From Halanaerobium sp. (GTDB taxonomy: Bacteria; Bacillota; Halanaerobiia; Halanaerobiales; Halanaerobiaceae), in contig JAGYNO010000002.1 of NCBI GenBank assembly GCA_018399955.1, forward strand, positions 1 to 64,000: DNA of 64,000 bases, given 5' to 3'. Below, piece after piece: positions 1 to 64,000 of the stretch. Under the pieces are notes generated by a model. The model was not told where the DNA came from, did not search any database, and worked only from the letters and a program-made list of their open reading frames with translations. Position 1 is the first letter of the stretch, and each line of letters begins with the position of its first letter. The position numbers were made by a program, and so were the translations under genes.

Positions 1-309
1 AACATGGATTTTATCAGGGTTCTCTATATTTGGTTCATCTGATGGAGCCATATGAGAATGTGGTATAAATCTATCCAATCCATACATCATTAATGCTCCC
101 AATAAAAACCCTACAATTACAACTGTCATAGAGCCTAAAATAAGGGCTTCCGGCAGCAGTTCAAACACAGATATAGCAAGCATAATTCCACCTGCAAATC
201 CCAGTAGTGAAGCAAGCACTCTATGGCTTGGCTCACCAAATATCTCTAATATAATAACACCAATTGCGGTTGAAGCTCCAGCTAGCAAACTGTACATAAA
301 TGTGCTCAT
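1..309 (-). CDS. ZIP-family metal transporter, N-terminal part (truncated by window start)
   Basis: Reverse-strand reading MSTFMYSLLAGASTAIGVIILEIFGEPSHRVLASLLGFAGGIMLAISVFELLPEA..., AGGAGGGATAATTTTA RBS region before ATG at 309; open to the window edge. Confidence 0.75.
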   Translation of the reverse strand, partial: MSTFMYSLLAGASTAIGVIILEIFGEPSHRVLASLLGFAGGIMLAISVFELLPEALILGSMTVVIVGFLLGALMMYGLDRFIPHSHMAPSDEPNIENPDKIHV

Positions 310-470
310 TAAAATTATCCCTCCTTTAAGTCTTTATAAATATCATTAGTATCAGTAATTTTTATTAATAAAATACTTAAAGCAAGTATACAATATTATT
401 TTTAATAATTCAAGCTTCTTTTATTATGAGTTACTATTTGATATACTTTAAAAGAAAGGTGGTGCAGATA

Positions 471-2756
471 TTGAGAGATCATTTTAAAGTTGATGAGTGG
501 AAAGTAATTGAAGAAGGTTTTGATAAAAATTATAATCGAGTCACAGAGAGCATTATGAGTCTTGGCAATGGACATATGGGGCTTAGAGGAAATTTTGCCG
601 AAGAATATTCTGGTGACAGCTTACAGGGTACATATATTGCTGGCGTTTATTATCCTGATAAAACAATTGTTGGCTGGTGGAAAAATGGTTATCCAGAATA
701 TTTCGCTAAAATTGCAAATGCTGCTAACTTTATCGGAATTGATTTAAAAATAGATGGTATTAAAGTAGATTTAAGCAAAGAACAGTTCAGTGATTTTAAA
801 AGAGTTTTAAATATGAGAGAAGCTTATTTAAAAAGATCATTTACATTGATACTTGATGATAACCAGGTGGCAATTTCGGAAATAAGATTTTTAAATCAGA
901 AAAAGAAAGAAACTGCTGTCGTGAAATATAGTGTTGAATCACTAAATAAAGATGTGGAAATTGAAATTAAACCATATTTAGATGGTAATGTTAGGAATGA
1001 AGATGCAAATTACGGTGATTTTTTCTGGAAAAATATTGAACAGATGAATAATAAGAAAATATCAAGATTAACTATGGAAACTAAGAAATCTGGTTTTGTA
1101 GTAAGCACAGCAATGGACTGGGATATCAATATTAATGATTATCAATTAAATAAAATCAGCAGTGAAAATTATATTGCTGATAAAATATCATTTAAAGCAG
1201 AAAAAAATGATAAAATTGTATTAAATAAATATGCAGCAGTCTGTACAAACAGAGATTATAAAAAAGATGAAACACCTGAAAAAGCTGCTCAAAAAGTTAA
1301 TGAAGCTGCTTCTGCTGGTTATGAAAATTTGTTTGCTGAACACAAAGAAGCATGGGCGGTAATCTGGCAGGAAAGTGATATAAAAATTGAAGGAGACCCA
1401 GCAGCACAGCAGGGGATTCGTTTTAATATATTTCATTTAAATCAAACCTATACCGGCCATGATCCTAATCTTAATATTGGTCCAAAAGGATTTACAGGCG
1501 AAAAATATGGTGGCCTTACTTACTGGGACACAGAAGCTTACTGTCTTCCCTTTTATCTTGCAACCCACAGTCAGGAAGTTGCTAGAAATCTTCTCCTTTA
1601 CAGATTTAGACATCTTGAAAAAGCAAAAGAAAATGCAGATAAACTTGATTTAAATGGAGCTCTATATCCTATGGTAACTATCAATGGGGAAGAATGCCAT
1701 AATGAATGGGAAATAACATTTGAAGAAATTCACCGTAATGGTGCAATTGCACATGCCATTAAAGATTATGTTGATTATACAGGTGATAGAGAATATATTA
1801 AAGATTTTGGCTTTGCAGTATTAGCAGAGATTTCTCGATTCTGGGCTGACAGAGCACATTTTAACCCACGTAAAAACAAGTATATGATTTTAGGTGTTAC
1901 CGGACCAAATGAATATGAGAATAATGTAAATAATAACTGGTATACAAACAAAATAGCGGCCTGGACTTTAAAATACACTTTAGAAAATAGAGATTATCTT
2001 GAGAATAATTACCCTGAAGAGTATAAGAGCTGGTCTGATGAACTGAATTTAACAAAGGATGAATTTGAGCACTGGCAGGATATGATAGATAAAATGTACT
2101 ATCCTTATCTTGAAGAATTTGATATTTATGCTCAACAGGACAGCTATTTAGATAAAGAGCAAAAAACTGTTAAAGATTTAGATCAAAATGATATTCCTCT
2201 TCATAAAAACTGGTCATGGGATAAGATTCTGCGCTCAACTTATATTAAACAGGCAGATGTGCTGCAGGGAATTTATTATTTTAAAGATGAATTTACTAAA
2301 GAAAGCACTGCCAGACATTATGATTTTTATGAAGCAAGAACTGTACATGAATCTTCTCTCTCACCGTGTATCCATTCGATTATTGCAGCAGAGCTTGATC
2401 GAGAAGATAAGGCATACGAATTATATCTAAGAACTGCAAGACTTGACCTTGATAATTATAATTATGATACAGATGATGGGCTTCATATTACAAGCATGGC
2501 AGGAACTTGGATGTCAATTGTAAAAGGCTTTGCCGGTTTTGAGGTCAAAGATGACAGACCTTACTTCAGACCATTTTTACCAGAAGCCTGGAATTCTTTT
2601 GCTTTCAAGATTGTTTTTAGAGACAGAAGAATAAAAGTTAAAATCGGAAAAGAAAAATTAATATTCATCTTAGAAGCTGGAGAAGCACTGATAATTAATG
2701 TTTATGAAGATGATTATAAATTGACTTCTAGTGAGAAACTAGTTATTGAAAAATAA
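471..2756 (+). CDS. Glycoside hydrolase family 65 phosphorylase (maltose phosphorylase-like)
   Basis: 776-aa ORF 426..2756; TYWDTEAYCLPFYL and ECHNEWEITFEEIHRNG are GH65 phosphorylase signatures. AAAGGTGGT RBS favours TTG start at 471 over ATG 426. Confidence 0.9.
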   Translation: MRDHFKVDEWKVIEEGFDKNYNRVTESIMSLGNGHMGLRGNFAEEYSGDSLQGTYIAGVYYPDKTIVGWWKNGYPEYFAKIANAANFIGIDLKIDGIKVDLSKEQFSDFKRVLNMREAYLKRSFTLILDDNQVAISEIRFLNQKKKETAVVKYSVESLNKDVEIEIKPYLDGNVRNEDANYGDFFWKNIEQMNNKKISRLTMETKKSGFVVSTAMDWDININDYQLNKISSENYIADKISFKAEKNDKIVLNKYAAVCTNRDYKKDETPEKAAQKVNEAASAGYENLFAEHKEAWAVIWQESDIKIEGDPAAQQGIRFNIFHLNQTYTGHDPNLNIGPKGFTGEKYGGLTYWDTEAYCLPFYLATHSQEVARNLLLYRFRHLEKAKENADKLDLNGALYPMVTINGEECHNEWEITFEEIHRNGAIAHAIKDYVDYTGDREYIKDFGFAVLAEISRFWADRAHFNPRKNKYMILGVTGPNEYENNVNNNWYTNKIAAWTLKYTLENRDYLENNYPEEYKSWSDELNLTKDEFEHWQDMIDKMYYPYLEEFDIYAQQDSYLDKEQKTVKDLDQNDIPLHKNWSWDKILRSTYIKQADVLQGIYYFKDEFTKESTARHYDFYEARTVHESSLSPCIHSIIAAELDREDKAYELYLRTARLDLDNYNYDTDDGLHITSMAGTWMSIVKGFAGFEVKDDRPYFRPFLPEAWNSFAFKIVFRDRRIKVKIGKEKLIFILEAGEALIINVYEDDYKLTSSEKLVIEK

Positions 2757-2848
2757 TTTAATACAAATAGTTATAATAATCAATGTCCGCTCAATACTGA
2801 GCAGAGACTGATGGTCTATAATAAATCAATAACTAAAATCATAAAGCT

Positions 2849-2906
2849 CCCTCAAAACAGAAATATTATCAGCTGATAATATTTTCTGTTAAAAGGGATT
2901 TTTTTT
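2849..2906 (+). terminator. Rho-independent terminator after GH65 gene
   Basis: CCC..AACAGAAATATTATCAGCTGATAATATTTTCTGTTAAAAGGG followed by T8. Confidence 0.75.
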
Positions 2907-2980
2907 AATTTCTTTTAGAGTATTTGACTAAAAAATCTCTGGAAACTCAAGCTTGATCTTGCTTAAATTTGAAATATATT

Positions 2981-3703
2981 TCAAACTTCTCTTTTTATTA
3001 TTTCTGCCAATTCTTCTAAACTGCCCTTCCACTCTATTTTATGAACATTATCTTCAGCTTCTATCAGATTATCATTAACAATAACTGTTTTAATACCAAC
3101 ATCTGCAGCAGCTGTATCTTCTTCCATATCATTACCGATCATCAGACAATCTTCTGGAGCCTGGTCGATTTTATCTAAAATCTCCAGATAATAATCTGGA
3201 TTTGGTTTAGCAAAACTCATATTTTCATAACTTGTAATAAAATCAAAATCATCTTCAGACAGACCGGCCCAGTTCAGTCTTTCTACAACGGCTTTTTTGG
3301 GGAATAACGGATTTGTAGCCAGGACCAGTTTTTTATCTTTACCTTTTATATATTTTATTAATTCAGAAGCAATACTGCTGTCAAAATCAAAATACTTCCG
3401 CAGTTTCGGAAATTTATTCTGATAAAAATGGTCAAATCTCTTCTTAAGTTCTTGCTGATCACCTGATGTGATTTTAGCTAAAAAATCTTCCATAAAAATT
3501 TCCTGATTACTCTTTTTCCCATCATTTTCTATCATTTTTCTGGTAGACTCCATGAGAATACGGATAAATTCTTCTCTGCTCTCACATAAATCAGAAAACT
3601 CTCTAGACAAAGAATCGAAATAATATTCTAAAAAACTATCAATATTTATATCAAGCAGTGTACCATCTAGATCAAAAAGAAATGTACTTTTATTTTTAAA
3701 CAA
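2981..3703 (-). CDS. HAD-superfamily hydrolase
   Basis: FLFDLDGTLLD motif I; CLMIGNDMEEDTAAA motif IV. Confidence 0.85.
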   Translation of the reverse strand: MFKNKSTFLFDLDGTLLDINIDSFLEYYFDSLSREFSDLCESREEFIRILMESTRKMIENDGKKSNQEIFMEDFLAKITSGDQQELKKRFDHFYQNKFPKLRKYFDFDSSIASELIKYIKGKDKKLVLATNPLFPKKAVVERLNWAGLSEDDFDFITSYENMSFAKPNPDYYLEILDKIDQAPEDCLMIGNDMEEDTAAADVGIKTVIVNDNLIEAEDNVHKIEWKGSLEELAEIIKREV

Positions 3704-3743
3704 TGCTCAATTACCCCCTAAAATATTATTAAATTATCTATAA

Positions 3744-4235
3744 TTATGACAGCTTTTCCATAAGAGGAAGGAAATTAGTATTATCAACTAAAATATTAAC
3801 AAATTCTTGTAAATATCTGCGGTCTATCTCATCAAAACGGGCTAAACTAGGACTATCAATATCGAGTACAGCTATAACTTCTCCAGCAGCAATTACCGGA
3901 ATTACTATTTCTGATTTAGAATTTGGATCACAGGCAATATGATCTGGGAACTCATTAACATTTTTAACCAGCATTATCTTCCTTTGAGCATAAGCCTTTC
4001 CACAAACCCCTCTCCCTTCTTCAATTCTTACACATGCTGTTTTACCCTGAAAAGGTCCCAGAATTAACTCTTCATTTCTCCAGAGATAAAAACCTGCCCA
4101 ATTTATATCATCCAAGAACTGATATAAAATTGCAGAACTATTGGCAAGATTTGCAAGCCAATCTTTTTCTTCACCCAACAGTGCTTTAAAAGCTTGATTC
4201 ATCTCCTGATATCTTTTCTTTTTATTATTCATCAA
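3744..4235 (-). CDS. GAF-domain protein, free methionine-(R)-sulfoxide reductase-like
   Basis: DINWAGFYLW, GPFQGKTACVRIEEGRGVCGKAY, HIACDPNSKSEIVIPV characteristic of fRMsr with conserved Cys residues. Confidence 0.85.
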   Translation of the reverse strand: MMNNKKKRYQEMNQAFKALLGEEKDWLANLANSSAILYQFLDDINWAGFYLWRNEELILGPFQGKTACVRIEEGRGVCGKAYAQRKIMLVKNVNEFPDHIACDPNSKSEIVIPVIAAGEVIAVLDIDSPSLARFDEIDRRYLQEFVNILVDNTNFLPLMEKLS

Positions 4236-4287
4236 TCTACTCTCCTTAATATTCAGCGTTATTTTAGATAGAATTACTATTTGATCC

Positions 4288-4327
4288 TTCTCTTAGCAAG
4301 CCCCGCAGTTTGCAAGCAGAGAAAACT
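4288..4327. repeat. Dispersed intergenic repeat copy A (hairpin)
   Basis: TTCTCTTAGCAAGCCCCGCAGTTTGCAAGCAGAGAAAACTTCTATCA-type sequence, related to copy B at ~52850. Confidence 0.5.
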
Positions 4328-4387
4328 TCTATCATTTATCTTAATTAGAAGCTAATATTATGAACATTTTTATTAAATGAAATGAAA

Positions 4388-5314
4388 TTATAAGCCCAGA
4401 AAAAATGGTACAAGTACTGGAACTAAAGTTGAAAGTACAGCACCACTAATAAAAGCCGGTATGACAACAGCCTCTCCCCCTGATTCTTTAACCAGAGGTA
4501 ATGTAACATCCATAGTTGTGGCACCTCCTGGAGCAATAGCTGCCAGACTGCCGAAGTGTTTTACCACAAAAGGTAGTAGAAATACTGTCATTAGCTCTCT
4601 AAATACATTAGATAGAAAAGCTAGAGATCCAAGTTCTGCACTGTGCAGCTTAGAAATCAAAACACCTGAAAGACTGTACCAGCCGAATCCTGCTCCAACT
4701 GCTGCTGACTCAGAAACAGCAAAACCCAATACTAATCCCAATAAAATAGCTCCGATAAGACTGCCGGCAGCTATCAAAAAAGGAATGGCTAGTATTTTCC
4801 ATCCCATCAACTTAAGATCAGCAATGATTTCTCGGCTGGCTCCGATATCAACCCCAACTCCAAAAAGCAGTACAGCCAGCGAATAATTTGTCAGGGGATC
4901 AATCCAGCTGTAATATTCAGGCTCCAGTAAAAAATAGCCTATAAAAATCCCTACTATAACAGACAGAAAAATTATCAAGCTCAAATTACTCTCAACAGCT
5001 TCTGTCTCCACCTGCTCATTTTTACCACTTAAAAGAAAATTATTTAAATTTAATATCTTAGTAAAAGAAACTATAAATAGCACACTAAAAACTATAGTTA
5101 TTAATGCAAAAAGGAAAGCCTGTAAACCTATTCGACCCAGCTGCATAAATATTTCTTCATTACTTCCCAGATTTGCTCCCATTGCAGCCAAGAGAATAAT
5201 TAAACCCAATTTTGTAATATTATCTGAAATATTTAAAAAATTACTTTTCTCATCAATTTGAAAGCCCAGAAAAATCCCACAAGCTAAAAAGATTAAAATT
5301 AAATAAAAATCCAA
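4388..5314 (-). CDS. lysO: LysO-family (DUF340) lysine exporter
   Basis: Multi-TM; GFGWYSLSGVLISKLHSAELGSLAFLSNVFREL is a LysO-type motif. Confidence 0.8.
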   Translation of the reverse strand: MDFYLILIFLACGIFLGFQIDEKSNFLNISDNITKLGLIILLAAMGANLGSNEEIFMQLGRIGLQAFLFALITIVFSVLFIVSFTKILNLNNFLLSGKNEQVETEAVESNLSLIIFLSVIVGIFIGYFLLEPEYYSWIDPLTNYSLAVLLFGVGVDIGASREIIADLKLMGWKILAIPFLIAAGSLIGAILLGLVLGFAVSESAAVGAGFGWYSLSGVLISKLHSAELGSLAFLSNVFRELMTVFLLPFVVKHFGSLAAIAPGGATTMDVTLPLVKESGGEAVVIPAFISGAVLSTLVPVLVPFFLGL

Positions 5315-5444
5315 AAAAACCCCTCCAAAAAATTACTTTGTGAACCTTTAAAATATGAATAATATTTCCTATAAATAACTTATTAAATAATTTTCAATAA
5401 ATGTTAACATATATTGAAATTTATAATTCATTTAAAATTATGCG

Positions 5445-6515
5445 TTATTTTATATAATTCTTCTCAACATATTTTGATGTCATTGCTCTCAACATAGAAC
5501 TGTAATTCATCTTAAATTTAAGAATATCCCCAACCTTTAAATCTTTTTCTAATTCACTTACATCCAATAATAAATGATCACTACTTGCTCCCAAAACCTC
5601 TATTCCACTGTCAACCGGATAAAGACCGTGATAATCGATATCCTGTTTACCTACTGCCAGAATTGCCCGTTTTCTGATACCTTTATCTTCAATAACCTGA
5701 TCTCTTCCCTGGCCTCCGAAAGCCATATCTCCTTCTGGACTCGAAGGTTTTTCTTGTAATTCAACAACTTCTGCCCGCAAACGGAAATTATAATGGTTGA
5801 GATCTGCAAAAAATCTCTCATTAATAATATCAGTTCCAAGAAGTATACCTTCTCCGATTCTGAGATTATTAACCTCAGACATTAGTTCTTTCTGCTCTAA
5901 TAATATTGTTGTCGCTGTATTACCTGCAGAGATCCACTTAATATCTACAGCAAATTTATTTTCCAAATCATTTTTTAATTTTATCAGTTTTTCAGTATTT
6001 TCTCTATCAGGCAGAACTCCTGCAAAACAGCCGAGATTTGTTCCTATACCATCAAGTTCAACTCCCTCCAGCTTTATAATTGCAGCTGCAGTTTCTTTTA
6101 ATTTAGATGGTAAAACCCCCTCGCGTCTGTCACCCAAATCAACCATTAAAATCAAAGAAATTTTCTTATTTAATTTAACTGCTGCTCTTGATATTGCTTC
6201 AGCAGCAGCAATTTCACTGATGAGGCTGCAGTCAATATATTTTACTAATTCTTCAGCTTCCGAAATCATTGGTATTCTAAGCATAACAGCTTCACCTTTA
6301 TAGGAAGACTCTCTATATTTTTTTATATTCTGCAGTCTCGAATCTGCTATACTATTTATTCCAGCTCTTTGATAAGCTTTAAATATTTCTAAATCACCTG
6401 CAAAACCTTTAACAACAGCAGTTAGTTTAATCCCCTTTTCTGCACACATATTATTCATTTTTATTATATTTTCTTCTATTTTTTTGATATGTATATCTAA
6501 TATCGGATATCCCAT
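5445..6515 (-). CDS. Alanine/ornithine racemase-family PLP enzyme
   Basis: AVVKGFAGD PLP-lysine region, MVDLGDRREGV, LRIGEGILLGTD. Confidence 0.85.
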   Translation of the reverse strand: MGYPILDIHIKKIEENIIKMNNMCAEKGIKLTAVVKGFAGDLEIFKAYQRAGINSIADSRLQNIKKYRESSYKGEAVMLRIPMISEAEELVKYIDCSLISEIAAAEAISRAAVKLNKKISLILMVDLGDRREGVLPSKLKETAAAIIKLEGVELDGIGTNLGCFAGVLPDRENTEKLIKLKNDLENKFAVDIKWISAGNTATTILLEQKELMSEVNNLRIGEGILLGTDIINERFFADLNHYNFRLRAEVVELQEKPSSPEGDMAFGGQGRDQVIEDKGIRKRAILAVGKQDIDYHGLYPVDSGIEVLGASSDHLLLDVSELEKDLKVGDILKFKMNYSSMLRAMTSKYVEKNYIK

Positions 6516-6681
6516 TTAAAAACCTCCTGTTAAAAAAATATCTTTGAACATCTATAATTATATCTATTATATTAGCAATTTACAATTTCTTCTCTTAGAA
6601 AATAGTTCTGCAATTATCTTATAATTCCTCTACAATTCACTGAAAATGATATTTATCCATATTAATTTCAGCATAGAATAG

Positions 6682-6705
6682 AAAAAACCCAGCTAAATAG
6701 CTGGG
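6682..6705 (-). terminator. Terminator downstream of hsp20
   Basis: CCCAGCTATTTAGCTGGG then T-run on minus strand. Confidence 0.75.
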
Positions 6706-6748
6706 CAGAATCGATTATAATATTATTTATAGATAATATTATCTATAA

Positions 6749-7189
6749 TTATTCAATATCTATTGTACGTCTTTTGACCTCTGTTTTTTCTGATTTTGGA
6801 AGATGAACAGTTAAGATGCCGTCATTGTATTCTGCTTTAATTTCATTCTCTTTTACATTATCCAGATAGAAACTACGTGCATATCTTCCCTGTCTTCTTT
6901 CACGGCGGATATAATTTTCGCCTTTTTCTTCAGTTTCTTCTTTGTGATCTGCAGTTATTGTGAGATAGTTTTCATCAATTTCAAGTTCAATATCTTCTTT
7001 ATTCATTCCTGGCATTTCAGCTTCAATTAGATATTCATCTTCTTTTTCCTTAATATCTGCTCTAAAACTTCTGTCTGCAAAATCCATTACATCATCAAAA
7101 ATATCTGAGATCATGTTGTTAAATGGATCTCTTCTACTTTCACTCAAGCTTTTACGACTGCGGTTTCTAAAAGGTACTAGATCAAACAT
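6749..7189 (-). CDS. Hsp20/alpha-crystallin small heat shock protein
   Basis: Alpha-crystallin domain IKEKEDEYLIEAEMPGMNKEDIELEIDENYLTI. Confidence 0.92.
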   Translation of the reverse strand: MFDLVPFRNRSRKSLSESRRDPFNNMISDIFDDVMDFADRSFRADIKEKEDEYLIEAEMPGMNKEDIELEIDENYLTITADHKEETEEKGENYIRRERRQGRYARSFYLDNVKENEIKAEYNDGILTVHLPKSEKTEVKRRTIDIE

Positions 7190-7244
7190 AAAACCACCTC
7201 CGAAAATTTTATTTGATTTAAATCATCACTTTCACTCTACTTAT

Positions 7245-7274
7245 ATTATAAGACTAAAGTCAGAGAAGGTCAAA
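7245..7274 (-). promoter_or_regulatory. Sigma-A promoter overlapping a CtsR-like operator upstream of hsp20
   Basis: Minus strand TTGACC-17 bp-TATAAT; plus strand 7258-7274 AGTCAGA-GAA-GGTCAAA, one mismatch to RGTCAAA-NAN-RGTCAAA. Confidence 0.6.
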
Positions 7275-7362
7275 AATATTCAATGGTTTAAATTTAGCTT
7301 TAATGCATATTATATATAATTAGCTTCTAAAAACTAGCTTATTCGCAGATATTGACCTTATT

Positions 7363-9753
7363 TTATTTATTTTTTTCGTCCTCTTCTTCATCATCATTTT
7401 CCTCTTCGATTTCAGCATATTCTATTAATTTTTTCTGAACTGATTTATGTATTTCTTCTGCAGACTTCTCTAAAAGCAGCTCTAATGCTTCATCAATTCT
7501 TTCTATGCTGTAAAGATTGAATTTCTCTTCTCGAACAGCTTCTATAACTTCTTGATCGAGCATTAAATTATCGAGATTCCTTTCAGGTATAATAACCCCC
7601 TGTTTGCCGGTTAATCCTTTAGATTGACATACTTTAAAGAAACCTTCAATTTTTTCATTAACTCCACCAATTGGCTGGACTACACCTTTTTGATTCATAG
7701 AACCAGTAATAGCAATATCCTGTCTGATTGGTGTTTCTGCAAGTGAAGAAAGTAATGCAGCTACTTCTGCACAAGTCGCACTATCCCCATCAACTCCACC
7801 ATAACTCTGCTCAAAGGCAATAGATGCAGTCAAACTTAATGGAGTCTCTTGAGCATATTTACCGCCAAGATAGCCCGTTAAGATCATCACTCCTTTACTG
7901 TGAATGCGTCCACTCATTTTTGCTTCTCGCTCAATGTTTATTACACCTTCTTTACCAAGGTAAGTACGTGCAGTTATCCTTGTTGGACGTCCAAATGAAT
8001 AATTACCTGCCTGATATACAGATAAACCATTGATCTGACCAACTTCATTACCACTTACATCAAGCAGCAGGTGATCTCTATCGATTTGTTCCTGAATTTT
8101 CTCTTCAATTAAATTTGATCTTTTCTCTTTTTTTCTAATTGCCTTTTTAACTGATTCAGCTTTAACATATTCTTCTCCATCCTGTTCAGCCCAAGCATCT
8201 GCTTCTACTAAAATTTCTATTATTTCATTAAACTTGGTAGATAATTTCTTTCTATCTCCAGTCAATCTGGAACTAAAGTCTAACATTGCTGAAACTGCAT
8301 CAGCTTTAAATTCTTTTATTTCATAGCTTTTGATAATCGAAGATATAAAATCTGCAAATTTAGCTATATTATCTTTATTCCTTTCCATTTCAGTGTCAAA
8401 ATCAGCCTTTATTTTAAATAATTCGGAAAATTCTTGGTCATAATTATAAAGTAAATAATATAGATAAGGGGTACCAATCATTATCACTTTCACATCAAAT
8501 TGAATTTCTTCAGGTTTTAAGGTTATAATCGGTACACTTCTGTACTGTTCTCCAATATTCTCAACAGTTATTTCTTCATTGATAAGCGCTCTTTTAAGAG
8601 TATCCCAGCAGAATGGATTCTTTAAAACATCTTTTGCATGAACAATTAGAAAACCTCCATCTGCTTTTTGAAGTGATCCACTTTTTATCATTGTAAAATT
8701 AGTTGTTATAGTACCAAATTGACTGCGCCCTTCTATCTTACCAAAAAGATTATAATAAGTAGGATTTTTTTCATAAATCACCGGTGCACCCTCAGTTTTA
8801 TTATTGTTCACAAATATATTAATCTCATACCTTGTAAAGAAAGATCCATCTTCATCCATCTGCATCTGTAGAAATGGATTTTGCTTTTTATCATCATCAC
8901 TGCTGCGAAAATGATCAATATTTTCAACAATATCTTCCTGTACTTCTTGAAGATATTCTACAACCTCTTCACAATTTTCATATTTATCTTCAAGATGGCA
9001 GATAATCGGCTGTACAACAGATAAACCAATCTTTTTTTCAAGTGCAGCAAGCTCTTCCTGTGCATCTTCTTTTATAGAACGAATTTCTCGCATAACCTGA
9101 GCAATTTCATTCTGTATATCTTGACTCTCTTTTCTTATTTCTCCTCTTTTTTCTTCATCCATCTCCTGAAAATCTTCTCTAGATAAAGGCTCACTATTTT
9201 CATCAATAGGTACGGGAACAAGTCCCTGAGCAGTATTTTGCAGCATAAAACCGCGTTCTTTAGCAGATTCTTCAAATTCTTTCATTATCTTATTTGATTT
9301 TGGCTGATATTGGTTTAAAATTTCTTTCCTTTCTTTATCATATTCTTCACCTTCAAAAGCACGAGGAATTTCTTCCTGGAGTTCACCAATAATCTTATCC
9401 ATATCGCATTTTAGATCATTACCCAAACCTGCTGGAACCTTCATAACTCTTGGTTTTTCTTTTTCAGAAAAATTAAAAACATAGAGAATATCTTTTGGTT
9501 TGGCCATTTCTTCGGATCTATCTTTGGCTAGACTTTCTGCATAACTGGACTTCCCGGTACCAGATTCTCCGGCCATAAAGATATTGTAACCATTCTGTTT
9601 AACCTGCATACCAAATTCAATTGATTCAGCAGCACGGTCCTGTCCAATAATCTGTTTTTCAATGGGTGAAAGTTTTTCAGTTGAATCAAATTCTAATTTA
9701 TCTGTATCAAAACTATAATCTAATTTAGAAATGGGAATTTTATATTTTTCCAT
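7363..9753 (-). CDS. Lon-like AAA+ ATP-dependent protease
   Basis: Walker A AGESGTGKS; Lon protease domain GGVDGDSATCAEVAALLSSLAETPIRQDIAITGSMNQKGVVQPIGGVNEKIEGFF. Confidence 0.9.
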   Translation of the reverse strand: MEKYKIPISKLDYSFDTDKLEFDSTEKLSPIEKQIIGQDRAAESIEFGMQVKQNGYNIFMAGESGTGKSSYAESLAKDRSEEMAKPKDILYVFNFSEKEKPRVMKVPAGLGNDLKCDMDKIIGELQEEIPRAFEGEEYDKERKEILNQYQPKSNKIMKEFEESAKERGFMLQNTAQGLVPVPIDENSEPLSREDFQEMDEEKRGEIRKESQDIQNEIAQVMREIRSIKEDAQEELAALEKKIGLSVVQPIICHLEDKYENCEEVVEYLQEVQEDIVENIDHFRSSDDDKKQNPFLQMQMDEDGSFFTRYEINIFVNNNKTEGAPVIYEKNPTYYNLFGKIEGRSQFGTITTNFTMIKSGSLQKADGGFLIVHAKDVLKNPFCWDTLKRALINEEITVENIGEQYRSVPIITLKPEEIQFDVKVIMIGTPYLYYLLYNYDQEFSELFKIKADFDTEMERNKDNIAKFADFISSIIKSYEIKEFKADAVSAMLDFSSRLTGDRKKLSTKFNEIIEILVEADAWAEQDGEEYVKAESVKKAIRKKEKRSNLIEEKIQEQIDRDHLLLDVSGNEVGQINGLSVYQAGNYSFGRPTRITARTYLGKEGVINIEREAKMSGRIHSKGVMILTGYLGGKYAQETPLSLTASIAFEQSYGGVDGDSATCAEVAALLSSLAETPIRQDIAITGSMNQKGVVQPIGGVNEKIEGFFKVCQSKGLTGKQGVIIPERNLDNLMLDQEVIEAVREEKFNLYSIERIDEALELLLEKSAEEIHKSVQKKLIEYAEIEEENDDEEEDEKNK

Positions 9754-10091
9754 GTCTGATCCTCCTTCAAATCAAAATAATTTAGTTTACTAATAAATCT
9801 TATTTGTTGATATCTAGCTTAATAATAATTTAAGTATACTTATTTTGAATATTTCTCGAAAAAACAGATATCTCCTGCCTTACTTTATAGATATTAATAT
9901 TTTGTGAAAAAATGGGAAATTAAGTTACTTAGTGTAAAAGAATAAATTAGTTTTGGAGATAAAGAAGGCTCTCTTTTTGCTTATTTACAGTTAAATAAAT
10001 TTGAAAATTTAAATCAAATGAGTTAAAATACTAATAAGTTATGTTAATAATTTAACAAAGAGATATTAAATTCAAAAAGGAGTTTTTAAAT

Positions 10092-10760
10092 ATGGGAAAA
10101 AATCCTGAAGAAATACCTGGGATTATAATAAGCAGATTACCGGTCTACTATAAACATCTTAAACAGCTTCAAGAATCTTCAAAAGAATATATATCTTCTG
10201 AAGAACTCTCAAAGTTAACCGGTTTAAGCAGTTCTTTGATCAGAAAAGACTTAAGTTATTTTGGTACTTTTGGCAGAAAAAGTTATGGTTATGATATTTA
10301 CTGCCTCTTCCAGCAGCTAAGTATCATAATGGGGTTTAATTATCAAAAAAATTTGATTATTGTAGGTGCCGGTTATTTAGGACAGGCTTTAGCATATAAT
10401 AAAGGTTATGAAGAGAGAAATTATAAGTTGAAAGGCATTTTTGATAAAAACCCAAAACTAATAGGACTTTATTTAAATGACATTATAGTAAAACCAGTAA
10501 ATAAAATCGATGAGTTTATAAAAAAAGAAAATATTGACATTGCAGCTCTTACTGTACCAGGTGGAGCAGCACAAAAAATAACCGACCGCCTGGTTGCGGC
10601 CGGAATAAAAGGAATCTGGGACTTTACAGAAGTGCCATTAAAAGTACCAAAAAATGTGCTTCTGGAAGAACAAAATATAAATGAAGGTCTCTGTAAATTA
10701 TCATGTGTGTTAAATAAAGAATTTAATGAAGAAATAGATCAGAACTGTGAGCAAAAATAA
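10092..10760 (+). CDS. rex: Redox-sensing transcriptional repressor Rex
   Basis: N-terminal wHTH (SSEELSKLTGLSSSLIRKDLSYFGTFGRKSYGY) plus Rossmann IIVGAGYLGQAL. Confidence 0.95.
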   Translation: MGKNPEEIPGIIISRLPVYYKHLKQLQESSKEYISSEELSKLTGLSSSLIRKDLSYFGTFGRKSYGYDIYCLFQQLSIIMGFNYQKNLIIVGAGYLGQALAYNKGYEERNYKLKGIFDKNPKLIGLYLNDIIVKPVNKIDEFIKKENIDIAALTVPGGAAQKITDRLVAAGIKGIWDFTEVPLKVPKNVLLEEQNINEGLCKLSCVLNKEFNEEIDQNCEQK

Positions 10761-12120
10761 ACTTTCCACTTCCTTTTTTAGTTTTCAGTTCATTTTTAAA
10801 GATTATTTCTCCCCTCCGAATGGTAATGATTGGATATCCTTCAACCTTAAGTTCTTTATAAGGACTATAAGCTGCTGCAGAGTGTAAGTTTTCTGCAGTT
10901 AATTTTTTTTCTAATTGAGGATCAAATACTGTAAAATCTGCATCAGTACCTACTTCAAATGAACCTTTTTGAGGATAAAGACCAAATATTTTTGCAGGAT
11001 TAACAGAGAGCATCTCAACCATCTCGGTTAATTTCATCTTACCTCTGCTTACTCCATAAGTATAAATTAATGGAAGTAAGGTTTCGCTCCCTGGTATTCC
11101 TGGAAGAATATCAAGAGCAGAATTAGACTGGAACTTCTGCTGCTTATTAAAAGCACAGTGATCGGTTGCAATCACCTGAAATTCATTGTCGATGCTGAAA
11201 GCTGACCACAATTGTTCATTATCGAATTTCGTTCTCAAAGGTGGAGTCATAAAATAAAGCTCTGCATCTCTGCTGTGCAGTTTGCTCTGGTTAAGCATTA
11301 GATAATGAGGGGTGGTTTCAAGATAAAGTTCTGCATTCTTCTTTCTTAATCTGCGGGCTTCATTTAAAGCAAGTGCTGAAGATAGATGAACTACATATAA
11401 TGGAATTTCGTTTTTAAGAGCTTCTTCTCCTATATCTCTAACCGCTAAGGCTTCAGCAGCATCAGGCCGCATAAATGGATGATAGACGGGTTCTGTAAGT
11501 CCTCTTTTTTTATACACTGCTTCTAGTTCTTGGATAAGTGAATCGTCTTCAGCATGAACTGTAGGCAGCAGTTTCAATTCCTTAAGTCTCTTCAACACTC
11601 TTCCCCAGAGATTTCTATCTATCATATAACCTGCCCGTTTATAAGTTGTAAAAAGTTTTATACTCGCAAGTCCAATTTCTTTTAGCTGAGCTAAATTTTT
11701 AGAAATATTTTTATCAAAATCTTGAATAACCTGATGAAAATTGTAATCTACTATAGAATCTGCTGCTTCTTTTTTTCGGGCATCAAATGCCTTTTGGAAA
11801 TCACCATCTTCCGGAAAATCAATATAATCAATAACAGTAGTTACTCCGCCTGCTGCAGCTGATACACTTCCTGAAAAAAAATCGTCTGCAGTTATGGTAC
11901 CACGCGAATGCAGTGAATAATGGGTATGAGCATCGATAATACCAGGAAATATAAATTTACCGCTCAAATCAATAACTTTAGTATCCGTTTTCTTTTCCAT
12001 ATCTTTAAAATAACCCTGTTTTTCAACTCCAGCAATTTTTTCAGATTCGATCAAAATATCAGCTTTTTTTATAGAAATATAATCTACAATTTCAGCATTT
12101 TTAAGAATAATTTTTGCCAT
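10723..12120 (-). CDS. Dihydropyrimidinase/hydantoinase-like amidohydrolase
   Basis: FPGIIDAHTHYSLH, VHAEDDSL, YVVHLSS, ATDHCAFN. GAGGTGA RBS supports start at 12120 rather than 12129. Confidence 0.85.
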   Translation of the reverse strand: MAKIILKNAEIVDYISIKKADILIESEKIAGVEKQGYFKDMEKKTDTKVIDLSGKFIFPGIIDAHTHYSLHSRGTITADDFFSGSVSAAAGGVTTVIDYIDFPEDGDFQKAFDARKKEAADSIVDYNFHQVIQDFDKNISKNLAQLKEIGLASIKLFTTYKRAGYMIDRNLWGRVLKRLKELKLLPTVHAEDDSLIQELEAVYKKRGLTEPVYHPFMRPDAAEALAVRDIGEEALKNEIPLYVVHLSSALALNEARRLRKKNAELYLETTPHYLMLNQSKLHSRDAELYFMTPPLRTKFDNEQLWSAFSIDNEFQVIATDHCAFNKQQKFQSNSALDILPGIPGSETLLPLIYTYGVSRGKMKLTEMVEMLSVNPAKIFGLYPQKGSFEVGTDADFTVFDPQLEKKLTAENLHSAAAYSPYKELKVEGYPIITIRRGEIIFKNELKTKKGSGKFIFAHSSDLFLH

Positions 12121-12135
12121 TTTTTTCACCTCGTA

Positions 12136-12867
12136 CTATACTATTTCTTCTACTCGGCCTCGAATTCCTTCTCCTAAATCATCAAAATCATAATTTTTTG
12201 CAGGTTTAGATGTAACAACCCTGCCTTTTTTGAGAAAGGCAATTCTATCTGCTAATAATTCCATCTGTCTTCTGTCATGGGTAACCATAATTACTGTCAT
12301 ATCATCTGTTACAAGATCAGCAAAATGCGAGTTGAAAAATTGTATGCTGTCTTCATCCAGACTTGTAGTTGCCTCATCCACGAATAAAACTTCTGGCTCG
12401 GTGATTAAAGCTCTGGCAATAGATACCTTTTGTTTTTCTCCACCAGAAAGAGTATGTACTGACTGATTTAATAGTTCAGTTATTTCTATTTTTTCTGCAA
12501 TTTCCTTAACATTTTTATGAATTTCCTTTTTGTTTATTTTTCTCAATTTAAGAGGTAAGGCAATATTATTATATACATCCCCCCGATAAAGGTAAGGATC
12601 CTGCCAAATAACAGAAAATTTTCTTCTTAAATTTAAGTATTCCCCATTTTTGGAAAGAAGTTTACCTTTATAATAGACCTCTCCTTCAAAATCTCGATCA
12701 ACCAAACTTAAAATATTTAGCAAAGTGGTTTTCCCACTGCCATTAGCACCAATAATAAAATTAAATTTATCTTTTATTACAGAATATTGTTCAATATTTA
12801 ATATTTCTTTTTCCCCTATTTTCTTTTTCAATCTTTTTACTTTTAATATTTTATTACCTCTATTCAT
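12136..12867 (-). CDS. tupC: Tungstate-type ABC transporter ATP-binding protein
   Basis: Walker A GANGSGKTT, LSGGEKQK signature; adjacent to TupB/TupA-like genes. Confidence 0.85.
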   Translation of the reverse strand: MNRGNKILKVKRLKKKIGEKEILNIEQYSVIKDKFNFIIGANGSGKTTLLNILSLVDRDFEGEVYYKGKLLSKNGEYLNLRRKFSVIWQDPYLYRGDVYNNIALPLKLRKINKKEIHKNVKEIAEKIEITELLNQSVHTLSGGEKQKVSIARALITEPEVLFVDEATTSLDEDSIQFFNSHFADLVTDDMTVIMVTHDRRQMELLADRIAFLKKGRVVTSKPAKNYDFDDLGEGIRGRVEEIV

Positions 12868-13603
12868 ATTGCTCTCCTTCCTGTAAAAAGTAAACTATAA
12901 AATTAATTGAAAAAGAGAGAATTAATAAAATAAAACCTAAAGCCAGTGCAAAAGCAAAACGCCCCTTATTTGTTTCAAGAGCCATCGCCGTCGTAATAGT
13001 TCTTGTAACACCTTTAATATTTCCACCAAGCATCATAGATATTCCTATCTCCCCCAATACTCTACCAAATCCTGCTATAACAGCCCCTATAATACCATAT
13101 CTAGCTTCCATTAATAACAATTTGAACTGCTGCTTTTTATTAGCCCCCATCGATTTTGCAGTTTTATACATCTTTTCATCGATGGAAAATATGGTGTTTC
13201 TGACCAGAGCCGTTAAAAGTGGAATGATCAAAATCACCTGACCGGCTATAATCCCAGGTAAGGTAAATAACATGTCATATTCTCCCAGCACCCCGCGTCT
13301 AGAAATAAGAGAATATACCGTAATCCCAACAACAACGGTAGGCAGGCTTAAAAGTGCATTTAAAATTACATTAAAAACTTTTTTGGCAGCAAATTCTGTT
13401 CTCGATATGATAACTGCTGCAGGTATAGAAATTAATGAAGCAATTATAGTTGAAGATGTAGATAGTCTAAGAGACGTAGAGACTACTTTCAACAACTCTT
13501 GATCCATTGTTATAATTAAATTCCAGGCTTCCCCAAAAGCATCCATGTAATAATTCAAATTTCTACCCCCTGAATAATATTTATCTATTATAAATAAGGA
13601 CAT
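12860..13603 (-). CDS. tupB: Tungstate-type ABC transporter permease
   Basis: MetI-like permease, EARYGIIGAVIAGFGRVLGEIGISMMLGGNIKGVTRTITTAMALE typical of TupB. Confidence 0.88.
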   Translation of the reverse strand: MSLFIIDKYYSGGRNLNYYMDAFGEAWNLIITMDQELLKVVSTSLRLSTSSTIIASLISIPAAVIISRTEFAAKKVFNVILNALLSLPTVVVGITVYSLISRRGVLGEYDMLFTLPGIIAGQVILIIPLLTALVRNTIFSIDEKMYKTAKSMGANKKQQFKLLLMEARYGIIGAVIAGFGRVLGEIGISMMLGGNIKGVTRTITTAMALETNKGRFAFALALGFILLILSFSINFIVYFLQEGEQYE

Positions 13604-13765
13604 TTGTCCTAAATGTAAGATTTTAAAAAAGGATATCTGCCAACTTATTCAACAGAAAAAATTTATAAAATTAGCAAGATACCCTTTTTAGAGTGGTAAG
13701 TCTTTAAATAATTAAGTTTTAAAAAACATTATATTTTAATAATCTAAAAAGTTACGTTTAATATG

Positions 13766-14596
13766 TTATTCTTCTAATTCGTCAGCTTCAATAGCACTTG
13801 GGAAAAACAATTGTTCTCCCTGTCTTGAATAGCTGTTAATTATTCCCTGACCCTGTTGAGAGGTAACATAACCAACAAAAGCCATCGCCATCTGGTAATT
13901 TACGTGAGTATGATAAGCAGGGTTAATTGGAATAATACCATATGGATTAAACAGGGCAGAATCTCCACTGCTTAAAATCTCAAGATCAATTTCTCCACTA
14001 TAAGCAAGATATGTACCTCTATCTGCAAGTATATAAGCTTCTCTTTCATCTGCCATATTAATACTTGCCCCCATACCCTGTCCACTTTCTAAATACCAGG
14101 AACCATCAGGATTAAGATCAGCCATATCCCAGAGCGAAAGTTCTTTTTTATGAGTACCTGAATCATCTCCTCTAGAGACAAATTCTGCTCCACTATCTGC
14201 AATTGTATGGAATACATCTGCTGCAGACTCCATACCTTCAATATCAGCTGGATCAGAAGGTGGACCTAAAACAACAAAGTCATTATACATTACATCCCGC
14301 CTATTAACACCATAACCTGCTTCCACAAACTCGTCCTCTGCTTCACGGGCATGGACAAAAATTATATCTGCATCACCATTTTCGCCAAGTTCAATTGCCG
14401 CCCCAGTACCTACGGCAACTACATCAACACGTACATCAAATTTCTCTTCAAAAGGTGGTACAAGTTCATCCAAAAGCCCAGAATTTTCGGTGCTTGTTGT
14501 AGTAGCCATCACAAGTTTTTCCTGGGCCACAGCGGCAGTCGAAACACTAATAAGCAGTATCAATACAGATAATAAAACTAAAATTCTTTTTCTCAA
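13766..14596 (-). CDS. tupA: Tungstate-type ABC transporter substrate-binding protein
   Basis: ATTTSTENSGLLDELVP, SRGDDSGTHKKELSLW typical TupA motifs; signal peptide. Confidence 0.9.
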   Translation of the reverse strand: MRKRILVLLSVLILLISVSTAAVAQEKLVMATTTSTENSGLLDELVPPFEEKFDVRVDVVAVGTGAAIELGENGDADIIFVHAREAEDEFVEAGYGVNRRDVMYNDFVVLGPPSDPADIEGMESAADVFHTIADSGAEFVSRGDDSGTHKKELSLWDMADLNPDGSWYLESGQGMGASINMADEREAYILADRGTYLAYSGEIDLEILSSGDSALFNPYGIIPINPAYHTHVNYQMAMAFVGYVTSQQGQGIINSYSRQGEQLFFPSAIEADELEE

Positions 14597-14635
14597 AGTA
14601 ATCCCCCTCGTATAATATAGTTATAAATTCGCAGC

Positions 14636-14675
14636 AAAAAAGAAACTCCCGGTTTATAGTAAATTAACCGGAAGT
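14636..14675 (-). terminator. Terminator/attenuator between riboswitch and tupA
   Basis: Minus strand ACTTCCGGTTAATTTACTATAAACCGGGAGTTTCTTTTTT. Confidence 0.75.
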
Positions 14676-14717
14676 AGTTAAGGCGGATCAGCGTTTAAAA
14701 ATTTAATCACCACTATC

Positions 14718-14815
14718 ACTCCTTTCCATTCCGGGAGGCAGATGTGTTTCCACAAACACCCTATCGGTATTTAAACCATGGCTTTTTAGAAGCTTTAGCT
14801 TTAAATACTCGGAGT
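14718..14815 (-). ncRNA. Molybdenum/tungsten cofactor (MOCO RNA motif) riboswitch upstream of tupABC
   Basis: Minus strand ACTCCGAGTATTTAAA...TTTAAATACCGATAGGGTGTTTGTGGAAACACATCTGCCTCCCGGAATGGAAAGGAGT; GGGYG..GCCTCCCG and TGGAAAGG match the MOCO motif core; P1 ACTCC/GGAGT, P2 GTATTTAAA/TTTAAATAC. Confidence 0.85.
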
Positions 14816-14913
14816 TTTTTGACTTTTCATACATTTATAATATATAATTTTTTTTACACTGTCAAGCAGTAATTAAATAAAATCCCTAGATTTGTATTAT
14901 TATCCAATTTAGA

Positions 14914-16596
14914 TTAGTACTTATAAATATCTGCTTCAAATGGTTTTAATTTTAGTTTTAAAGAAAGGTCTTTATCAGTTTGATAATTAGAAAGCATTAA
15001 TTCTGCATCTGAGAAATCCAGTTCTTCAATGATCTCAAACTCTTTACATAAATCTATTTTTACTTCTTCACTGCTGAAATTGAGCAGAACCAAAAGATTA
15101 TTATCTTTACCTTCTCTTAAATAAGCATAAACATCTTGATCTTTTTCCAGTAATAATTTGTATTTACCATCTACAAAAACCGGATATTCTTTACGCAGTG
15201 AAATTAATTTTTGGTAATAATTAAATACCGAGTCTTCTGACTGCAGATCTTTTTCCACATTTATTTCCGGATAATTATCATTCATCTTGATCCAGGGTTC
15301 ACTTTCACTAAAACCCGCATATTTATCATCATTCCAGTGCATGGGAGTTCGGGCATTATCTCTGCTTCGATAATTTGCAATTCTCAGCAGTTCTTCTTCA
15401 CTAAAATCACCATCTTTTTTTAAATCTTTAATATAACCTCGAGTTTCTATATCATCAAAGTCATTTAAGTCTTTAAAGTTGATATTTGTCATTCCGATTT
15501 CTTCTCCCTGATAAATAAATGGAGTGCCTTTTAAGGTGTGCAGCATAGTCCCCAACATTTTGGCCGACTCTTTACGGTATATGCCATCATCACCATAACG
15601 AGATACTATTCTCGGCTGATCATGATTGCAGAAATAGAGGCTTGTCCAGCCATTATTAGCTTCCAGTTTATACTGCCATTCACTCATCAAATCTTTGAGT
15701 TCTTTCAAATCCAGGTCGTTTATTTCAGCCCAGCCTTCTTTTCTATCGAGCTCTACATGTTCAAATGGAATTACCATACTGAATTCTTCTCTATCTTCTG
15801 CAACAAACTTTAGGGCTTCATCTATATCTAAAAATGGTGTTTCACCAACAGTCATCGCATCATAATTGTTATAGGTGTTATCAGCCATCTCTTTAATGAA
15901 TTCATGAACTCGAGGTCCATTAGCAAAGTATTCAAAGCCAAGAGGACCTTCTTTAGTTCCATCTAAAAACCTCTGGTCTTTAGAAATCAAATTTATAACA
16001 TCAAGCCTAAAACCATCTATTCCTTTTTCCAGCCACCATTTTATTACATCAAAAAGATCTCTTCTTACCTTTTCATTTTCCCAATTTAAATCCGGCTGTT
16101 TTTTAGAAAAAAGGTGGAGATAATATTGATCTGTTTGCTCATCATATTCCCAGGCTGGACCTCCGAAGAAAGATCTCCAGTTATTAGGAGGGCCTCCATT
16201 TTTGCCGTCCTTCCAGATATAATAATCACGATAGGGATTGTCTTTGCTTTTTCTAGATTCTTCAAACCACTGATGTTCATCTGATGTATGATTAATTACA
16301 AGATCCATAATTATTCTTATATCTCTCTCATGCAGCTTCTCCATTAATTCTTCTAAGTCTTCCATTGTTCCGAATTCATCCATGATTGCCCTATAATCAC
16401 TGATATCATAACCGTTATCATCATTTGGCGACTTATAAACAGGATTCAGCCAGACCGCATCTACACCTAAATCTTCTAGATAATCAATTTTTTCTATAAC
16501 ACCTCTTAAATCACCAATACCATCATTATTGCTGTCATTAAAACTGCGCGGATATATCTGATATACCACAGCTTCTTTCCACCATTTTTTATGCAT
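14914..16596 (-). CDS. GH13 alpha-glucosidase (oligo-1,6-glucosidase-like)
   Basis: WWKEAVVYQIYPRSFNDSNNDGIGDLRGV, GFRLDVINLISK, HDQPR. Confidence 0.92.
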   Translation of the reverse strand: MHKKWWKEAVVYQIYPRSFNDSNNDGIGDLRGVIEKIDYLEDLGVDAVWLNPVYKSPNDDNGYDISDYRAIMDEFGTMEDLEELMEKLHERDIRIIMDLVINHTSDEHQWFEESRKSKDNPYRDYYIWKDGKNGGPPNNWRSFFGGPAWEYDEQTDQYYLHLFSKKQPDLNWENEKVRRDLFDVIKWWLEKGIDGFRLDVINLISKDQRFLDGTKEGPLGFEYFANGPRVHEFIKEMADNTYNNYDAMTVGETPFLDIDEALKFVAEDREEFSMVIPFEHVELDRKEGWAEINDLDLKELKDLMSEWQYKLEANNGWTSLYFCNHDQPRIVSRYGDDGIYRKESAKMLGTMLHTLKGTPFIYQGEEIGMTNINFKDLNDFDDIETRGYIKDLKKDGDFSEEELLRIANYRSRDNARTPMHWNDDKYAGFSESEPWIKMNDNYPEINVEKDLQSEDSVFNYYQKLISLRKEYPVFVDGKYKLLLEKDQDVYAYLREGKDNNLLVLLNFSSEEVKIDLCKEFEIIEELDFSDAELMLSNYQTDKDLSLKLKLKPFEADIYKY

Positions 16597-16676
16597 AATT
16601 ACCCCTTCCTTGAGCTGATATTGTAAATTTTATCAAAATTTCTTCTAAAAAAAGCCATGCCTTTTCTTATATTACT

Positions 16677-16705
16677 TAAAAAAACCGGAGCTGATTGCCC
16701 CGGTT
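16677..16705 (-). terminator. Terminator of the 50-aa orphan gene
   Basis: Minus strand AACCGGGGCAATCAGCTCCGGTTTTTTTAAG. Confidence 0.8.
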
Positions 16706-16732
16706 AATAATATCAATATTTTCGACTGATTA

Positions 16733-16885
16733 CTAATAGCCTCCCATCATGTAATAATTGATTAGAGCACTATCTTTTTGTCTGTCATGTTTAAGATCTG
16801 TGTCATATTTTACGCTTTCTTCAAGCTGTTCAAATTCGCGAATTTCATTTCTCTTAACGAGCCTGTGCTTAAAAATACTTTTCAT
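16733..16885 (-). CDS. Orphan small protein, 50 aa, unknown function
   Basis: Minus strand MKSIFKHRLVKRNEIREFEQLEESVKYDTDLKHDRQKDSALINYYMMGGY*; AAGGGGGA RBS, own promoter and terminator. Not in the supplied ORF track. Confidence 0.65.
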   Translation of the reverse strand: MKSIFKHRLVKRNEIREFEQLEESVKYDTDLKHDRQKDSALINYYMMGGY

Positions 16886-16918
16886 TAGTAATTCCCCCTT
16901 TAGTAGTTAATTGATGAG

Positions 16919-17007
16919 GGAACATACTCGCTGCACATCTACTTTGTTCCATAAATACAGAACACCGACTCTACAAATTCACTCTTCTGCTCATGATCAG
17001 TCGGTTC
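16919..17007 (-). ncRNA. Structured 5' leader of the 50-aa gene (two hairpins)
   Basis: Hairpin 1 GAACCGACT...AGTCGGTGTTC (16960-17007) starts at the predicted TSS; hairpin 2 GGAACA...TGTTCC (16919-16950). Confidence 0.5.
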
Positions 17008-17013
17008 AATTAG

Positions 17014-17042
17014 ATTATACTACTCATAATTTAATTTAGCAA
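17014..17042 (-). promoter_or_regulatory. Sigma-A promoter
   Basis: TTGCTA-17 bp-TATAAT on minus strand. Confidence 0.65.
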
Positions 17043-17409
17043 GAGTTTTCGCAAGAATATTTATGAAAAATTTAAAAAATATTATTGCAAAATAATGATT
17101 AAGTATTTCTTAAGAATTATTTATTATAATCATGTAAATATTTATGGTTAATATTACAAAAGGCGATTAAATCTTATTCGATTTATTAATATATTCAGCT
17201 TTAAATTTTATTTACATTTTACTAAAAAAATAATATAATTAAATTATAATTAATTGATCAAATTACAGTTCTTTATAATTAATTTTAAATAGCAATTTAT
17301 CTCCATCCAATGCATAGCTTGGATAGATTTTTCTTGGCAGTCTTAGATAAATAAAATTAATTAAATGGATTATTCTTGGCTATTTTAGATAAAACTGGAG
17401 GTTAATAAA

Positions 17410-18159
17410 ATGAAAGAAAGTAACTTTATGCTTAAAATTTTAAATACTACTGCAGTTTTCTTAACAATTTTTGTTAATTTTTTGGCAAACTATCTCCCAA
17501 TTAATGGTTTGAATACAGGAGAAGTGTCAGCTAATTATGAAAATCCTTTTACACCTGCTGGTTTTACCTTCTCTATCTGGGGTTTAATCTACTTATTGTT
17601 AATCGTCTTTGCAGTCTATCAATTTACCGGCAGTGGGAAAATCAAAGAGAATTTCAGTACAGGGCCATATTTAATACTCGCATCTGCCGCAAATATAGCT
17701 TGGATTTTTTCATGGCATTACCAGTATATATACTTATCGATGTTTGTCATTTTACTGCTCCCCCTCTTTTTATTTCCCATCTTTAAAAGAGCAAACGGTT
17801 TTTCTGATTATTCTTCTGCTGAATATATATCTCTAAAACTCCCCTTCAGCATCTATACAGCCTGGGTAACTATCGCATCACTTGCAAATTTAATGGTCAC
17901 CCTTGTTTATTTCAAACAGAACTGGCCTGATAAATTTTTGCTTATCACAGCTGTGATTGCTCTGCTGCTGGGCCTCTATATAACCATCAAAATAATCGAT
18001 GAATTTAAAGACACAGCTTTCTCTTTTGTTGTAGTCTGGGCATATTTTGGAATTATCTCTGCTCAGTTAAACTCTACAAGACCTGAACAAATCATTATCA
18101 TCACAGCTGCTCTTTCTATTATAATTGTAATTTTTAAACTGATATCAAAAAAAGCTTAG
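17410..18159 (+). CDS. TspO/MBR-like (tryptophan-rich sensory) membrane protein
   Basis: NPFTPAGFTFSIWGLIYLLL motif and multi-TM profile. Confidence 0.75.
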   Translation: MKESNFMLKILNTTAVFLTIFVNFLANYLPINGLNTGEVSANYENPFTPAGFTFSIWGLIYLLLIVFAVYQFTGSGKIKENFSTGPYLILASAANIAWIFSWHYQYIYLSMFVILLLPLFLFPIFKRANGFSDYSSAEYISLKLPFSIYTAWVTIASLANLMVTLVYFKQNWPDKFLLITAVIALLLGLYITIKIIDEFKDTAFSFVVVWAYFGIISAQLNSTRPEQIIIITAALSIIIVIFKLISKKA

Positions 18160-19250
18160 TTATTTATATTTTTTTCTACTATACCTCTACCGTCAAGCTG
18201 ATAATAGCTGCTTCGAGCACAGCTTCTACATAAAATATTATTGTCTTCTTTAACAGCTTTTACAGCCATCAATTTTTCTCCACATTGGCTGCAGTATTCA
18301 TCTTTAAAAATTGGAGCATAATCTGGTATATCTATGTCAATATTTTCTTCAATCTTAAAATATTTATCGGGTGACTCTTCGATAATATCGAAAGCTATCT
18401 CCTGCCATAATTTTTTCAACTTTTCTTTCTCTTCCTCATTACCCTTCCTCTCTGCAACAACTTTTTTGAAAAGTTCATCTGCTTCAGGATATTCTCGGCT
18501 GATAAAATCCGAATCCTTCAAGTAATATCTTATACCTTTATCCGCTTTTTCTCTGTTGATGAATGTAACAGCGGTCTTACCAAAATCTCGATAAATTAGG
18601 GCATTGTTGCCGAATGTGATTCCTGCTGTATATTGAACACCATCACTAAAACAGCTGTTGGTTTCCACAACAGCGAGTAGGTCTTCCATACCATCATTTT
18701 CTCCAGCTAAGCTGCTGAGCGCATCTGCTGCAGCCAGCACACCAAGGGCAAGATAGGGACAGTAATGCCCGTGCAGTTCTCCTGCCTTAAGCAGCAGGTC
18801 ATGCATATTTTGATATTTTAGCATTTTATTGATTTTATAGCGGGGTGTCTTCTTCTGCAGAGATAATGAAGGCTGATCCATAAAAGAAGTATATGGTTTT
18901 ATGTCAATAACCGGAGTTCCGTCGACAGCATCCAGCCCATAAACATGCAGGCTGGTGCCTTCTCTTTTTAATAATTCTACTGTGGTTAAACCAATTGGAC
19001 TCGGTCTGCGCGGACTTCTAGAGGTAAAAAGACCCCTTTCCGGTCCTTTTCTACGCCTGCTAATCAGATCAAATCCTTCCGATTTATGAAAATAGAAGAG
19101 GATCTGAAGATATTCGTAATCATCTATCTTATCAAGTCCATCTATATATTCTGCTTCTATTTCGATAACACTTTTACTCTTTCTCATCTCATCAGGGCCA
19201 ACAGGTTCTTTATATTTACTTTTTACTTCACCTATTTTTTTGATCTCCAT
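18156..19250 (-). CDS. Fusion protein: TrmO/TsaA-like N-terminus + FmdE domain + C-terminal Zn ribbon
   Basis: N-term SRRRKGPERGLFTSRSPRRPSPIGLTTVELL (TrmO/UPF0066); middle AGELHGHYCPYLALG (FmdE); C-term YCSQCGEKL...NILCRSC. Confidence 0.85.
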   Translation of the reverse strand: MEIKKIGEVKSKYKEPVGPDEMRKSKSVIEIEAEYIDGLDKIDDYEYLQILFYFHKSEGFDLISRRRKGPERGLFTSRSPRRPSPIGLTTVELLKREGTSLHVYGLDAVDGTPVIDIKPYTSFMDQPSLSLQKKTPRYKINKMLKYQNMHDLLLKAGELHGHYCPYLALGVLAAADALSSLAGENDGMEDLLAVVETNSCFSDGVQYTAGITFGNNALIYRDFGKTAVTFINREKADKGIRYYLKDSDFISREYPEADELFKKVVAERKGNEEEKEKLKKLWQEIAFDIIEESPDKYFKIEENIDIDIPDYAPIFKDEYCSQCGEKLMAVKAVKEDNNILCRSCARSSYYQLDGRGIVEKNINN

Positions 19251-19266
19251 CTTTTATCCCATCCTC

Positions 19267-20034
19267 TCAGACAACTATTTTCTCAGGTATAATTAATTGA
19301 TTCCCATTATGTTCTTTTAAACTTACCTCAACCCCATAAACGGAATTTATTTTCTCAGCGCTTAGGGATTTTTTATCACCATCAGATACAATTTCACCTT
19401 CTTTGAGCATAATAATCCTCTCAGCAAAGCGGCTCACCATAGCGAGGTCATGCATTGTAACGATTACTGTTTTCCCTAAAGCGGCTTCTTTTTCTATCAG
19501 CTCAAAAATCTCTAGCTGGTGTTTTAGATCAAGATTATTGGTCGGTTCATCAAGCAGAATAATCTCAGATTCCTGAGCTGCAGCTCTAGCAAGAAAAACT
19601 TTCTGCTTTTGACCACCGCTCAGCTCATTTATATTTTTAAAGGCAATTTCTTCAAGATTTAGCGCAGCTATTATTTCAGCTGTAGTTTCCTTATCCTGCT
19701 CAGAAGCAGCCCAGCTGCTGTGGGGTTTTCTCCCCATCAAAATTGTTTCGAAAACAGTCATCGAAAAACTGTACTCCTTGAGCTGAGGCACATAAGCGAT
19801 AATTTCTGCCAGCTTTTTTTTGCTGTATGAATCTATCTTTTTATCGTAAATTTTAATTTCTCCAGAATCTGCTTTGAGATAAGAGGTAATACATTTAAGC
19901 AGGGTGCTTTTTCCTGATCCATTTGGTCCGATAAGCATAATCACTTCTCCTTGAACAGCAGAAAAGCTTATATTTTCCAAAACTTTTTCTTTTCCATATC
20001 CAAATTCGAGTTTTTTAATATCTAATATCACCAA
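19267..20034 (-). CDS. FecE-type metal/chelate ABC transporter ATPase (nickel-associated context)
   Basis: Walker A GPNGSGKST, LSGGQKQ. Confidence 0.88.
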   Translation of the reverse strand: MVILDIKKLEFGYGKEKVLENISFSAVQGEVIMLIGPNGSGKSTLLKCITSYLKADSGEIKIYDKKIDSYSKKKLAEIIAYVPQLKEYSFSMTVFETILMGRKPHSSWAASEQDKETTAEIIAALNLEEIAFKNINELSGGQKQKVFLARAAAQESEIILLDEPTNNLDLKHQLEIFELIEKEAALGKTVIVTMHDLAMVSRFAERIIMLKEGEIVSDGDKKSLSAEKINSVYGVEVSLKEHNGNQLIIPEKIVV

Positions 20035-21110
20035 TAACGCCTCCCTTTAAGGATTAAATAGATAAATAATGGTGCCCCCAAAAAAGCCGTAAGCACACCG
20101 ACCGGAAGTACCACAGGTTTAAAAGCCGTACGGGCAAGATTATCTGAGATTATCAAAAGCAGACCACCTGCAAGAGCAGAATTTATAAAGAGCTGGCGCT
20201 GATTACCCTCAGTTATCTTTCTAATTATATGTGGTGTTACAAGCCCGATAAAACCAATAATGCCAACGAAAGAAATTATTACAGATGTCAAAATAGATGC
20301 TGCTGTCATAGCATAGAGCCTCATTTTTTTGGAGTCTACCCCCAGACTATTAGCAACCTCATCACCAACATTTAAAATGCTGTAATTCCAGCCTTTATAT
20401 ATAAAATATAAAAAGATTATTATCAAGAAAAATAAAATTATATACAGCTGTTCCCAGCTGGTCCTTCCCGGATCACCGAAAGTCCAGTATATCACCGAGG
20501 CGAGCTCCTGATCATCAGCAAAGAACTGAAGAGCCGTAGTCCCTGCAGTGAAAAGAGAAGATAAGGCAATCCCGGCCAAAACTATGGTTTCTGCAGCTGC
20601 ACTCCTGGAGTGGCTGATAAATAAGACAACTACCACAGTCATCTGTGAAAATAGAAAGGCAAAGAATGAAGGTAGATAGAATCCCTCTAAAAAAGAGAAA
20701 TATGGAGGGATATCTGCAGCATTAAAAAGCACTATCGAAAATGCTGCTCCAAAAGCTGCGGCATGAGAAATCCCCAAAGTAAATGGAGAAGCAAGCGGGT
20801 TTTTCAAGATGCTCTGCATCACTGCACCGGCCAGGGCCAATCCCATTCCAGCTGCAAGAGCAGTCAGCACCGAGGGTATACGGATATTCCAAATGATATT
20901 ATATAAACTCCCCCCTCCTCCATTAAATAAAACATTTAAAGTTTGATTTAACTCCAATTTTACAGCTCCAAAAAAAATGCTGTAAAAAGAAGCTGTAATT
21001 ATCATTACAACAAGTACAGCTGTTAATATATATATTTTAATATTTCTCTTTTTTTCTGCTTTAAGCAGTTCTTTTTTTTGCATCTGAGCTGAGGACTCCA
21101 TAAAATACAC
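20028..21110 (-). CDS. FecCD-type ABC transporter permease
   Basis: SILKNPLASPFTLGISHAAAFGAA, GFIGLVTPHIIRKITEGNQR. Confidence 0.9.
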   Translation of the reverse strand: MYFMESSAQMQKKELLKAEKKRNIKIYILTAVLVVMIITASFYSIFFGAVKLELNQTLNVLFNGGGGSLYNIIWNIRIPSVLTALAAGMGLALAGAVMQSILKNPLASPFTLGISHAAAFGAAFSIVLFNAADIPPYFSFLEGFYLPSFFAFLFSQMTVVVVLFISHSRSAAAETIVLAGIALSSLFTAGTTALQFFADDQELASVIYWTFGDPGRTSWEQLYIILFFLIIIFLYFIYKGWNYSILNVGDEVANSLGVDSKKMRLYAMTAASILTSVIISFVGIIGFIGLVTPHIIRKITEGNQRQLFINSALAGGLLLIISDNLARTAFKPVVLPVGVLTAFLGAPLFIYLILKGRRYW

Positions 21111-21127
21111 CTTCTCTAAACAATATT

Positions 21128-22219
21128 TTAATAGCTGTCAAAGCTTCTAAACCCACCAAAAATATCTTTCATCTCTTGATAAACTGCTCTGCCGAGAAAA
21201 GAACGGTAAATTTGATCGGCTTTATGCGAAACTTCCTGATCAATAAATTCACCAGAATAAACGATTTCTCCAATATAATAGGCATCAGCGAACATCGTGG
21301 CAAAATTTGTTGTATAATAATTATATGGCAGCAGTTCATAAATTTCATTATTTTTAAAGGCCTTAAGGTAGGAAAATTCCTCCCGCTTGAGATCTCGCTT
21401 TACAAGCTCTATCCCACCCTGATCAATAAAAATTAGATCGGGATCTCTGATAAGCAGTTCCTCTTTGTTTATAGTAAAATTACTTTTTGCTTCAAGTTCA
21501 ATAATATTATTTAAAGATAAGTATTGAAATGGTGGGTAGCCTGCTTCAGTAGAGGTTAAACCCTGTGCTCCTCTGCTGCCGATTCCACCTATGTAAAATT
21601 TCTTGTTATTTTTCTCAGCTTGAAAATTTGATGTCCTATTAATTAAGTCATTTTTATAATTTAAAAATATATCTTTAAATTCAGCTGCACGTGACTCCTT
21701 ATTTAATATAGGGGCCATGAAATCCAGAGCTTTAAAAAGCTCTTCTTCGGTCATCGAACCTGCCTGACCATCATTTATAGATAAAACCGGAATAGCTGTC
21801 TTATCAGAGAGGATATTCAGCTCCTCTTTAGGCAGATATGAGGCAAAAATAACATCTGGATCAGCGGCAGCTATTAGCTCTGCATCTCCACCAAATTGGG
21901 GGCCGATCACCGGCAGCTCTGCGAGCTCAGGATAAGCCAGCAGATAAGGCTTTTTATTATCTCTTTTTTCAAATTCTTCCACCCCAACTACCATATTTTG
22001 AGCTTCCAGATAGACAACAAGCCGGAGAGCTCCAGGTCCAACTGCAGCAATCCTTTCGATTTTATCCGGGATTTCAACCCTGCGGCCCAGCTGATCTCTG
22101 ATAGTTTCTGCGGAAAGAGGTAAAACAGACAATAAAACAAAGAACAGCGCTGTTAAAAAAATCAGCATAAGTTTATTATATGGAATCTTCGTTTTAACTT
22201 TCAGGCTCTTTTTGTTCAT
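21128..22219 (-). CDS. FecB/BtuF-type substrate-binding protein
   Basis: Signal peptide; TIRDQLGRRVEIPDKIERIAAVGPGALRLVVYL. Confidence 0.88.
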   Translation of the reverse strand: MNKKSLKVKTKIPYNKLMLIFLTALFFVLLSVLPLSAETIRDQLGRRVEIPDKIERIAAVGPGALRLVVYLEAQNMVVGVEEFEKRDNKKPYLLAYPELAELPVIGPQFGGDAELIAAADPDVIFASYLPKEELNILSDKTAIPVLSINDGQAGSMTEEELFKALDFMAPILNKESRAAEFKDIFLNYKNDLINRTSNFQAEKNNKKFYIGGIGSRGAQGLTSTEAGYPPFQYLSLNNIIELEAKSNFTINKEELLIRDPDLIFIDQGGIELVKRDLKREEFSYLKAFKNNEIYELLPYNYYTTNFATMFADAYYIGEIVYSGEFIDQEVSHKADQIYRSFLGRAVYQEMKDIFGGFRSFDSY

Positions 22220-22221
22220 AA

Positions 22222-22638
22222 TTAATTTTTCACACCCTTAAGATTTGTCACGGTCAATTTACCGTGCTTAACACCCTTTAAGGCAATTATTCTTGAACTA
22301 ATCTCTTTTAGCTTATAATAACGTCCTTCTACAACTATCACCTCAAGACAGAATTCCGAATCCAGATGCAGATGTAGATTTGATTTAAACAAACAGTGAT
22401 AATCATGCTGAAGCTGATTCATTTTATCTGTCAGACCTTTTTTGTGATGATTATAGATAACCGTTAGCGTTCCAACAACGGTTTCTTCCTCTGCTTCATT
22501 TTCAGCCTCGATAATCCTTTCCCTGATCAAATCCCTAATCGCTTCTGAACGGTTATCGTAGATACCTGCATTTACTTGATCAAATCTCTGCAGCAAATTT
22601 TCTTCAATAGAAACCCCAAATCTCTTTAATTCAGACAA
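22222..22638 (-). CDS. nikR: Nickel-responsive regulator NikR
   Basis: RHH N-terminus LKRFGVSIEENLLQRFD...NRSEAIRDLIRE; NLHLHLDSEFCLEVIVVEG nickel site. Confidence 0.93.
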   Translation of the reverse strand: MSELKRFGVSIEENLLQRFDQVNAGIYDNRSEAIRDLIRERIIEAENEAEEETVVGTLTVIYNHHKKGLTDKMNQLQHDYHCLFKSNLHLHLDSEFCLEVIVVEGRYYKLKEISSRIIALKGVKHGKLTVTNLKGVKN

Positions 22639-22660
22639 TTTTCGAACCTCCCTTTATTCA

Positions 22661-22687
22661 GTAACACAAAATATTATTTCGTGTTAC
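22661..22687. promoter_or_regulatory. Putative NikR operator (27-bp palindrome)
   Basis: GTAACAC-N13-GTGTTAC, perfect 7-bp inverted arms, directly upstream of nikR. Confidence 0.7.
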
Positions 22688-22732
22688 TAATATTGTTCTG
22701 CAGAACTTTCCTTTATCCTGCAAAATCGGATG

Positions 22733-22769
22733 TAAAAAAATAAATCCTGCATTTAAACACAGGATTTAT
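22733..22769 (-). terminator. Terminator downstream of larC
   Basis: ATAAATCCTGTGTTTAAATGCAGGATTTATTTTTTTA on minus strand. Confidence 0.75.
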
Positions 22770-22827
22770 CGACAATTTTAATTATTATATTTTCACGCAT
22801 TATTGAAACTGCAGATTTTCTGATCAT

Positions 22828-24185
22828 CTAAAATACTTCTTCAGCTGTCTCCTTATTTATAACTGCAAAGACCTCTCTGAGGGGCAGGTCTTTTTCTGCA
22901 GCTATCCTGGCACAGTCATCATATTCTGGAGAAAATTTAATCAGCTCCCCATTATAATAAGCAGCTTTAATTGTAACCTTACCTAAGGATGAAAGAAATT
23001 TATGATACTTCCTTTCAAGGCTGCTCCTTTGAATATCGATAGTTCTTATCCCTAGGGTAGTAGTTTCTTGATAAATTATTTTTTCAAGCTTTTCTTGATC
23101 TTTTCTGCTGCAGAGAACATTAAGTTTATTTGCAGGACGGTTTTTTTTCATTAGTATACTGCTTAAATAAACATCTTTCGCACCCTTTTGCAGTAATTTC
23201 GGGAAAAGATAGGAATATATTTCTCCACTCATATCATCAATATTCGTTTCTAAAATTATTAAATCTTCTTCGGTTTTTTTTTACACTCTTCAGCCTGATA
23301 AATACGCAGCAGGTTGGCGGTCTCAAAATCTTTCTTTCCAGAACCATAGCCGATCTTATTTATCTTAAGTTCGGGCATAGCTTTAAATTCCTCAGCTAAT
23401 GTTTTGATTATCGCAGCACCGGTTGGTGTAACTAGTTCACTTCTGATGCCGGTAGAATAAACAGGAACTCCCCTGAGTATTTCTACTGCTGCAGGTGCAG
23501 GTACCGGGATTCTGCCGTGAGCAGCATCAACAAAACCGGTTCCCAGTGGTACAGGTGAAGAATATATATGTTCAGGAGACAGCATATCTATTAAAATTGC
23601 TGTGCCAACGATATCTATAATAGAATCTACAGCACCTACTTCATGAAAATGAACTTCTTCTATACTTTTTGCATGTACCTTTGCTTCGGCTTCTGCAACC
23701 TGCCTAAAAATATCTATACTCATTTTTTTAACATCTGCATTCAGTTCACTATTAGTAATCATCGCCTTGATATCATTAAAATTACGGCTGTGATGTGAAT
23801 GCTCAGCATGACTAGAATGACTGTGGTGATGATCGTTTGCTGTATGTGAATGTCCTGCATGGTCGTGATCTGCATGAGGATGTTCTGAATGCTGATGATC
23901 ATGATTACCGCAGCCTCCACAGCCCTCTTGATGACTGTCATGTTGAGGATGAGAATGATTTTCATGATGATCCGGATGTTCTTCATTTTCTAAAATAACT
24001 TTAAAATCCGAAGCAGTGATGCCGTTTTTCTGCAGCTTTGTAATCTCTATCTCATAACCAGAAAGATCCAGTTTATTTAATTCTTCTAAAAAATCATCTT
24101 TATCAATCCCAAGATCAAGCAGAGCTCCGATAGTCATATCTCCACTTATCCCAGAATGAATATCAAAATATAAAATATTAGCCAT
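22828..24185 (-). CDS. larC: LarC nickel-insertion protein, two ORFs (larC1 23259-24185, larC2 22828-~23273) joined by a likely -1 frameshift
   Basis: larC1 MANILYFDIHSGISGDMTIGALLDLG; larC2 frame EEDLIILETNIDDMSGEIYSYLFPKL; A9 slippery run at the junction (23274-23282). Confidence 0.85.
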
Positions 24186-24187
24186 TA

Positions 24188-24958
24188 TTAACCTTCCTTT
24201 CGCGCTTTTTCTATCTGCAGCACTATTGTGCTTGCCAGATAAGCCGCACCAAAACCATTATCTATATTTACTACACCAACACCACTGGCACAGCTGTTGA
24301 GCATTGTCAGCATTGCTGAAAGTCCGCCGAAGTTTGCACCATAGCCAATACTTGTCGGAACTGCAACCACAGGTTTGTCAACAAGACCGCCAACCACACT
24401 TGCCAGCGCACCCTCCATACCAGCCACAACAATGATAACTTCCGCTTCATCCAATTTATCTAAACTTCCCAGAAGGCGGTGCAGACCAGCTACACCAACA
24501 TCATAAAGGGTTTCTACATTGTTCCCCAGCGCTTCTGCAGTTACTACAGCCTCTTCTGCTACAGGAATATCAGAGGTACCACCACTTACAACAAGAATTT
24601 TACTCTTATTTTTCTCGAGCTTCTGTTTTTCAATAAAAATCATTTTAGACCGCTCATAATATTTAGCTTCTGGGGCCAACTTTTTGATCCTCTGATATAT
24701 CTCTTCATTTGCCCTGCTGGCGAGTATATTGCTCTCGTTTCTGAGCATTTCCTCAACTATTCCTTCAATTTCATCAAGAGATTTACCTTCACAATAAATC
24801 ACCTCAGGATAACCATTACGAATACTGCGGTGGTGATCAATCCTTGCAAAACCGAGATCTTTGTAGGGAAGATCTTTTAAAGATTCTGCAGCCTCATCTA
24901 CCTCCATTTCTTGATTTTTTACTTTTTCTAATATTTTTTTCAACTTTTTTTTATACAT
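24188..24958 (-). CDS. larB: LarB, nickel-pincer cofactor biosynthesis carboxylase
   Basis: AIR-carboxylase-like VVSGGTSDIPVAEEAVVTAEALG...VVAGMEGALASVVGGLVDKPVVAVPTSIGYG. Confidence 0.93.
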   Translation of the reverse strand: MYKKKLKKILEKVKNQEMEVDEAAESLKDLPYKDLGFARIDHHRSIRNGYPEVIYCEGKSLDEIEGIVEEMLRNESNILASRANEEIYQRIKKLAPEAKYYERSKMIFIEKQKLEKNKSKILVVSGGTSDIPVAEEAVVTAEALGNNVETLYDVGVAGLHRLLGSLDKLDEAEVIIVVAGMEGALASVVGGLVDKPVVAVPTSIGYGANFGGLSAMLTMLNSCASGVGVVNIDNGFGAAYLASTIVLQIEKARKEG

Positions 24959-25769
24959 TTTTCTCCTCCAGAATTTCCTTATTCATACTGCCGCTCTCAT
25001 ATTCTGATAAATCTAAAGTTACATACTGAAACCCTAACTTCTGCAGCCTGTCCGATATTTTATCCATCAATTCAATATCAAGTATTTTTTCTCTATCAGA
25101 ATTACCAAGCTCTATTCTTGCTAAGTTATTGTGGTCCCTAACCCTAAAATTTACAAATCCATTTCGCCTCATTAATTCTTCAGCAAGCTCTATTTTTTCT
25201 AAATTCTCTTCTGTAATCTTATTATTATATGATATTCTCGTAGCTAGACAGGAAAAAGAAGGTTTATCCCAGGTTGAAAGATTCATCTCTCTCGATAAAT
25301 CCCTAATTTCCTTTTTATGAAGACCTGCATCAAGCAGAGGACTTTTTACATTCATCTCTTTAAGTGCCCTTCTTCCAGGCCGATAATCAGAACTGTCATC
25401 AAAATTGGAACCTTCTATAATGATTCTTCCTCCTGCATATTCTTTTATTCTTGAAAATATTATCTTTTTGCAGTGATAACATCTTTCCGGATCATTTTTT
25501 AAAGCTCTCTCAAGTTCAGAAAGTCCAATTTCTATCTCCTTATGAGCAAAATCAAGATTCTTTACGATTTTTTCTGCCTCATTTAATTCTCTATCAGGAA
25601 CAAATGGTATATTTACAGTTACTGCCTCAAAATCTGCACCTGCTTTTTGAGCTGCTGCAGTTAAAAATGTACTATCAACTCCACCAGAAAAAGCTATCAC
25701 AAAAGGAGAAAGTTCTTTTAAATTATTCAGCAGTATTTTAAATTTATCATCTTTAGTTAAAGTACTCAT
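24951..25769 (-). CDS. larE: LarE, ATP-dependent sacrificial sulfur transferase
   Basis: PP-loop SGGVDSTFL; RCYHCKK; KPSFSCLATRI. Confidence 0.92.
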   Translation of the reverse strand: MSTLTKDDKFKILLNNLKELSPFVIAFSGGVDSTFLTAAAQKAGADFEAVTVNIPFVPDRELNEAEKIVKNLDFAHKEIEIGLSELERALKNDPERCYHCKKIIFSRIKEYAGGRIIIEGSNFDDSSDYRPGRRALKEMNVKSPLLDAGLHKKEIRDLSREMNLSTWDKPSFSCLATRISYNNKITEENLEKIELAEELMRRNGFVNFRVRDHNNLARIELGNSDREKILDIELMDKISDRLQKLGFQYVTLDLSEYESGSMNKEILEEKNV

Positions 25770-25895
25770 GCTAATACTCCTTTTTTATTTGATTTTTTAT
25801 CTTCTGTCATTTTATATTATTTTTAAAACTACTATATATATCTGCTTAATTAAATATATTCTTGAATCAAGAAAAAAATCCTCTAATTATATCTC

Positions 25896-27743
25896 TTAAC
25901 CAGCAGGAGGAACTAATGCATCCCTATGATGGCCAATAAGATCTTTTCTTCCTGCCATCTTTAAAGCTTTTCTAACCAGTTTGTAGTTCCTTTTTTTGTG
26001 ATACTGCAGTAAGGCTCTCTGCATTTTTTTTGCCTCAAGAGATTTAGCTGTATATACTTTTTCCATAGTTCTTGGATCATATCCACTGTAGTACATTGCA
26101 GTTGACATTGTACCTGGGGTAGGATAAAAATCCTGAACCTGATCTGGATGATGATTTATATCACGCAAATATTCTGCCAGTTCTACAGCATCTTCGAGTG
26201 TGCTTCCGGGATGACTAGAAATAAAATATGGTATTAAGTACTGCTCTTTTTTAAGTTCTCTATTAACCTTATAAAACTTCTCCCTAAATTCATCGAAAAC
26301 TTCTATATTAGGTTTCCCCATATAATTCAAAACTGTATCTGAAACATGTTCTGGAGCTACTTTAAGCTGTCCACTAACATGGTTTTTGGATAATTCCTTA
26401 AGATAACTCCGGCTTTGATCATCTTCTAATAAAAAATCATATCGTATACCAGAACGAACAAATATTTTTTTAACTTTTGGAAGTTCCTTAATTGCTCTTA
26501 AAATTTCAAAATATTCGCTGTGGTCTACCTCTAATTGAGAACATGGCTCAGGAAAAAGACATTCTTTACCTTTACAAAGTCCGCGAGAAAGCTGGGCCGT
26601 ACATGATGGCTGTCTAAAATTGGCTGTAGGACCACCAAGATCGTGAATATACCCTTTAAAATCAGGCAGTTCTATAATTTTTTTCGCCTCTTCCAGCAGT
26701 GATTCTTTGCTTCTTGCTGTCATCATTTTCCCCTGATGAAAAGAAATTGCACAAAAAGAACAGGCACCAAAACAACCTCTTGAACTCACAAGAGAAAATT
26801 TAACTTCTTTTACTGCAGGGACACCGCCATCTTTTTCATAAACTGGATGATAATCTCTCTGATAGGGAAGTGAATAAACATGATCCATTTCTTCTTGGCT
26901 CAATGGTTCAGCAGGTGGATTTTGAACTAAATAACGGTCATTATGCTGCTGGACAAGCATTTTTCCTCTCACAGGGTCCTGCTCTAAATATTCTAGTTTA
27001 TATGCATAAGCATACTGTTTTTCGCTTTTTCTTACCTTTTCATATGAAGGAATAAGTTCATAGTCATATAGATTTTCCAAACTTTCAGCAACAAAAGCAG
27101 TCCCTGGCAGATAATTAATATATTTTATATCAAGACCGGCTTCCAGATTCTCAGCAATTTTTAAAATCTGTTTTTCTCCCATCCCATAAACCAAAAGATC
27201 TGCTCTGCTGTCAAATAAAATAGATCTCCGCACAATATCATCCCAGTAATCATAATATGCAAAACGCCTTAGACTTGCCTCTATACCACCAATAATTACT
27301 GCTGTGTCTGCATAAGCCTCCTTAATTTTATTACAGTAAACAATCACAGCCCTATCTGGTCTTAAAGCACTTTCTCCACCAGGTGAATAATTGTCATAAC
27401 TTCTTCGATGTTTTGAAACAGTATAGTGATTGACCATAGAATCCATATTGCCAGATGTTACTAAAAAAGCATATTTTGGTTCTCCAAGCTTTTTAAAGTC
27501 TTGTATATTTCTCCAATCAGGTTGAGCTATGATTCCAACTTTATAGCCTGCATCTTCTAAAACCCTTGCAATAATTGCAGTCCCAAAAGAAGGATGATCA
27601 ATATAGGCATCTCCACTGATGATAATAAAATCTAGCTGCTCCCAGCCTCTTTTTTCCATATCAGCCCTAGAAATAACCATAAATTGATCTCTATTTAATG
27701 CATTTCTCTTTTTTTCATAATCTAACTTTTCATTTTGTTTCAT
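25896..27743 (-). CDS. YgiQ-family radical SAM protein
   Basis: [14 protein letters not shown] radical SAM motif; [17 protein letters not shown]. Confidence 0.92.
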
Positions 27744-27979
27744 ATTTTACTCCTCAATAATTATTTATTAAAAATATTTTCTGACAATAAAATCTATAAT
27801 TAACAACTTCTCAATTTATTTGTCCCATAAGTATTATTATTATAGCAGAAATATCATCACAAAGAAAGAAAGTGCCTGCTGCAAAATCTGCCAGCAAACA
27901 CCCTCTAATTTATATTTTTTATTCAATTTTAACTTTTTCAGCTTAAATTTATGATTTTAAACTCAAAGTTATTTATCAA

Positions 27980-29491
27980 CTATTCTGCGGTGATTCTGCC
28001 TCCAACTTCTGGAGCTACTGGTCCAGTCTCTTCAATGTATTCCATAACTACTTCTTCAAGTCCACCAGCTTCACTAACTATTGGAGCATCAGTAAACATT
28101 GAATATCCATCTCCACCGGCTTTCATAAAGTCATTTGTCACAACTACATAGTTTTCATCTTCATTGAGTGGTTCTCCACCAACCCAAACTTCCTGAACTC
28201 TGTTACCCGGCTCTGCATCACCAGCAAAGGTAAATTCAATCCCAGATACCTGTGGGAATAGACCTTCTTCAGCTGGATACTGAGAAACTCCGTGCTCAAG
28301 GGCAGCTTTAAGATCAGCACCACTTAATTCGATTGCCATTGCTGTATTTCCAAAGGGAAGTACTGTAATTACTTCACCCTGAGTTATCTCACCACTGTCT
28401 ATGGAAGCTCTGATACCTCCACCATTAGTGATAGCAGCATCTGCATCAAGCTTCCACTTCATGGCATCTGTGATCAAATTACCCAGATTTGTTTCTCCTG
28501 TTCTAACATTTTCTCTCTCACCATTTAGTTCAACATTTGTGGTACCAACTACCTGAGAAGTAATAGCCTCATTAGCTCTATTCAATCTCTCCACAACCAA
28601 TTCTATAATTGGATCAGGCTTTACATCTTCTGCCATTTCCTTTGTATACATCGAGACTTTCATATCTTTTATCTGACCATTGTCAACTATCAGGTCAACC
28701 ATTCCTAAATTTTTTGCATACTCTCCAGCCTGTAGTATCATTGTATCATTAACAAGCTGTCCATTTGGAAGCTCATGATGACTGTGTCCATCAACTATAA
28801 GGTCTATACCATCAACATTTTCTGCAACATCTATACTGGTATATTCGCTTTCTTCACTTATACCGAGGTGAGAAAGTGCAATAAGTACATCAACCTGATT
28901 TCTTAACTCATCAACCATCTCTTGAGCTGCCACAGCAGGATCTCCAAAGATTAATCCTTCAACATTTTTGGGATGAGTTTTATATCTTGTTTCAGGAGTA
29001 ACCAAACCAAAAACCCCTACTTTAAGACCCTCATATTCTTTAATGAAATAGTCATCTTTAAAGCTTATATCATTTCCATCATCTCTACTTAAATTAGCAG
29101 CTAATAATGGAAAATCAGTTGTAGATGCTAGCTCTGTAAGTCTATCCTGGCCATAATTAAAGTCATGATTACCCAATGTAAGTGCATCAAGATTCATCAA
29201 GTTTAAGATATAGGCAATTGATTCACCCTCATTAATATTAGCAATAATCTGACCATGAAAAGAATCTCCAGCATCTAAAAAGAGTACATTCTCTTTTTCT
29301 CTTCTTCCCTTATCAACAAGAGTTGATATTTTCGCATAACCCATTCCTGAATAGCTTCCTTCTTCAACTCTAGAGTGTACATCATTAATGTGATAAATAC
29401 GCAGTTCCACTTCTTCCGCTAGTACAGTAAATGATAAAGCCATCACTAAAAGCAGAGTAATCAGACCAAAAGATAATTTTTTGAAATTCAC
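27980..29491 (-). CDS. 5'-nucleotidase / bifunctional metallophosphatase (UshA-like)
   Basis: LRIYHINDVHSRVE, LGNHDFNYG, NGGGIRASIDSGEIT; signal peptide. Confidence 0.92.
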   Translation of the reverse strand: MNFKKLSFGLITLLLVMALSFTVLAEEVELRIYHINDVHSRVEEGSYSGMGYAKISTLVDKGRREKENVLFLDAGDSFHGQIIANINEGESIAYILNLMNLDALTLGNHDFNYGQDRLTELASTTDFPLLAANLSRDDGNDISFKDDYFIKEYEGLKVGVFGLVTPETRYKTHPKNVEGLIFGDPAVAAQEMVDELRNQVDVLIALSHLGISEESEYTSIDVAENVDGIDLIVDGHSHHELPNGQLVNDTMILQAGEYAKNLGMVDLIVDNGQIKDMKVSMYTKEMAEDVKPDPIIELVVERLNRANEAITSQVVGTTNVELNGERENVRTGETNLGNLITDAMKWKLDADAAITNGGGIRASIDSGEITQGEVITVLPFGNTAMAIELSGADLKAALEHGVSQYPAEEGLFPQVSGIEFTFAGDAEPGNRVQEVWVGGEPLNEDENYVVVTNDFMKAGGDGYSMFTDAPIVSEAGGLEEVVMEYIEETGPVAPEVGGRITAE

Positions 29492-29646
29492 AATGCCACC
29501 TCCATATTTTTTTAAAATAATCTCTTCTATTTAGTATATTGAATATAAATATCTGATTTCCTGCTTAAAATAAGCAATATTACTTTAATTATTTGAGTTA
29601 AATTCTTTTATAATTGGCTAAATAATTTTATAATGATATAATATTT

Positions 29647-30576
29647 TTGAGGGGGAATATTATGAATAATGATCTAACCGCTGTCAGGGGAATTAAAGTT
29701 GGTAATGCAGAAAACATGAAAGCAGGTACAGGCTGTACTGTAGTGCTCTGTAAAGATAATTTTACTATTGGTTCAGAAGTAAGAGGAGCTGCTCCAGCAA
29801 GTAGAGAAATTGCCTTAACAAGTTCAGAAGCTGTTGTATCACAGGCTAATGCAGTATTTCTTACTGGTGGTAGTGCATTTGGACTTGATGCTGCTGGAGG
29901 AATTATGAAATATTTAGCTGAAAAAAATATTGGATTTAGAACAGCAGGTGGTGTTGTTCCAATAGTACCTTCAGCTGCCATCTATGACCTTGAATATAAA
30001 TCAAATGAAAAACCAGATCAAAAGATGGCTTATCAGGCAGCTAAAAATGCCTCAAATGGACCATTGACTGCAAAAGCTGTCGGTGCAGCAGCAGGAGCAA
30101 AATGTGGCAAAATTAATGGAATCAAAAATGCAAGCAAAACTGTACTTGGCCATGCAGCAGTAAAAAATGGAAACTTAATTACAGCAGCTCTTGCAGTTGT
30201 AAATGCTTTTGGTGATATAAAAAATCCAGAAGAAAATAAAATAATTGCAGGAGCAAAAAATGATAGAGGAAAATTTATTGATACAGAAAATTTAATGCTA
30301 AATAATAATGATTTAAATCTTGGTTTTATTCGAGAAAACACAACTCTTGTTGTAGCTGCAACAAATGCAGTTTTAAATAAAAGTGAAGCAAATAGGGTTT
30401 CAATGATGGCCCACAGCGGCCTCTCAAGAACTATTTATCCTGTCCATACACTGCTGGATGGAGACACTATATTTACCCTTGCATCAAATAAAATTCAAGC
30501 AGATATTAATCAGGTGGGAACTGCTGCAGCTTATGTTGTACAAAAAGCGATTATTAATTCAGTATTACAAAAATAA
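29647..30576 (+). CDS. P1-family (DmpA-like) peptidase
   Basis: LTAVRGIKVGNAENMKAGTGCTVVL; FLTGGSAFGLDAAGGIMKYL; nucleophile region MMAHSGLSRTI. Alternative ATG at 29662 preceded by GAGGGGGA. Confidence 0.9.
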   Translation: MRGNIMNNDLTAVRGIKVGNAENMKAGTGCTVVLCKDNFTIGSEVRGAAPASREIALTSSEAVVSQANAVFLTGGSAFGLDAAGGIMKYLAEKNIGFRTAGGVVPIVPSAAIYDLEYKSNEKPDQKMAYQAAKNASNGPLTAKAVGAAAGAKCGKINGIKNASKTVLGHAAVKNGNLITAALAVVNAFGDIKNPEENKIIAGAKNDRGKFIDTENLMLNNNDLNLGFIRENTTLVVAATNAVLNKSEANRVSMMAHSGLSRTIYPVHTLLDGDTIFTLASNKIQADINQVGTAAAYVVQKAIINSVLQK

Positions 30577-30614
30577 ATATTTATATATTATTACTCGCAT
30601 ATTTAAAAAAATCG

Positions 30615-30650
30615 AAAAAGGGCCATATTTTAAAATATCAGGCCCCTTTT
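30615..30650 (+). terminator. Terminator after P1 peptidase
   Basis: AAAAAGGGCC...GGCCCCTTTT. Confidence 0.65.
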
Positions 30651-30724
30651 AGTCTTATTAATTTATTTAATTATATTTATTTTCTCTCGCTTCTAAAATC
30701 AATACTCAAATAAAAAATTTAAAA

Positions 30725-31378
30725 TTAATATTTTACTCTCTTACCAGTAACAATAAATATAGTTTCCTCTCCTATATTTGTTGCATGGTCCCCAACTCTT
30801 TCTAATGATTTTGCTAAATTAATATGTTTTACAACTCTCTTAATGGTTTTTTTATCTTCTTTATCTGTCATCATTTTTATTCCTTTATAATATATCTCTT
30901 CATAGAGATGATCTGCCTTTTCGTCCATCCTGCATGCTGCTTCAGCCAGATCGGCATTCCTGGTTGAAAAGGATTCTAAAACTACATCGAGCATATCGGT
31001 AACAAGATCTGCAAGTTCTGGAATCATTACTAATGGTGACATTATACCATCATGTTTTAATTCAAGTAAAATTTCCGCAATATTTGTCGCATGATCTCCA
31101 ATTCTTTCCAAGTCACCAGCTATTTTGACCATTGCAATACAAAACCAGGTATCAGATGCCAGGGGTTGATCCAGGGTTAACAAGCGTGAAACTTCTTCTT
31201 CAATTGTAATTTTGTAATTGTCTAAAATATCATCTCGATTGATTATATCTTTGGCTGTATCTGTATCAATTTTATCTAGAGCCTTAATTACCTTCTGCAG
31301 CATATCCTCTGCTACTTCACTCATATCACTGAGATCACTAAGAAGTTGTTCACGCTTTTGTTCATACACCTGCTCCAT
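30725..31378 (-). CDS. phoU: PhoU-like phosphate regulatory protein
   Basis: Two PhoU repeats: KIAGDLERIGDHATNIAE and AKSLERVGDHATNIGEE. Confidence 0.93.
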   Translation of the reverse strand: MEQVYEQKREQLLSDLSDMSEVAEDMLQKVIKALDKIDTDTAKDIINRDDILDNYKITIEEEVSRLLTLDQPLASDTWFCIAMVKIAGDLERIGDHATNIAEILLELKHDGIMSPLVMIPELADLVTDMLDVVLESFSTRNADLAEAACRMDEKADHLYEEIYYKGIKMMTDKEDKKTIKRVVKHINLAKSLERVGDHATNIGEETIFIVTGKRVKY

Positions 31379-31491
31379 TGGACTCTCACTCTCCTCTTTT
31401 TAATTAAATTAAATTTGATTTTTAATATTTAAGTCATATTTAAATATTCTTGACAAAAAGCTAAAATCCTGCCTTATTTCTAATAAATTTA

Positions 31492-32529
31492 TTATGAAAA
31501 AATATCTTTTGCAGTTTTTTCAATAGTTTTAACAGTATAACGAATATCTTCTCTGCTAATATCAAGATGAGTAACAGCTCTCAGCATACCTTCAAGTCTG
31601 CTGACCCTGATACCCTTTTTAAGCAGTTCATCAGCAAATAAATCACTTTTACCATCAGCGGCTGTAAATAAAACAATATTAGTTTCAACTTTCTCGGGAT
31701 CAATTTCCAGCCCAGGTTGATCAGCAATAGTTTTTGCCAGCATTTTCGCATGCTCATGATCTTCAGCTAAGCGAGACACATTATGTTCAAGTGCAAATAT
31801 TCCTCCAGCAGCAATTATTCCAGCCTGGCGCATAGCTCCACCTAATCTCTGCTTCCAAAACCGTGCCTTTTCTATAAAGTCAGCTGATCCAGCAAGAACT
31901 GAACCCACTGGTGCTCCAAGTCCCTTGCTCAAATCAAGCCATACTGAATCAAAATACTGAGCATACTCAAGCGGATTTACACCAGAAGCAGCTGCTGCAT
32001 TAAGCATTCTGGCACCATCCATGTGCATTTTTAAGTTTTTTTCTTGAGCTGCTTCTGCAATTTCTTTTATTCTTTTTAAGGGCCAAATACGACCTCCACC
32101 TAAATTAGTGGTCTGTTCAATAGAAACAACACTGCTCTGCGGACTGTGATAATCATCATCTCTTACTGCAGATTTAAGGTCTTCTGCTGTAAAAATACCT
32201 CCCTCACCACCAAGAGTTCTAATCGAGGCTCCAGAGATAACAGATAAAGCTGCACCTTCATAATGAATGGGATGAGCAGTTTCATGCATTATAACTTCGT
32301 CACCCGGCTGAGTATGTACTGCAAAGGAAATCTGATTAGCCATCAATCCTGATGGTAAATAAACTGCATCATCTTTACCCAACATTTCTGCAGCCATCCT
32401 GCAGAGTCTATTCACACTGGGATCTTCACCTAATTGTTCATCACCCACCTCAGCTTCTGCCATAAATCTCCGCATATCTTGAGAAGGTTTTGTGCCAGTA
32501 TCACTAAAAAGATCAACTTTAATTTCCAT
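31492..32529 (-). CDS. Low-specificity L-threonine aldolase
   Basis: DLFSDTGTKPSQDMRRFMAEAEVGDEQLGEDPSVN; WLDLSKGLGAPVGSVLAG PLP lysine. Confidence 0.92.
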   Translation of the reverse strand: MEIKVDLFSDTGTKPSQDMRRFMAEAEVGDEQLGEDPSVNRLCRMAAEMLGKDDAVYLPSGLMANQISFAVHTQPGDEVIMHETAHPIHYEGAALSVISGASIRTLGGEGGIFTAEDLKSAVRDDDYHSPQSSVVSIEQTTNLGGGRIWPLKRIKEIAEAAQEKNLKMHMDGARMLNAAAASGVNPLEYAQYFDSVWLDLSKGLGAPVGSVLAGSADFIEKARFWKQRLGGAMRQAGIIAAGGIFALEHNVSRLAEDHEHAKMLAKTIADQPGLEIDPEKVETNIVLFTAADGKSDLFADELLKKGIRVSRLEGMLRAVTHLDISREDIRYTVKTIEKTAKDIFS

Positions 32530-32601
32530 AAATATTCCCCCTAATCGCTTATTCTATTTTCTAATTGGATGTTCAATGCCTAAAAATGAATCTAAATATA
32601 A

Positions 32602-32925
32602 TTAAAATATAAGATCTAATATTAAATAAAAAATTAATCCACAACTTACTGTATAAAAAATATTTTTCGTCTTATAAGCAATCACCAGAGTTGGAATAAA
32701 AGCAAGTAATGCCGTATTTTCTAATGATAAAAATAGTCTGCCATCATTAAGAAGAACTGCAGGTGCAAGAAGTGCAGAAAGTACAGCAGCCGGTATAAAA
32801 CTCAACCACCTAATAACTTTATCTGGTAAGTTTTTATTGCTTAAAAACATAAGGGGCAAAAAACGCGGCAAAAAAGTAACGAAAAGCATACCTGCAATCA
32901 TATAAATATATCTACTACTCTCCAT
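32602..32925 (-). CDS. azlD: AzlD-family branched-chain amino acid transport subunit
   Basis: FLPRFLPLMFLSNKNLPDKVIRWLSFIPAAVLSALLAP; start at 32925 overlaps azlC stop (ORF track start 32955). Confidence 0.88.
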   Translation of the reverse strand: MESSRYIYMIAGMLFVTFLPRFLPLMFLSNKNLPDKVIRWLSFIPAAVLSALLAPAVLLNDGRLFLSLENTALLAFIPTLVIAYKTKNIFYTVSCGLIFYLILDLIF

Positions 32926-33619
32926 CCAGATACACCCCCAAAAAAGCTGCTGCAACTGTTGCTAAAATTATATTCCAGCTGCCCTCAATTGTCAATGCAA
33001 ATAGCAGTGAAAGTAACCCTGCAGAAAAAGCAGTAATAACTTCTACTCTACTGCTGATCTGCATTACAAGCAATACCACAAACATTGCAGGCAGTACAAA
33101 ATCAAGTGCACCACCAGTACTAAATGGTATAAATTCAGTTAAAAAAGCACCAAGACCTGAACTGAATACCCAGCCCAAATAAGCAGTTATACCTAGTGAT
33201 AAAAAATAGCTTTTTTTATCCTTGTGACTATCTATTTTGGCAGATGCTACAGCAAATGATTCATCAGTAATTATAAAACCCAAAAAAGGGTAATAATAAG
33301 CAGGTAGATTTCGCAAATGAAGACTTAAAGAAGCAGATAAAAGAAGATGGCGAAGATTAACTAAAAAAGTCATGGCAATTATCGCTGCAGCCCCTGCCCC
33401 CACATCAATCATCTCTATAGATACAAGCTGAGCTGATCCTGCAAAAACAAAAATGGACATGGCTGTAGTCTGCAGAGCTGTAAGTCCTTTTTTTACTGCA
33501 AGCATCCCAAAAGCCATGCCAATTGGCAAATATCCTAATACAATAGGAAAAGCATCTTTAAATCCATTTTTTATAGAATTTTTATTTAAATTATTATCTT
33601 CACTATAAGTATTATCCAA
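32915..33619 (-). CDS. azlC: AzlC-family branched-chain amino acid transporter
   Basis: GFKDAFPIVLGYLPIGMAFGMLAVKKGL; FVFAGSAQLVSIEM. Confidence 0.92.
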   Translation of the reverse strand: MDNTYSEDNNLNKNSIKNGFKDAFPIVLGYLPIGMAFGMLAVKKGLTALQTTAMSIFVFAGSAQLVSIEMIDVGAGAAAIIAMTFLVNLRHLLLSASLSLHLRNLPAYYYPFLGFIITDESFAVASAKIDSHKDKKSYFLSLGITAYLGWVFSSGLGAFLTEFIPFSTGGALDFVLPAMFVVLLVMQISSRVEVITAFSAGLLSLLFALTIEGSWNIILATVAAAFLGVYLDGE

Positions 33620-33649
33620 ATCCGATCAAACATCCTTTCTGTAAAAATG

Positions 33650-34681
33650 CTAGTCAAGCTGTCTTGGATCTAAAGCATCTCTAAGAGCATCACCAAGCAT
33701 ATTAAAACTGAGAACCGTTATAATGATTGCCAATCCGGGAAATATCGACATCCAGGGAGCTTGAATAAGATATTCCTGTCCCCTATTCAACATTGTTCCC
33801 CAGGCCGATGTCGGCGGCTGTATACCCAGCCCTAAAAAACTCAATCCAGCAACAACAAGTATCGAAATACCAATTCTTAATGTAGCCAATACAATCAGAG
33901 AAGAAATAGAATTTGGCAGTACATGTTTAAATAAAATTCTAAAATCACTTGATCCGATAGCTCTAGCAGCCAGAACATATTCTTTTTCTTTTATCTGCAG
34001 CACAATCGATCTGGTTAAGCGTGAAAAGTTAATTAATCCTGTCACACCAACTGCAATAATTATATTAATCATCCCTTTACCAAGAGCAGAAATTATTGCC
34101 AGAGCAAGCAGTATAAAAGGAATTGAGTTCCAGATTTCAATCAAGCGCATAATAATCATATCTGCTTTCCCACCATAATATCCAGCTATCAGGCCAAGTG
34201 TAACACCAAGACTTGCATTAACTAAAACAGCAGCAAATCCTACCCCAAGAGCTATCCTGGCTCCATACAGGACACGAGAAAATATATCACGACCAAAATC
34301 ATCAGTCCCAAACCAGTGTACTGAAGAAGGCGCAGTGTAATTCATATTGCTGTAATCTATCGCGTTTGGAGAATAGGGAGATATAAAAGGGGCCATAAAT
34401 GCCGAGTAAAATATAAGAGCAAGCACAATTAGCGCAATTTTTCCTCCAAGACTTTTGTTGAACTCTTTCCATGTTTTTTGAAAGAGATCATTTTCCTTGA
34501 AAGAAGAAAATAGATCTTTTTTAAAAATCAGAATGAGCAGAGCTAAAATAATAATCACTGAAGTGATAGAAGAAACCTGAACCTCTAAACTGCTCCATAT
34601 TTTATCTCCAATAATCCAATTTTTGTAATTAATATACAGCTGCATGATTAATAATGTTATATAAATCAATCTCTTTTTCAA
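33650..34681 (-). CDS. Dipeptide/oligopeptide ABC transporter permease (DppC/OppC type)
   Basis: HWFGTDDFGRDIFSRVLYGARIAL. Confidence 0.92.
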   Translation of the reverse strand: MKKRLIYITLLIMQLYINYKNWIIGDKIWSSLEVQVSSITSVIIILALLILIFKKDLFSSFKENDLFQKTWKEFNKSLGGKIALIVLALIFYSAFMAPFISPYSPNAIDYSNMNYTAPSSVHWFGTDDFGRDIFSRVLYGARIALGVGFAAVLVNASLGVTLGLIAGYYGGKADMIIMRLIEIWNSIPFILLALAIISALGKGMINIIIAVGVTGLINFSRLTRSIVLQIKEKEYVLAARAIGSSDFRILFKHVLPNSISSLIVLATLRIGISILVVAGLSFLGLGIQPPTSAWGTMLNRGQEYLIQAPWMSIFPGLAIIITVLSFNMLGDALRDALDPRQLD

Positions 34682-34703
34682 ATCTCTACACCCCGATTCA
34701 AGA

Positions 34704-35651
34704 CTATTTATAGCTTATACGTGGATTTATAAACACATAAAGTAAATCCACCAGCAAATTAACGGTAACATAAAGTATAGATAAGATTAAAATTGAACCA
34801 AATACCAGCGGCTGGTCTCTATATTCTACAGCCTTTACTGCAAGTCTACCTACCCCCGGCCAAGCAAAAACAGATTCTATTAAAATTGCTCCCCCAAACA
34901 TCATTGCCAGCTGATTACCTATATTTGTAATAATAGGGATCAAAGCATTACGAAAAGCATGTTTCAAAATAATTTTCTTTTCTGCAACTCCCTTGGATCG
35001 AGCAGTAACTAGATAATCTTCTTTCATAATGTCAAGCATAGCTGATCTTGTTAATCTGCTTGTACTGGCAATCATAACCGTACTCAAAGCAAATGACGGT
35101 AAAATCAGATGCCTCAAACCACTTAATGTCCAGATACGTCCACCATAACCTGAAGAAGGCAAAATTGGTATGTAAACCGAAAAAATATATATAAATATTA
35201 TACCAGTAAAAAATGCTGGAACAGAAATACCTATAGTTGCAATAAACATGCTGATCAGATCAAAAATAGAGTTCTTTTTTACTGCTGCAATCACACCAGT
35301 TGGAATTGCAACAAGTACAGCAATCAGCAGAGATAATATTCCTAATTCAATAGTTGCGGTTAAGCGGCGGCTAATTATATTTAACACCTGATCATTATAA
35401 TATATAGAATCCAGTTCTCCAGTGATAAAATTTTTAAGCATTAAAAAATAGCGAATATGAAAAGGTTCATTAAAACCAAATTTTTCATTTAACGCTTCAA
35501 CTGCCTCAGGAGTAATATTTGTCCCAAGCATAATAGAAGCTGGATCACCCGGTACCATTTCCATAATCACAAATAATATTAAAGAAACACCAATCAATAC
35601 CGGAATCAGCCATAAAAGGCGTTTTATAATATAAGCAAACAAGAAATTCAC
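34704..35651 (-). CDS. Dipeptide/oligopeptide ABC transporter permease (DppB/OppB type)
   Basis: LLWLIPVLIGVSLILFVIMEMVPGDPA; ESVFAWPGVGRLAV. Confidence 0.92.
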   Translation of the reverse strand: MNFLFAYIIKRLLWLIPVLIGVSLILFVIMEMVPGDPASIMLGTNITPEAVEALNEKFGFNEPFHIRYFLMLKNFITGELDSIYYNDQVLNIISRRLTATIELGILSLLIAVLVAIPTGVIAAVKKNSIFDLISMFIATIGISVPAFFTGIIFIYIFSVYIPILPSSGYGGRIWTLSGLRHLILPSFALSTVMIASTSRLTRSAMLDIMKEDYLVTARSKGVAEKKIILKHAFRNALIPIITNIGNQLAMMFGGAILIESVFAWPGVGRLAVKAVEYRDQPLVFGSILILSILYVTVNLLVDLLYVFINPRISYK

Positions 35652-35751
35652 CTCTTTCTAAAAAAGAGTATGCAGATAGCAAATTCTACCTGCATACTTA
35701 TTTTTAAGAACTGTAAATAGCTATATACTATATATTTTTTAATTTAAACAG

Positions 35752-37290
35752 CTATTCTTTATATACATTTGCAGTGGGAGTCACAAGTGGAATTAAAAGT
35801 GAGTTTCCTGGTTCTAATCCCTGAACTTCATCCTGCATTACATAAATCTGTGTTGAATGAGCTAATGGATGGAACACAAGATCTTCTGTTATTACTTTTC
35901 TCAGAACTTTTGTATATAACTCTTCTCTTTCTTCCTGGTCAGAAGTCATTCTCGCATCTTCAAGCCACTGATCTACATCATCATTTTCATAAAAAGCTCT
36001 ATTTAAAGAACCATCAGACTTAAAGAAACGGTAGAGCCAATAATCTGGGTCTGGATCAGACACAAATCTGAGGAAGAAAATACCTATTTCTCCTCTACCA
36101 AGCATATCCCACATTGTACCAAATTCCATTGAATTAACTTCAGAATCTAATCCGGCTTGATTTAAAGCAGTTACCATTACTTCTGCAATTTTAACCTGGT
36201 TTGGCCTGCTGTTAGATACATAAATCTCAGCAACATAATCATCAGGAATAACGCCATCAGCTTTTAACTCTTCAAATTTTTGCGCTGCTGCCTCTTTATT
36301 AAACTTAACAGCATTTTCTTTTAGATATTCGCTATCATCAGGCCAGAGAGTTGGAGGAAGCATTGAATAAGCTCTTTCTCCTTTAACTCCAAAAATTTGT
36401 GGAATCATCTGATCAAATGGTACAGCCTCTAAGACTGCCTGTCTAAATTTAAGTTCATCTGTAGGACCCATCTCAAAATTAAAGCCTAAGAAATTTATAC
36501 CTGCACCTGCAGCTGTTTTAACCTTAAAATCATCGTTATTCATAAAAGAATCAAGTTGACCAACATCAAGATTTACTCCAAAATCAATTCCTCCACTGCG
36601 TAGTTCCATTGCCTGTGTTGCAGTTTCAGTTATAGGTCTAATGATAACGGTTTTTAGATTAGGAACTTTATTCCAGTGATCTCCAAATGCTGAGAGTATC
36701 ATTCTATTACCGGTATCCCATTCTTCAAGTTTAAATGGGCCTGCACCAATTGGATTCCTACCTAGTTCTTCATCTCCAATCTCTTCAACATATGCTTTAG
36801 GAACTATTCCAAAGGTCATGCCAAGAATAAATGGTGCATATGGTTCACTTAAAGTAAACTTGACAGTATAATCATCAATCACTTCAATATCATCAATAGA
36901 TGCTACTTTTGCTCTCAGTCCAGAACCGAAATCTGGGTCAAGAATTCTTTCATAAGTGTACTGGACATCTTCTGCAGTTAATTCCTCACCATTATGAAAC
37001 ATAACACCTTCTCTTATATCAAATGTATATTCTAGGCCATCATCTGAAACAGTCCAATCTTCTGCAATACCTGGTACAATTCTGTTATTTTCTCCATATT
37101 CCACCAGTCCATCAAATATTAATGATGCAACACGCTCATTTACAGAAATTGTTGTTTCACCAGGGTCTAAATTACTGATCTCATCTTCGATACCCATGAC
37201 TAAAGTCTCATTGTCCTGTGCCATAACTGTACTAAATGAAGCTGCTAAAAATACTGTTAAAAATAATAATACTAAAAAATTTTTTTTCAT
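35752..37290 (-). CDS. Peptide ABC transporter substrate-binding protein
   Basis: Family 5 SBP; start MKKNFLVLL at 37290 preceded by GAGGTAG. Confidence 0.9.
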   Translation of the reverse strand: MKKNFLVLLFLTVFLAASFSTVMAQDNETLVMGIEDEISNLDPGETTISVNERVASLIFDGLVEYGENNRIVPGIAEDWTVSDDGLEYTFDIREGVMFHNGEELTAEDVQYTYERILDPDFGSGLRAKVASIDDIEVIDDYTVKFTLSEPYAPFILGMTFGIVPKAYVEEIGDEELGRNPIGAGPFKLEEWDTGNRMILSAFGDHWNKVPNLKTVIIRPITETATQAMELRSGGIDFGVNLDVGQLDSFMNNDDFKVKTAAGAGINFLGFNFEMGPTDELKFRQAVLEAVPFDQMIPQIFGVKGERAYSMLPPTLWPDDSEYLKENAVKFNKEAAAQKFEELKADGVIPDDYVAEIYVSNSRPNQVKIAEVMVTALNQAGLDSEVNSMEFGTMWDMLGRGEIGIFFLRFVSDPDPDYWLYRFFKSDGSLNRAFYENDDVDQWLEDARMTSDQEEREELYTKVLRKVITEDLVFHPLAHSTQIYVMQDEVQGLEPGNSLLIPLVTPTANVYKE

Positions 37291-37324
37291 AATACTACCT
37301 CCTCGAATTGTTTTGCTTAAAATT

Positions 37325-38098
37325 TTATTTTTTATCTTCTTTCTGTGCATCAACAAAATCAACAAAGTCTTTAAATAATCTTAATTGATTCGAATCTTTA
37401 TCTGCCATCATTTCTGGATGCCACTGAACACCAAGCATATAGGGGTAATCAGGATCTTCTACAGCCTCTACTACTCCATCTGGTGCTGCTGCTGCAACAT
37501 TCAGATTTTTGCCGACATCCCTTACTGCCTGATGGTGATAGCTGTTTACAGCAATATCTTTTCCTTTAAATATTTTTTCTAGTCTGGTTCCAGATTTTAT
37601 ATTGATTTTATGAGTTTTATAATATTTAGGAACCATTGTTGCCATATGGGGAATTTTACTTTCCACATTTGTCCCACAGACATCAACCTTAAGTGAGCCA
37701 CCATAATAAATATTGATCAGCTGAAAACCCCGACAAATACCTAAAATTGGCTTTTTTAACTGAATAGCCTTTTTCAAGAACTGAAGCTCCCAGCGATCTC
37801 TCTCTGGTGAAATATCACCAAGATTTTTCTGTGGATAAGAATTATATAGAGCAGGATCAATATCACTTCCTCCAGGTAATACAATTCCATCGACACCATT
37901 TAGAACCTCTGTAATATACTCATCATCATCTATCCTCGCTTCTAAATGCGGCATCAAAACTGGAATCGCACCTGCAAGGCTTAAAGAATCTGAATAATCC
38001 TGAGTAATAACACTAAATTCGAGACCATATAACTTATAACTTTCACCCATTTTTGAACTTGGTATTTTATAAGATGTTATTAAAATTTTTGGATACAT
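37325..38098 (-). CDS. Gamma-glutamyl-gamma-aminobutyrate hydrolase-like class I glutamine amidotransferase
   Basis: LPGGSDIDPALY; ILGICRGFQLINIYYGGSL; VQWHPEM. Confidence 0.9.
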   Translation of the reverse strand: MYPKILITSYKIPSSKMGESYKLYGLEFSVITQDYSDSLSLAGAIPVLMPHLEARIDDDEYITEVLNGVDGIVLPGGSDIDPALYNSYPQKNLGDISPERDRWELQFLKKAIQLKKPILGICRGFQLINIYYGGSLKVDVCGTNVESKIPHMATMVPKYYKTHKINIKSGTRLEKIFKGKDIAVNSYHHQAVRDVGKNLNVAAAAPDGVVEAVEDPDYPYMLGVQWHPEMMADKDSNQLRLFKDFVDFVDAQKEDKK

Positions 38099-38218
38099 TA
38101 TTGTCCTCCATTTAATCTTGATTTTCTTAGAATTATATCAATGTTTAGTAAAATTGTCAATTTTATATATGGGTTTTTTTTACTAATAAAAAATAAATCA
38201 TGATTTATTTTAGTATAA

Positions 38219-38533
38219 TTATTCAATAACTTGAATAAAAATATCTATCTGTCCACCACAAACCCAGCCTATTTTCGCTGCATCTTTACGGGTAAGTGTT
38301 AGTTTGAGTTTCTCAGAACAATTTTTTTCTATTAAATATTGAGCATGTTCTACAGCTTTTTTTTCATCACTGCCCCCACCAATTGTGCCAAAGGTTTCAC
38401 CTTTTTCAGTCACAAGCATTTCTGTGCCTGTATTTCGGGGAGAAGAACTTTTAGCCTGAATAATAAATACTCGTGCAATTTTAAGTCCTTTCTCTTTATA
38501 CTCAATAATCTTCTCTAAAACCTCTTTCCTCAC
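38219..38533 (-). CDS. XdhC/CoxI N-terminal-type domain protein
   Basis: ARVFIIQAKSSSPRNTGTEMLVTEKGETFGTIGGG. Confidence 0.85.
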   Translation of the reverse strand: MRKEVLEKIIEYKEKGLKIARVFIIQAKSSSPRNTGTEMLVTEKGETFGTIGGGSDEKKAVEHAQYLIEKNCSEKLKLTLTRKDAAKIGWVCGGQIDIFIQVIE

Positions 38534-39309
38534 TATCTATCCCTCCTGACAGCAATTATCTCTGCTGCAATAGCCACGGCAATTTCGGCAGGTGTTTCAC
38601 TTCCAATATCCAAACCAATAGGTGCATGAACCTGCTCCAATTTTTCTTCACTTATATTATCTTCTCTTAACTTATCATAAACAGTTTTTATTTTTCTTGA
38701 ACTGCCGATCATCCCTATATATTTTGCTTGTGAATCTATTACATTTTTTAAAACCTGATAATCATATTGATGACCCCGTGTAACAATAACTAAAAAATCA
38801 TTTTCCTTTATATTTGAATTTGCAAAATATTCTTTGTAAGCTAAAGTGAGCAGCTGGTCAGCATTAGGAAAATTATTGAAGTTTAAAAATTCTTCTCGAT
38901 CATCCACAACTGTAATACTGAAATCAAGCAAACTGCAAATTTTTACAAGCGGCTGAGCAATATGACCTGCTCCAAAGACTGTAAGATGGGGTTTATCCAG
39001 AACTGGCTCCAGAAAAAACTCTATCTGATTATCTTTATCAAGCTTAATTTTTTTTAATTCTGATTCTGTTTTATCTGCTGATAATAACTGGTTTTTTATA
39101 TCTTCTTCAAGTAAATATTTTTCAAGTTTCTCTTCCATTTTGTCTGAAGAAAATTCTATGATCTCTTCACTATTAAATAAAAACATTTCTCCTAAAAGAT
39201 TTTCAGAAATTTCTTCACCTTCAATATCTGTCACAACAGCAGTAATTATTCTTTTTGAACCCTCTAGTTCTTTCATTACTTTTTTGAAAAAATTCTCCAT
39301 TATCTTCAC
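38533..39309 (-). CDS. XdhC Rossmann-domain protein
   Basis: LTVFGAGHIAQPLVKICSLLDFSITVVDDREEF; YIGMIGSSRKIK; HAPIGLDIGSETPAEIAVAIAAEIIA. Confidence 0.9.
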   Translation of the reverse strand: MKIMENFFKKVMKELEGSKRIITAVVTDIEGEEISENLLGEMFLFNSEEIIEFSSDKMEEKLEKYLLEEDIKNQLLSADKTESELKKIKLDKDNQIEFFLEPVLDKPHLTVFGAGHIAQPLVKICSLLDFSITVVDDREEFLNFNNFPNADQLLTLAYKEYFANSNIKENDFLVIVTRGHQYDYQVLKNVIDSQAKYIGMIGSSRKIKTVYDKLREDNISEEKLEQVHAPIGLDIGSETPAEIAVAIAAEIIAVRRDR

Positions 39310-39374
39310 TTCCTCTCTCTAAATAGGTATATATCTTGATAAGCTGCTAAAATCGAAGATAATTGATAATTAGA

Positions 39375-40151
39375 TTAAGCATCTTTTTTTAACTTAGAAG
39401 TTGGAAAAAAACTTAAAAAAGCTGTTTTGGCAGTGCTAATTTTCATATTATAGGCTTCAGATAAATTTTCTTCTGTCATTACTTTTTCTGCCGCACCCCG
39501 GGCCAGTATTCTGCCTTCCTTAAGTATAATAATCTTATCTGAATATCTATAGGCTAAATTTGGATCATGAAGTGCAGTAATTATCGTCTTATTATTAAAT
39601 TTTAACTGCTGCATAATATCCATAATATGATGCATATTTTTGAAATCAAGGTGAGAATTAGGCTCATCTAGAAGCAAAATATTGCTTTTCTGCATTAAAG
39701 CTCTTGCTATCAAAACCAGCTGACGTTCTCCTCCAGAAATTCTATTGAAATTTTTATCTTTAAGAGAATATATATTAAGTTCATCTAAAATTTCTTCTGC
39801 TCTCAGATAATGTTCTTTTTTTGGTTGCTCATTAAAACTGAGCCAGGGATTAACACCCATTACTACCATATCAATCACCTTATGAGCAAAAATATTTTTA
39901 TGCTCCTGGGGAACTACAGCAATTTTTTGTGCTCTATCCTTTTTTTCTAGTTGTATAATATTTTCGCCGTCTATTAGTATTTTTCCTGCTTCAGGTGACA
40001 ATAATCCCTGCATACACTTTAAAAAAGTTGTTTTTCCAGAACCATTTGCACCAAGAAGAGTGATTAGTTCTCCATTTTTAGCATGAAAATTAATTTCTTT
40101 TAATATTGTACTTTTATTATAAGAAAAACTTAAGTTTTCAATTTTGAGCAC
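39375..40151 (-). CDS. FecE/MolC-type ABC transporter ATPase
   Basis: Walker A GANGSGKTT; ISGGERQL. Confidence 0.85.
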   Translation of the reverse strand: MLKIENLSFSYNKSTILKEINFHAKNGELITLLGANGSGKTTFLKCMQGLLSPEAGKILIDGENIIQLEKKDRAQKIAVVPQEHKNIFAHKVIDMVVMGVNPWLSFNEQPKKEHYLRAEEILDELNIYSLKDKNFNRISGGERQLVLIARALMQKSNILLLDEPNSHLDFKNMHHIMDIMQQLKFNNKTIITALHDPNLAYRYSDKIIILKEGRILARGAAEKVMTEENLSEAYNMKISTAKTAFLSFFPTSKLKKDA

Positions 40152-41177
40152 TTAACTCCACCCACTTTCTCTGCGAGAAATAATTAGATAAGCAAAAAAT
40201 GGTGCACCAATCAAAGCGGTAATAATACTGATCGGTATTTCTGCACCGGAAATACTTCTGGCCAGATTGTCCATTAAAAGCAGCATAAACCCACCCATAA
40301 AAGCTGATGCTGGAAGCAGGTGCTTATGATTTGTTCCCACCATAAATCTAGCTATATGAGGTACTACAAGTCCTATCCAGCTCACCTGACCTGCAGCAGC
40401 AGTTGAAGCTGAAACCATCATTGTCGAAAATATAATAACAGCTAACTTGACCCGTTCAGTATTTACACCAAGTGATAGTGCTTCTTCTTCACCGAGAGTA
40501 AATAAGTTAAGCTGCCACCTTAAAATCAGTAAAATAAATGTTCCAATAACAATTATCGGAAAAAGTAAATAAAACTCCTGCCAGCCTATTCTTGCAAATC
40601 CTCCCAGAAGATAAAATACAACTCCCGGTAGTTCTTCCATTGGGTCAGCAAGGTATTTTAAAAGAGATAATAGGGCATTAGAAAGAGAGGCAATCACAAT
40701 ACCCGATAAAACCATAAGCATATTATTTTGTCCATCTGCAAGCCTGCTCAAGCTATATGTTAAAAACACAGCTAATGAGCCGAGTAAAAAAGCTGTAAAA
40801 TAGACATACAATATTGATCCATCAGTATAAAGAAGTCCAATCGCTACCCCAAGACCTGCACCGGCTGAAACACCAAGTATATCAGGTGAAACTAATGGAT
40901 TACGAAAGATATTTTGATAAGCAGCCCCACTTATCGAAAGAGCACTCCCCACTAAAATTACAGTCAATACTCGGGGAAGCCTAATATAATATAAAACTGA
41001 CCAGGCAGCATTATCACTAATATCTGATGCTGATTGGCCAATCAAATTATAAAAAATAACCCTTAATTGCTCTAAACTTATTTTGTAATTACCTATAAAA
41101 AGAGATAAGAAGAATAATATGAAGAGAGCTGCAAACATTAATCTCACTTTTATTTTTTCGGAAACATCGTATTCCAT
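40152..41177 (-). CDS. FecCD/MolB-type ABC transporter permease
   Basis: NIFRNPLVSPDILGVSAGAGLGVA; VSWIGLVVPHIARFMVGTNHK. Confidence 0.88.
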   Translation of the reverse strand: MEYDVSEKIKVRLMFAALFILFFLSLFIGNYKISLEQLRVIFYNLIGQSASDISDNAAWSVLYYIRLPRVLTVILVGSALSISGAAYQNIFRNPLVSPDILGVSAGAGLGVAIGLLYTDGSILYVYFTAFLLGSLAVFLTYSLSRLADGQNNMLMVLSGIVIASLSNALLSLLKYLADPMEELPGVVFYLLGGFARIGWQEFYLLFPIIVIGTFILLILRWQLNLFTLGEEEALSLGVNTERVKLAVIIFSTMMVSASTAAAGQVSWIGLVVPHIARFMVGTNHKHLLPASAFMGGFMLLLMDNLARSISGAEIPISIITALIGAPFFAYLIISRRESGWS

Positions 41178-41203
41178 GATTTCTCCTTTATCGAGCTGAT
41201 ACT

Positions 41204-42247
41204 TTATTCAAAACTTCCGCCTAATTCTTCAAAACTTTTACCATAAAGGGTTTTGTAAAATTGATTTACTTCATATTTATAATCAATCTCTTCATAATAT
41301 TCAGGATATGTCCTTACTGCAAGCCATAATTGTGCTATATAAGAAGATGGTGAAGGAAAATCCCAGGGCTCAAGCTCTGAGGGAAAACGATATATTTTAT
41401 CATTTTTTACAGCATTAAGAGATTGATATTTAGGATTATTTTTTATGTTTTCAAGAGTTTCATTAAAATATTGTGAAACCACTATTAGATCTGGATTCCA
41501 GTCTATTATATTCTCAGTAGAAACACTGACAAATCCAGATTTAAGCTGAGCAGCCGGATTTATAGCACCTGCTTTTTCTATTAATGCCGTCTGCATCATG
41601 TTTTTTCCTACACTATCAGTAAACTCAGAATTAGCAAAATATATTTTCTTTTTATTTTTATTTTCAAGCTCAGCAGTTCTTTTTGTCAATTCGTCAATTC
41701 TATCATAGGCAGCAATAACTTCTTCTGCCTGTTCTTCTTTATCAAGTATTTTTCCAAGAAGCAGAGTTGTTTCTCTAATTAAGCCAAGACTCTCCGGATT
41801 TATAATTATTGTTCCTATGCCAAGCTGTTCAAGCTTTTCTGCAGTCTCAACAGCATCCCGATGCGGATACAAGATAACTAAATCAGGTTCAACTTCAGCA
41901 GTTGTCTCTATATTTATCCCATTGCGTTTAGAACCTACCTGAGGCAGATCAGCAAGCCTTGGTTCTAATTCCACAAATAATTTTTGTTTATCTGTTTTTA
42001 TTGAAACAGCAGCTATCTTATCCTCTGCTCCAAGACTGAGCACAAATTGAGTTGCTGATTTATATGTTGTAACAACACTTTCTATTTGATCAGGCAGTTC
42101 TACTGTACGTCCCATCATATCTGTGAATTCTTCTGCTTTAATACCAGCTGTTAGAGCTGTTAATATAACTAGCGATAATATTAAAATTTTTGAAAATTTC
42201 TTCACATCTTTTAATAACATTTTTGTTTTTTCTCCATATCTAAACAT
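41204..42247 (-). CDS. FecB/MolA-type substrate-binding protein (probable molybdate/tungstate)
   Basis: Periplasmic binding protein TDMMGRTVELPDQIESVVTTYKSATQFVLSLG; substrate inferred from modE/mocA neighbours and operator. Confidence 0.75.
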   Translation of the reverse strand: MFRYGEKTKMLLKDVKKFSKILILSLVILTALTAGIKAEEFTDMMGRTVELPDQIESVVTTYKSATQFVLSLGAEDKIAAVSIKTDKQKLFVELEPRLADLPQVGSKRNGINIETTAEVEPDLVILYPHRDAVETAEKLEQLGIGTIIINPESLGLIRETTLLLGKILDKEEQAEEVIAAYDRIDELTKRTAELENKNKKKIYFANSEFTDSVGKNMMQTALIEKAGAINPAAQLKSGFVSVSTENIIDWNPDLIVVSQYFNETLENIKNNPKYQSLNAVKNDKIYRFPSELEPWDFPSPSSYIAQLWLAVRTYPEYYEEIDYKYEVNQFYKTLYGKSFEELGGSFE

Positions 42248-42269
42248 TTTAGACCCTCCATTTTAAATT

Positions 42270-42297
42270 ATCGTTATGTGAGGTTACATATAACGAA
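42270..42297. promoter_or_regulatory. Putative ModE operator
   Basis: ATCGTTATGTGAGGTTACATATAACGAA: inverted CGTTAT-N12-ATAACG resembling E. coli ModE sites; between modE-like gene and transporter. Confidence 0.6.
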
Positions 42298-42363
42298 TAC
42301 ATTATAACATAAATTTACAATTAAATCATCCTGGCTATAATAATTATGATTAGACTTTATTAA

Positions 42364-42720
42364 CTAATCGAGCTCCAGTTTTTTATAGAACTCTTTATCA
42401 AAGTATTTTTTTTCAAGCTGACCAAGGTACTGTTCGGCTTCTTTGCTGAATTCAGAAAATCTTTCAGTTATAATTCTCCCCTTATAAGTAAGTTGAGAAC
42501 CTCCACCCTGACTTCCGCCTGCCTGTCTATCAAGCAGTTTAAAGCCAAGTCTATTTTCTAGTTTTCTAATTAATTTCCAGGCCTGACTGTAAGACATATT
42601 TATTGCTGCTGCAGCCTGACGCAGAGACCCCAATTGATCAACAAGTTCTAAAATATGACAGGGTCCATCCCCAAACATCCTCTCATCTTCTTCAAGCCAC
42701 AACTTATAATTAAGCTGCAT
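42364..42720 (-). CDS. ModE-type winged-helix regulator (DNA-binding domain only)
   Basis: LVDQLGSLRQAAAAINMSYSQAWKLIRKLENRLGFKLLDRQAGGSQGGGSQLTYKG. Confidence 0.9.
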   Translation of the reverse strand: MQLNYKLWLEEDERMFGDGPCHILELVDQLGSLRQAAAAINMSYSQAWKLIRKLENRLGFKLLDRQAGGSQGGGSQLTYKGRIITERFSEFSKEAEQYLGQLEKKYFDKEFYKKLELD

Positions 42721-42722
42721 AA

Positions 42723-43358
42723 TTACTCCTTTCTTAACTTAAATTCTCTTCTTTTATATCTCTGATACTCCTCTTTATAATCAATATCAGTTCTTATTTG
42801 TGGATAAGGACAGTGAAAATGATAAACTCTGTGAGGCATCAATTTAAATAAATTGCGCAGGCCACCTCTGCCGCTGATTTTTAATGATTTTTTTAGCAGT
42901 GTTCTTTTTAGAATAACAGGATGACCCTTCTGCTTTTTATATTCAGGCACAAAAATATCAGGTTTTTTCTGCAGAAAGACCTTATATATATTTTGATAAA
43001 TTTCAGCAGTGATAAATGGTTTGTCAGCTAAAGTAAATAATATATAACGAGTATTACTATCTACATTTAGCAGTGCTTTTTTTACAGATGACATCATCCC
43101 ATTTTTATAGTCAGGGTTCTTAATAATTTTAATTTTAGCAGAAGTTAACTCTTCAGTATATTTGTTTTTTAAGTAATTTTCTATTCTTTCTGATTCAGCA
43201 CCAGTAATTATCAGCAGCTGACCAGCAACGATTTTTGAATCAAGAAGATTATTAATAGACTGACTGAGAATAGTATTGTTTTTTCCCCACTCTAAAAGCT
43301 GTTTCAATTCTCCCATTCTTTCTGCCTCACCAGCAGCCAAGATTACTCCTGTAAGCAT
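42723..43358 (-). CDS. MocA/MobA-like molybdenum cofactor nucleotidyltransferase
   Basis: GVILAAGEAERMGELKQLLEW; YILFTLADKPFI. Confidence 0.88.
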   Translation of the reverse strand: MLTGVILAAGEAERMGELKQLLEWGKNNTILSQSINNLLDSKIVAGQLLIITGAESERIENYLKNKYTEELTSAKIKIIKNPDYKNGMMSSVKKALLNVDSNTRYILFTLADKPFITAEIYQNIYKVFLQKKPDIFVPEYKKQKGHPVILKRTLLKKSLKISGRGGLRNLFKLMPHRVYHFHCPYPQIRTDIDYKEEYQRYKRREFKLRKE

Positions 43359-44791
43359 TATTTATTATCCCCCTGAATCCAGACAGAATAACCCTCTTCT
43401 GCACTCCCCTTAACTTTAAACAAACCATTACCATCTTCATCAGTTTTTACTAAACCTTCAATATTACCTGTATAATCATAATAAGAAGCATTAGCTTTCC
43501 CAGTATTTATATTCTTTTCTATTAAATCACCATTTTCCTGTTGAGTTATCATCATAACAAGACCACTTCCTGGGTGTTCTTTATCACCAGAGCGTATATA
43601 TGAATAGCTTAGCTCATCATTTGCTTCACTCTCATAAGCGTCTCCATAAGCATATTTTTTCCTCAGCTGAATCAGCTTATCTATCTCTTCTTTTAATCCA
43701 TGCACATAATAATCTTTCCAAAAAACTGTGGGTACTCCATCTCTGCGCATCAATATATAACAATAAGCCTGGAGCTTTCTCTGCAGGATTGCTTCAGTTC
43801 CATATTCATTAACCCCATCTCTCTCGGTATCATGATTTTCTACAAAAGTAACAGCCCGATTGCGATAATTCTCCTGGTTGATAAGCCCTTTTTCTCCCAG
43901 CCACCGCATATCAAGTTCACCCCTCATCATATCTACAAAACTAACTCTAAGCGGAAAATCAAATACATGCATTTTATGCTGATCAACTACATCTAAATAA
44001 TTAATTAAATGCTCAACATCATTAACCCAGGCTTCACCAATAAAGAATAGATCTTTCTCCGTACTGTTGTTAACCTTCTCTATAAAATCATGTAAAAAAC
44101 CATTATCTACATGTTTGCTGGCATCAAATCTAAAACCATCAAAATCAATTTCGTTGACAATCCATTCTCCCCAGTCTTTTACATCTTCACTTATCATTTT
44201 GTTGGCATAGTCCAGGTCTGCCCCCATAAGATAATCATCATCATAGGAATCATCCCACTCTTTTGTTTGAAAAAGATATTCTCCTGCTCTCTGGGTTCTT
44301 TCATCCCAGTCAACACCATCAAACATCTGCCAATTTAGCTTTAAGGAGCTGTACTTTTCTCCACGACCGGGAAATAAAAATTTTGTCCATACTTCTGCTT
44401 CCTTATTATTTTTTAAAAGAACTTTTTCTTTCTCATCTGCTCCAAGTCGGTGGTTAAGAACTGCATCATAAAGAATTTTTAAATCAAAATTATGTAACTT
44501 TTCAACTGCATTTTCTAATTCTTCTTTTGTACCATATTTTGTCCTTAGACTACCCTTTTGATCAAATTCTCCCAAATCCCAGAGATCATAAGTTCCATAA
44601 CCAACATCATGTATTCCTGCAGCACCTTTATTTGCAGGCGGAAACCAGAGAAAATTAAAGCCTGCTTTACTGATTTCCTCTGCTCGAGCAGCTAAAAGAT
44701 TCCATAGATTACTTTCTTCTGGAAAATCATCTGCATATTGTCCGGTGTTCATCTCCCAGTAAAATGTCTGAAGTATAATTGGATTATCCAT
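43358..44791 (-). CDS. GH13 cytoplasmic alpha-amylase
   Basis: ILQTFYWEMNTGQ; GFRFDASKHVD; FVENHDTER. Confidence 0.92.
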   Translation of the reverse strand: MDNPIILQTFYWEMNTGQYADDFPEESNLWNLLAARAEEISKAGFNFLWFPPANKGAAGIHDVGYGTYDLWDLGEFDQKGSLRTKYGTKEELENAVEKLHNFDLKILYDAVLNHRLGADEKEKVLLKNNKEAEVWTKFLFPGRGEKYSSLKLNWQMFDGVDWDERTQRAGEYLFQTKEWDDSYDDDYLMGADLDYANKMISEDVKDWGEWIVNEIDFDGFRFDASKHVDNGFLHDFIEKVNNSTEKDLFFIGEAWVNDVEHLINYLDVVDQHKMHVFDFPLRVSFVDMMRGELDMRWLGEKGLINQENYRNRAVTFVENHDTERDGVNEYGTEAILQRKLQAYCYILMRRDGVPTVFWKDYYVHGLKEEIDKLIQLRKKYAYGDAYESEANDELSYSYIRSGDKEHPGSGLVMMITQQENGDLIEKNINTGKANASYYDYTGNIEGLVKTDEDGNGLFKVKGSAEEGYSVWIQGDNK

Positions 44792-45045
44792 TTTCCTACC
44801 TCCACCTATAATTTTAAATTACATATTATCATTTTATCATAATATATTTAATTTTACAGAAAATTGCTGCTTAAACTGCATTTTAATAGAAATATTTATT
44901 TAAAGCAGATTAGAAATACCCCTAAAATAAAAAATCCTCCTGTCAGCTAAAAAAATATAACTGTCAGAGGAAATAAAAATTCCTTCTATTAATCTATTAA
45001 ATTTTAAAGATCCAAAATTTGAGTCTTTTATTTTCTATATTTAAA

Positions 45046-45065
45046 CCCCGACCAGCAGGTCGGGG
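45046..45065 (-). terminator. Hairpin terminator after cold-shock gene
   Basis: CCCCGACCTGCTGGTCGGGG followed by T-containing tract. Confidence 0.65.
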
Positions 45066-45094
45066 TAAGTTGTCAGTTTATACAGTTTTAAACT

Positions 45095-45298
45095 CTATAA
45101 CTTTACAACGTTTTCGGCTTGTGGACCACGATCGCCTTCAACGATTTCGAATTCTACTTCCTGCTCATCTTCAAGAGTTTTGAAACCTTCGTCCTGAATA
45201 GCTGAGAAGTGAACGAAAACATCGTCTCCGTCTTCTCTTTCAATAAATCCATAACCTTTTTTCGCATCAAACCATTTTACTTTACCTGTGTAAATCAT
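45095..45298 (-). CDS. Cold-shock protein CspA family
   Basis: [31 protein letters not shown]. Confidence 0.97.
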
Positions 45299-45405
45299 AT
45301 TAATACATTCCCCCTAGGAATAATTCTATTTGGGGTTCGTTCATTTAAAACTTCACCCATTGAAGAATATTATATCATAAGAAAAATAGCATTTCAAGAA
45401 ATTTT

Positions 45406-45543
45406 TTACTCAGATTTTTCACCATTTATAGCAAAAGTCTGGCGGTCTTTAAATTCCTCTTTTTTACCTTTATTCCAATCTGAAACTGGAGAAAGATAAC
45501 CAACAACTCGAGAATACACTTCACATTTCTGTCTTTTTTTCAT
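45406..45543 (-). CDS. Stand-alone glycyl-radical C-terminal domain of anaerobic ribonucleotide reductase (45 aa)
   Basis: MKKRQKCEVYSRVVGYLSPVSDWNKGKKEEFKDRQTFAINGEKSE*; matches the C-terminal YSRVxGYLxPVxxWNxGKxEEFKDR motif of NrdD; GAGGAGG RBS. Not in the supplied ORF track. Confidence 0.88.
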   Translation of the reverse strand: MKKRQKCEVYSRVVGYLSPVSDWNKGKKEEFKDRQTFAINGEKSE

Positions 45544-45641
45544 TTTTTTCCTCCTCATAGAATCTAATTAATCATAAAAATCAGTTATTAATAGACTACA
45601 TTAATATTTTAAATTCACACCATATTAAATCTCTGCTAAAT

Positions 45642-46340
45642 TCAATCTCTGATATAGACATGTTCAATATATTTTTCTGCAGTATTTTTAAATGCTTCTA
45701 ATTCAAGAGGTGTAAAAGGTCTTTTTTCTTCAAAATCAGGATCCAGGGTGTTGAGGGGCCGAAAGTTTTGGATGAAATATCTCGCAGCACCTTTTGCTGA
45801 AGCTGCAATTTTTTCTATTTCTGCTTGATCATGAAGCCCCGGCACAACAGTAGTCCTTAGTTCATAATCAATATTAGAATTCATGACTATTTTTAAAGAT
45901 TCTTTGATTTTAGCAGTTGTATTTTTAGGAGCCAGCAGAGAATATTGAGACCAGCTCATTTTTAAATCAAGAGCAAAATAATCAATGAGTTCCTCTTCAA
46001 GTAGTTCTTTGAGCAAAATTGGTCTGCTGCCATTTGTATCCAGTTTGATTTCCAAATCATAATTATTACTTATTTGCTGTATAAATTTTTTTAAATCTGG
46101 CTGAAGTGTAGGCTCACCCCCAGTAATTGTGACTCCATCAATTAGTTTTTTCCTGCTCTCAAGAAATTTATATAACTTATTTACTGATAAATAATCAACT
46201 TCTGACAGATCATCTAAAGAAATCAGCTGACTGTTATGACAGTAACTGCAGAAAAAATTACAGCCGGCTGTAAATATAACTGAAGAAATTCGCCCAGGAA
46301 AATCTATCAGTGAGGTCTTCCTTAATCCGGCGATTTTCAA
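45642..46340 (-). CDS. nrdG: Anaerobic ribonucleotide reductase activating protein (radical SAM)
   Basis: GRISSVIFTAGCNFFCSYCHNSQL CxxxCxxC; overlaps nrdD stop. Confidence 0.9.
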   Translation of the reverse strand: MKIAGLRKTSLIDFPGRISSVIFTAGCNFFCSYCHNSQLISLDDLSEVDYLSVNKLYKFLESRKKLIDGVTITGGEPTLQPDLKKFIQQISNNYDLEIKLDTNGSRPILLKELLEEELIDYFALDLKMSWSQYSLLAPKNTTAKIKESLKIVMNSNIDYELRTTVVPGLHDQAEIEKIAASAKGAARYFIQNFRPLNTLDPDFEEKRPFTPLELEAFKNTAEKYIEHVYIRD

Positions 46341-49300
46341 TTTGCTGCCTCCTTTTTTTCGATCTCTTCATCTTCTGCTGCAGCTTCTGCATCACATTTA
46401 GGACAGTACTGATGCTCACCTGCTATATAACCATGGATAGGACAGATGCTGAAGGTTGGAGTTATTGTATAATATGGCAGCTTAAAATTCTCGGCTATTC
46501 TTCTCACCAATTTTTTTGTGCTTTTAACTGACGGCATGTTTTCACCTAAAAATCCATGCAGTACAGTATTATGGATAAAAACTAAGGTGTTTTTACCTGC
46601 CAGATAATTGTGATTTTTTTCGGTACTTAAATCGTAAAACATATTATCTTCTACATTTACTTTATCAATATTTTTGACCTTTACCGCAGATATTTTATTT
46701 GCTGAATTATTGGAGTAATCTAGACCTGATTTTATTTCTTCGATAAAACTCTGGCTTTCAGTTTTTAATTTCATGATTTCCATTAAAGGCATTCTAATAA
46801 TGAAATACTTTTCTCCACTAAATATATTTTCAGGCTGTTCTTTTACATATGCAGAAATACCAGCCCTGCTGCAGATTTCAAGAAGATCATCAGCAAATTT
46901 TCTATGTTTTGTATAATATTCTGCATAACCCTCACTGTCATTTATAGAACCGCTGCTGTCGAGCATTCCTTTGATTAAACTGTAAACATTCTTGCTGTTC
47001 AGCTTTGATTTTATCTCCTCTGGTATCTCAGATTTATAATTTGCTTCTTCAAATGGAAATATATTTTTTAAGAAAAGATTGTTAACTGATTTCTTCTTAT
47101 TTTTCTTAAAACTGTATTTAGCTCTACTTCTAAGCTGATTTAAATCATTTTTAAAGTGAAAATTTATAATACTCTGTGCTTTAAATAGATGTTCTTCTTT
47201 CTTGTGATAATTATAAAGCAATTGTCCAGCAGCATAATTAACTGCTTTAGCTGTTTCAACTTCAAAAATATCATTATCAGCCATAAAATATCCGAACAGC
47301 CACATTAAATCATCAGTTAACTCATTATCTTTCTCACTGTAGAGGTTATCACTATTTTGAAGTATGTAATCTCCAGCTTTTAAATCATCAGCTCTTTTTT
47401 CTATCACCTTATATTTGTGAAATTCATTATAATTTGTGCGGCAGTCTTTATTATATTTAATATGTTCTGCAAATCCTCTGTCACCATTTATTTTTGCTCC
47501 ACATACAGGACATTTATCTTCAATCATTTTTCTTTCGAGAACAAAAAATGGATGCCAGTCACTTGTTACGATATCTAAACCCTTTTCTGCCCTGACTCTT
47601 ATCTTATCATTATGGCTAACATCAATTGGAATAGCTTCAGTAATAAGATCCCATTCAGATTTATTTTTTTCAGGATTAAAACTTAAAACATAAATTGGTT
47701 TTAACTCATTGTAATTATTTACTATTTTTTCAATTTTGATCAGGCCCTTATCAGTAAGTACCTTGTTTCCTTTTTCAATACATCCACCTGTATATCCAGA
47801 CTGAAGTTCATCCTGAAGCTCAAGAGCTGTAAATATATCATCAGTTAGTCCTACCGGAAGCTGAGTAGAATTAGTGTAATATGGATCTGCTCCTTCTTCT
47901 AAGACCCTCTGCTGATTGGCTGCTGTTATTTTATCACCAAATTTTTCTCTATCTAGTCTCGCAAACCTATAAGCTGTTCCCTCTGCAGGTGTGGCCTCGA
48001 GATTATATAAGTTATCAGTTTCCTCTTGATATTTCTGCAGCCTTTTCCTCATAGCATCCATTACCTCCAGAGAAAATTCTCTACCTTCTGGAGAAGCAAT
48101 ATCTTTTCCAATAAAGTTTAAAAGTGCCTCGTTCATTCCATTTAAGCCGATTGTATTAAAGTGGTTTTTCCAGTACTGATCAAATCTCTTTTTTACATCT
48201 CTTAGATAAAATTTTGAATAAGGATATAGTCCCTGATCAGTTAAATTCTCCAGCACTTTACGCTTGACTTCTAAACTTTTTTTAGCTTGATCCATTAAAT
48301 AATATACTCTCTGCATAAAATCTTCTTTATTTTGAGCAAGATAAGCAATCCTCGGCATATTTAAAGTTACCACACCTATCGATCCGGTCATCGGATTAGC
48401 TCCAAATAAGCCGCCACCTCTTTTACGCAGTTCTTTATTATCAAGACGCAAGCGACAGCACATACTCCTCGCATCTTCGGGATTCATATCCGAATTCACA
48501 AAATTCGAGAAATAAGGGACCCCATATTTTGCGGTCATTTCCCAGACCGGATCCAGTTTTTTATTTTCCCAGTCAAAATCTTTAGTTATATTATAGGTTG
48601 GAATAGGAAAAGAAAACATTCTTCCCTTTGCATCACCTTCCATCATTACTTCGGCAAACGCCCTATTTAAAATATCCATTTCTTCCTGGAATTCTCCGTA
48701 ACTTTTATCTCGATATTCACCACCAATAATTACTGACTGGTCTTTTAAATAATTGGGAACTTCAAGATCCATCGTAATATTTGTAAAAGGGGTTTGGAAT
48801 CCTACCCGGGTCGGTACATTCATATTGAACAGAAATTCCTGTACTGCCTGTTTAACTTCTCTATAACTTAAACTATCATAAGCTATAAATGGAGCTAGAT
48901 AGGTATCAAAATTTGAAAAAGCCTGAGCACCAGCCGCCTCTCCCTGCAGTGTATAATAAAAGTTCACAATCTGACCCAGAGCAGTTTTAAAATGCCTGGG
49001 TGGAGCACTTTCCACTTTTGTCGGTACTCCTCTAAAACCAGTCCGCAGTAAATCCTCTAAATCCCAGCCACAGCAGTAAACACTTAAGTTACCGAGATCA
49101 TGAATATGTAAATCACCATTTTTGTGCAGTTTATTTATTTCTTCTGAATATATCTCCTGCAGCCAGTACTGTCCTGTAACCTGAGAGGCTATAAAATTAT
49201 TTAAGCCCTGCAGTGAATAGCTCATATTTGAATTTTCATTTACCTTCCAGTCATTCTTGCCAAGATAATCATTCATCACATTTAAAGCATCAGAAAAAAG

Positions 49301-49606
49301 CTTTTTTGTATCTCTTAGCTTACTGTGCTGTTCGCGGTACAATATGTAAGCTTTTGCAATATCTGAATATCCTTTTTCAATAAGTATTTTCTCAACCAAA
49401 TCCTGTATCTGTTCAACTTCAGCTGCTTCTCCATCTTTAATAAATATTTTAAGATATGAGAGTACCTCAGAAGTAATTTCAGCAGCTATCTTCTCTCCTT
49501 CGATATCTAGTGCTTTAGCCGCTTTTAATACAGCCGATTTTATTTTATCTGAATCAAAATTTACCTTTTTCCCATCTCTTTTCTTTACATACTTTATACT
49601 CATCAT
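46337..49606 (-). CDS. nrdD: Class III (anaerobic) ribonucleoside-triphosphate reductase catalytic subunit, intein-containing, lacking the glycyl-radical C-terminus
   Basis: ATP-cone start VKKRDGKKVNFDSDKIKSAV; HIHDLGNLSVYCCGWDLEDLL; TITPTFSICPIHGYIAGEHQYCPKC; GGAGG RBS before ATG at 49606 (ORF track start 49729). Confidence 0.95.
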   Translation of the reverse strand: MMSIKYVKKRDGKKVNFDSDKIKSAVLKAAKALDIEGEKIAAEITSEVLSYLKIFIKDGEAAEVEQIQDLVEKILIEKGYSDIAKAYILYREQHSKLRDTKKLFSDALNVMNDYLGKNDWKVNENSNMSYSLQGLNNFIASQVTGQYWLQEIYSEEINKLHKNGDLHIHDLGNLSVYCCGWDLEDLLRTGFRGVPTKVESAPPRHFKTALGQIVNFYYTLQGEAAGAQAFSNFDTYLAPFIAYDSLSYREVKQAVQEFLFNMNVPTRVGFQTPFTNITMDLEVPNYLKDQSVIIGGEYRDKSYGEFQEEMDILNRAFAEVMMEGDAKGRMFSFPIPTYNITKDFDWENKKLDPVWEMTAKYGVPYFSNFVNSDMNPEDARSMCCRLRLDNKELRKRGGGLFGANPMTGSIGVVTLNMPRIAYLAQNKEDFMQRVYYLMDQAKKSLEVKRKVLENLTDQGLYPYSKFYLRDVKKRFDQYWKNHFNTIGLNGMNEALLNFIGKDIASPEGREFSLEVMDAMRKRLQKYQEETDNLYNLEATPAEGTAYRFARLDREKFGDKITAANQQRVLEEGADPYYTNSTQLPVGLTDDIFTALELQDELQSGYTGGCIEKGNKVLTDKGLIKIEKIVNNYNELKPIYVLSFNPEKNKSEWDLITEAIPIDVSHNDKIRVRAEKGLDIVTSDWHPFFVLERKMIEDKCPVCGAKINGDRGFAEHIKYNKDCRTNYNEFHKYKVIEKRADDLKAGDYILQNSDNLYSEKDNELTDDLMWLFGYFMADNDIFEVETAKAVNYAAGQLLYNYHKKEEHLFKAQSIINFHFKNDLNQLRSRAKYSFKKNKKKSVNNLFLKNIFPFEEANYKSEIPEEIKSKLNSKNVYSLIKGMLDSSGSINDSEGYAEYYTKHRKFADDLLEICSRAGISAYVKEQPENIFSGEKYFIIRMPLMEIMKLKTESQSFIEEIKSGLDYSNNSANKISAVKVKNIDKVNVEDNMFYDLSTEKNHNYLAGKNTLVFIHNTVLHGFLGENMPSVKSTKKLVRRIAENFKLPYYTITPTFSICPIHGYIAGEHQYCPKCDAEAAAEDEEIEKKEAAN
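46568..47782 (-). mobile_element. Intein (405 aa) within nrdD, with LAGLIDADG-like motifs and Zn-finger-like insert
   Basis: Cys after ...SGYTGG; CIEKGNKVLTDKGLIKIEKI; TSDWHPFFV block; LFGYFMADND and LIKGMLDSSGSIND; terminal NHNYLAGKNTLVFIHN followed by extein TVLHGFLGE. Confidence 0.93.
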
Positions 49607-49752
49607 AAAGCCTCCATTTGATTTATTACAAATTTTGCTTTGAATATATGGCTCTTTAATCTCTATATTTTTGGATAAATTACATACAGCTCTATTCACT
49701 AAAAAATTAAAAGTAATTTTCCATAACAAATTAAAAACTATAATTTCTCAGC

Positions 49753-49785
49753 AAAAATAAAACCCTCCGTAAAAATCACGAAGGG
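49753..49785 (-). terminator. Terminator between cobalamin riboswitch and nrdD
   Basis: CCCTTCGTGATTTTTACGGAGGGTTTTATTTTT on minus strand. Confidence 0.75.
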
Positions 49786-49814
49786 CTAAATATACACTAA
49801 TACCATTTTATTAT

Positions 49815-49992
49815 GATACACCCCCTCATATCCCGTGAGATTTTGGTGTTCAAATACAGGCAGGTCTTCCGGCTCGGTTTATAAAAAAATAACAAACAGT
49901 CTACCTTCCCAGTTTCCCAGTGGTATAATTGACTGCTTAAAAACCTTACGGCGGCGGGACCGCAGAGGACTTTAACCTCTTTCCCGTTTTAA
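49815..49992 (-). ncRNA. Cobalamin (AdoCbl) riboswitch
   Basis: Minus strand ACGGGAAAGAGGTTAAAGTCCTCTGCGGTCCCGCCGCCGTAAGG...CCACTGGGAAACTGGGAAGGTAGACTG...AAACCGAGCCGGAAGACCTGCCTGTATTTG (B12 box). Confidence 0.93.
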
Positions 49993-50217
49993 TATAATTA
50001 TATTTAACTGCTGAAAACACAGAAAATATAATTATAACCCATATTTAAAACTATTCAGTTGTAAAATAATTTAATTTGTAATTAATTTTAATAAATTAAA
50101 TTTAAAATTTTCCCTATAATTTGTTTATCTTTATTACTTATCTTTATCTTATAATATTATTCCACTAAAAATCAAGCACAAATTTTTGCTCTTTATGATA
50201 AGTAATTGCTAAATAAG

Positions 50218-51078
50218 CTAAACTTTCCTTCCTTTGAACATCACAGAAATAAAATAAAATAGTGATGCAGCTATTATTATAACAGCACCTGAAGGAAGAT
50301 CATAATAATAAGAAAATACAAGTCCTGATAACGAGAAAACGAGTCCAAATACAACAGCTAAAATCATTATTTTTTTAAGATCATCTGTATACAATCTGGC
50401 GGCTGCCGGTGGTGCAGTTAAAAGAGCAATTACAAGTATAATACCAACTACTCTAATTAAGATAACAATAGAAAAAGCAATCATAATAAATAAAAAGTAT
50501 TCCATAAACCTTGCATTTATGCCTAAAACAGATAAAAATTCCTCATCAAAAAGATAAGCCTTCCAGTAATTAAATAGACTTATTACTGCAAATAACATAA
50601 AAATAGTCAATACAGCCATCAGCATTAGATCAAGCTTTCTGACAGTTAAAATATCACCAAATAAATAAGATGAAATATCAGGTGGATAACCAGGAGTAAA
50701 CCCGATAAAAAGCACACCCAAAGCCATTCCTAATGACCAGAACATTCCTATTAAGGTATCTGAACCAGTTCCAATTCTGCGCCTTACTGATGCAATTGCA
50801 GCAGATGAAACTACAGCAAATCCAAGTGCACCATAAATAGGTTCAATATTCAAAAGATAACCAAGACCAATCCCACCAAAAGAAGTATGTGCAATACCCC
50901 CACTCAGCATAACTAATTTCTTCTCAACAATAATGGTTCCAATTAATCCACAAACAATGCTTGCCATAACTGCACTCATCAGAGCATTTTGCATAAATTG
51001 ATATTTAATAACTGCTTCAATCATTATTAGCCTCCTCTCCGTGTGGTGGAAAAACACGATGAGGTTGTCCATGTGCAA
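50218..51078 (-). CDS. Zn/Mn ABC transporter permease
   Basis: ABC-3 family; GGIAHTSFGGIGLGYLLNIEP. Confidence 0.9.
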   Translation of the reverse strand: MHMDNLIVFFHHTERRLIMIEAVIKYQFMQNALMSAVMASIVCGLIGTIIVEKKLVMLSGGIAHTSFGGIGLGYLLNIEPIYGALGFAVVSSAAIASVRRRIGTGSDTLIGMFWSLGMALGVLFIGFTPGYPPDISSYLFGDILTVRKLDLMLMAVLTIFMLFAVISLFNYWKAYLFDEEFLSVLGINARFMEYFLFIMIAFSIVILIRVVGIILVIALLTAPPAAARLYTDDLKKIMILAVVFGLVFSLSGLVFSYYYDLPSGAVIIIAASLFYFISVMFKGRKV

Positions 51079-51790
51079 TTAAATCTACAGGACAGCCAAA
51101 TACATGTTCTGTAGTTTCCTGATCCAAATGTTTACCACCATGATGATAGAGTTTTAAGTTTAAACAGGCCAGACTATCAAAATAAGAGGAAACAGCAGCA
51201 AGATCATGTGTAACGACAATGATTGTTTTATCTTTATTTAATTGCTTTAAGAGTTCATAAATTTGAGATGTAGAAGTAGAATCTACATTAGCAGTCGGTT
51301 CATCAAGCAGCAGTATTTCTGGTTCTACTGCAAGTCCTCTGGCAATTAATACCCTCTGGAGCTGACCTCCAGAAAGGCTTCCGATCTGCCGATTTTTTAG
51401 ATCTGATAATTTGAGCATTTTTAATATTTCTTCTGATTTTTCTATGTCTTCTTTTTTATAATTGTGAAATAATTTCAATTTAGAACCAAGTCGTGCCATC
51501 AATACAACATCTAATACACTGATTGGAAAGTTTCGATCAAATTCAGAGATCTGGGGAACATATCCTATTTTACCAACTGCATCTTTAATATCTTCATTGA
51601 ATATTTTCACCTTTCCCTGTTCTGGTTCTATTAAACCCAGTATTACTTTTAAAAGTGTTGTTTTACCCCCACCATTTGGCCCGATAATACCCAAGAAAGC
51701 TCCTTTATCTACTTTGAGTGTAATATTATCAAGAGCTTCAATACTGTCATATTTAACTGTCACATTGTTTAATTCTACTGCATAACTCAC
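51017..51790 (-). CDS. Zn/Mn ABC transporter ATPase
   Basis: GPNGGGKTTLLK; LSGGQLQR; CPVDLIAHGQPHRVFPPH. Confidence 0.9.
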   Translation of the reverse strand: MSYAVELNNVTVKYDSIEALDNITLKVDKGAFLGIIGPNGGGKTTLLKVILGLIEPEQGKVKIFNEDIKDAVGKIGYVPQISEFDRNFPISVLDVVLMARLGSKLKLFHNYKKEDIEKSEEILKMLKLSDLKNRQIGSLSGGQLQRVLIARGLAVEPEILLLDEPTANVDSTSTSQIYELLKQLNKDKTIIVVTHDLAAVSSYFDSLACLNLKLYHHGGKHLDQETTEHVFGCPVDLIAHGQPHRVFPPHGEEANND

Positions 51791-51792
51791 TA

Positions 51793-52776
51793 TTATTTCA
51801 CTCTTTCTTCTAATACTTTCGCAAAAGTCTCTGCTAAATAAGACAAATTATCTAAATAATCTTCAGCCAGTGGATTTAACTGTACAGTCTCTCCATCTAG
51901 TTCTTCTGCTATTGCTCTGGTTTTATTACTGTCTATTTCTGCCTGATAAAATACAGTTTTTATATTTCCCTCTTCTGCTTTATCTATTATTTCTGCAATA
52001 TGTCTTGGTCCAGGATCTTTGCCGCTTTCTTCAATAGCAAGCATCTCTAAACCATAATGCTCAGTAAAATAACCGTATGATGGATGATAGACAAGAATCT
52101 CTTCTCCCCGATACTTACTAAGCAATTCCATATTTTTCTGATCAACTGTCTTAAGTTTGTTTAGGTATTCCTCTGTATTCTCTCTGAATTCATCTGCAAA
52201 TTCTGGCATGAATTCTATCAAATGATCTCTCATAATTTCTACAATATAAGCACTTCTCTCTGGTGAAAGCCAGATATGAGGATCACGTCCCTGCTTTTCT
52301 TGGCTTGAGTCTTGATCTTCCTCATGATCAACTATATCTTCACCATGATCGTGAGCATCTTCATTATGTGATTTTTCATCAGCATGACTGTGGTCCATAT
52401 ATCTATTGGGAAATTCATTTCCAACTAACTCAAATAGTTTTACCACTTTAAGATCATCATTTTCTTCAGCTCTCGGTAATATATTCTGTATATCAGCTGG
52501 TACGCCTATAGAGAAATATATCTCAGCTTCATTAAATGCTTTAATCTCTGCAGGTGATGGAGCATAATTAGCAGGACTAAATCCAGCAGGAATCATTTCT
52601 ACAATTTCTACCCTATCTTCTGCTATCTCTCTTATCATCTCAATTTGTGGAACAATCGTAACTGCAATCACTGGTTTTTCTGCAGAAGAATAAACCGGAA
52701 AAGCAAATAAAGTTAAAACGAAAATAAGTAAAAGCAAAATAAATTTTTTATTTAAAAATTTAACCATCTTTTTCAC
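51793..52776 (-). CDS. Zn/Mn ABC transporter substrate-binding protein (ZnuA-like)
   Basis: His/Asp-rich loop HSHADEKSHNEDAHDHGEDIVDHEED; DPHIWLSPE; YHPSYGYFTEHYGL. Confidence 0.92.
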   Translation of the reverse strand: MKKMVKFLNKKFILLLLIFVLTLFAFPVYSSAEKPVIAVTIVPQIEMIREIAEDRVEIVEMIPAGFSPANYAPSPAEIKAFNEAEIYFSIGVPADIQNILPRAEENDDLKVVKLFELVGNEFPNRYMDHSHADEKSHNEDAHDHGEDIVDHEEDQDSSQEKQGRDPHIWLSPERSAYIVEIMRDHLIEFMPEFADEFRENTEEYLNKLKTVDQKNMELLSKYRGEEILVYHPSYGYFTEHYGLEMLAIEESGKDPGPRHIAEIIDKAEEGNIKTVFYQAEIDSNKTRAIAEELDGETVQLNPLAEDYLDNLSYLAETFAKVLEERVK

Positions 52777-52849
52777 TCCCTATTGTGTTATTTTATAGAA
52801 ATTAATCAAAGTAATTAATTTGTACTTCATTTTATATATTGATTTGACT

Positions 52850-52900
52850 TTCCTCGCGGCAAGCCCACGAGGTTTGCGAGTAGAATTTAGCTTCTATCAC
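52850..52900. repeat. Dispersed intergenic repeat copy B (hairpin)
   Basis: CTCGCGGCAAGCCCACGAGGTTTGCGAGTAGAATTTAGCTTCTATCA; shares GCAAGCCC..CG.AG.TTTGC.AG.AGA...CTTCTATCA with copy A. Confidence 0.5.
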
Positions 52901-52935
52901 CTTTTATTAATATTTATTATAAAATTAATTTGTTA

Positions 52936-55900
52936 TCATAATATAGATCTAAGCAAAATTTGTAAAACACCAAAAATTCCGCCAAACCAACCATACTGCT
53001 TTAAATGAGCAAAATATTTTCCTGCAAAACTATCAAATACTGCCTCTATTTCAGCCGGATCCATAGCCTGAACTTCATCAGCAGTTAATTCTTTTAGATT
53101 TAAACTAGCAAGCATCTCTTCTGAATTAACTTTAAGACTATCTATACCACTTTCTATAATTAATCTCAACAGTTCTTCAAGACCCTCAGTATCCATCTCT
53201 TCATCTAGATGATTAGCCAGACAAATAATTTCTTCTTCTAAAATATTTTTAGTATTAGTTTCTAACTTTTTATCTCCTAATAAAATATTTAAATTATTAA
53301 AGACTTTATCTAGATGATCAGCATTAATAAAATCTTCATCTGTAAAATTAAGTTCTTCAATAAAAAAACTAAGCCTTTTATTTAACTCTTCAAGATTATT
53401 GGTTTTTAAAATATATTTCAGTTCTCTACTTAACTTTTTATCATTGACTAATTTTTTCATTTCCAGCAGAATATTAAGCTTCTGTTCTAAAGTTAAATGT
53501 GCTCTAATAAAATCTTCTAGTTTTTTTTCAAAAATACTTAAATGTAATCTGAAAAGCTCATTATTCTCTTCATTTAAAAGCAAATTAATAATTTTTCCAA
53601 TTTCTTTTTCACTTAGATAAATGACTTTGTTAATTAACTTTTTCCCTTTTTCAGAGTGAAGAAAATCAGCTGATGTTTTTGCAATGACTTTGTTTTCTAA
53701 ACTCTCAATCTCTAGTTTTTGAAGTTCAAGTACAAAACTGTCAAGTTCTTCAATAAGTGCTGAATCTTTATGCTCAAAAAATTCAGGAAGTTTTTCATCG
53801 AAAATCCTTTTGACAACTACATCTACAAATTCATCTAAATCAGCCATAAATAATGCACCAGAAATTAATGTGTTTTTAAGAATTCCACCCTTTTTTTCTT
53901 TTTCTTCTTCTAAAAGTTCATCTTTCTTAAAATTAACTTTTTTTGCTGTTATTTCTTCTTGAGAATAAAGCCAATCTTTAATAAGCTTTAAAATATTATT
54001 TTCATTTTCTCTAAATAAGTTAACTGCACTATCTTTGATATTAAAATCAACATTTTTGTTGAATATAAATGGTATAAGCTGTTTAAAGACAGGAAAAAGA
54101 CTTCTATCCTGAATTATCTTTTTAAAACGAGCTGAACTAAGATTAAGACTATAATCTCCAGCTGCCAGACTGCTTAAAGTTCCAATATCAGCTGAATTAA
54201 ATGGATTTTTATCTGGGAAATTAATATTAAATCCCTTTTCTTCCAGTAATCGTAAAATTTCTTTATTATAATCAACTTTCTCTAAATTCTTTTTTATTAT
54301 CTTTTGTAGAAAAAATTTACTCTTAGCATTAATTAATTCAAGCTTTTTAGAATCTAGTGAAGCAATACTATTTTTAGTTAAATCATAAAGCATTTCAACA
54401 GTCAGCTGTTCGTTGTCCTTTAGGAGCTTAAATATAAAATTAAAGTCATCTTTTTTACAAAAATCAAGAGATTTCTTTATTATCTCTTCTCTATTCTCTT
54501 CTATTAATTCAGATGCAGAATTAGCTTTAAGAAGTTCTTTTTCAACAAAATCACCCATGGAAAGTGCAAATCTACCTTTGTTTTTTGCCACAACTCCCGG
54601 TGTAAAAGGCAGCTTTATCGAAGCAGCACGCTTTTCTTGATAAGGATTGAAAATCATCCAGATAGCCAAAACATTTGTCAGCCAGCCTACACCACCATAT
54701 AATAATGCAAAACTGAAATACTTTAACAAGATAGGATCAGCTGAATTAAAAAATACTTCAGCTCCACTAATACTAAAAACCAATCCAGCTGCTGCACCTA
54801 ATAATGCACCGAGATAAGTAATCGGTTTTAATTCTCTCCCCATAAAATCTTCAATAGCATTCTGAACTTCCTTGTCAGAGAGCCTGTTTAGATTTGCAGA
54901 AGCTGCCTGAGCAATTCTACCCTCTAAGATCTCTGGAAGATTACTGTATAAAAATGTGGAAATAAAATCTGTTAAGTTAATTACATTCCTCTGGTTATTG
55001 TGGAATATTTTGTATATATCTTCAATCTTTTTCTCAGAAAAATATTTTTGAGTTTTAATAAATTCAGCTGCTGTACTTTCTGATATTTCTTGTTTATTAT
55101 CTTTTAGATAAGCAGAAATCAGTTCTAAAGAATTATTATTAAGATGATCAAATATATAATTTCTTATTTCTATATTATTTTTCAGCAGTGATATTAAATA
55201 TTCAGACAGCATTTTTGAAACTTTTGCTTTATTTTTATCATCTAATATTTGATTAACAGTCATATTAAAAGAATAATTGCTAATAATATTTAATATTTCT
55301 GGATCTTTTAAACTATTTCTGACGAATTTAAAAAGAACATTATAAGCGCTTTCTTTAAACTTAGTGCCTGTAATAATATCTTCCGAAACAACATCTAGTA
55401 GTGCTAAAGAGCGGTTATTCTTTAATAGATCTATAATAATATCTGTAGTTTGAGCTGAAATCTTATCTGAATTAAAATATGAACTTAAAAATGAAAATTG
55501 GATTTTTTTTAATCTATCTGCTGTATCTGAAAGCAGATTATTATCATTTTTAAAATATTTATTGAGATAATTAACAATTAAATCAGCAGGTTTCCCATAT
55601 TCATCAATATTTTCTTTATATTTATTGTAAATACCTGCCCTGCTCATACCCTTAAAACCACTGCTCTTTTCAATTTCTTCTTCAACTGCAGAAAAAATAA
55701 AAGAATTTATTTCTTCTTTGTTTTTTAAAATGAATTCCGAAATCTGTCTTTTAATAATTCCCAAACTGTTATCAATGTCTGAATTAAGGTGGGATTTTAT
55801 TTCGTCATTAAGCAAATCATCTACTACTAAATTTGAATTATTCATCTCTATTTTTAGATTTATAATAATTTCTTTAATAAGGTTTTTAAATTGATTATCT

Positions 55901-56694
55901 TCAAAAAAAGTCTCTAATTCTTTTTCGCCTTTTAGTATGTCATCAATTCTAATTTTTTTAAGCTCAGTATAGACAGTTGACATAAAATCATCTAAATTGA
56001 TAATCGATTTCAAATCATTTTTTAGCTTTTCTTCTTTTGTTAAACTCAATTCTTTTTCTAATTTTAGTTTTTTTGTTAATTTTTTTAAGAAATTATCTAA
56101 ATCAGCCTGTGCTTCTTGACTTAATAAAGCAGATAATTTAATTTCTCCAATTTCTTTAAAAAGATTAAAAAATAAGTTCTTGAATATTTTCTTATTATCT
56201 GCTTCTGATAAAAGATAAAAATATAAATTGTCAATTATAGATCTTAAATCTGCTTCTCCAATAAAATCTTCTAAAATATAATCCTTATCTAAATCACTCA
56301 AAAACTTATGGAACAATAGTGGTAGTCTATCTGCAAGATAACTGCTTAAAGCTGCATAATTATGCTCCCAGCCGCTAAAATCAGACAGTTTTTTAGTGCT
56401 GCTTCTTTTAAATAAATAGATACCAATAAAATCAGAAGCTGTTTTATTCAGACTTTCTCTGAATTCTTTTTTGTTAAACTCTTCTTTGAGAGTCTGATGA
56501 TTAATAATATCTTTCTCAACCAGCTCAGAGATGCTTCTGATAAATTCTGACTTTGTCTTAATTACTACTCCCCCAAATGGACCATATTCCTTAAAAATCA
56601 TATTTAATGCAAGATTATTTGTTAAATAGCCTGTAACTGCCCCTGTTGCTGCTGATGATAGTAGCGCTGTTAAATCTAAAACCATTTTTTCCAC
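52936..56694 (-). CDS. Very large DUF445-like membrane-associated protein, two DUF445-like repeats
   Basis: GAVTGYLTNNLALNMIFKEYGPFGGVVI... (N-term) and GGVGWLTNVLAIWMIFNPYQEKRAASIKLPFTPGVVAKNKGRFALSMGDFVEKEL (centre). Confidence 0.8.
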   Translation of the reverse strand: MEKMVLDLTALLSSAATGAVTGYLTNNLALNMIFKEYGPFGGVVIKTKSEFIRSISELVEKDIINHQTLKEEFNKKEFRESLNKTASDFIGIYLFKRSSTKKLSDFSGWEHNYAALSSYLADRLPLLFHKFLSDLDKDYILEDFIGEADLRSIIDNLYFYLLSEADNKKIFKNLFFNLFKEIGEIKLSALLSQEAQADLDNFLKKLTKKLKLEKELSLTKEEKLKNDLKSIINLDDFMSTVYTELKKIRIDDILKGEKELETFFEDNQFKNLIKEIIINLKIEMNNSNLVVDDLLNDEIKSHLNSDIDNSLGIIKRQISEFILKNKEEINSFIFSAVEEEIEKSSGFKGMSRAGIYNKYKENIDEYGKPADLIVNYLNKYFKNDNNLLSDTADRLKKIQFSFLSSYFNSDKISAQTTDIIIDLLKNNRSLALLDVVSEDIITGTKFKESAYNVLFKFVRNSLKDPEILNIISNYSFNMTVNQILDDKNKAKVSKMLSEYLISLLKNNIEIRNYIFDHLNNNSLELISAYLKDNKQEISESTAAEFIKTQKYFSEKKIEDIYKIFHNNQRNVINLTDFISTFLYSNLPEILEGRIAQAASANLNRLSDKEVQNAIEDFMGRELKPITYLGALLGAAAGLVFSISGAEVFFNSADPILLKYFSFALLYGGVGWLTNVLAIWMIFNPYQEKRAASIKLPFTPGVVAKNKGRFALSMGDFVEKELLKANSASELIEENREEIIKKSLDFCKKDDFNFIFKLLKDNEQLTVEMLYDLTKNSIASLDSKKLELINAKSKFFLQKIIKKNLEKVDYNKEILRLLEEKGFNINFPDKNPFNSADIGTLSSLAAGDYSLNLSSARFKKIIQDRSLFPVFKQLIPFIFNKNVDFNIKDSAVNLFRENENNILKLIKDWLYSQEEITAKKVNFKKDELLEEEKEKKGGILKNTLISGALFMADLDEFVDVVVKRIFDEKLPEFFEHKDSALIEELDSFVLELQKLEIESLENKVIAKTSADFLHSEKGKKLINKVIYLSEKEIGKIINLLLNEENNELFRLHLSIFEKKLEDFIRAHLTLEQKLNILLEMKKLVNDKKLSRELKYILKTNNLEELNKRLSFFIEELNFTDEDFINADHLDKVFNNLNILLGDKKLETNTKNILEEEIICLANHLDEEMDTEGLEELLRLIIESGIDSLKVNSEEMLASLNLKELTADEVQAMDPAEIEAVFDSFAGKYFAHLKQYGWFGGIFGVLQILLRSIL

Positions 56695-57728
56695 CTAAAG
56701 TAAATAAGCTGTAAAACAGCAATGATCAGCATGAATATCATAACTGCAGGGTAGGCTAATTGATTATCCAATTCAGGCATATATTGAAAATTCATACCAT
56801 AAATTCCAGCAATAAAAGTTAGGGGAATAAATATAGTTGCAATAATAGTTAAAACTTTCATAACTTCATTCATTTTATTGCTTTTGTTGGACAGATAAAC
56901 ATCAAGCATCGAAGAAAGCATATCTCTGATAACTTCAATTTCATCCATTAGCTGAACAACATGATCATAAACATCTCTTAAATAATAGTCTGTTTCTTTA
57001 TTAATAAGATTAAAATCTATTCTGTAGAGGCTGCTGAAAACACTGTTTAAAGGCCAAATATTTTTTCGCAAAAATATAATCTCCTGTTTTAGTGATTGGA
57101 TTAATTCTAAAGTTTCCGGTCCAGCTTTTTCAGAAACTACATTTCTGTCTATTTCTTCAAGCTGTTCTTCTGTTTTCTCTAAAATCTTAAAATAATTATC
57201 AACAACAGCATCTAATAATGAATAGAGTAAATAATCTGATCCTCTCTTTCTAATCTGTCCCTTACCCTCTTCTATTCTTCTTCTGATAGGATCAAAATCA
57301 TCTCCTTCAGCTTCCTGAAAAGTAATAACAACGTTTTCAGTTAAAATAAGACTAACCTGTTCAGATTGTATATAATCTCCATTATAACTTAAAATATCAA
57401 TAATTGTAATTAAATAATTTTCAAATTCTTCTTTTTTTGGCCGCTGTCTAGTATTTGTAATGTCTTCTAATGTTAGAGGATGAAGATCTAAAAGTTTCCC
57501 GACTTTTTTTATAACCTCAACATCCCTAATACCCGTTATATTTATCCAGCTGACATAGTTTTTATCGTGAAGAAATTCTTCGCTTATTATTTTAATCTTT
57601 TTTCTTATATAATTATCAGAATTATATCTTATTAGTTCAATTTCTGATTCCCCATTTTTTTCAACTCCATGCAGATCTCCAGGAGTATGTCCAATTTCAC
57701 TTGATTTAATCCGAGAAAATCTTCTCAT
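56676..57728 (-). CDS. corA: CorA-family Mg/Co transporter
   Basis: TFIAGIYGMNFQYMPE (GMN motif), two C-terminal TMs. Confidence 0.95.
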   Translation of the reverse strand: MRRFSRIKSSEIGHTPGDLHGVEKNGESEIELIRYNSDNYIRKKIKIISEEFLHDKNYVSWINITGIRDVEVIKKVGKLLDLHPLTLEDITNTRQRPKKEEFENYLITIIDILSYNGDYIQSEQVSLILTENVVITFQEAEGDDFDPIRRRIEEGKGQIRKRGSDYLLYSLLDAVVDNYFKILEKTEEQLEEIDRNVVSEKAGPETLELIQSLKQEIIFLRKNIWPLNSVFSSLYRIDFNLINKETDYYLRDVYDHVVQLMDEIEVIRDMLSSMLDVYLSNKSNKMNEVMKVLTIIATIFIPLTFIAGIYGMNFQYMPELDNQLAYPAVMIFMLIIAVLQLIYFRWKKWF

Positions 57729-57816
57729 CTGCTGACCTCCTTTGCAAGAATAATGACTTAGAAAATTTTAACAAATATCAAATATTAACAGAGATTTTTA
57801 ATGATAATCATTTTCA

Positions 57817-57960
57817 ATATCCACAATTTGTGGATAAGTTGTTGGTAAGTATACGATTTAATCCACAATAATTGTTAATTATATGTTAACAACTGTGGAT
57901 AAAACACCTGTTTTGTGGGTAAGTTGTGGATAAGTTGGTATGAAACCCGAGTTATCCACT
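57817..57960. promoter_or_regulatory. DnaA-box cluster
   Basis: TGTGGATAA at 57829-57837, 57894-57902, 57925-57933; TGTGGGTAA 57914-57922; near-boxes ATATCCACA 57817-57825 and TTATCCACT 57952-57960. Confidence 0.75.
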
Positions 57961-57965
57961 ATTTT

Positions 57966-59819
57966 TTATTTTCTTTTGAGCATCTCCAAAAATTGCTCTG
58001 TCAAAACAGGGTCAAAAACTATTCCCTTATATTTTTCAAATTCTAAGCTGATTTCTTCATCACTTAATTTAGCAAAATAATATTTATCTTTGCAAAAAGG
58101 ATAAAATAAATTTGAGTTCAACATATAATAAAAATTTATAACTCTGAACAATCTAGCAAGATATGGGATATCTTCTCCTTGAAGACCATCAGGATATCCA
58201 CTCCCATCAAAATGTTCATGCTGATGATATAGCAAATTATAAAGACTGCTTAAATCATGATATTCAGCAGCAAAAGCCGCTGATTTTTCTACATATGTTA
58301 AATATTGTAGCCAGTCTTCTTTGTTTAATTTTTTACCTTTCTTTAATATTTGTGAATCTACAGAAATTTTACCTATATCATATAATTTAGACAGTAAAAT
58401 TAGTTGTTTTTTTTCTTTATCTTTAATTTCAAAAAAATCTATTGTTTTTTTAGTCAAGTCTATTAAACTGCTTCGATGTTGAGCAGAATTAAAACTACAA
58501 TTTTTCAATTTACTTATTAAACTATTGAAAAAAACACTATTTGAACTAAATTTATTCTCATATTTGTTAGCAGCTAGCTTTCCATTAATATAATCGTAAT
58601 AATTTATTATATTAACTTTCTTATCCATAAGCTCAAAGAACTGAGAACTGAAATCAAATCCAAGAGAATCAATAGTGAGCGTTTCACATTTATTTATCAA
58701 TTCTTTAAAATTATTTGCTGCTTCATTTTTTTTAGTCTGCATAATTACGGCAAATCTACTTTCTCCTATTCTAGCTAAAAAACTATCTCTACCAGCTGTA
58801 TAATTTAACAATTTAACCACTTTGCTTAAGAGATTATCTGCTTTTCTAAGACCAAATATATTTTTATAAATATTATAAGAGTCAAGCTCCAGTAAAATAA
58901 TAAATATAGGCAGTTCTCCTTTATTATTTAGATAACTCAGTCTCTCAATAAAATAATCTCTAGTAAATAACCTAGTTTTTTTGTCATGCTTTTTTTGGTG
59001 TTCAAGTTCTTCTTCTTTTTTATAATATTCTGTAATGTCTAAAGAAGTACCTATAATTTTAATTACTTTACCATTTTCTATGATTGGATAAAGACTAGTT
59101 TCTGCTACAATATCATCAGATTTTAATGAGATTTTTTCTCTATATTTTAATTTTCTTTTCTCTTTTATACATTTTAAATATTTTTTTGAAAACTTAGCAC
59201 CTAATTCTTCACCATAAAGCTCTGCAGGTGTTTTACCCTCAACTTGATCACTTTTTAAAGAAGTTCTCTGCTGATTTGTTTTGTTTATCCTTCTATAATA
59301 AACATTATTTTCTTTATCAACATCAAGCAGAAAAATTGCATCATGTGTATAATCAATTATCTCTCTATAATCTTTTAATTTTCTTTTTTCTTCTTCAATA
59401 TTTTCTTTAAGCTTCTGCTGTTTTACTGAAGTCATAAAAAGAGAATTCAAAAATGTATTACTTGTTGTGATTTTACTTAATACCGCACTTAAATTATTAA
59501 CCCTATGTTCTGCAAGATGCAGTTCATCACCATTTTCACAAATTAAAATGGAATTTACTTTCGAAAATTTCTTTTCAGCAAGTAAAATTACATCCACTCC
59601 ACTAAATGTACCTGATACTGAGTTTTCACAAATAAGGATATCAATATCATCATTTTCATAAAGATAATTAACCGCTTTATCACTATTGTTAAATTCTGCT
59701 GATATTGAAAATCTATAATAATTTTGTGTATTATTTGCGATATTAAGATAAGCCTTTATTTTAGCTTTCTCTATTAGGTCATTAATTATTAGTACTATTT
59801 TAAGCATAAAAAAGCTCAC
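57966..59819 (-). CDS. PAS + GGDEF-like + HD-GYP-like signalling protein (degenerate)
   Basis: PAS region YTHDAIFLLDVDKENNVYY; RIGESRFAVI in GGDEF position; YDIGKISVDSQIL and HQHEHFDGSGYPDGLQGEDIP in HD-GYP region. Confidence 0.75.
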   Translation of the reverse strand: MSFFMLKIVLIINDLIEKAKIKAYLNIANNTQNYYRFSISAEFNNSDKAVNYLYENDDIDILICENSVSGTFSGVDVILLAEKKFSKVNSILICENGDELHLAEHRVNNLSAVLSKITTSNTFLNSLFMTSVKQQKLKENIEEEKRKLKDYREIIDYTHDAIFLLDVDKENNVYYRRINKTNQQRTSLKSDQVEGKTPAELYGEELGAKFSKKYLKCIKEKRKLKYREKISLKSDDIVAETSLYPIIENGKVIKIIGTSLDITEYYKKEEELEHQKKHDKKTRLFTRDYFIERLSYLNNKGELPIFIILLELDSYNIYKNIFGLRKADNLLSKVVKLLNYTAGRDSFLARIGESRFAVIMQTKKNEAANNFKELINKCETLTIDSLGFDFSSQFFELMDKKVNIINYYDYINGKLAANKYENKFSSNSVFFNSLISKLKNCSFNSAQHRSSLIDLTKKTIDFFEIKDKEKKQLILLSKLYDIGKISVDSQILKKGKKLNKEDWLQYLTYVEKSAAFAAEYHDLSSLYNLLYHQHEHFDGSGYPDGLQGEDIPYLARLFRVINFYYMLNSNLFYPFCKDKYYFAKLSDEEISLEFEKYKGIVFDPVLTEQFLEMLKRK

Positions 59820-59845
59820 CTCAAAATTAGCTTAGTATTTTAAAA

Positions 59846-60730
59846 TTAATCAATACAATTCGGATCTACATGAACCAGAACATCTTTCACATCATCTTCA
59901 CTCATTATAATGGTTTTTTTTACCTGTACTGCGATATTATGACCTTCTTTTACAGTCAATTTACCATCAACTGCTATTTTTAAATCTACAATATATCGAG
60001 GCCCATAACTCCTCAATTTTATATCATGAATATCTACTACTCCTTTTATATCTTTTGCAAGATAACAGATATTATCAACTTTTTCTTTTTCCGGTCTCCC
60101 GTCCATTAATTCATAAGAAGTATCTCTTAAAATCTCATAACCTACTTTTAGTATTAAAAATGCCACAGCTAATCCTGCAATTGGATCAAGTATTCTCAAT
60201 CCTAATTTTGCTCCACCAATACCAATCAGAGCTGCTACTGAAGAAAATGCATCTGATCTGTGGTGATGGGCATCAGCAATTAAACCTCTGCTGTTAATTT
60301 TTTCACCGATTTTTATAGTATAACGATAGAGAACTTCTTTAACTACTATAGAAATAAAGGCTGCTGCTAAGGCAGCAGATCCAGGTTCAGCAATTTCCCC
60401 ACTGATAAGAGTTTCAACCGCATCTTTAGCTAAAAAAGCTGAAGTTAAAATTAATATAACTGCAAGAATGTTGGTACCAAGTGCTTCTGCTTTTTCGTGA
60501 CCATAAGGATGGTTTTTATCAGCTGGAGTTTCGGAAAAACGAATACTAAGCATAACTATTATGGTTGATGCCATATCTGATACTGAATGAAAACCATCTG
60601 CAACTAGAGCAGTACTGCTTGATAAAATACCAATTGTTATTTTTATGATCGCCAATAATACATTTGCAATCAGGCTTATAATAGAAATTCTTGTCCCCTC
60701 TTTAGAACGCTTTTTCTTGTTGTCCATCAA
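59846..60730 (-). CDS. Cation diffusion facilitator transporter
   Basis: STALVADGFHSVSDMASTI; ADAHHHRSDAFSS. Confidence 0.93.
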   Translation of the reverse strand: MMDNKKKRSKEGTRISIISLIANVLLAIIKITIGILSSSTALVADGFHSVSDMASTIIVMLSIRFSETPADKNHPYGHEKAEALGTNILAVILILTSAFLAKDAVETLISGEIAEPGSAALAAAFISIVVKEVLYRYTIKIGEKINSRGLIADAHHHRSDAFSSVAALIGIGGAKLGLRILDPIAGLAVAFLILKVGYEILRDTSYELMDGRPEKEKVDNICYLAKDIKGVVDIHDIKLRSYGPRYIVDLKIAVDGKLTVKEGHNIAVQVKKTIIMSEDDVKDVLVHVDPNCID

Positions 60731-60831
60731 ATCTCACCTCTATATATTTGAAATATAAAATTATTATTCATTTAAATACTTAAATTTCTACAGTTAATTT
60801 TAGTATATCAATTAAGGCAAATAATAGCAAT

Positions 60832-60864
60832 AAAAAAGAGGACCTCATTGACTGCAGTCCTCTT
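60832..60864 (-). terminator. Terminator of feo operon
   Basis: AAGAGGACTGCAGTCAATGAGGTCCTCTTTTTTATT on minus strand. Confidence 0.75.
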
Positions 60865-60951
60865 AACTACTAAGTTAATTTTAAGTTGTGAACTTTCTAA
60901 ACTCAAATAAGTGTGAACTTATCTACAAAAACCAAACTGAACAACAAAAAT

Positions 60952-61131
60952 TTAATTAGGCTGTTTTTCAACTGTTTCTTCGCTTACAATACTGCAGCTG
61001 CAGCTGTATTTATCTGATTTACTGTAAGGACAGCCAATACATTTAGCTCCTTTTTTCTTTTCTATAATAAGCTTGGCTGCTGCACCGGATATGATTAAAA
61101 GGATAACTAAAGCAACAATTAAATTTGTCAT
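60952..61131 (-). CDS. FeoB-associated Cys-rich membrane protein (59 aa)
   Basis: MTNLIVALVILLIISGAAAKLIIEKKKGAKCIGCPYSKSDKYSCSCSIVSEETVEKQPN*; immediately after feoB. Not in the supplied ORF track. Confidence 0.8.
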   Translation of the reverse strand: MTNLIVALVILLIISGAAAKLIIEKKKGAKCIGCPYSKSDKYSCSCSIVSEETVEKQPN

Positions 61132-61140
61132 AGCTGCCTC

Positions 61141-63159
61141 CTAAGAACCCATACTTAATTCGGCTGCAAATTCTTTTTTGCCTTCTCTCATCAGATATGC
61201 AATATAAACAATCATTGCAGCAGTTGCGATTAGACCTGGTATAAATCCATTACCAAAACTGCCAGTTGCAAATAGTGTCCCTAACTGATAAACAATAAAG
61301 GCAAGAGTATATCCCATCCCAAATTGAAATCCAACAGCTCCTATTAACCACTTTTTGCTTTCCATTTCAGCATTCATTGCCCCAATTGCAGCAAAACAGG
61401 GGGGAGTAAAAAGATTAAAGACCAAATAGGATAATGCCGCAGCTGAAGTTAATCCCATAACACCAGCAACATTTGAACCATCAGCCACTAAAGCAAGTTC
61501 ATCTGGATTAATAAAGTTAGTAATCGAGTAAACAACTGCCAGTGTACCAACTACATTTTCCTTTGCAATAAAACCAGTAATTGCTGCCGCTGCTAACTGC
61601 CAGGTTCCAAAACCAAGCGGTATCAGCAAAAAGGATAATGGGGAAGAAATACCCGCCAGAATACTGGTCTGTTCTGCACCTTCAGCAACCACTTGGAACT
61701 GCCAGTTAAATGTCTGCATAATCTGCACTGCAGCATTAGAAATAAGAATAATTGTTCCTGCCTTTACTATAAATGCTTTAGCTCTAGAAAACATTGTTTT
61801 AGTCGCTCTACTTATACTTGGAAATCTATAATCAGGTAATTCCATAATAAATGGTGCCCTTGTGCTCTTATCTCCGGTTATATTTCTGACAACTAAAGAC
61901 CCAATAACAATTACTCCAATTGCCAGAAAATACATGCTTGTTCCTACCCAGCCCGCATTATTAAAGAAAGCTCCCGCAAATAAAGCAATAACAGGCAGTT
62001 TTGCTCCACAGGGCATAAAAGGAGCTAACATTGCAGTTGTTCTTCTCTGCCTTTCGTTTTTGATCGTTCTAGTTGCCATTACACCTGGAATAGCACATCC
62101 TGTAGAAATAATCATCGGAATAATTGATCTGCCTGATAGACCAACCTTTTTGAAATAGCGGTCCATAACAACAGCTACCCGAGACATATAACCTGAATCT
62201 TCGAGTAATGCCAGCAGAAAAAATAATACCATAATCAAAGGTAAGAAACCAACAACAGCTCCCACACCACCAATAATACCATCTAATAATATTGCCTCAA
62301 GTACTGTTGATACTCCTTCTCCGAGTAATCCCCCTACCCAGGCATTGAACATATCTATCCAGCCAACAAATATGTCTGCAAACAGTGGTCCAATATGTGT
62401 TAAAGAAAGCGAAAACACCGCCCACATAACTACAGCAAAGATAGGTATTCCCAACCATTTATGTGCTATAATCCTATCAGCAGCATCCTGTTTGGTTTGG
62501 GCACTGCTGTTTATTTTTCTATCTTCCACCTTTGAAACTATCGCTTTTACAAACTCAAATCTTTCTTTATCAGCAGCTTCAACTTCACTTTTATTTGTTG
62601 GATCTATATCACCAGCATCAAATGGTGCTTTTTGTTGTTTACCATTCAATTCAACCACCTCAGCAACGAGATTTTTTAAACCATTATCATTCCTACTTGT
62701 TGCCACAGTTTCAACTATAGGACATCCCAATAATTTTGATAACTGCTCAGTATCGATTTTAATATTTTTCTTATCCATTAAATCACTTTTATTTAGAGCC
62801 ACCACAACTGGTATTTTTAATTCCAGAAGCTGAGTTGTAAAAAATAAACTCCTGCTTAAATTGCTTGCATCAACTATGTTAATTATAATATCTGGATTTT
62901 CATTTTTTACAAAACTGCTTGTAATATGTTCTTCCGAGGTGAAAGGAGACATTGAATATGCTCCCGGAAGGTCAACAGCTGTAATTTTTATACTTTTTGT
63001 ATTAAGTTTTTTCTTGATTTCTCCTGTTTTTTTCTCCATTGTAACACCCGGCCAGTTTCCAACATGTGCTATCTCACCAGTTATGGCGTTAAACAAAGTC
63101 GTTTTCCCACTATTTGGATTACCAGTTAGTGCAACTTTAATATTTTTCTGATTATTCAT
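61141..63159 (-). CDS. feoB: Ferrous iron transporter FeoB
   Basis: ALTGNPNSGKTTLFNAITG G1; VDLPGAYSMSP G3; Gate domains. Confidence 0.96.
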   Translation of the reverse strand: MNNQKNIKVALTGNPNSGKTTLFNAITGEIAHVGNWPGVTMEKKTGEIKKKLNTKSIKITAVDLPGAYSMSPFTSEEHITSSFVKNENPDIIINIVDASNLSRSLFFTTQLLELKIPVVVALNKSDLMDKKNIKIDTEQLSKLLGCPIVETVATSRNDNGLKNLVAEVVELNGKQQKAPFDAGDIDPTNKSEVEAADKERFEFVKAIVSKVEDRKINSSAQTKQDAADRIIAHKWLGIPIFAVVMWAVFSLSLTHIGPLFADIFVGWIDMFNAWVGGLLGEGVSTVLEAILLDGIIGGVGAVVGFLPLIMVLFFLLALLEDSGYMSRVAVVMDRYFKKVGLSGRSIIPMIISTGCAIPGVMATRTIKNERQRRTTAMLAPFMPCGAKLPVIALFAGAFFNNAGWVGTSMYFLAIGVIVIGSLVVRNITGDKSTRAPFIMELPDYRFPSISRATKTMFSRAKAFIVKAGTIILISNAAVQIMQTFNWQFQVVAEGAEQTSILAGISSPLSFLLIPLGFGTWQLAAAAITGFIAKENVVGTLAVVYSITNFINPDELALVADGSNVAGVMGLTSAAALSYLVFNLFTPPCFAAIGAMNAEMESKKWLIGAVGFQFGMGYTLAFIVYQLGTLFATGSFGNGFIPGLIATAAMIVYIAYLMREGKKEFAAELSMGS

Positions 63160-63265
63160 TTAACTTTTCCTCCTTAATTTATTATTCGTTTCTTTTGAAC
63201 CGAATTCTTTTTGAGATAAAATAAGAGCGTAGAACTAATTAAAGTAAAAATTCCTCAAATATAAA

Positions 63266-63550
63266 TTAAACAATAATAGCTTCAGCTAGATCTTTATCAA
63301 TACTATACCTTGAATCCTTAATGTTGATTATATAGTTTTCAGCCAACACAGATATCAAAGTTATAGACTCTCCTTTATAACAGCCTAAAGTAAATAAAAA
63401 TTTTTTAAGCTCTTCATCACTGCTTTTAATCTTTTTTATCATATATTTTCTATCAGTTTCTGCTTCTGCTAAATTCCTTACTGTCTCTGCCTTTCTCTCA
63501 GTTAAACCTTTTTCTTCAATTGCAAATTCACCACTCATAATAGTATCCAA
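63266..63550 (-). CDS. feoA: FeoA-like SH3 domain protein
   Basis: FTLGCYKGESITLISVLAENYIINIKDSRYSIDKDLAEAIIV. Confidence 0.85.
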   Translation of the reverse strand: MDTIMSGEFAIEEKGLTERKAETVRNLAEAETDRKYMIKKIKSSDEELKKFLFTLGCYKGESITLISVLAENYIINIKDSRYSIDKDLAEAIIV

Positions 63551-63622
63551 TTTACTCCCCTCCTAAATCAATTTTAAAATTTCATACTGATACTTATATG
63601 ACTATTTAACATTAATTTATTT

Positions 63623-63638
63623 TTTAGGGTACCCTAAA
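63623..63638. promoter_or_regulatory. DtxR/IdeR-like palindrome 1
   Basis: TTTAGGGTACCCTAAA perfect 16-bp palindrome upstream of feoA. Confidence 0.6.
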
Positions 63639-63689
63639 CTTATCATAAAAAAATATTATTTTTCTCTAAGTTAAATGATCTTTATAAAA

Positions 63690-63705
63690 TTTAGGTACAC
63701 CTAAA
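63690..63705. promoter_or_regulatory. DtxR/IdeR-like palindrome 2
   Basis: TTTAGGTACACCTAAA near-palindrome. Confidence 0.6.
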
Positions 63706-63779
63706 ATATATATAAAATATATGGGAACTGCATAAACCTCGGCTGCTGCAGCTCCCTATTATTTGTTTTCAAAAATTAG

Positions 63780-63986
63780 TCAAGCATTTTCATCTTCTTC
63801 CAAACTGCAGTCCAGTTCAAATTCGTATTCCCCACCGCTAAATGGACACTCCTTGTCACTGCAGCCTGCACAGGGACTATCTGTTCCATTCAAACTCCCG
63901 TATATTTTCTTTGCGATATAGCAAAAACTTCCTATGCCGAGCAGAGCCAAAAATAGTATTTCCATAATTACCTCCTTAAACTCCAA
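63780..63986 (-). CDS. FeoB-associated Cys-rich membrane protein (68 aa)
   Basis: Single TM then SPCAGCSDKECPFSGG. Confidence 0.7.
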   Translation of the reverse strand: MEFKEVIMEILFLALLGIGSFCYIAKKIYGSLNGTDSPCAGCSDKECPFSGGEYEFELDCSLEEDENA

Positions 63987-64000
63987 TACCTAAGAGGAGA

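Follow-up and report, generated by a model that had tools for sequence, protein, structure and literature searches.

A conserved leader RNA and its small-protein gene in Halanaerobiales, a candidate default-OFF translational switch

The window analysed here, a stretch of 64,000 nucleotides from Halanaerobium sp., carries on its minus strand, at positions 17042-16683, a small unit made up of a promoter, a structured leader, an open reading frame (ORF) for a 50-amino-acid peptide and a terminator. Our analyses confirm that this unit is real and strongly conserved. With a probability of about 0.6, we interpret its leader as a translational switch specific to the order Halanaerobiales, which would be OFF by default and in which a conserved effector acting on an RNA core would control the synthesis of one small protein. 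The unit comprises the following parts.

17014..17042, minus strand: sigma-70 type promoter, TTGCTA-17-TATAAT, 10/12 matches
16960..17007, minus strand: region of hairpin H1 (from folding and covariation), with a stem core of 7 bp in which ACCGACU (17005-16999) pairs with AGUCGGU (16970-16964)
16945..16950, minus strand: GGAACA, the anti-sequestor arm, forming the 5' side of hairpin H2
16925..16944, minus strand: conserved core AAGUAGAUGUGCAGCGAGUA, consensus A.AGUAG..GUG.AGCGAG, recognised by cross-family identity, a putative effector-binding region
16916..16924, minus strand: shared arm UGUUCCCUC, with GGAACA (H2, Shine-Dalgarno sequence free) or the Shine-Dalgarno sequence (sequestor) as its possible partner
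16891..16899, minus strand: Shine-Dalgarno sequence AGGGGG, by folding also the right arm of the sequestor
16733..16885, minus strand: 50-aa ORF MKSIFKHRLVKRNEIREFEQLEESVKYDTDLKHDRQKDSALINYYMMGGY, from the ORF list and homologues
16683..16705, minus strand: intrinsic terminator AACCGGGGCAATCAGCTCCGGTT+TTTTTAAG, 27 nt past the stop codon

The promoter, the ORF and the terminator had all been proposed in an earlier sequence-only reading of this DNA, and all three are present at the positions listed. The predicted transcription start lies just 5' of H1, the leader measures 123-128 nt, and the transcript is predicted to be monocistronic and about 330 nt long.

Leader and ORF occur together in 23 genomes of Halanaerobiales, one unit per genome, so that the conservation on which the earlier reading had made its case depend is borne out by 22 genomes besides that of the window (G000, which is 76% complete). 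The unit is found in 14/14 genomes of the window's family, 12 of them from the genus Halanaerobium, and in two other families of the order. A peptide search over 151 relatives retrieved homologues from 11/11 other Halanaerobium genomes (E 1e-5 to 1e-8); those from the two other genera of the same family were weaker. A covariance model built from 14 leaders (R1) recovered the leader in the two further families, and a second model (R2) added the unit of the genome G025. All 23 units possess the leader, an AGGGG-type Shine-Dalgarno sequence and an ORF of 39-52 codons, and an intrinsic terminator follows the stop codon at a variable distance of 9-32 nt in 23/23. A clear promoter of the TTG-17-TATAAT/TATACT/TACAAT type lies just 5' of the leader in 22/23 units, the exception being G025. 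A profile search of the order with the peptide returned the same 23 units and no further credible match in Halanaerobiales.

Outside the order we encountered no credible match, either with a degenerate core pattern run against about 85,000 species or with the covariance model run against 399 genomes across the phylum. The pattern gave 17 matches, 16 of them in Halanaerobiales and one, evidently due to chance, at a coding site of Rhizobium, and the four out-of-order matches of the covariance model whose sequence was read appear to be coding sequence or chance. Weak second matches within the order (G024:C31, G012:C22, G012:C13 and G033:C113) lie in or at coding sequence and were likewise dismissed. 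No match was obtained in families f2, f3, f4 and f5 and part of f7, and the unit is therefore not universal in Halanaerobiales. The core pattern also hit 85 sites in a viral collection, where it is too short to mean much, and phage and plasmid records contained no match to the peptide family.

Folded on its own, the window leader is only mildly better than shuffled sequences (z = -1.57, against z = -2.05 for the whole transcript), and the case for the unit therefore rests on comparison: the presence of a conserved leader in 22 further genomes, covariation and a coding-type pattern of substitution in the ORF place it beyond chance. The 7-bp core of H1 is part of the minimum free energy (MFE) structure of the window leader. 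In an alignment of 22 leaders (21 distinct) fitted to the covariance model, 94% of cells are paired; the covariation score is 0.283, compared with 0.143 (sd 0.012) for shuffled alignments, and slid partners reach no more than 0.10. Among the 21 distinct leaders, each of the six consensus pairs of H1 has changed on both sides. Counts of this kind are inflated by the fit to the structure, but the leaders of family f7 have entirely different H1 sequences that nonetheless still pair. Of the first hairpin as originally drawn, CCGAC/GUCGG with its neighbours belongs to the consensus, whereas the outer GAAC/GTTC pairing does not. The f7 leaders (L061, L063, L064 and L065) also possess an additional, lineage-specific helix, made up of two complementary segments, UUCACC 3' of H1 and GGUGAA within the core; it was not seen in the window's family.

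The second hairpin, GGAACA/TGTTCC, needs to be reinterpreted. Its arms can indeed pair, but in the MFE structure of the window leader this helix is absent: GGAAC is paired with an upstream GUUCUGU, and the UGUUCCCUC arm is paired with the Shine-Dalgarno sequence (GGGGGAAU). In essentially every unit the 3' arm of H2, UGUUCCC, can alternatively pair with the Shine-Dalgarno AGGGGG, and because this arm is at the same time an anti-Shine-Dalgarno sequence, we prefer to view H2 as one of two states in competition. The two pairings, sharing UGUUCCC as would the two states of an expression platform, are predicted to be mutually exclusive, and the leader therefore looks like a translational switch that would be OFF at equilibrium.

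The sequestor hairpin, folded alone, forms in 23/23 units with -7.7 to -14.6 kcal/mol, the weakest being that of G025, where the register is shifted. Its paired cells amount to 96%, its loop is free to drift in sequence and length, and where outer pairs have been lost (G012 and G000) inner pairs have been gained; in f7 the stem is longer (13-14 bp). Keeping the Shine-Dalgarno sequence unpaired costs 4.3-13.4 kcal/mol across units and 5.5 kcal/mol in the window leader. Dinucleotide-shuffle tests of the sequestor duplex give modest results unit by unit, with most fractions at 0.01-0.15. As for the GGAACA/UGUUCC helix, 93.6% of its cells are paired, compared with 46-52% in slid controls; its columns hardly vary and accordingly display no covariation. 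The helix is weakened in G018 and G021, where GGAACA is partly lost, and lost in G025, so that the proposed ON state draws its support from conservation.

The following mechanism would be consistent with these features. In the nascent RNA, H1 and then H2 (GGAACA-core-UGUUCC) would form before the Shine-Dalgarno sequence emerges, leaving the latter free and translation ON. Once transcribed, the Shine-Dalgarno arm, AGGGGG(C/A)(C)AU, would capture UGUUCCC and turn translation OFF, this being presumably the more stable state without the effector. A trans-acting effector, which may be a metabolite, an ion or a conserved RNA-binding protein, would recognise the purine-rich core between the arms of H2, hold this hairpin together and thereby turn synthesis of the peptide ON. 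The mildly basic product is probably a small intracellular protein, or a partner of another molecule via its C-terminal motif of the YY[M/L]xGG[Y/F] type.

The peptide varies from 39 to 52 residues among the 23 units. Over the whole ORF, differences at codon positions 1, 2 and 3 number 714/586/1215, and within the final 14 codons they number 127/11/349; indels within Halanaerobium are multiples of three. Judged by these substitutions, the ORF evolves as coding sequence and its product is translated, in keeping with the orphan peptide gene of the earlier reading. Searches of Pfam, NCBIfam, PHROGs and PDB gave no match and no known RNA-binding domain. The MMGGY ending singled out in the sequence-only reading does belong to a conserved motif, YYMMGGY in most of Halanaerobium, but it proves to be the genus version of a broader YY[M/L]xG[G/R]Y/F/M pattern (YYMLSGY, YYMNGGY, YYMSGGM, YYLHGGF, YYLNGRIM and YYLFGRY also occur), which in f6 gives way to the aromatic ends NGFYFF/NGFFF.

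Comparison between families reveals that the RNA is the better conserved partner, as the core is 77% identical and the peptide only 29%. Identity is also high in the shared arm (94%), GGAACA (82%) and the Shine-Dalgarno arm (76%), and low in the spacer (38%) and the H1 region (30%), the latter being conserved as structure. Conservation of the core but not of the peptide argues, as far as sequences can tell, for a conserved RNA-binding effector and against simple autoregulation.

The neighbourhoods of the unit differ between families while its four parts, from promoter to terminator, remain linked. With changing neighbours and a promoter and terminator of its own, the unit is autonomous, as the earlier reading had proposed. 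Several names of neighbouring genes used below were read from sequence by eye. The window contains the following neighbours and riboswitches.

12136-14596, minus strand: Tup-type ABC transporter operon
14703-14826, minus strand: Moco/tungsten riboswitch (RF01055), directly upstream of the Tup-type ABC transporter operon
17410-18159, plus strand: 249-aa membrane-like ORF, no Pfam match
22828-24958, minus strand: LarC-like Ni-insertion ORF and AIR-carboxylase-domain (LarB-like) ORF, near a NikR-like regulator
49842-50029, minus strand: cobalamin riboswitch (RF00174), E 1.8e-17

In the window's family, the unit is situated within a syntenic block that includes Ni-insertion (LarC-like) genes, among others, and usually also the Moco riboswitch with its Tup-type ABC transporter. 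The riboswitch follows immediately downstream of the peptide unit in G012 and G013, and sugar genes are usually inserted between the two in Halanaerobium. A link of the unit to tungsten or molybdenum as a ligand was considered and set aside, since the proximity reflects synteny shared within one family and the unit lies elsewhere in the others. Conserved in most members of the window's family, the 249-aa membrane-like ORF adjoins the unit, usually in divergent orientation. The LarC gene of the window apparently occupies two separate ORFs (23259-24185 and 22828-23232), which we take to correspond to the split known for LarC1/LarC2. In f6, an ABC-F-like ORF and a tRNA gene precede the unit, and a methyltransferase-like ORF follows it; in three f6 genomes (L058, L059 and L062) the tRNA gene is about 100 nt upstream. 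In f7 the unit adjoins transporter-like ORFs. Transposase-like ORFs (IS30-type by eye) occur just upstream of the unit in G021 (L163, about 3408-4461), parting it from its old upstream neighbour with the promoter kept intact.

This variable context bears directly on one alternative, namely that the peptide ORF is an upstream ORF at whose C-terminus a stalled ribosome would decide whether transcription passes the terminator and continues into the gene beyond. A conserved motif right before the stop codon, a terminator 9-32 nt further on and a downstream gene that is usually on the same strand would all suit such an attenuator. However, the downstream position is taken by sugar genes, by the Moco riboswitch with the tungstate-type ABC transporter, by the methyltransferase-like ORF or by transporter-like ORFs, depending on the genome, and the rex-like ORF that comes next in G025 is convergent with the unit. 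There is thus no consistent main ORF downstream on the same strand, either between or within families, the distance from stop to terminator varies, and we reject attenuation of the downstream gene on context, considering it very improbable. It is also conceivable that changes in temperature or in ionic conditions are enough to melt the sequestor, as in an RNA thermometer or a salt-dependent untranslated region that works without a dedicated effector. The element is, indeed, a simple Shine-Dalgarno-sequestering hairpin of -7.7 to -14.6 kcal/mol, stronger in f7 units; such a device would have no need of the 20-nt core and GGAACA, both of which are conserved although they lie outside the hairpin, which makes the idea improbable, if less so than attenuation.

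Two further explanations assign the conserved RNA or the peptide a different role. Ribosomal proteins bind their own leaders, and the basic peptide might similarly bind its leader and favour the sequestered state. The strict one-to-one link of leader and ORF in a single copy per genome agrees with autoregulation, and so do the basic character of the peptides (net charge +1 to +7) and their lysine-rich N-terminus. Nevertheless, the contrast between the conserved core and the diverged peptide, whose C-termini in f6 are altogether different, is the opposite of what co-evolving partners should display, a repressor seems unnecessary where OFF is already the more stable state, and AlphaFold predicts a single helix of low confidence (mean pLDDT 66, pTM 0.29) with no RNA-binding fold; we regard autoregulation as unlikely. 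A dual-function RNA, whose core would pair with other RNAs in trans while the transcript also encodes the peptide, had been raised in the earlier reading and seems to us less likely again, though slightly ahead of the thermometer. The idea fits a transcript that is short and autonomous, having a promoter and a terminator of its own, and the core is largely unpaired in the MFE structures of many units, as a seed would be, but the conserved elements are tied in cis to the Shine-Dalgarno sequence, and core-like sequences elsewhere in three genomes were limited to a few matches with 3 mismatches.

With respect to known RNA classes, searches of Rfam 15 with the window, the leader (E<=10), 14 homologous loci (E<=5) and nine distant loci (E<=1) yielded no family match over the leader, only chance-level or unrelated hits. 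The earlier statement that the leader is not a recognised riboswitch is thus upheld, and its description as a candidate new cis-regulatory RNA remains the best reading of a structured, conserved leader that Rfam does not match. Most members of the family contain a UGGA-like sequence reminiscent of T-box leaders (RF00230), but the UGGN is not kept (AAGGAACA, ACGGGACA and AATTGACA occur) and no Rfam match appears at permissive thresholds, so we discarded this identification. Compared with riboswitches that sequester the Shine-Dalgarno sequence at the level of translation, the leader shares a conserved core beside a platform with one strand that pairs with either an upstream arm or the Shine-Dalgarno sequence; it differs in having no Rfam family and a single gene, for an orphan small protein, and its switching effect is a prediction. 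Measured against a riboswitch core, H1 covaries in 6/6 pairs and the core is 77% conserved, while H2, which would frame the core, is without covariation. Metabolite riboswitches usually precede several genes, and one copy per genome, always before the same gene, is unusual and counts against such an assignment. The more specific reading, in which the leader would be an unrecognised riboswitch-like class of Halanaerobiales whose ligand would bind the A.AGUAG..GUG.AGCGAG core and turn on the orphan small protein, the RNA rather than the protein being the conserved part, is one that we offer tentatively, as a real but lesser possibility.

SR1/SR1P of Bacillus subtilis, a dual-function sRNA, is likewise a small transcript that stands alone, equipped with a promoter, a terminator and a small-protein ORF; in contrast to it, the conserved RNA segment of the present unit is tied to its own Shine-Dalgarno sequence, and the peptide is not known to be related in sequence to SR1P. 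The nearest described arrangement that we found is the odc1 motif (uORF-25-1) of alpha-proteobacteria, which precedes a large main ORF and encodes an 11 aa peptide (PMC8632094). It resembles our unit in having a structured leader, a stem that contains the ribosome-binding site and a short, conserved peptide ORF (PMC8632094), whereas here the ORF has 39-52 codons, is the only gene of the unit, is followed by a terminator and occurs in Halanaerobiales. Dual-function sRNAs as a class are discussed elsewhere (PMC7430163). Halanaerobium is unmentioned in the main text of the structured-RNA surveys that we checked. The unit thus appears to represent a new RNA-plus-small-protein family of a known kind, resembling a Shine-Dalgarno-sequestering riboswitch or a protein-responsive leader.

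The family is compact and testable, offering 23 natural variants and a two-state model with exact positions, and its conserved core can be used as bait. It also provides an example of an mRNA in which conservation is higher in the leader than in the encoded protein. If the effector is a protein, the leader would define a new regulon; if it is a small molecule or an ion, the leader would represent a new riboswitch class in halophilic anaerobes, and should the riboswitch-like reading be true, the unit would constitute a dedicated sensor-effector pair.
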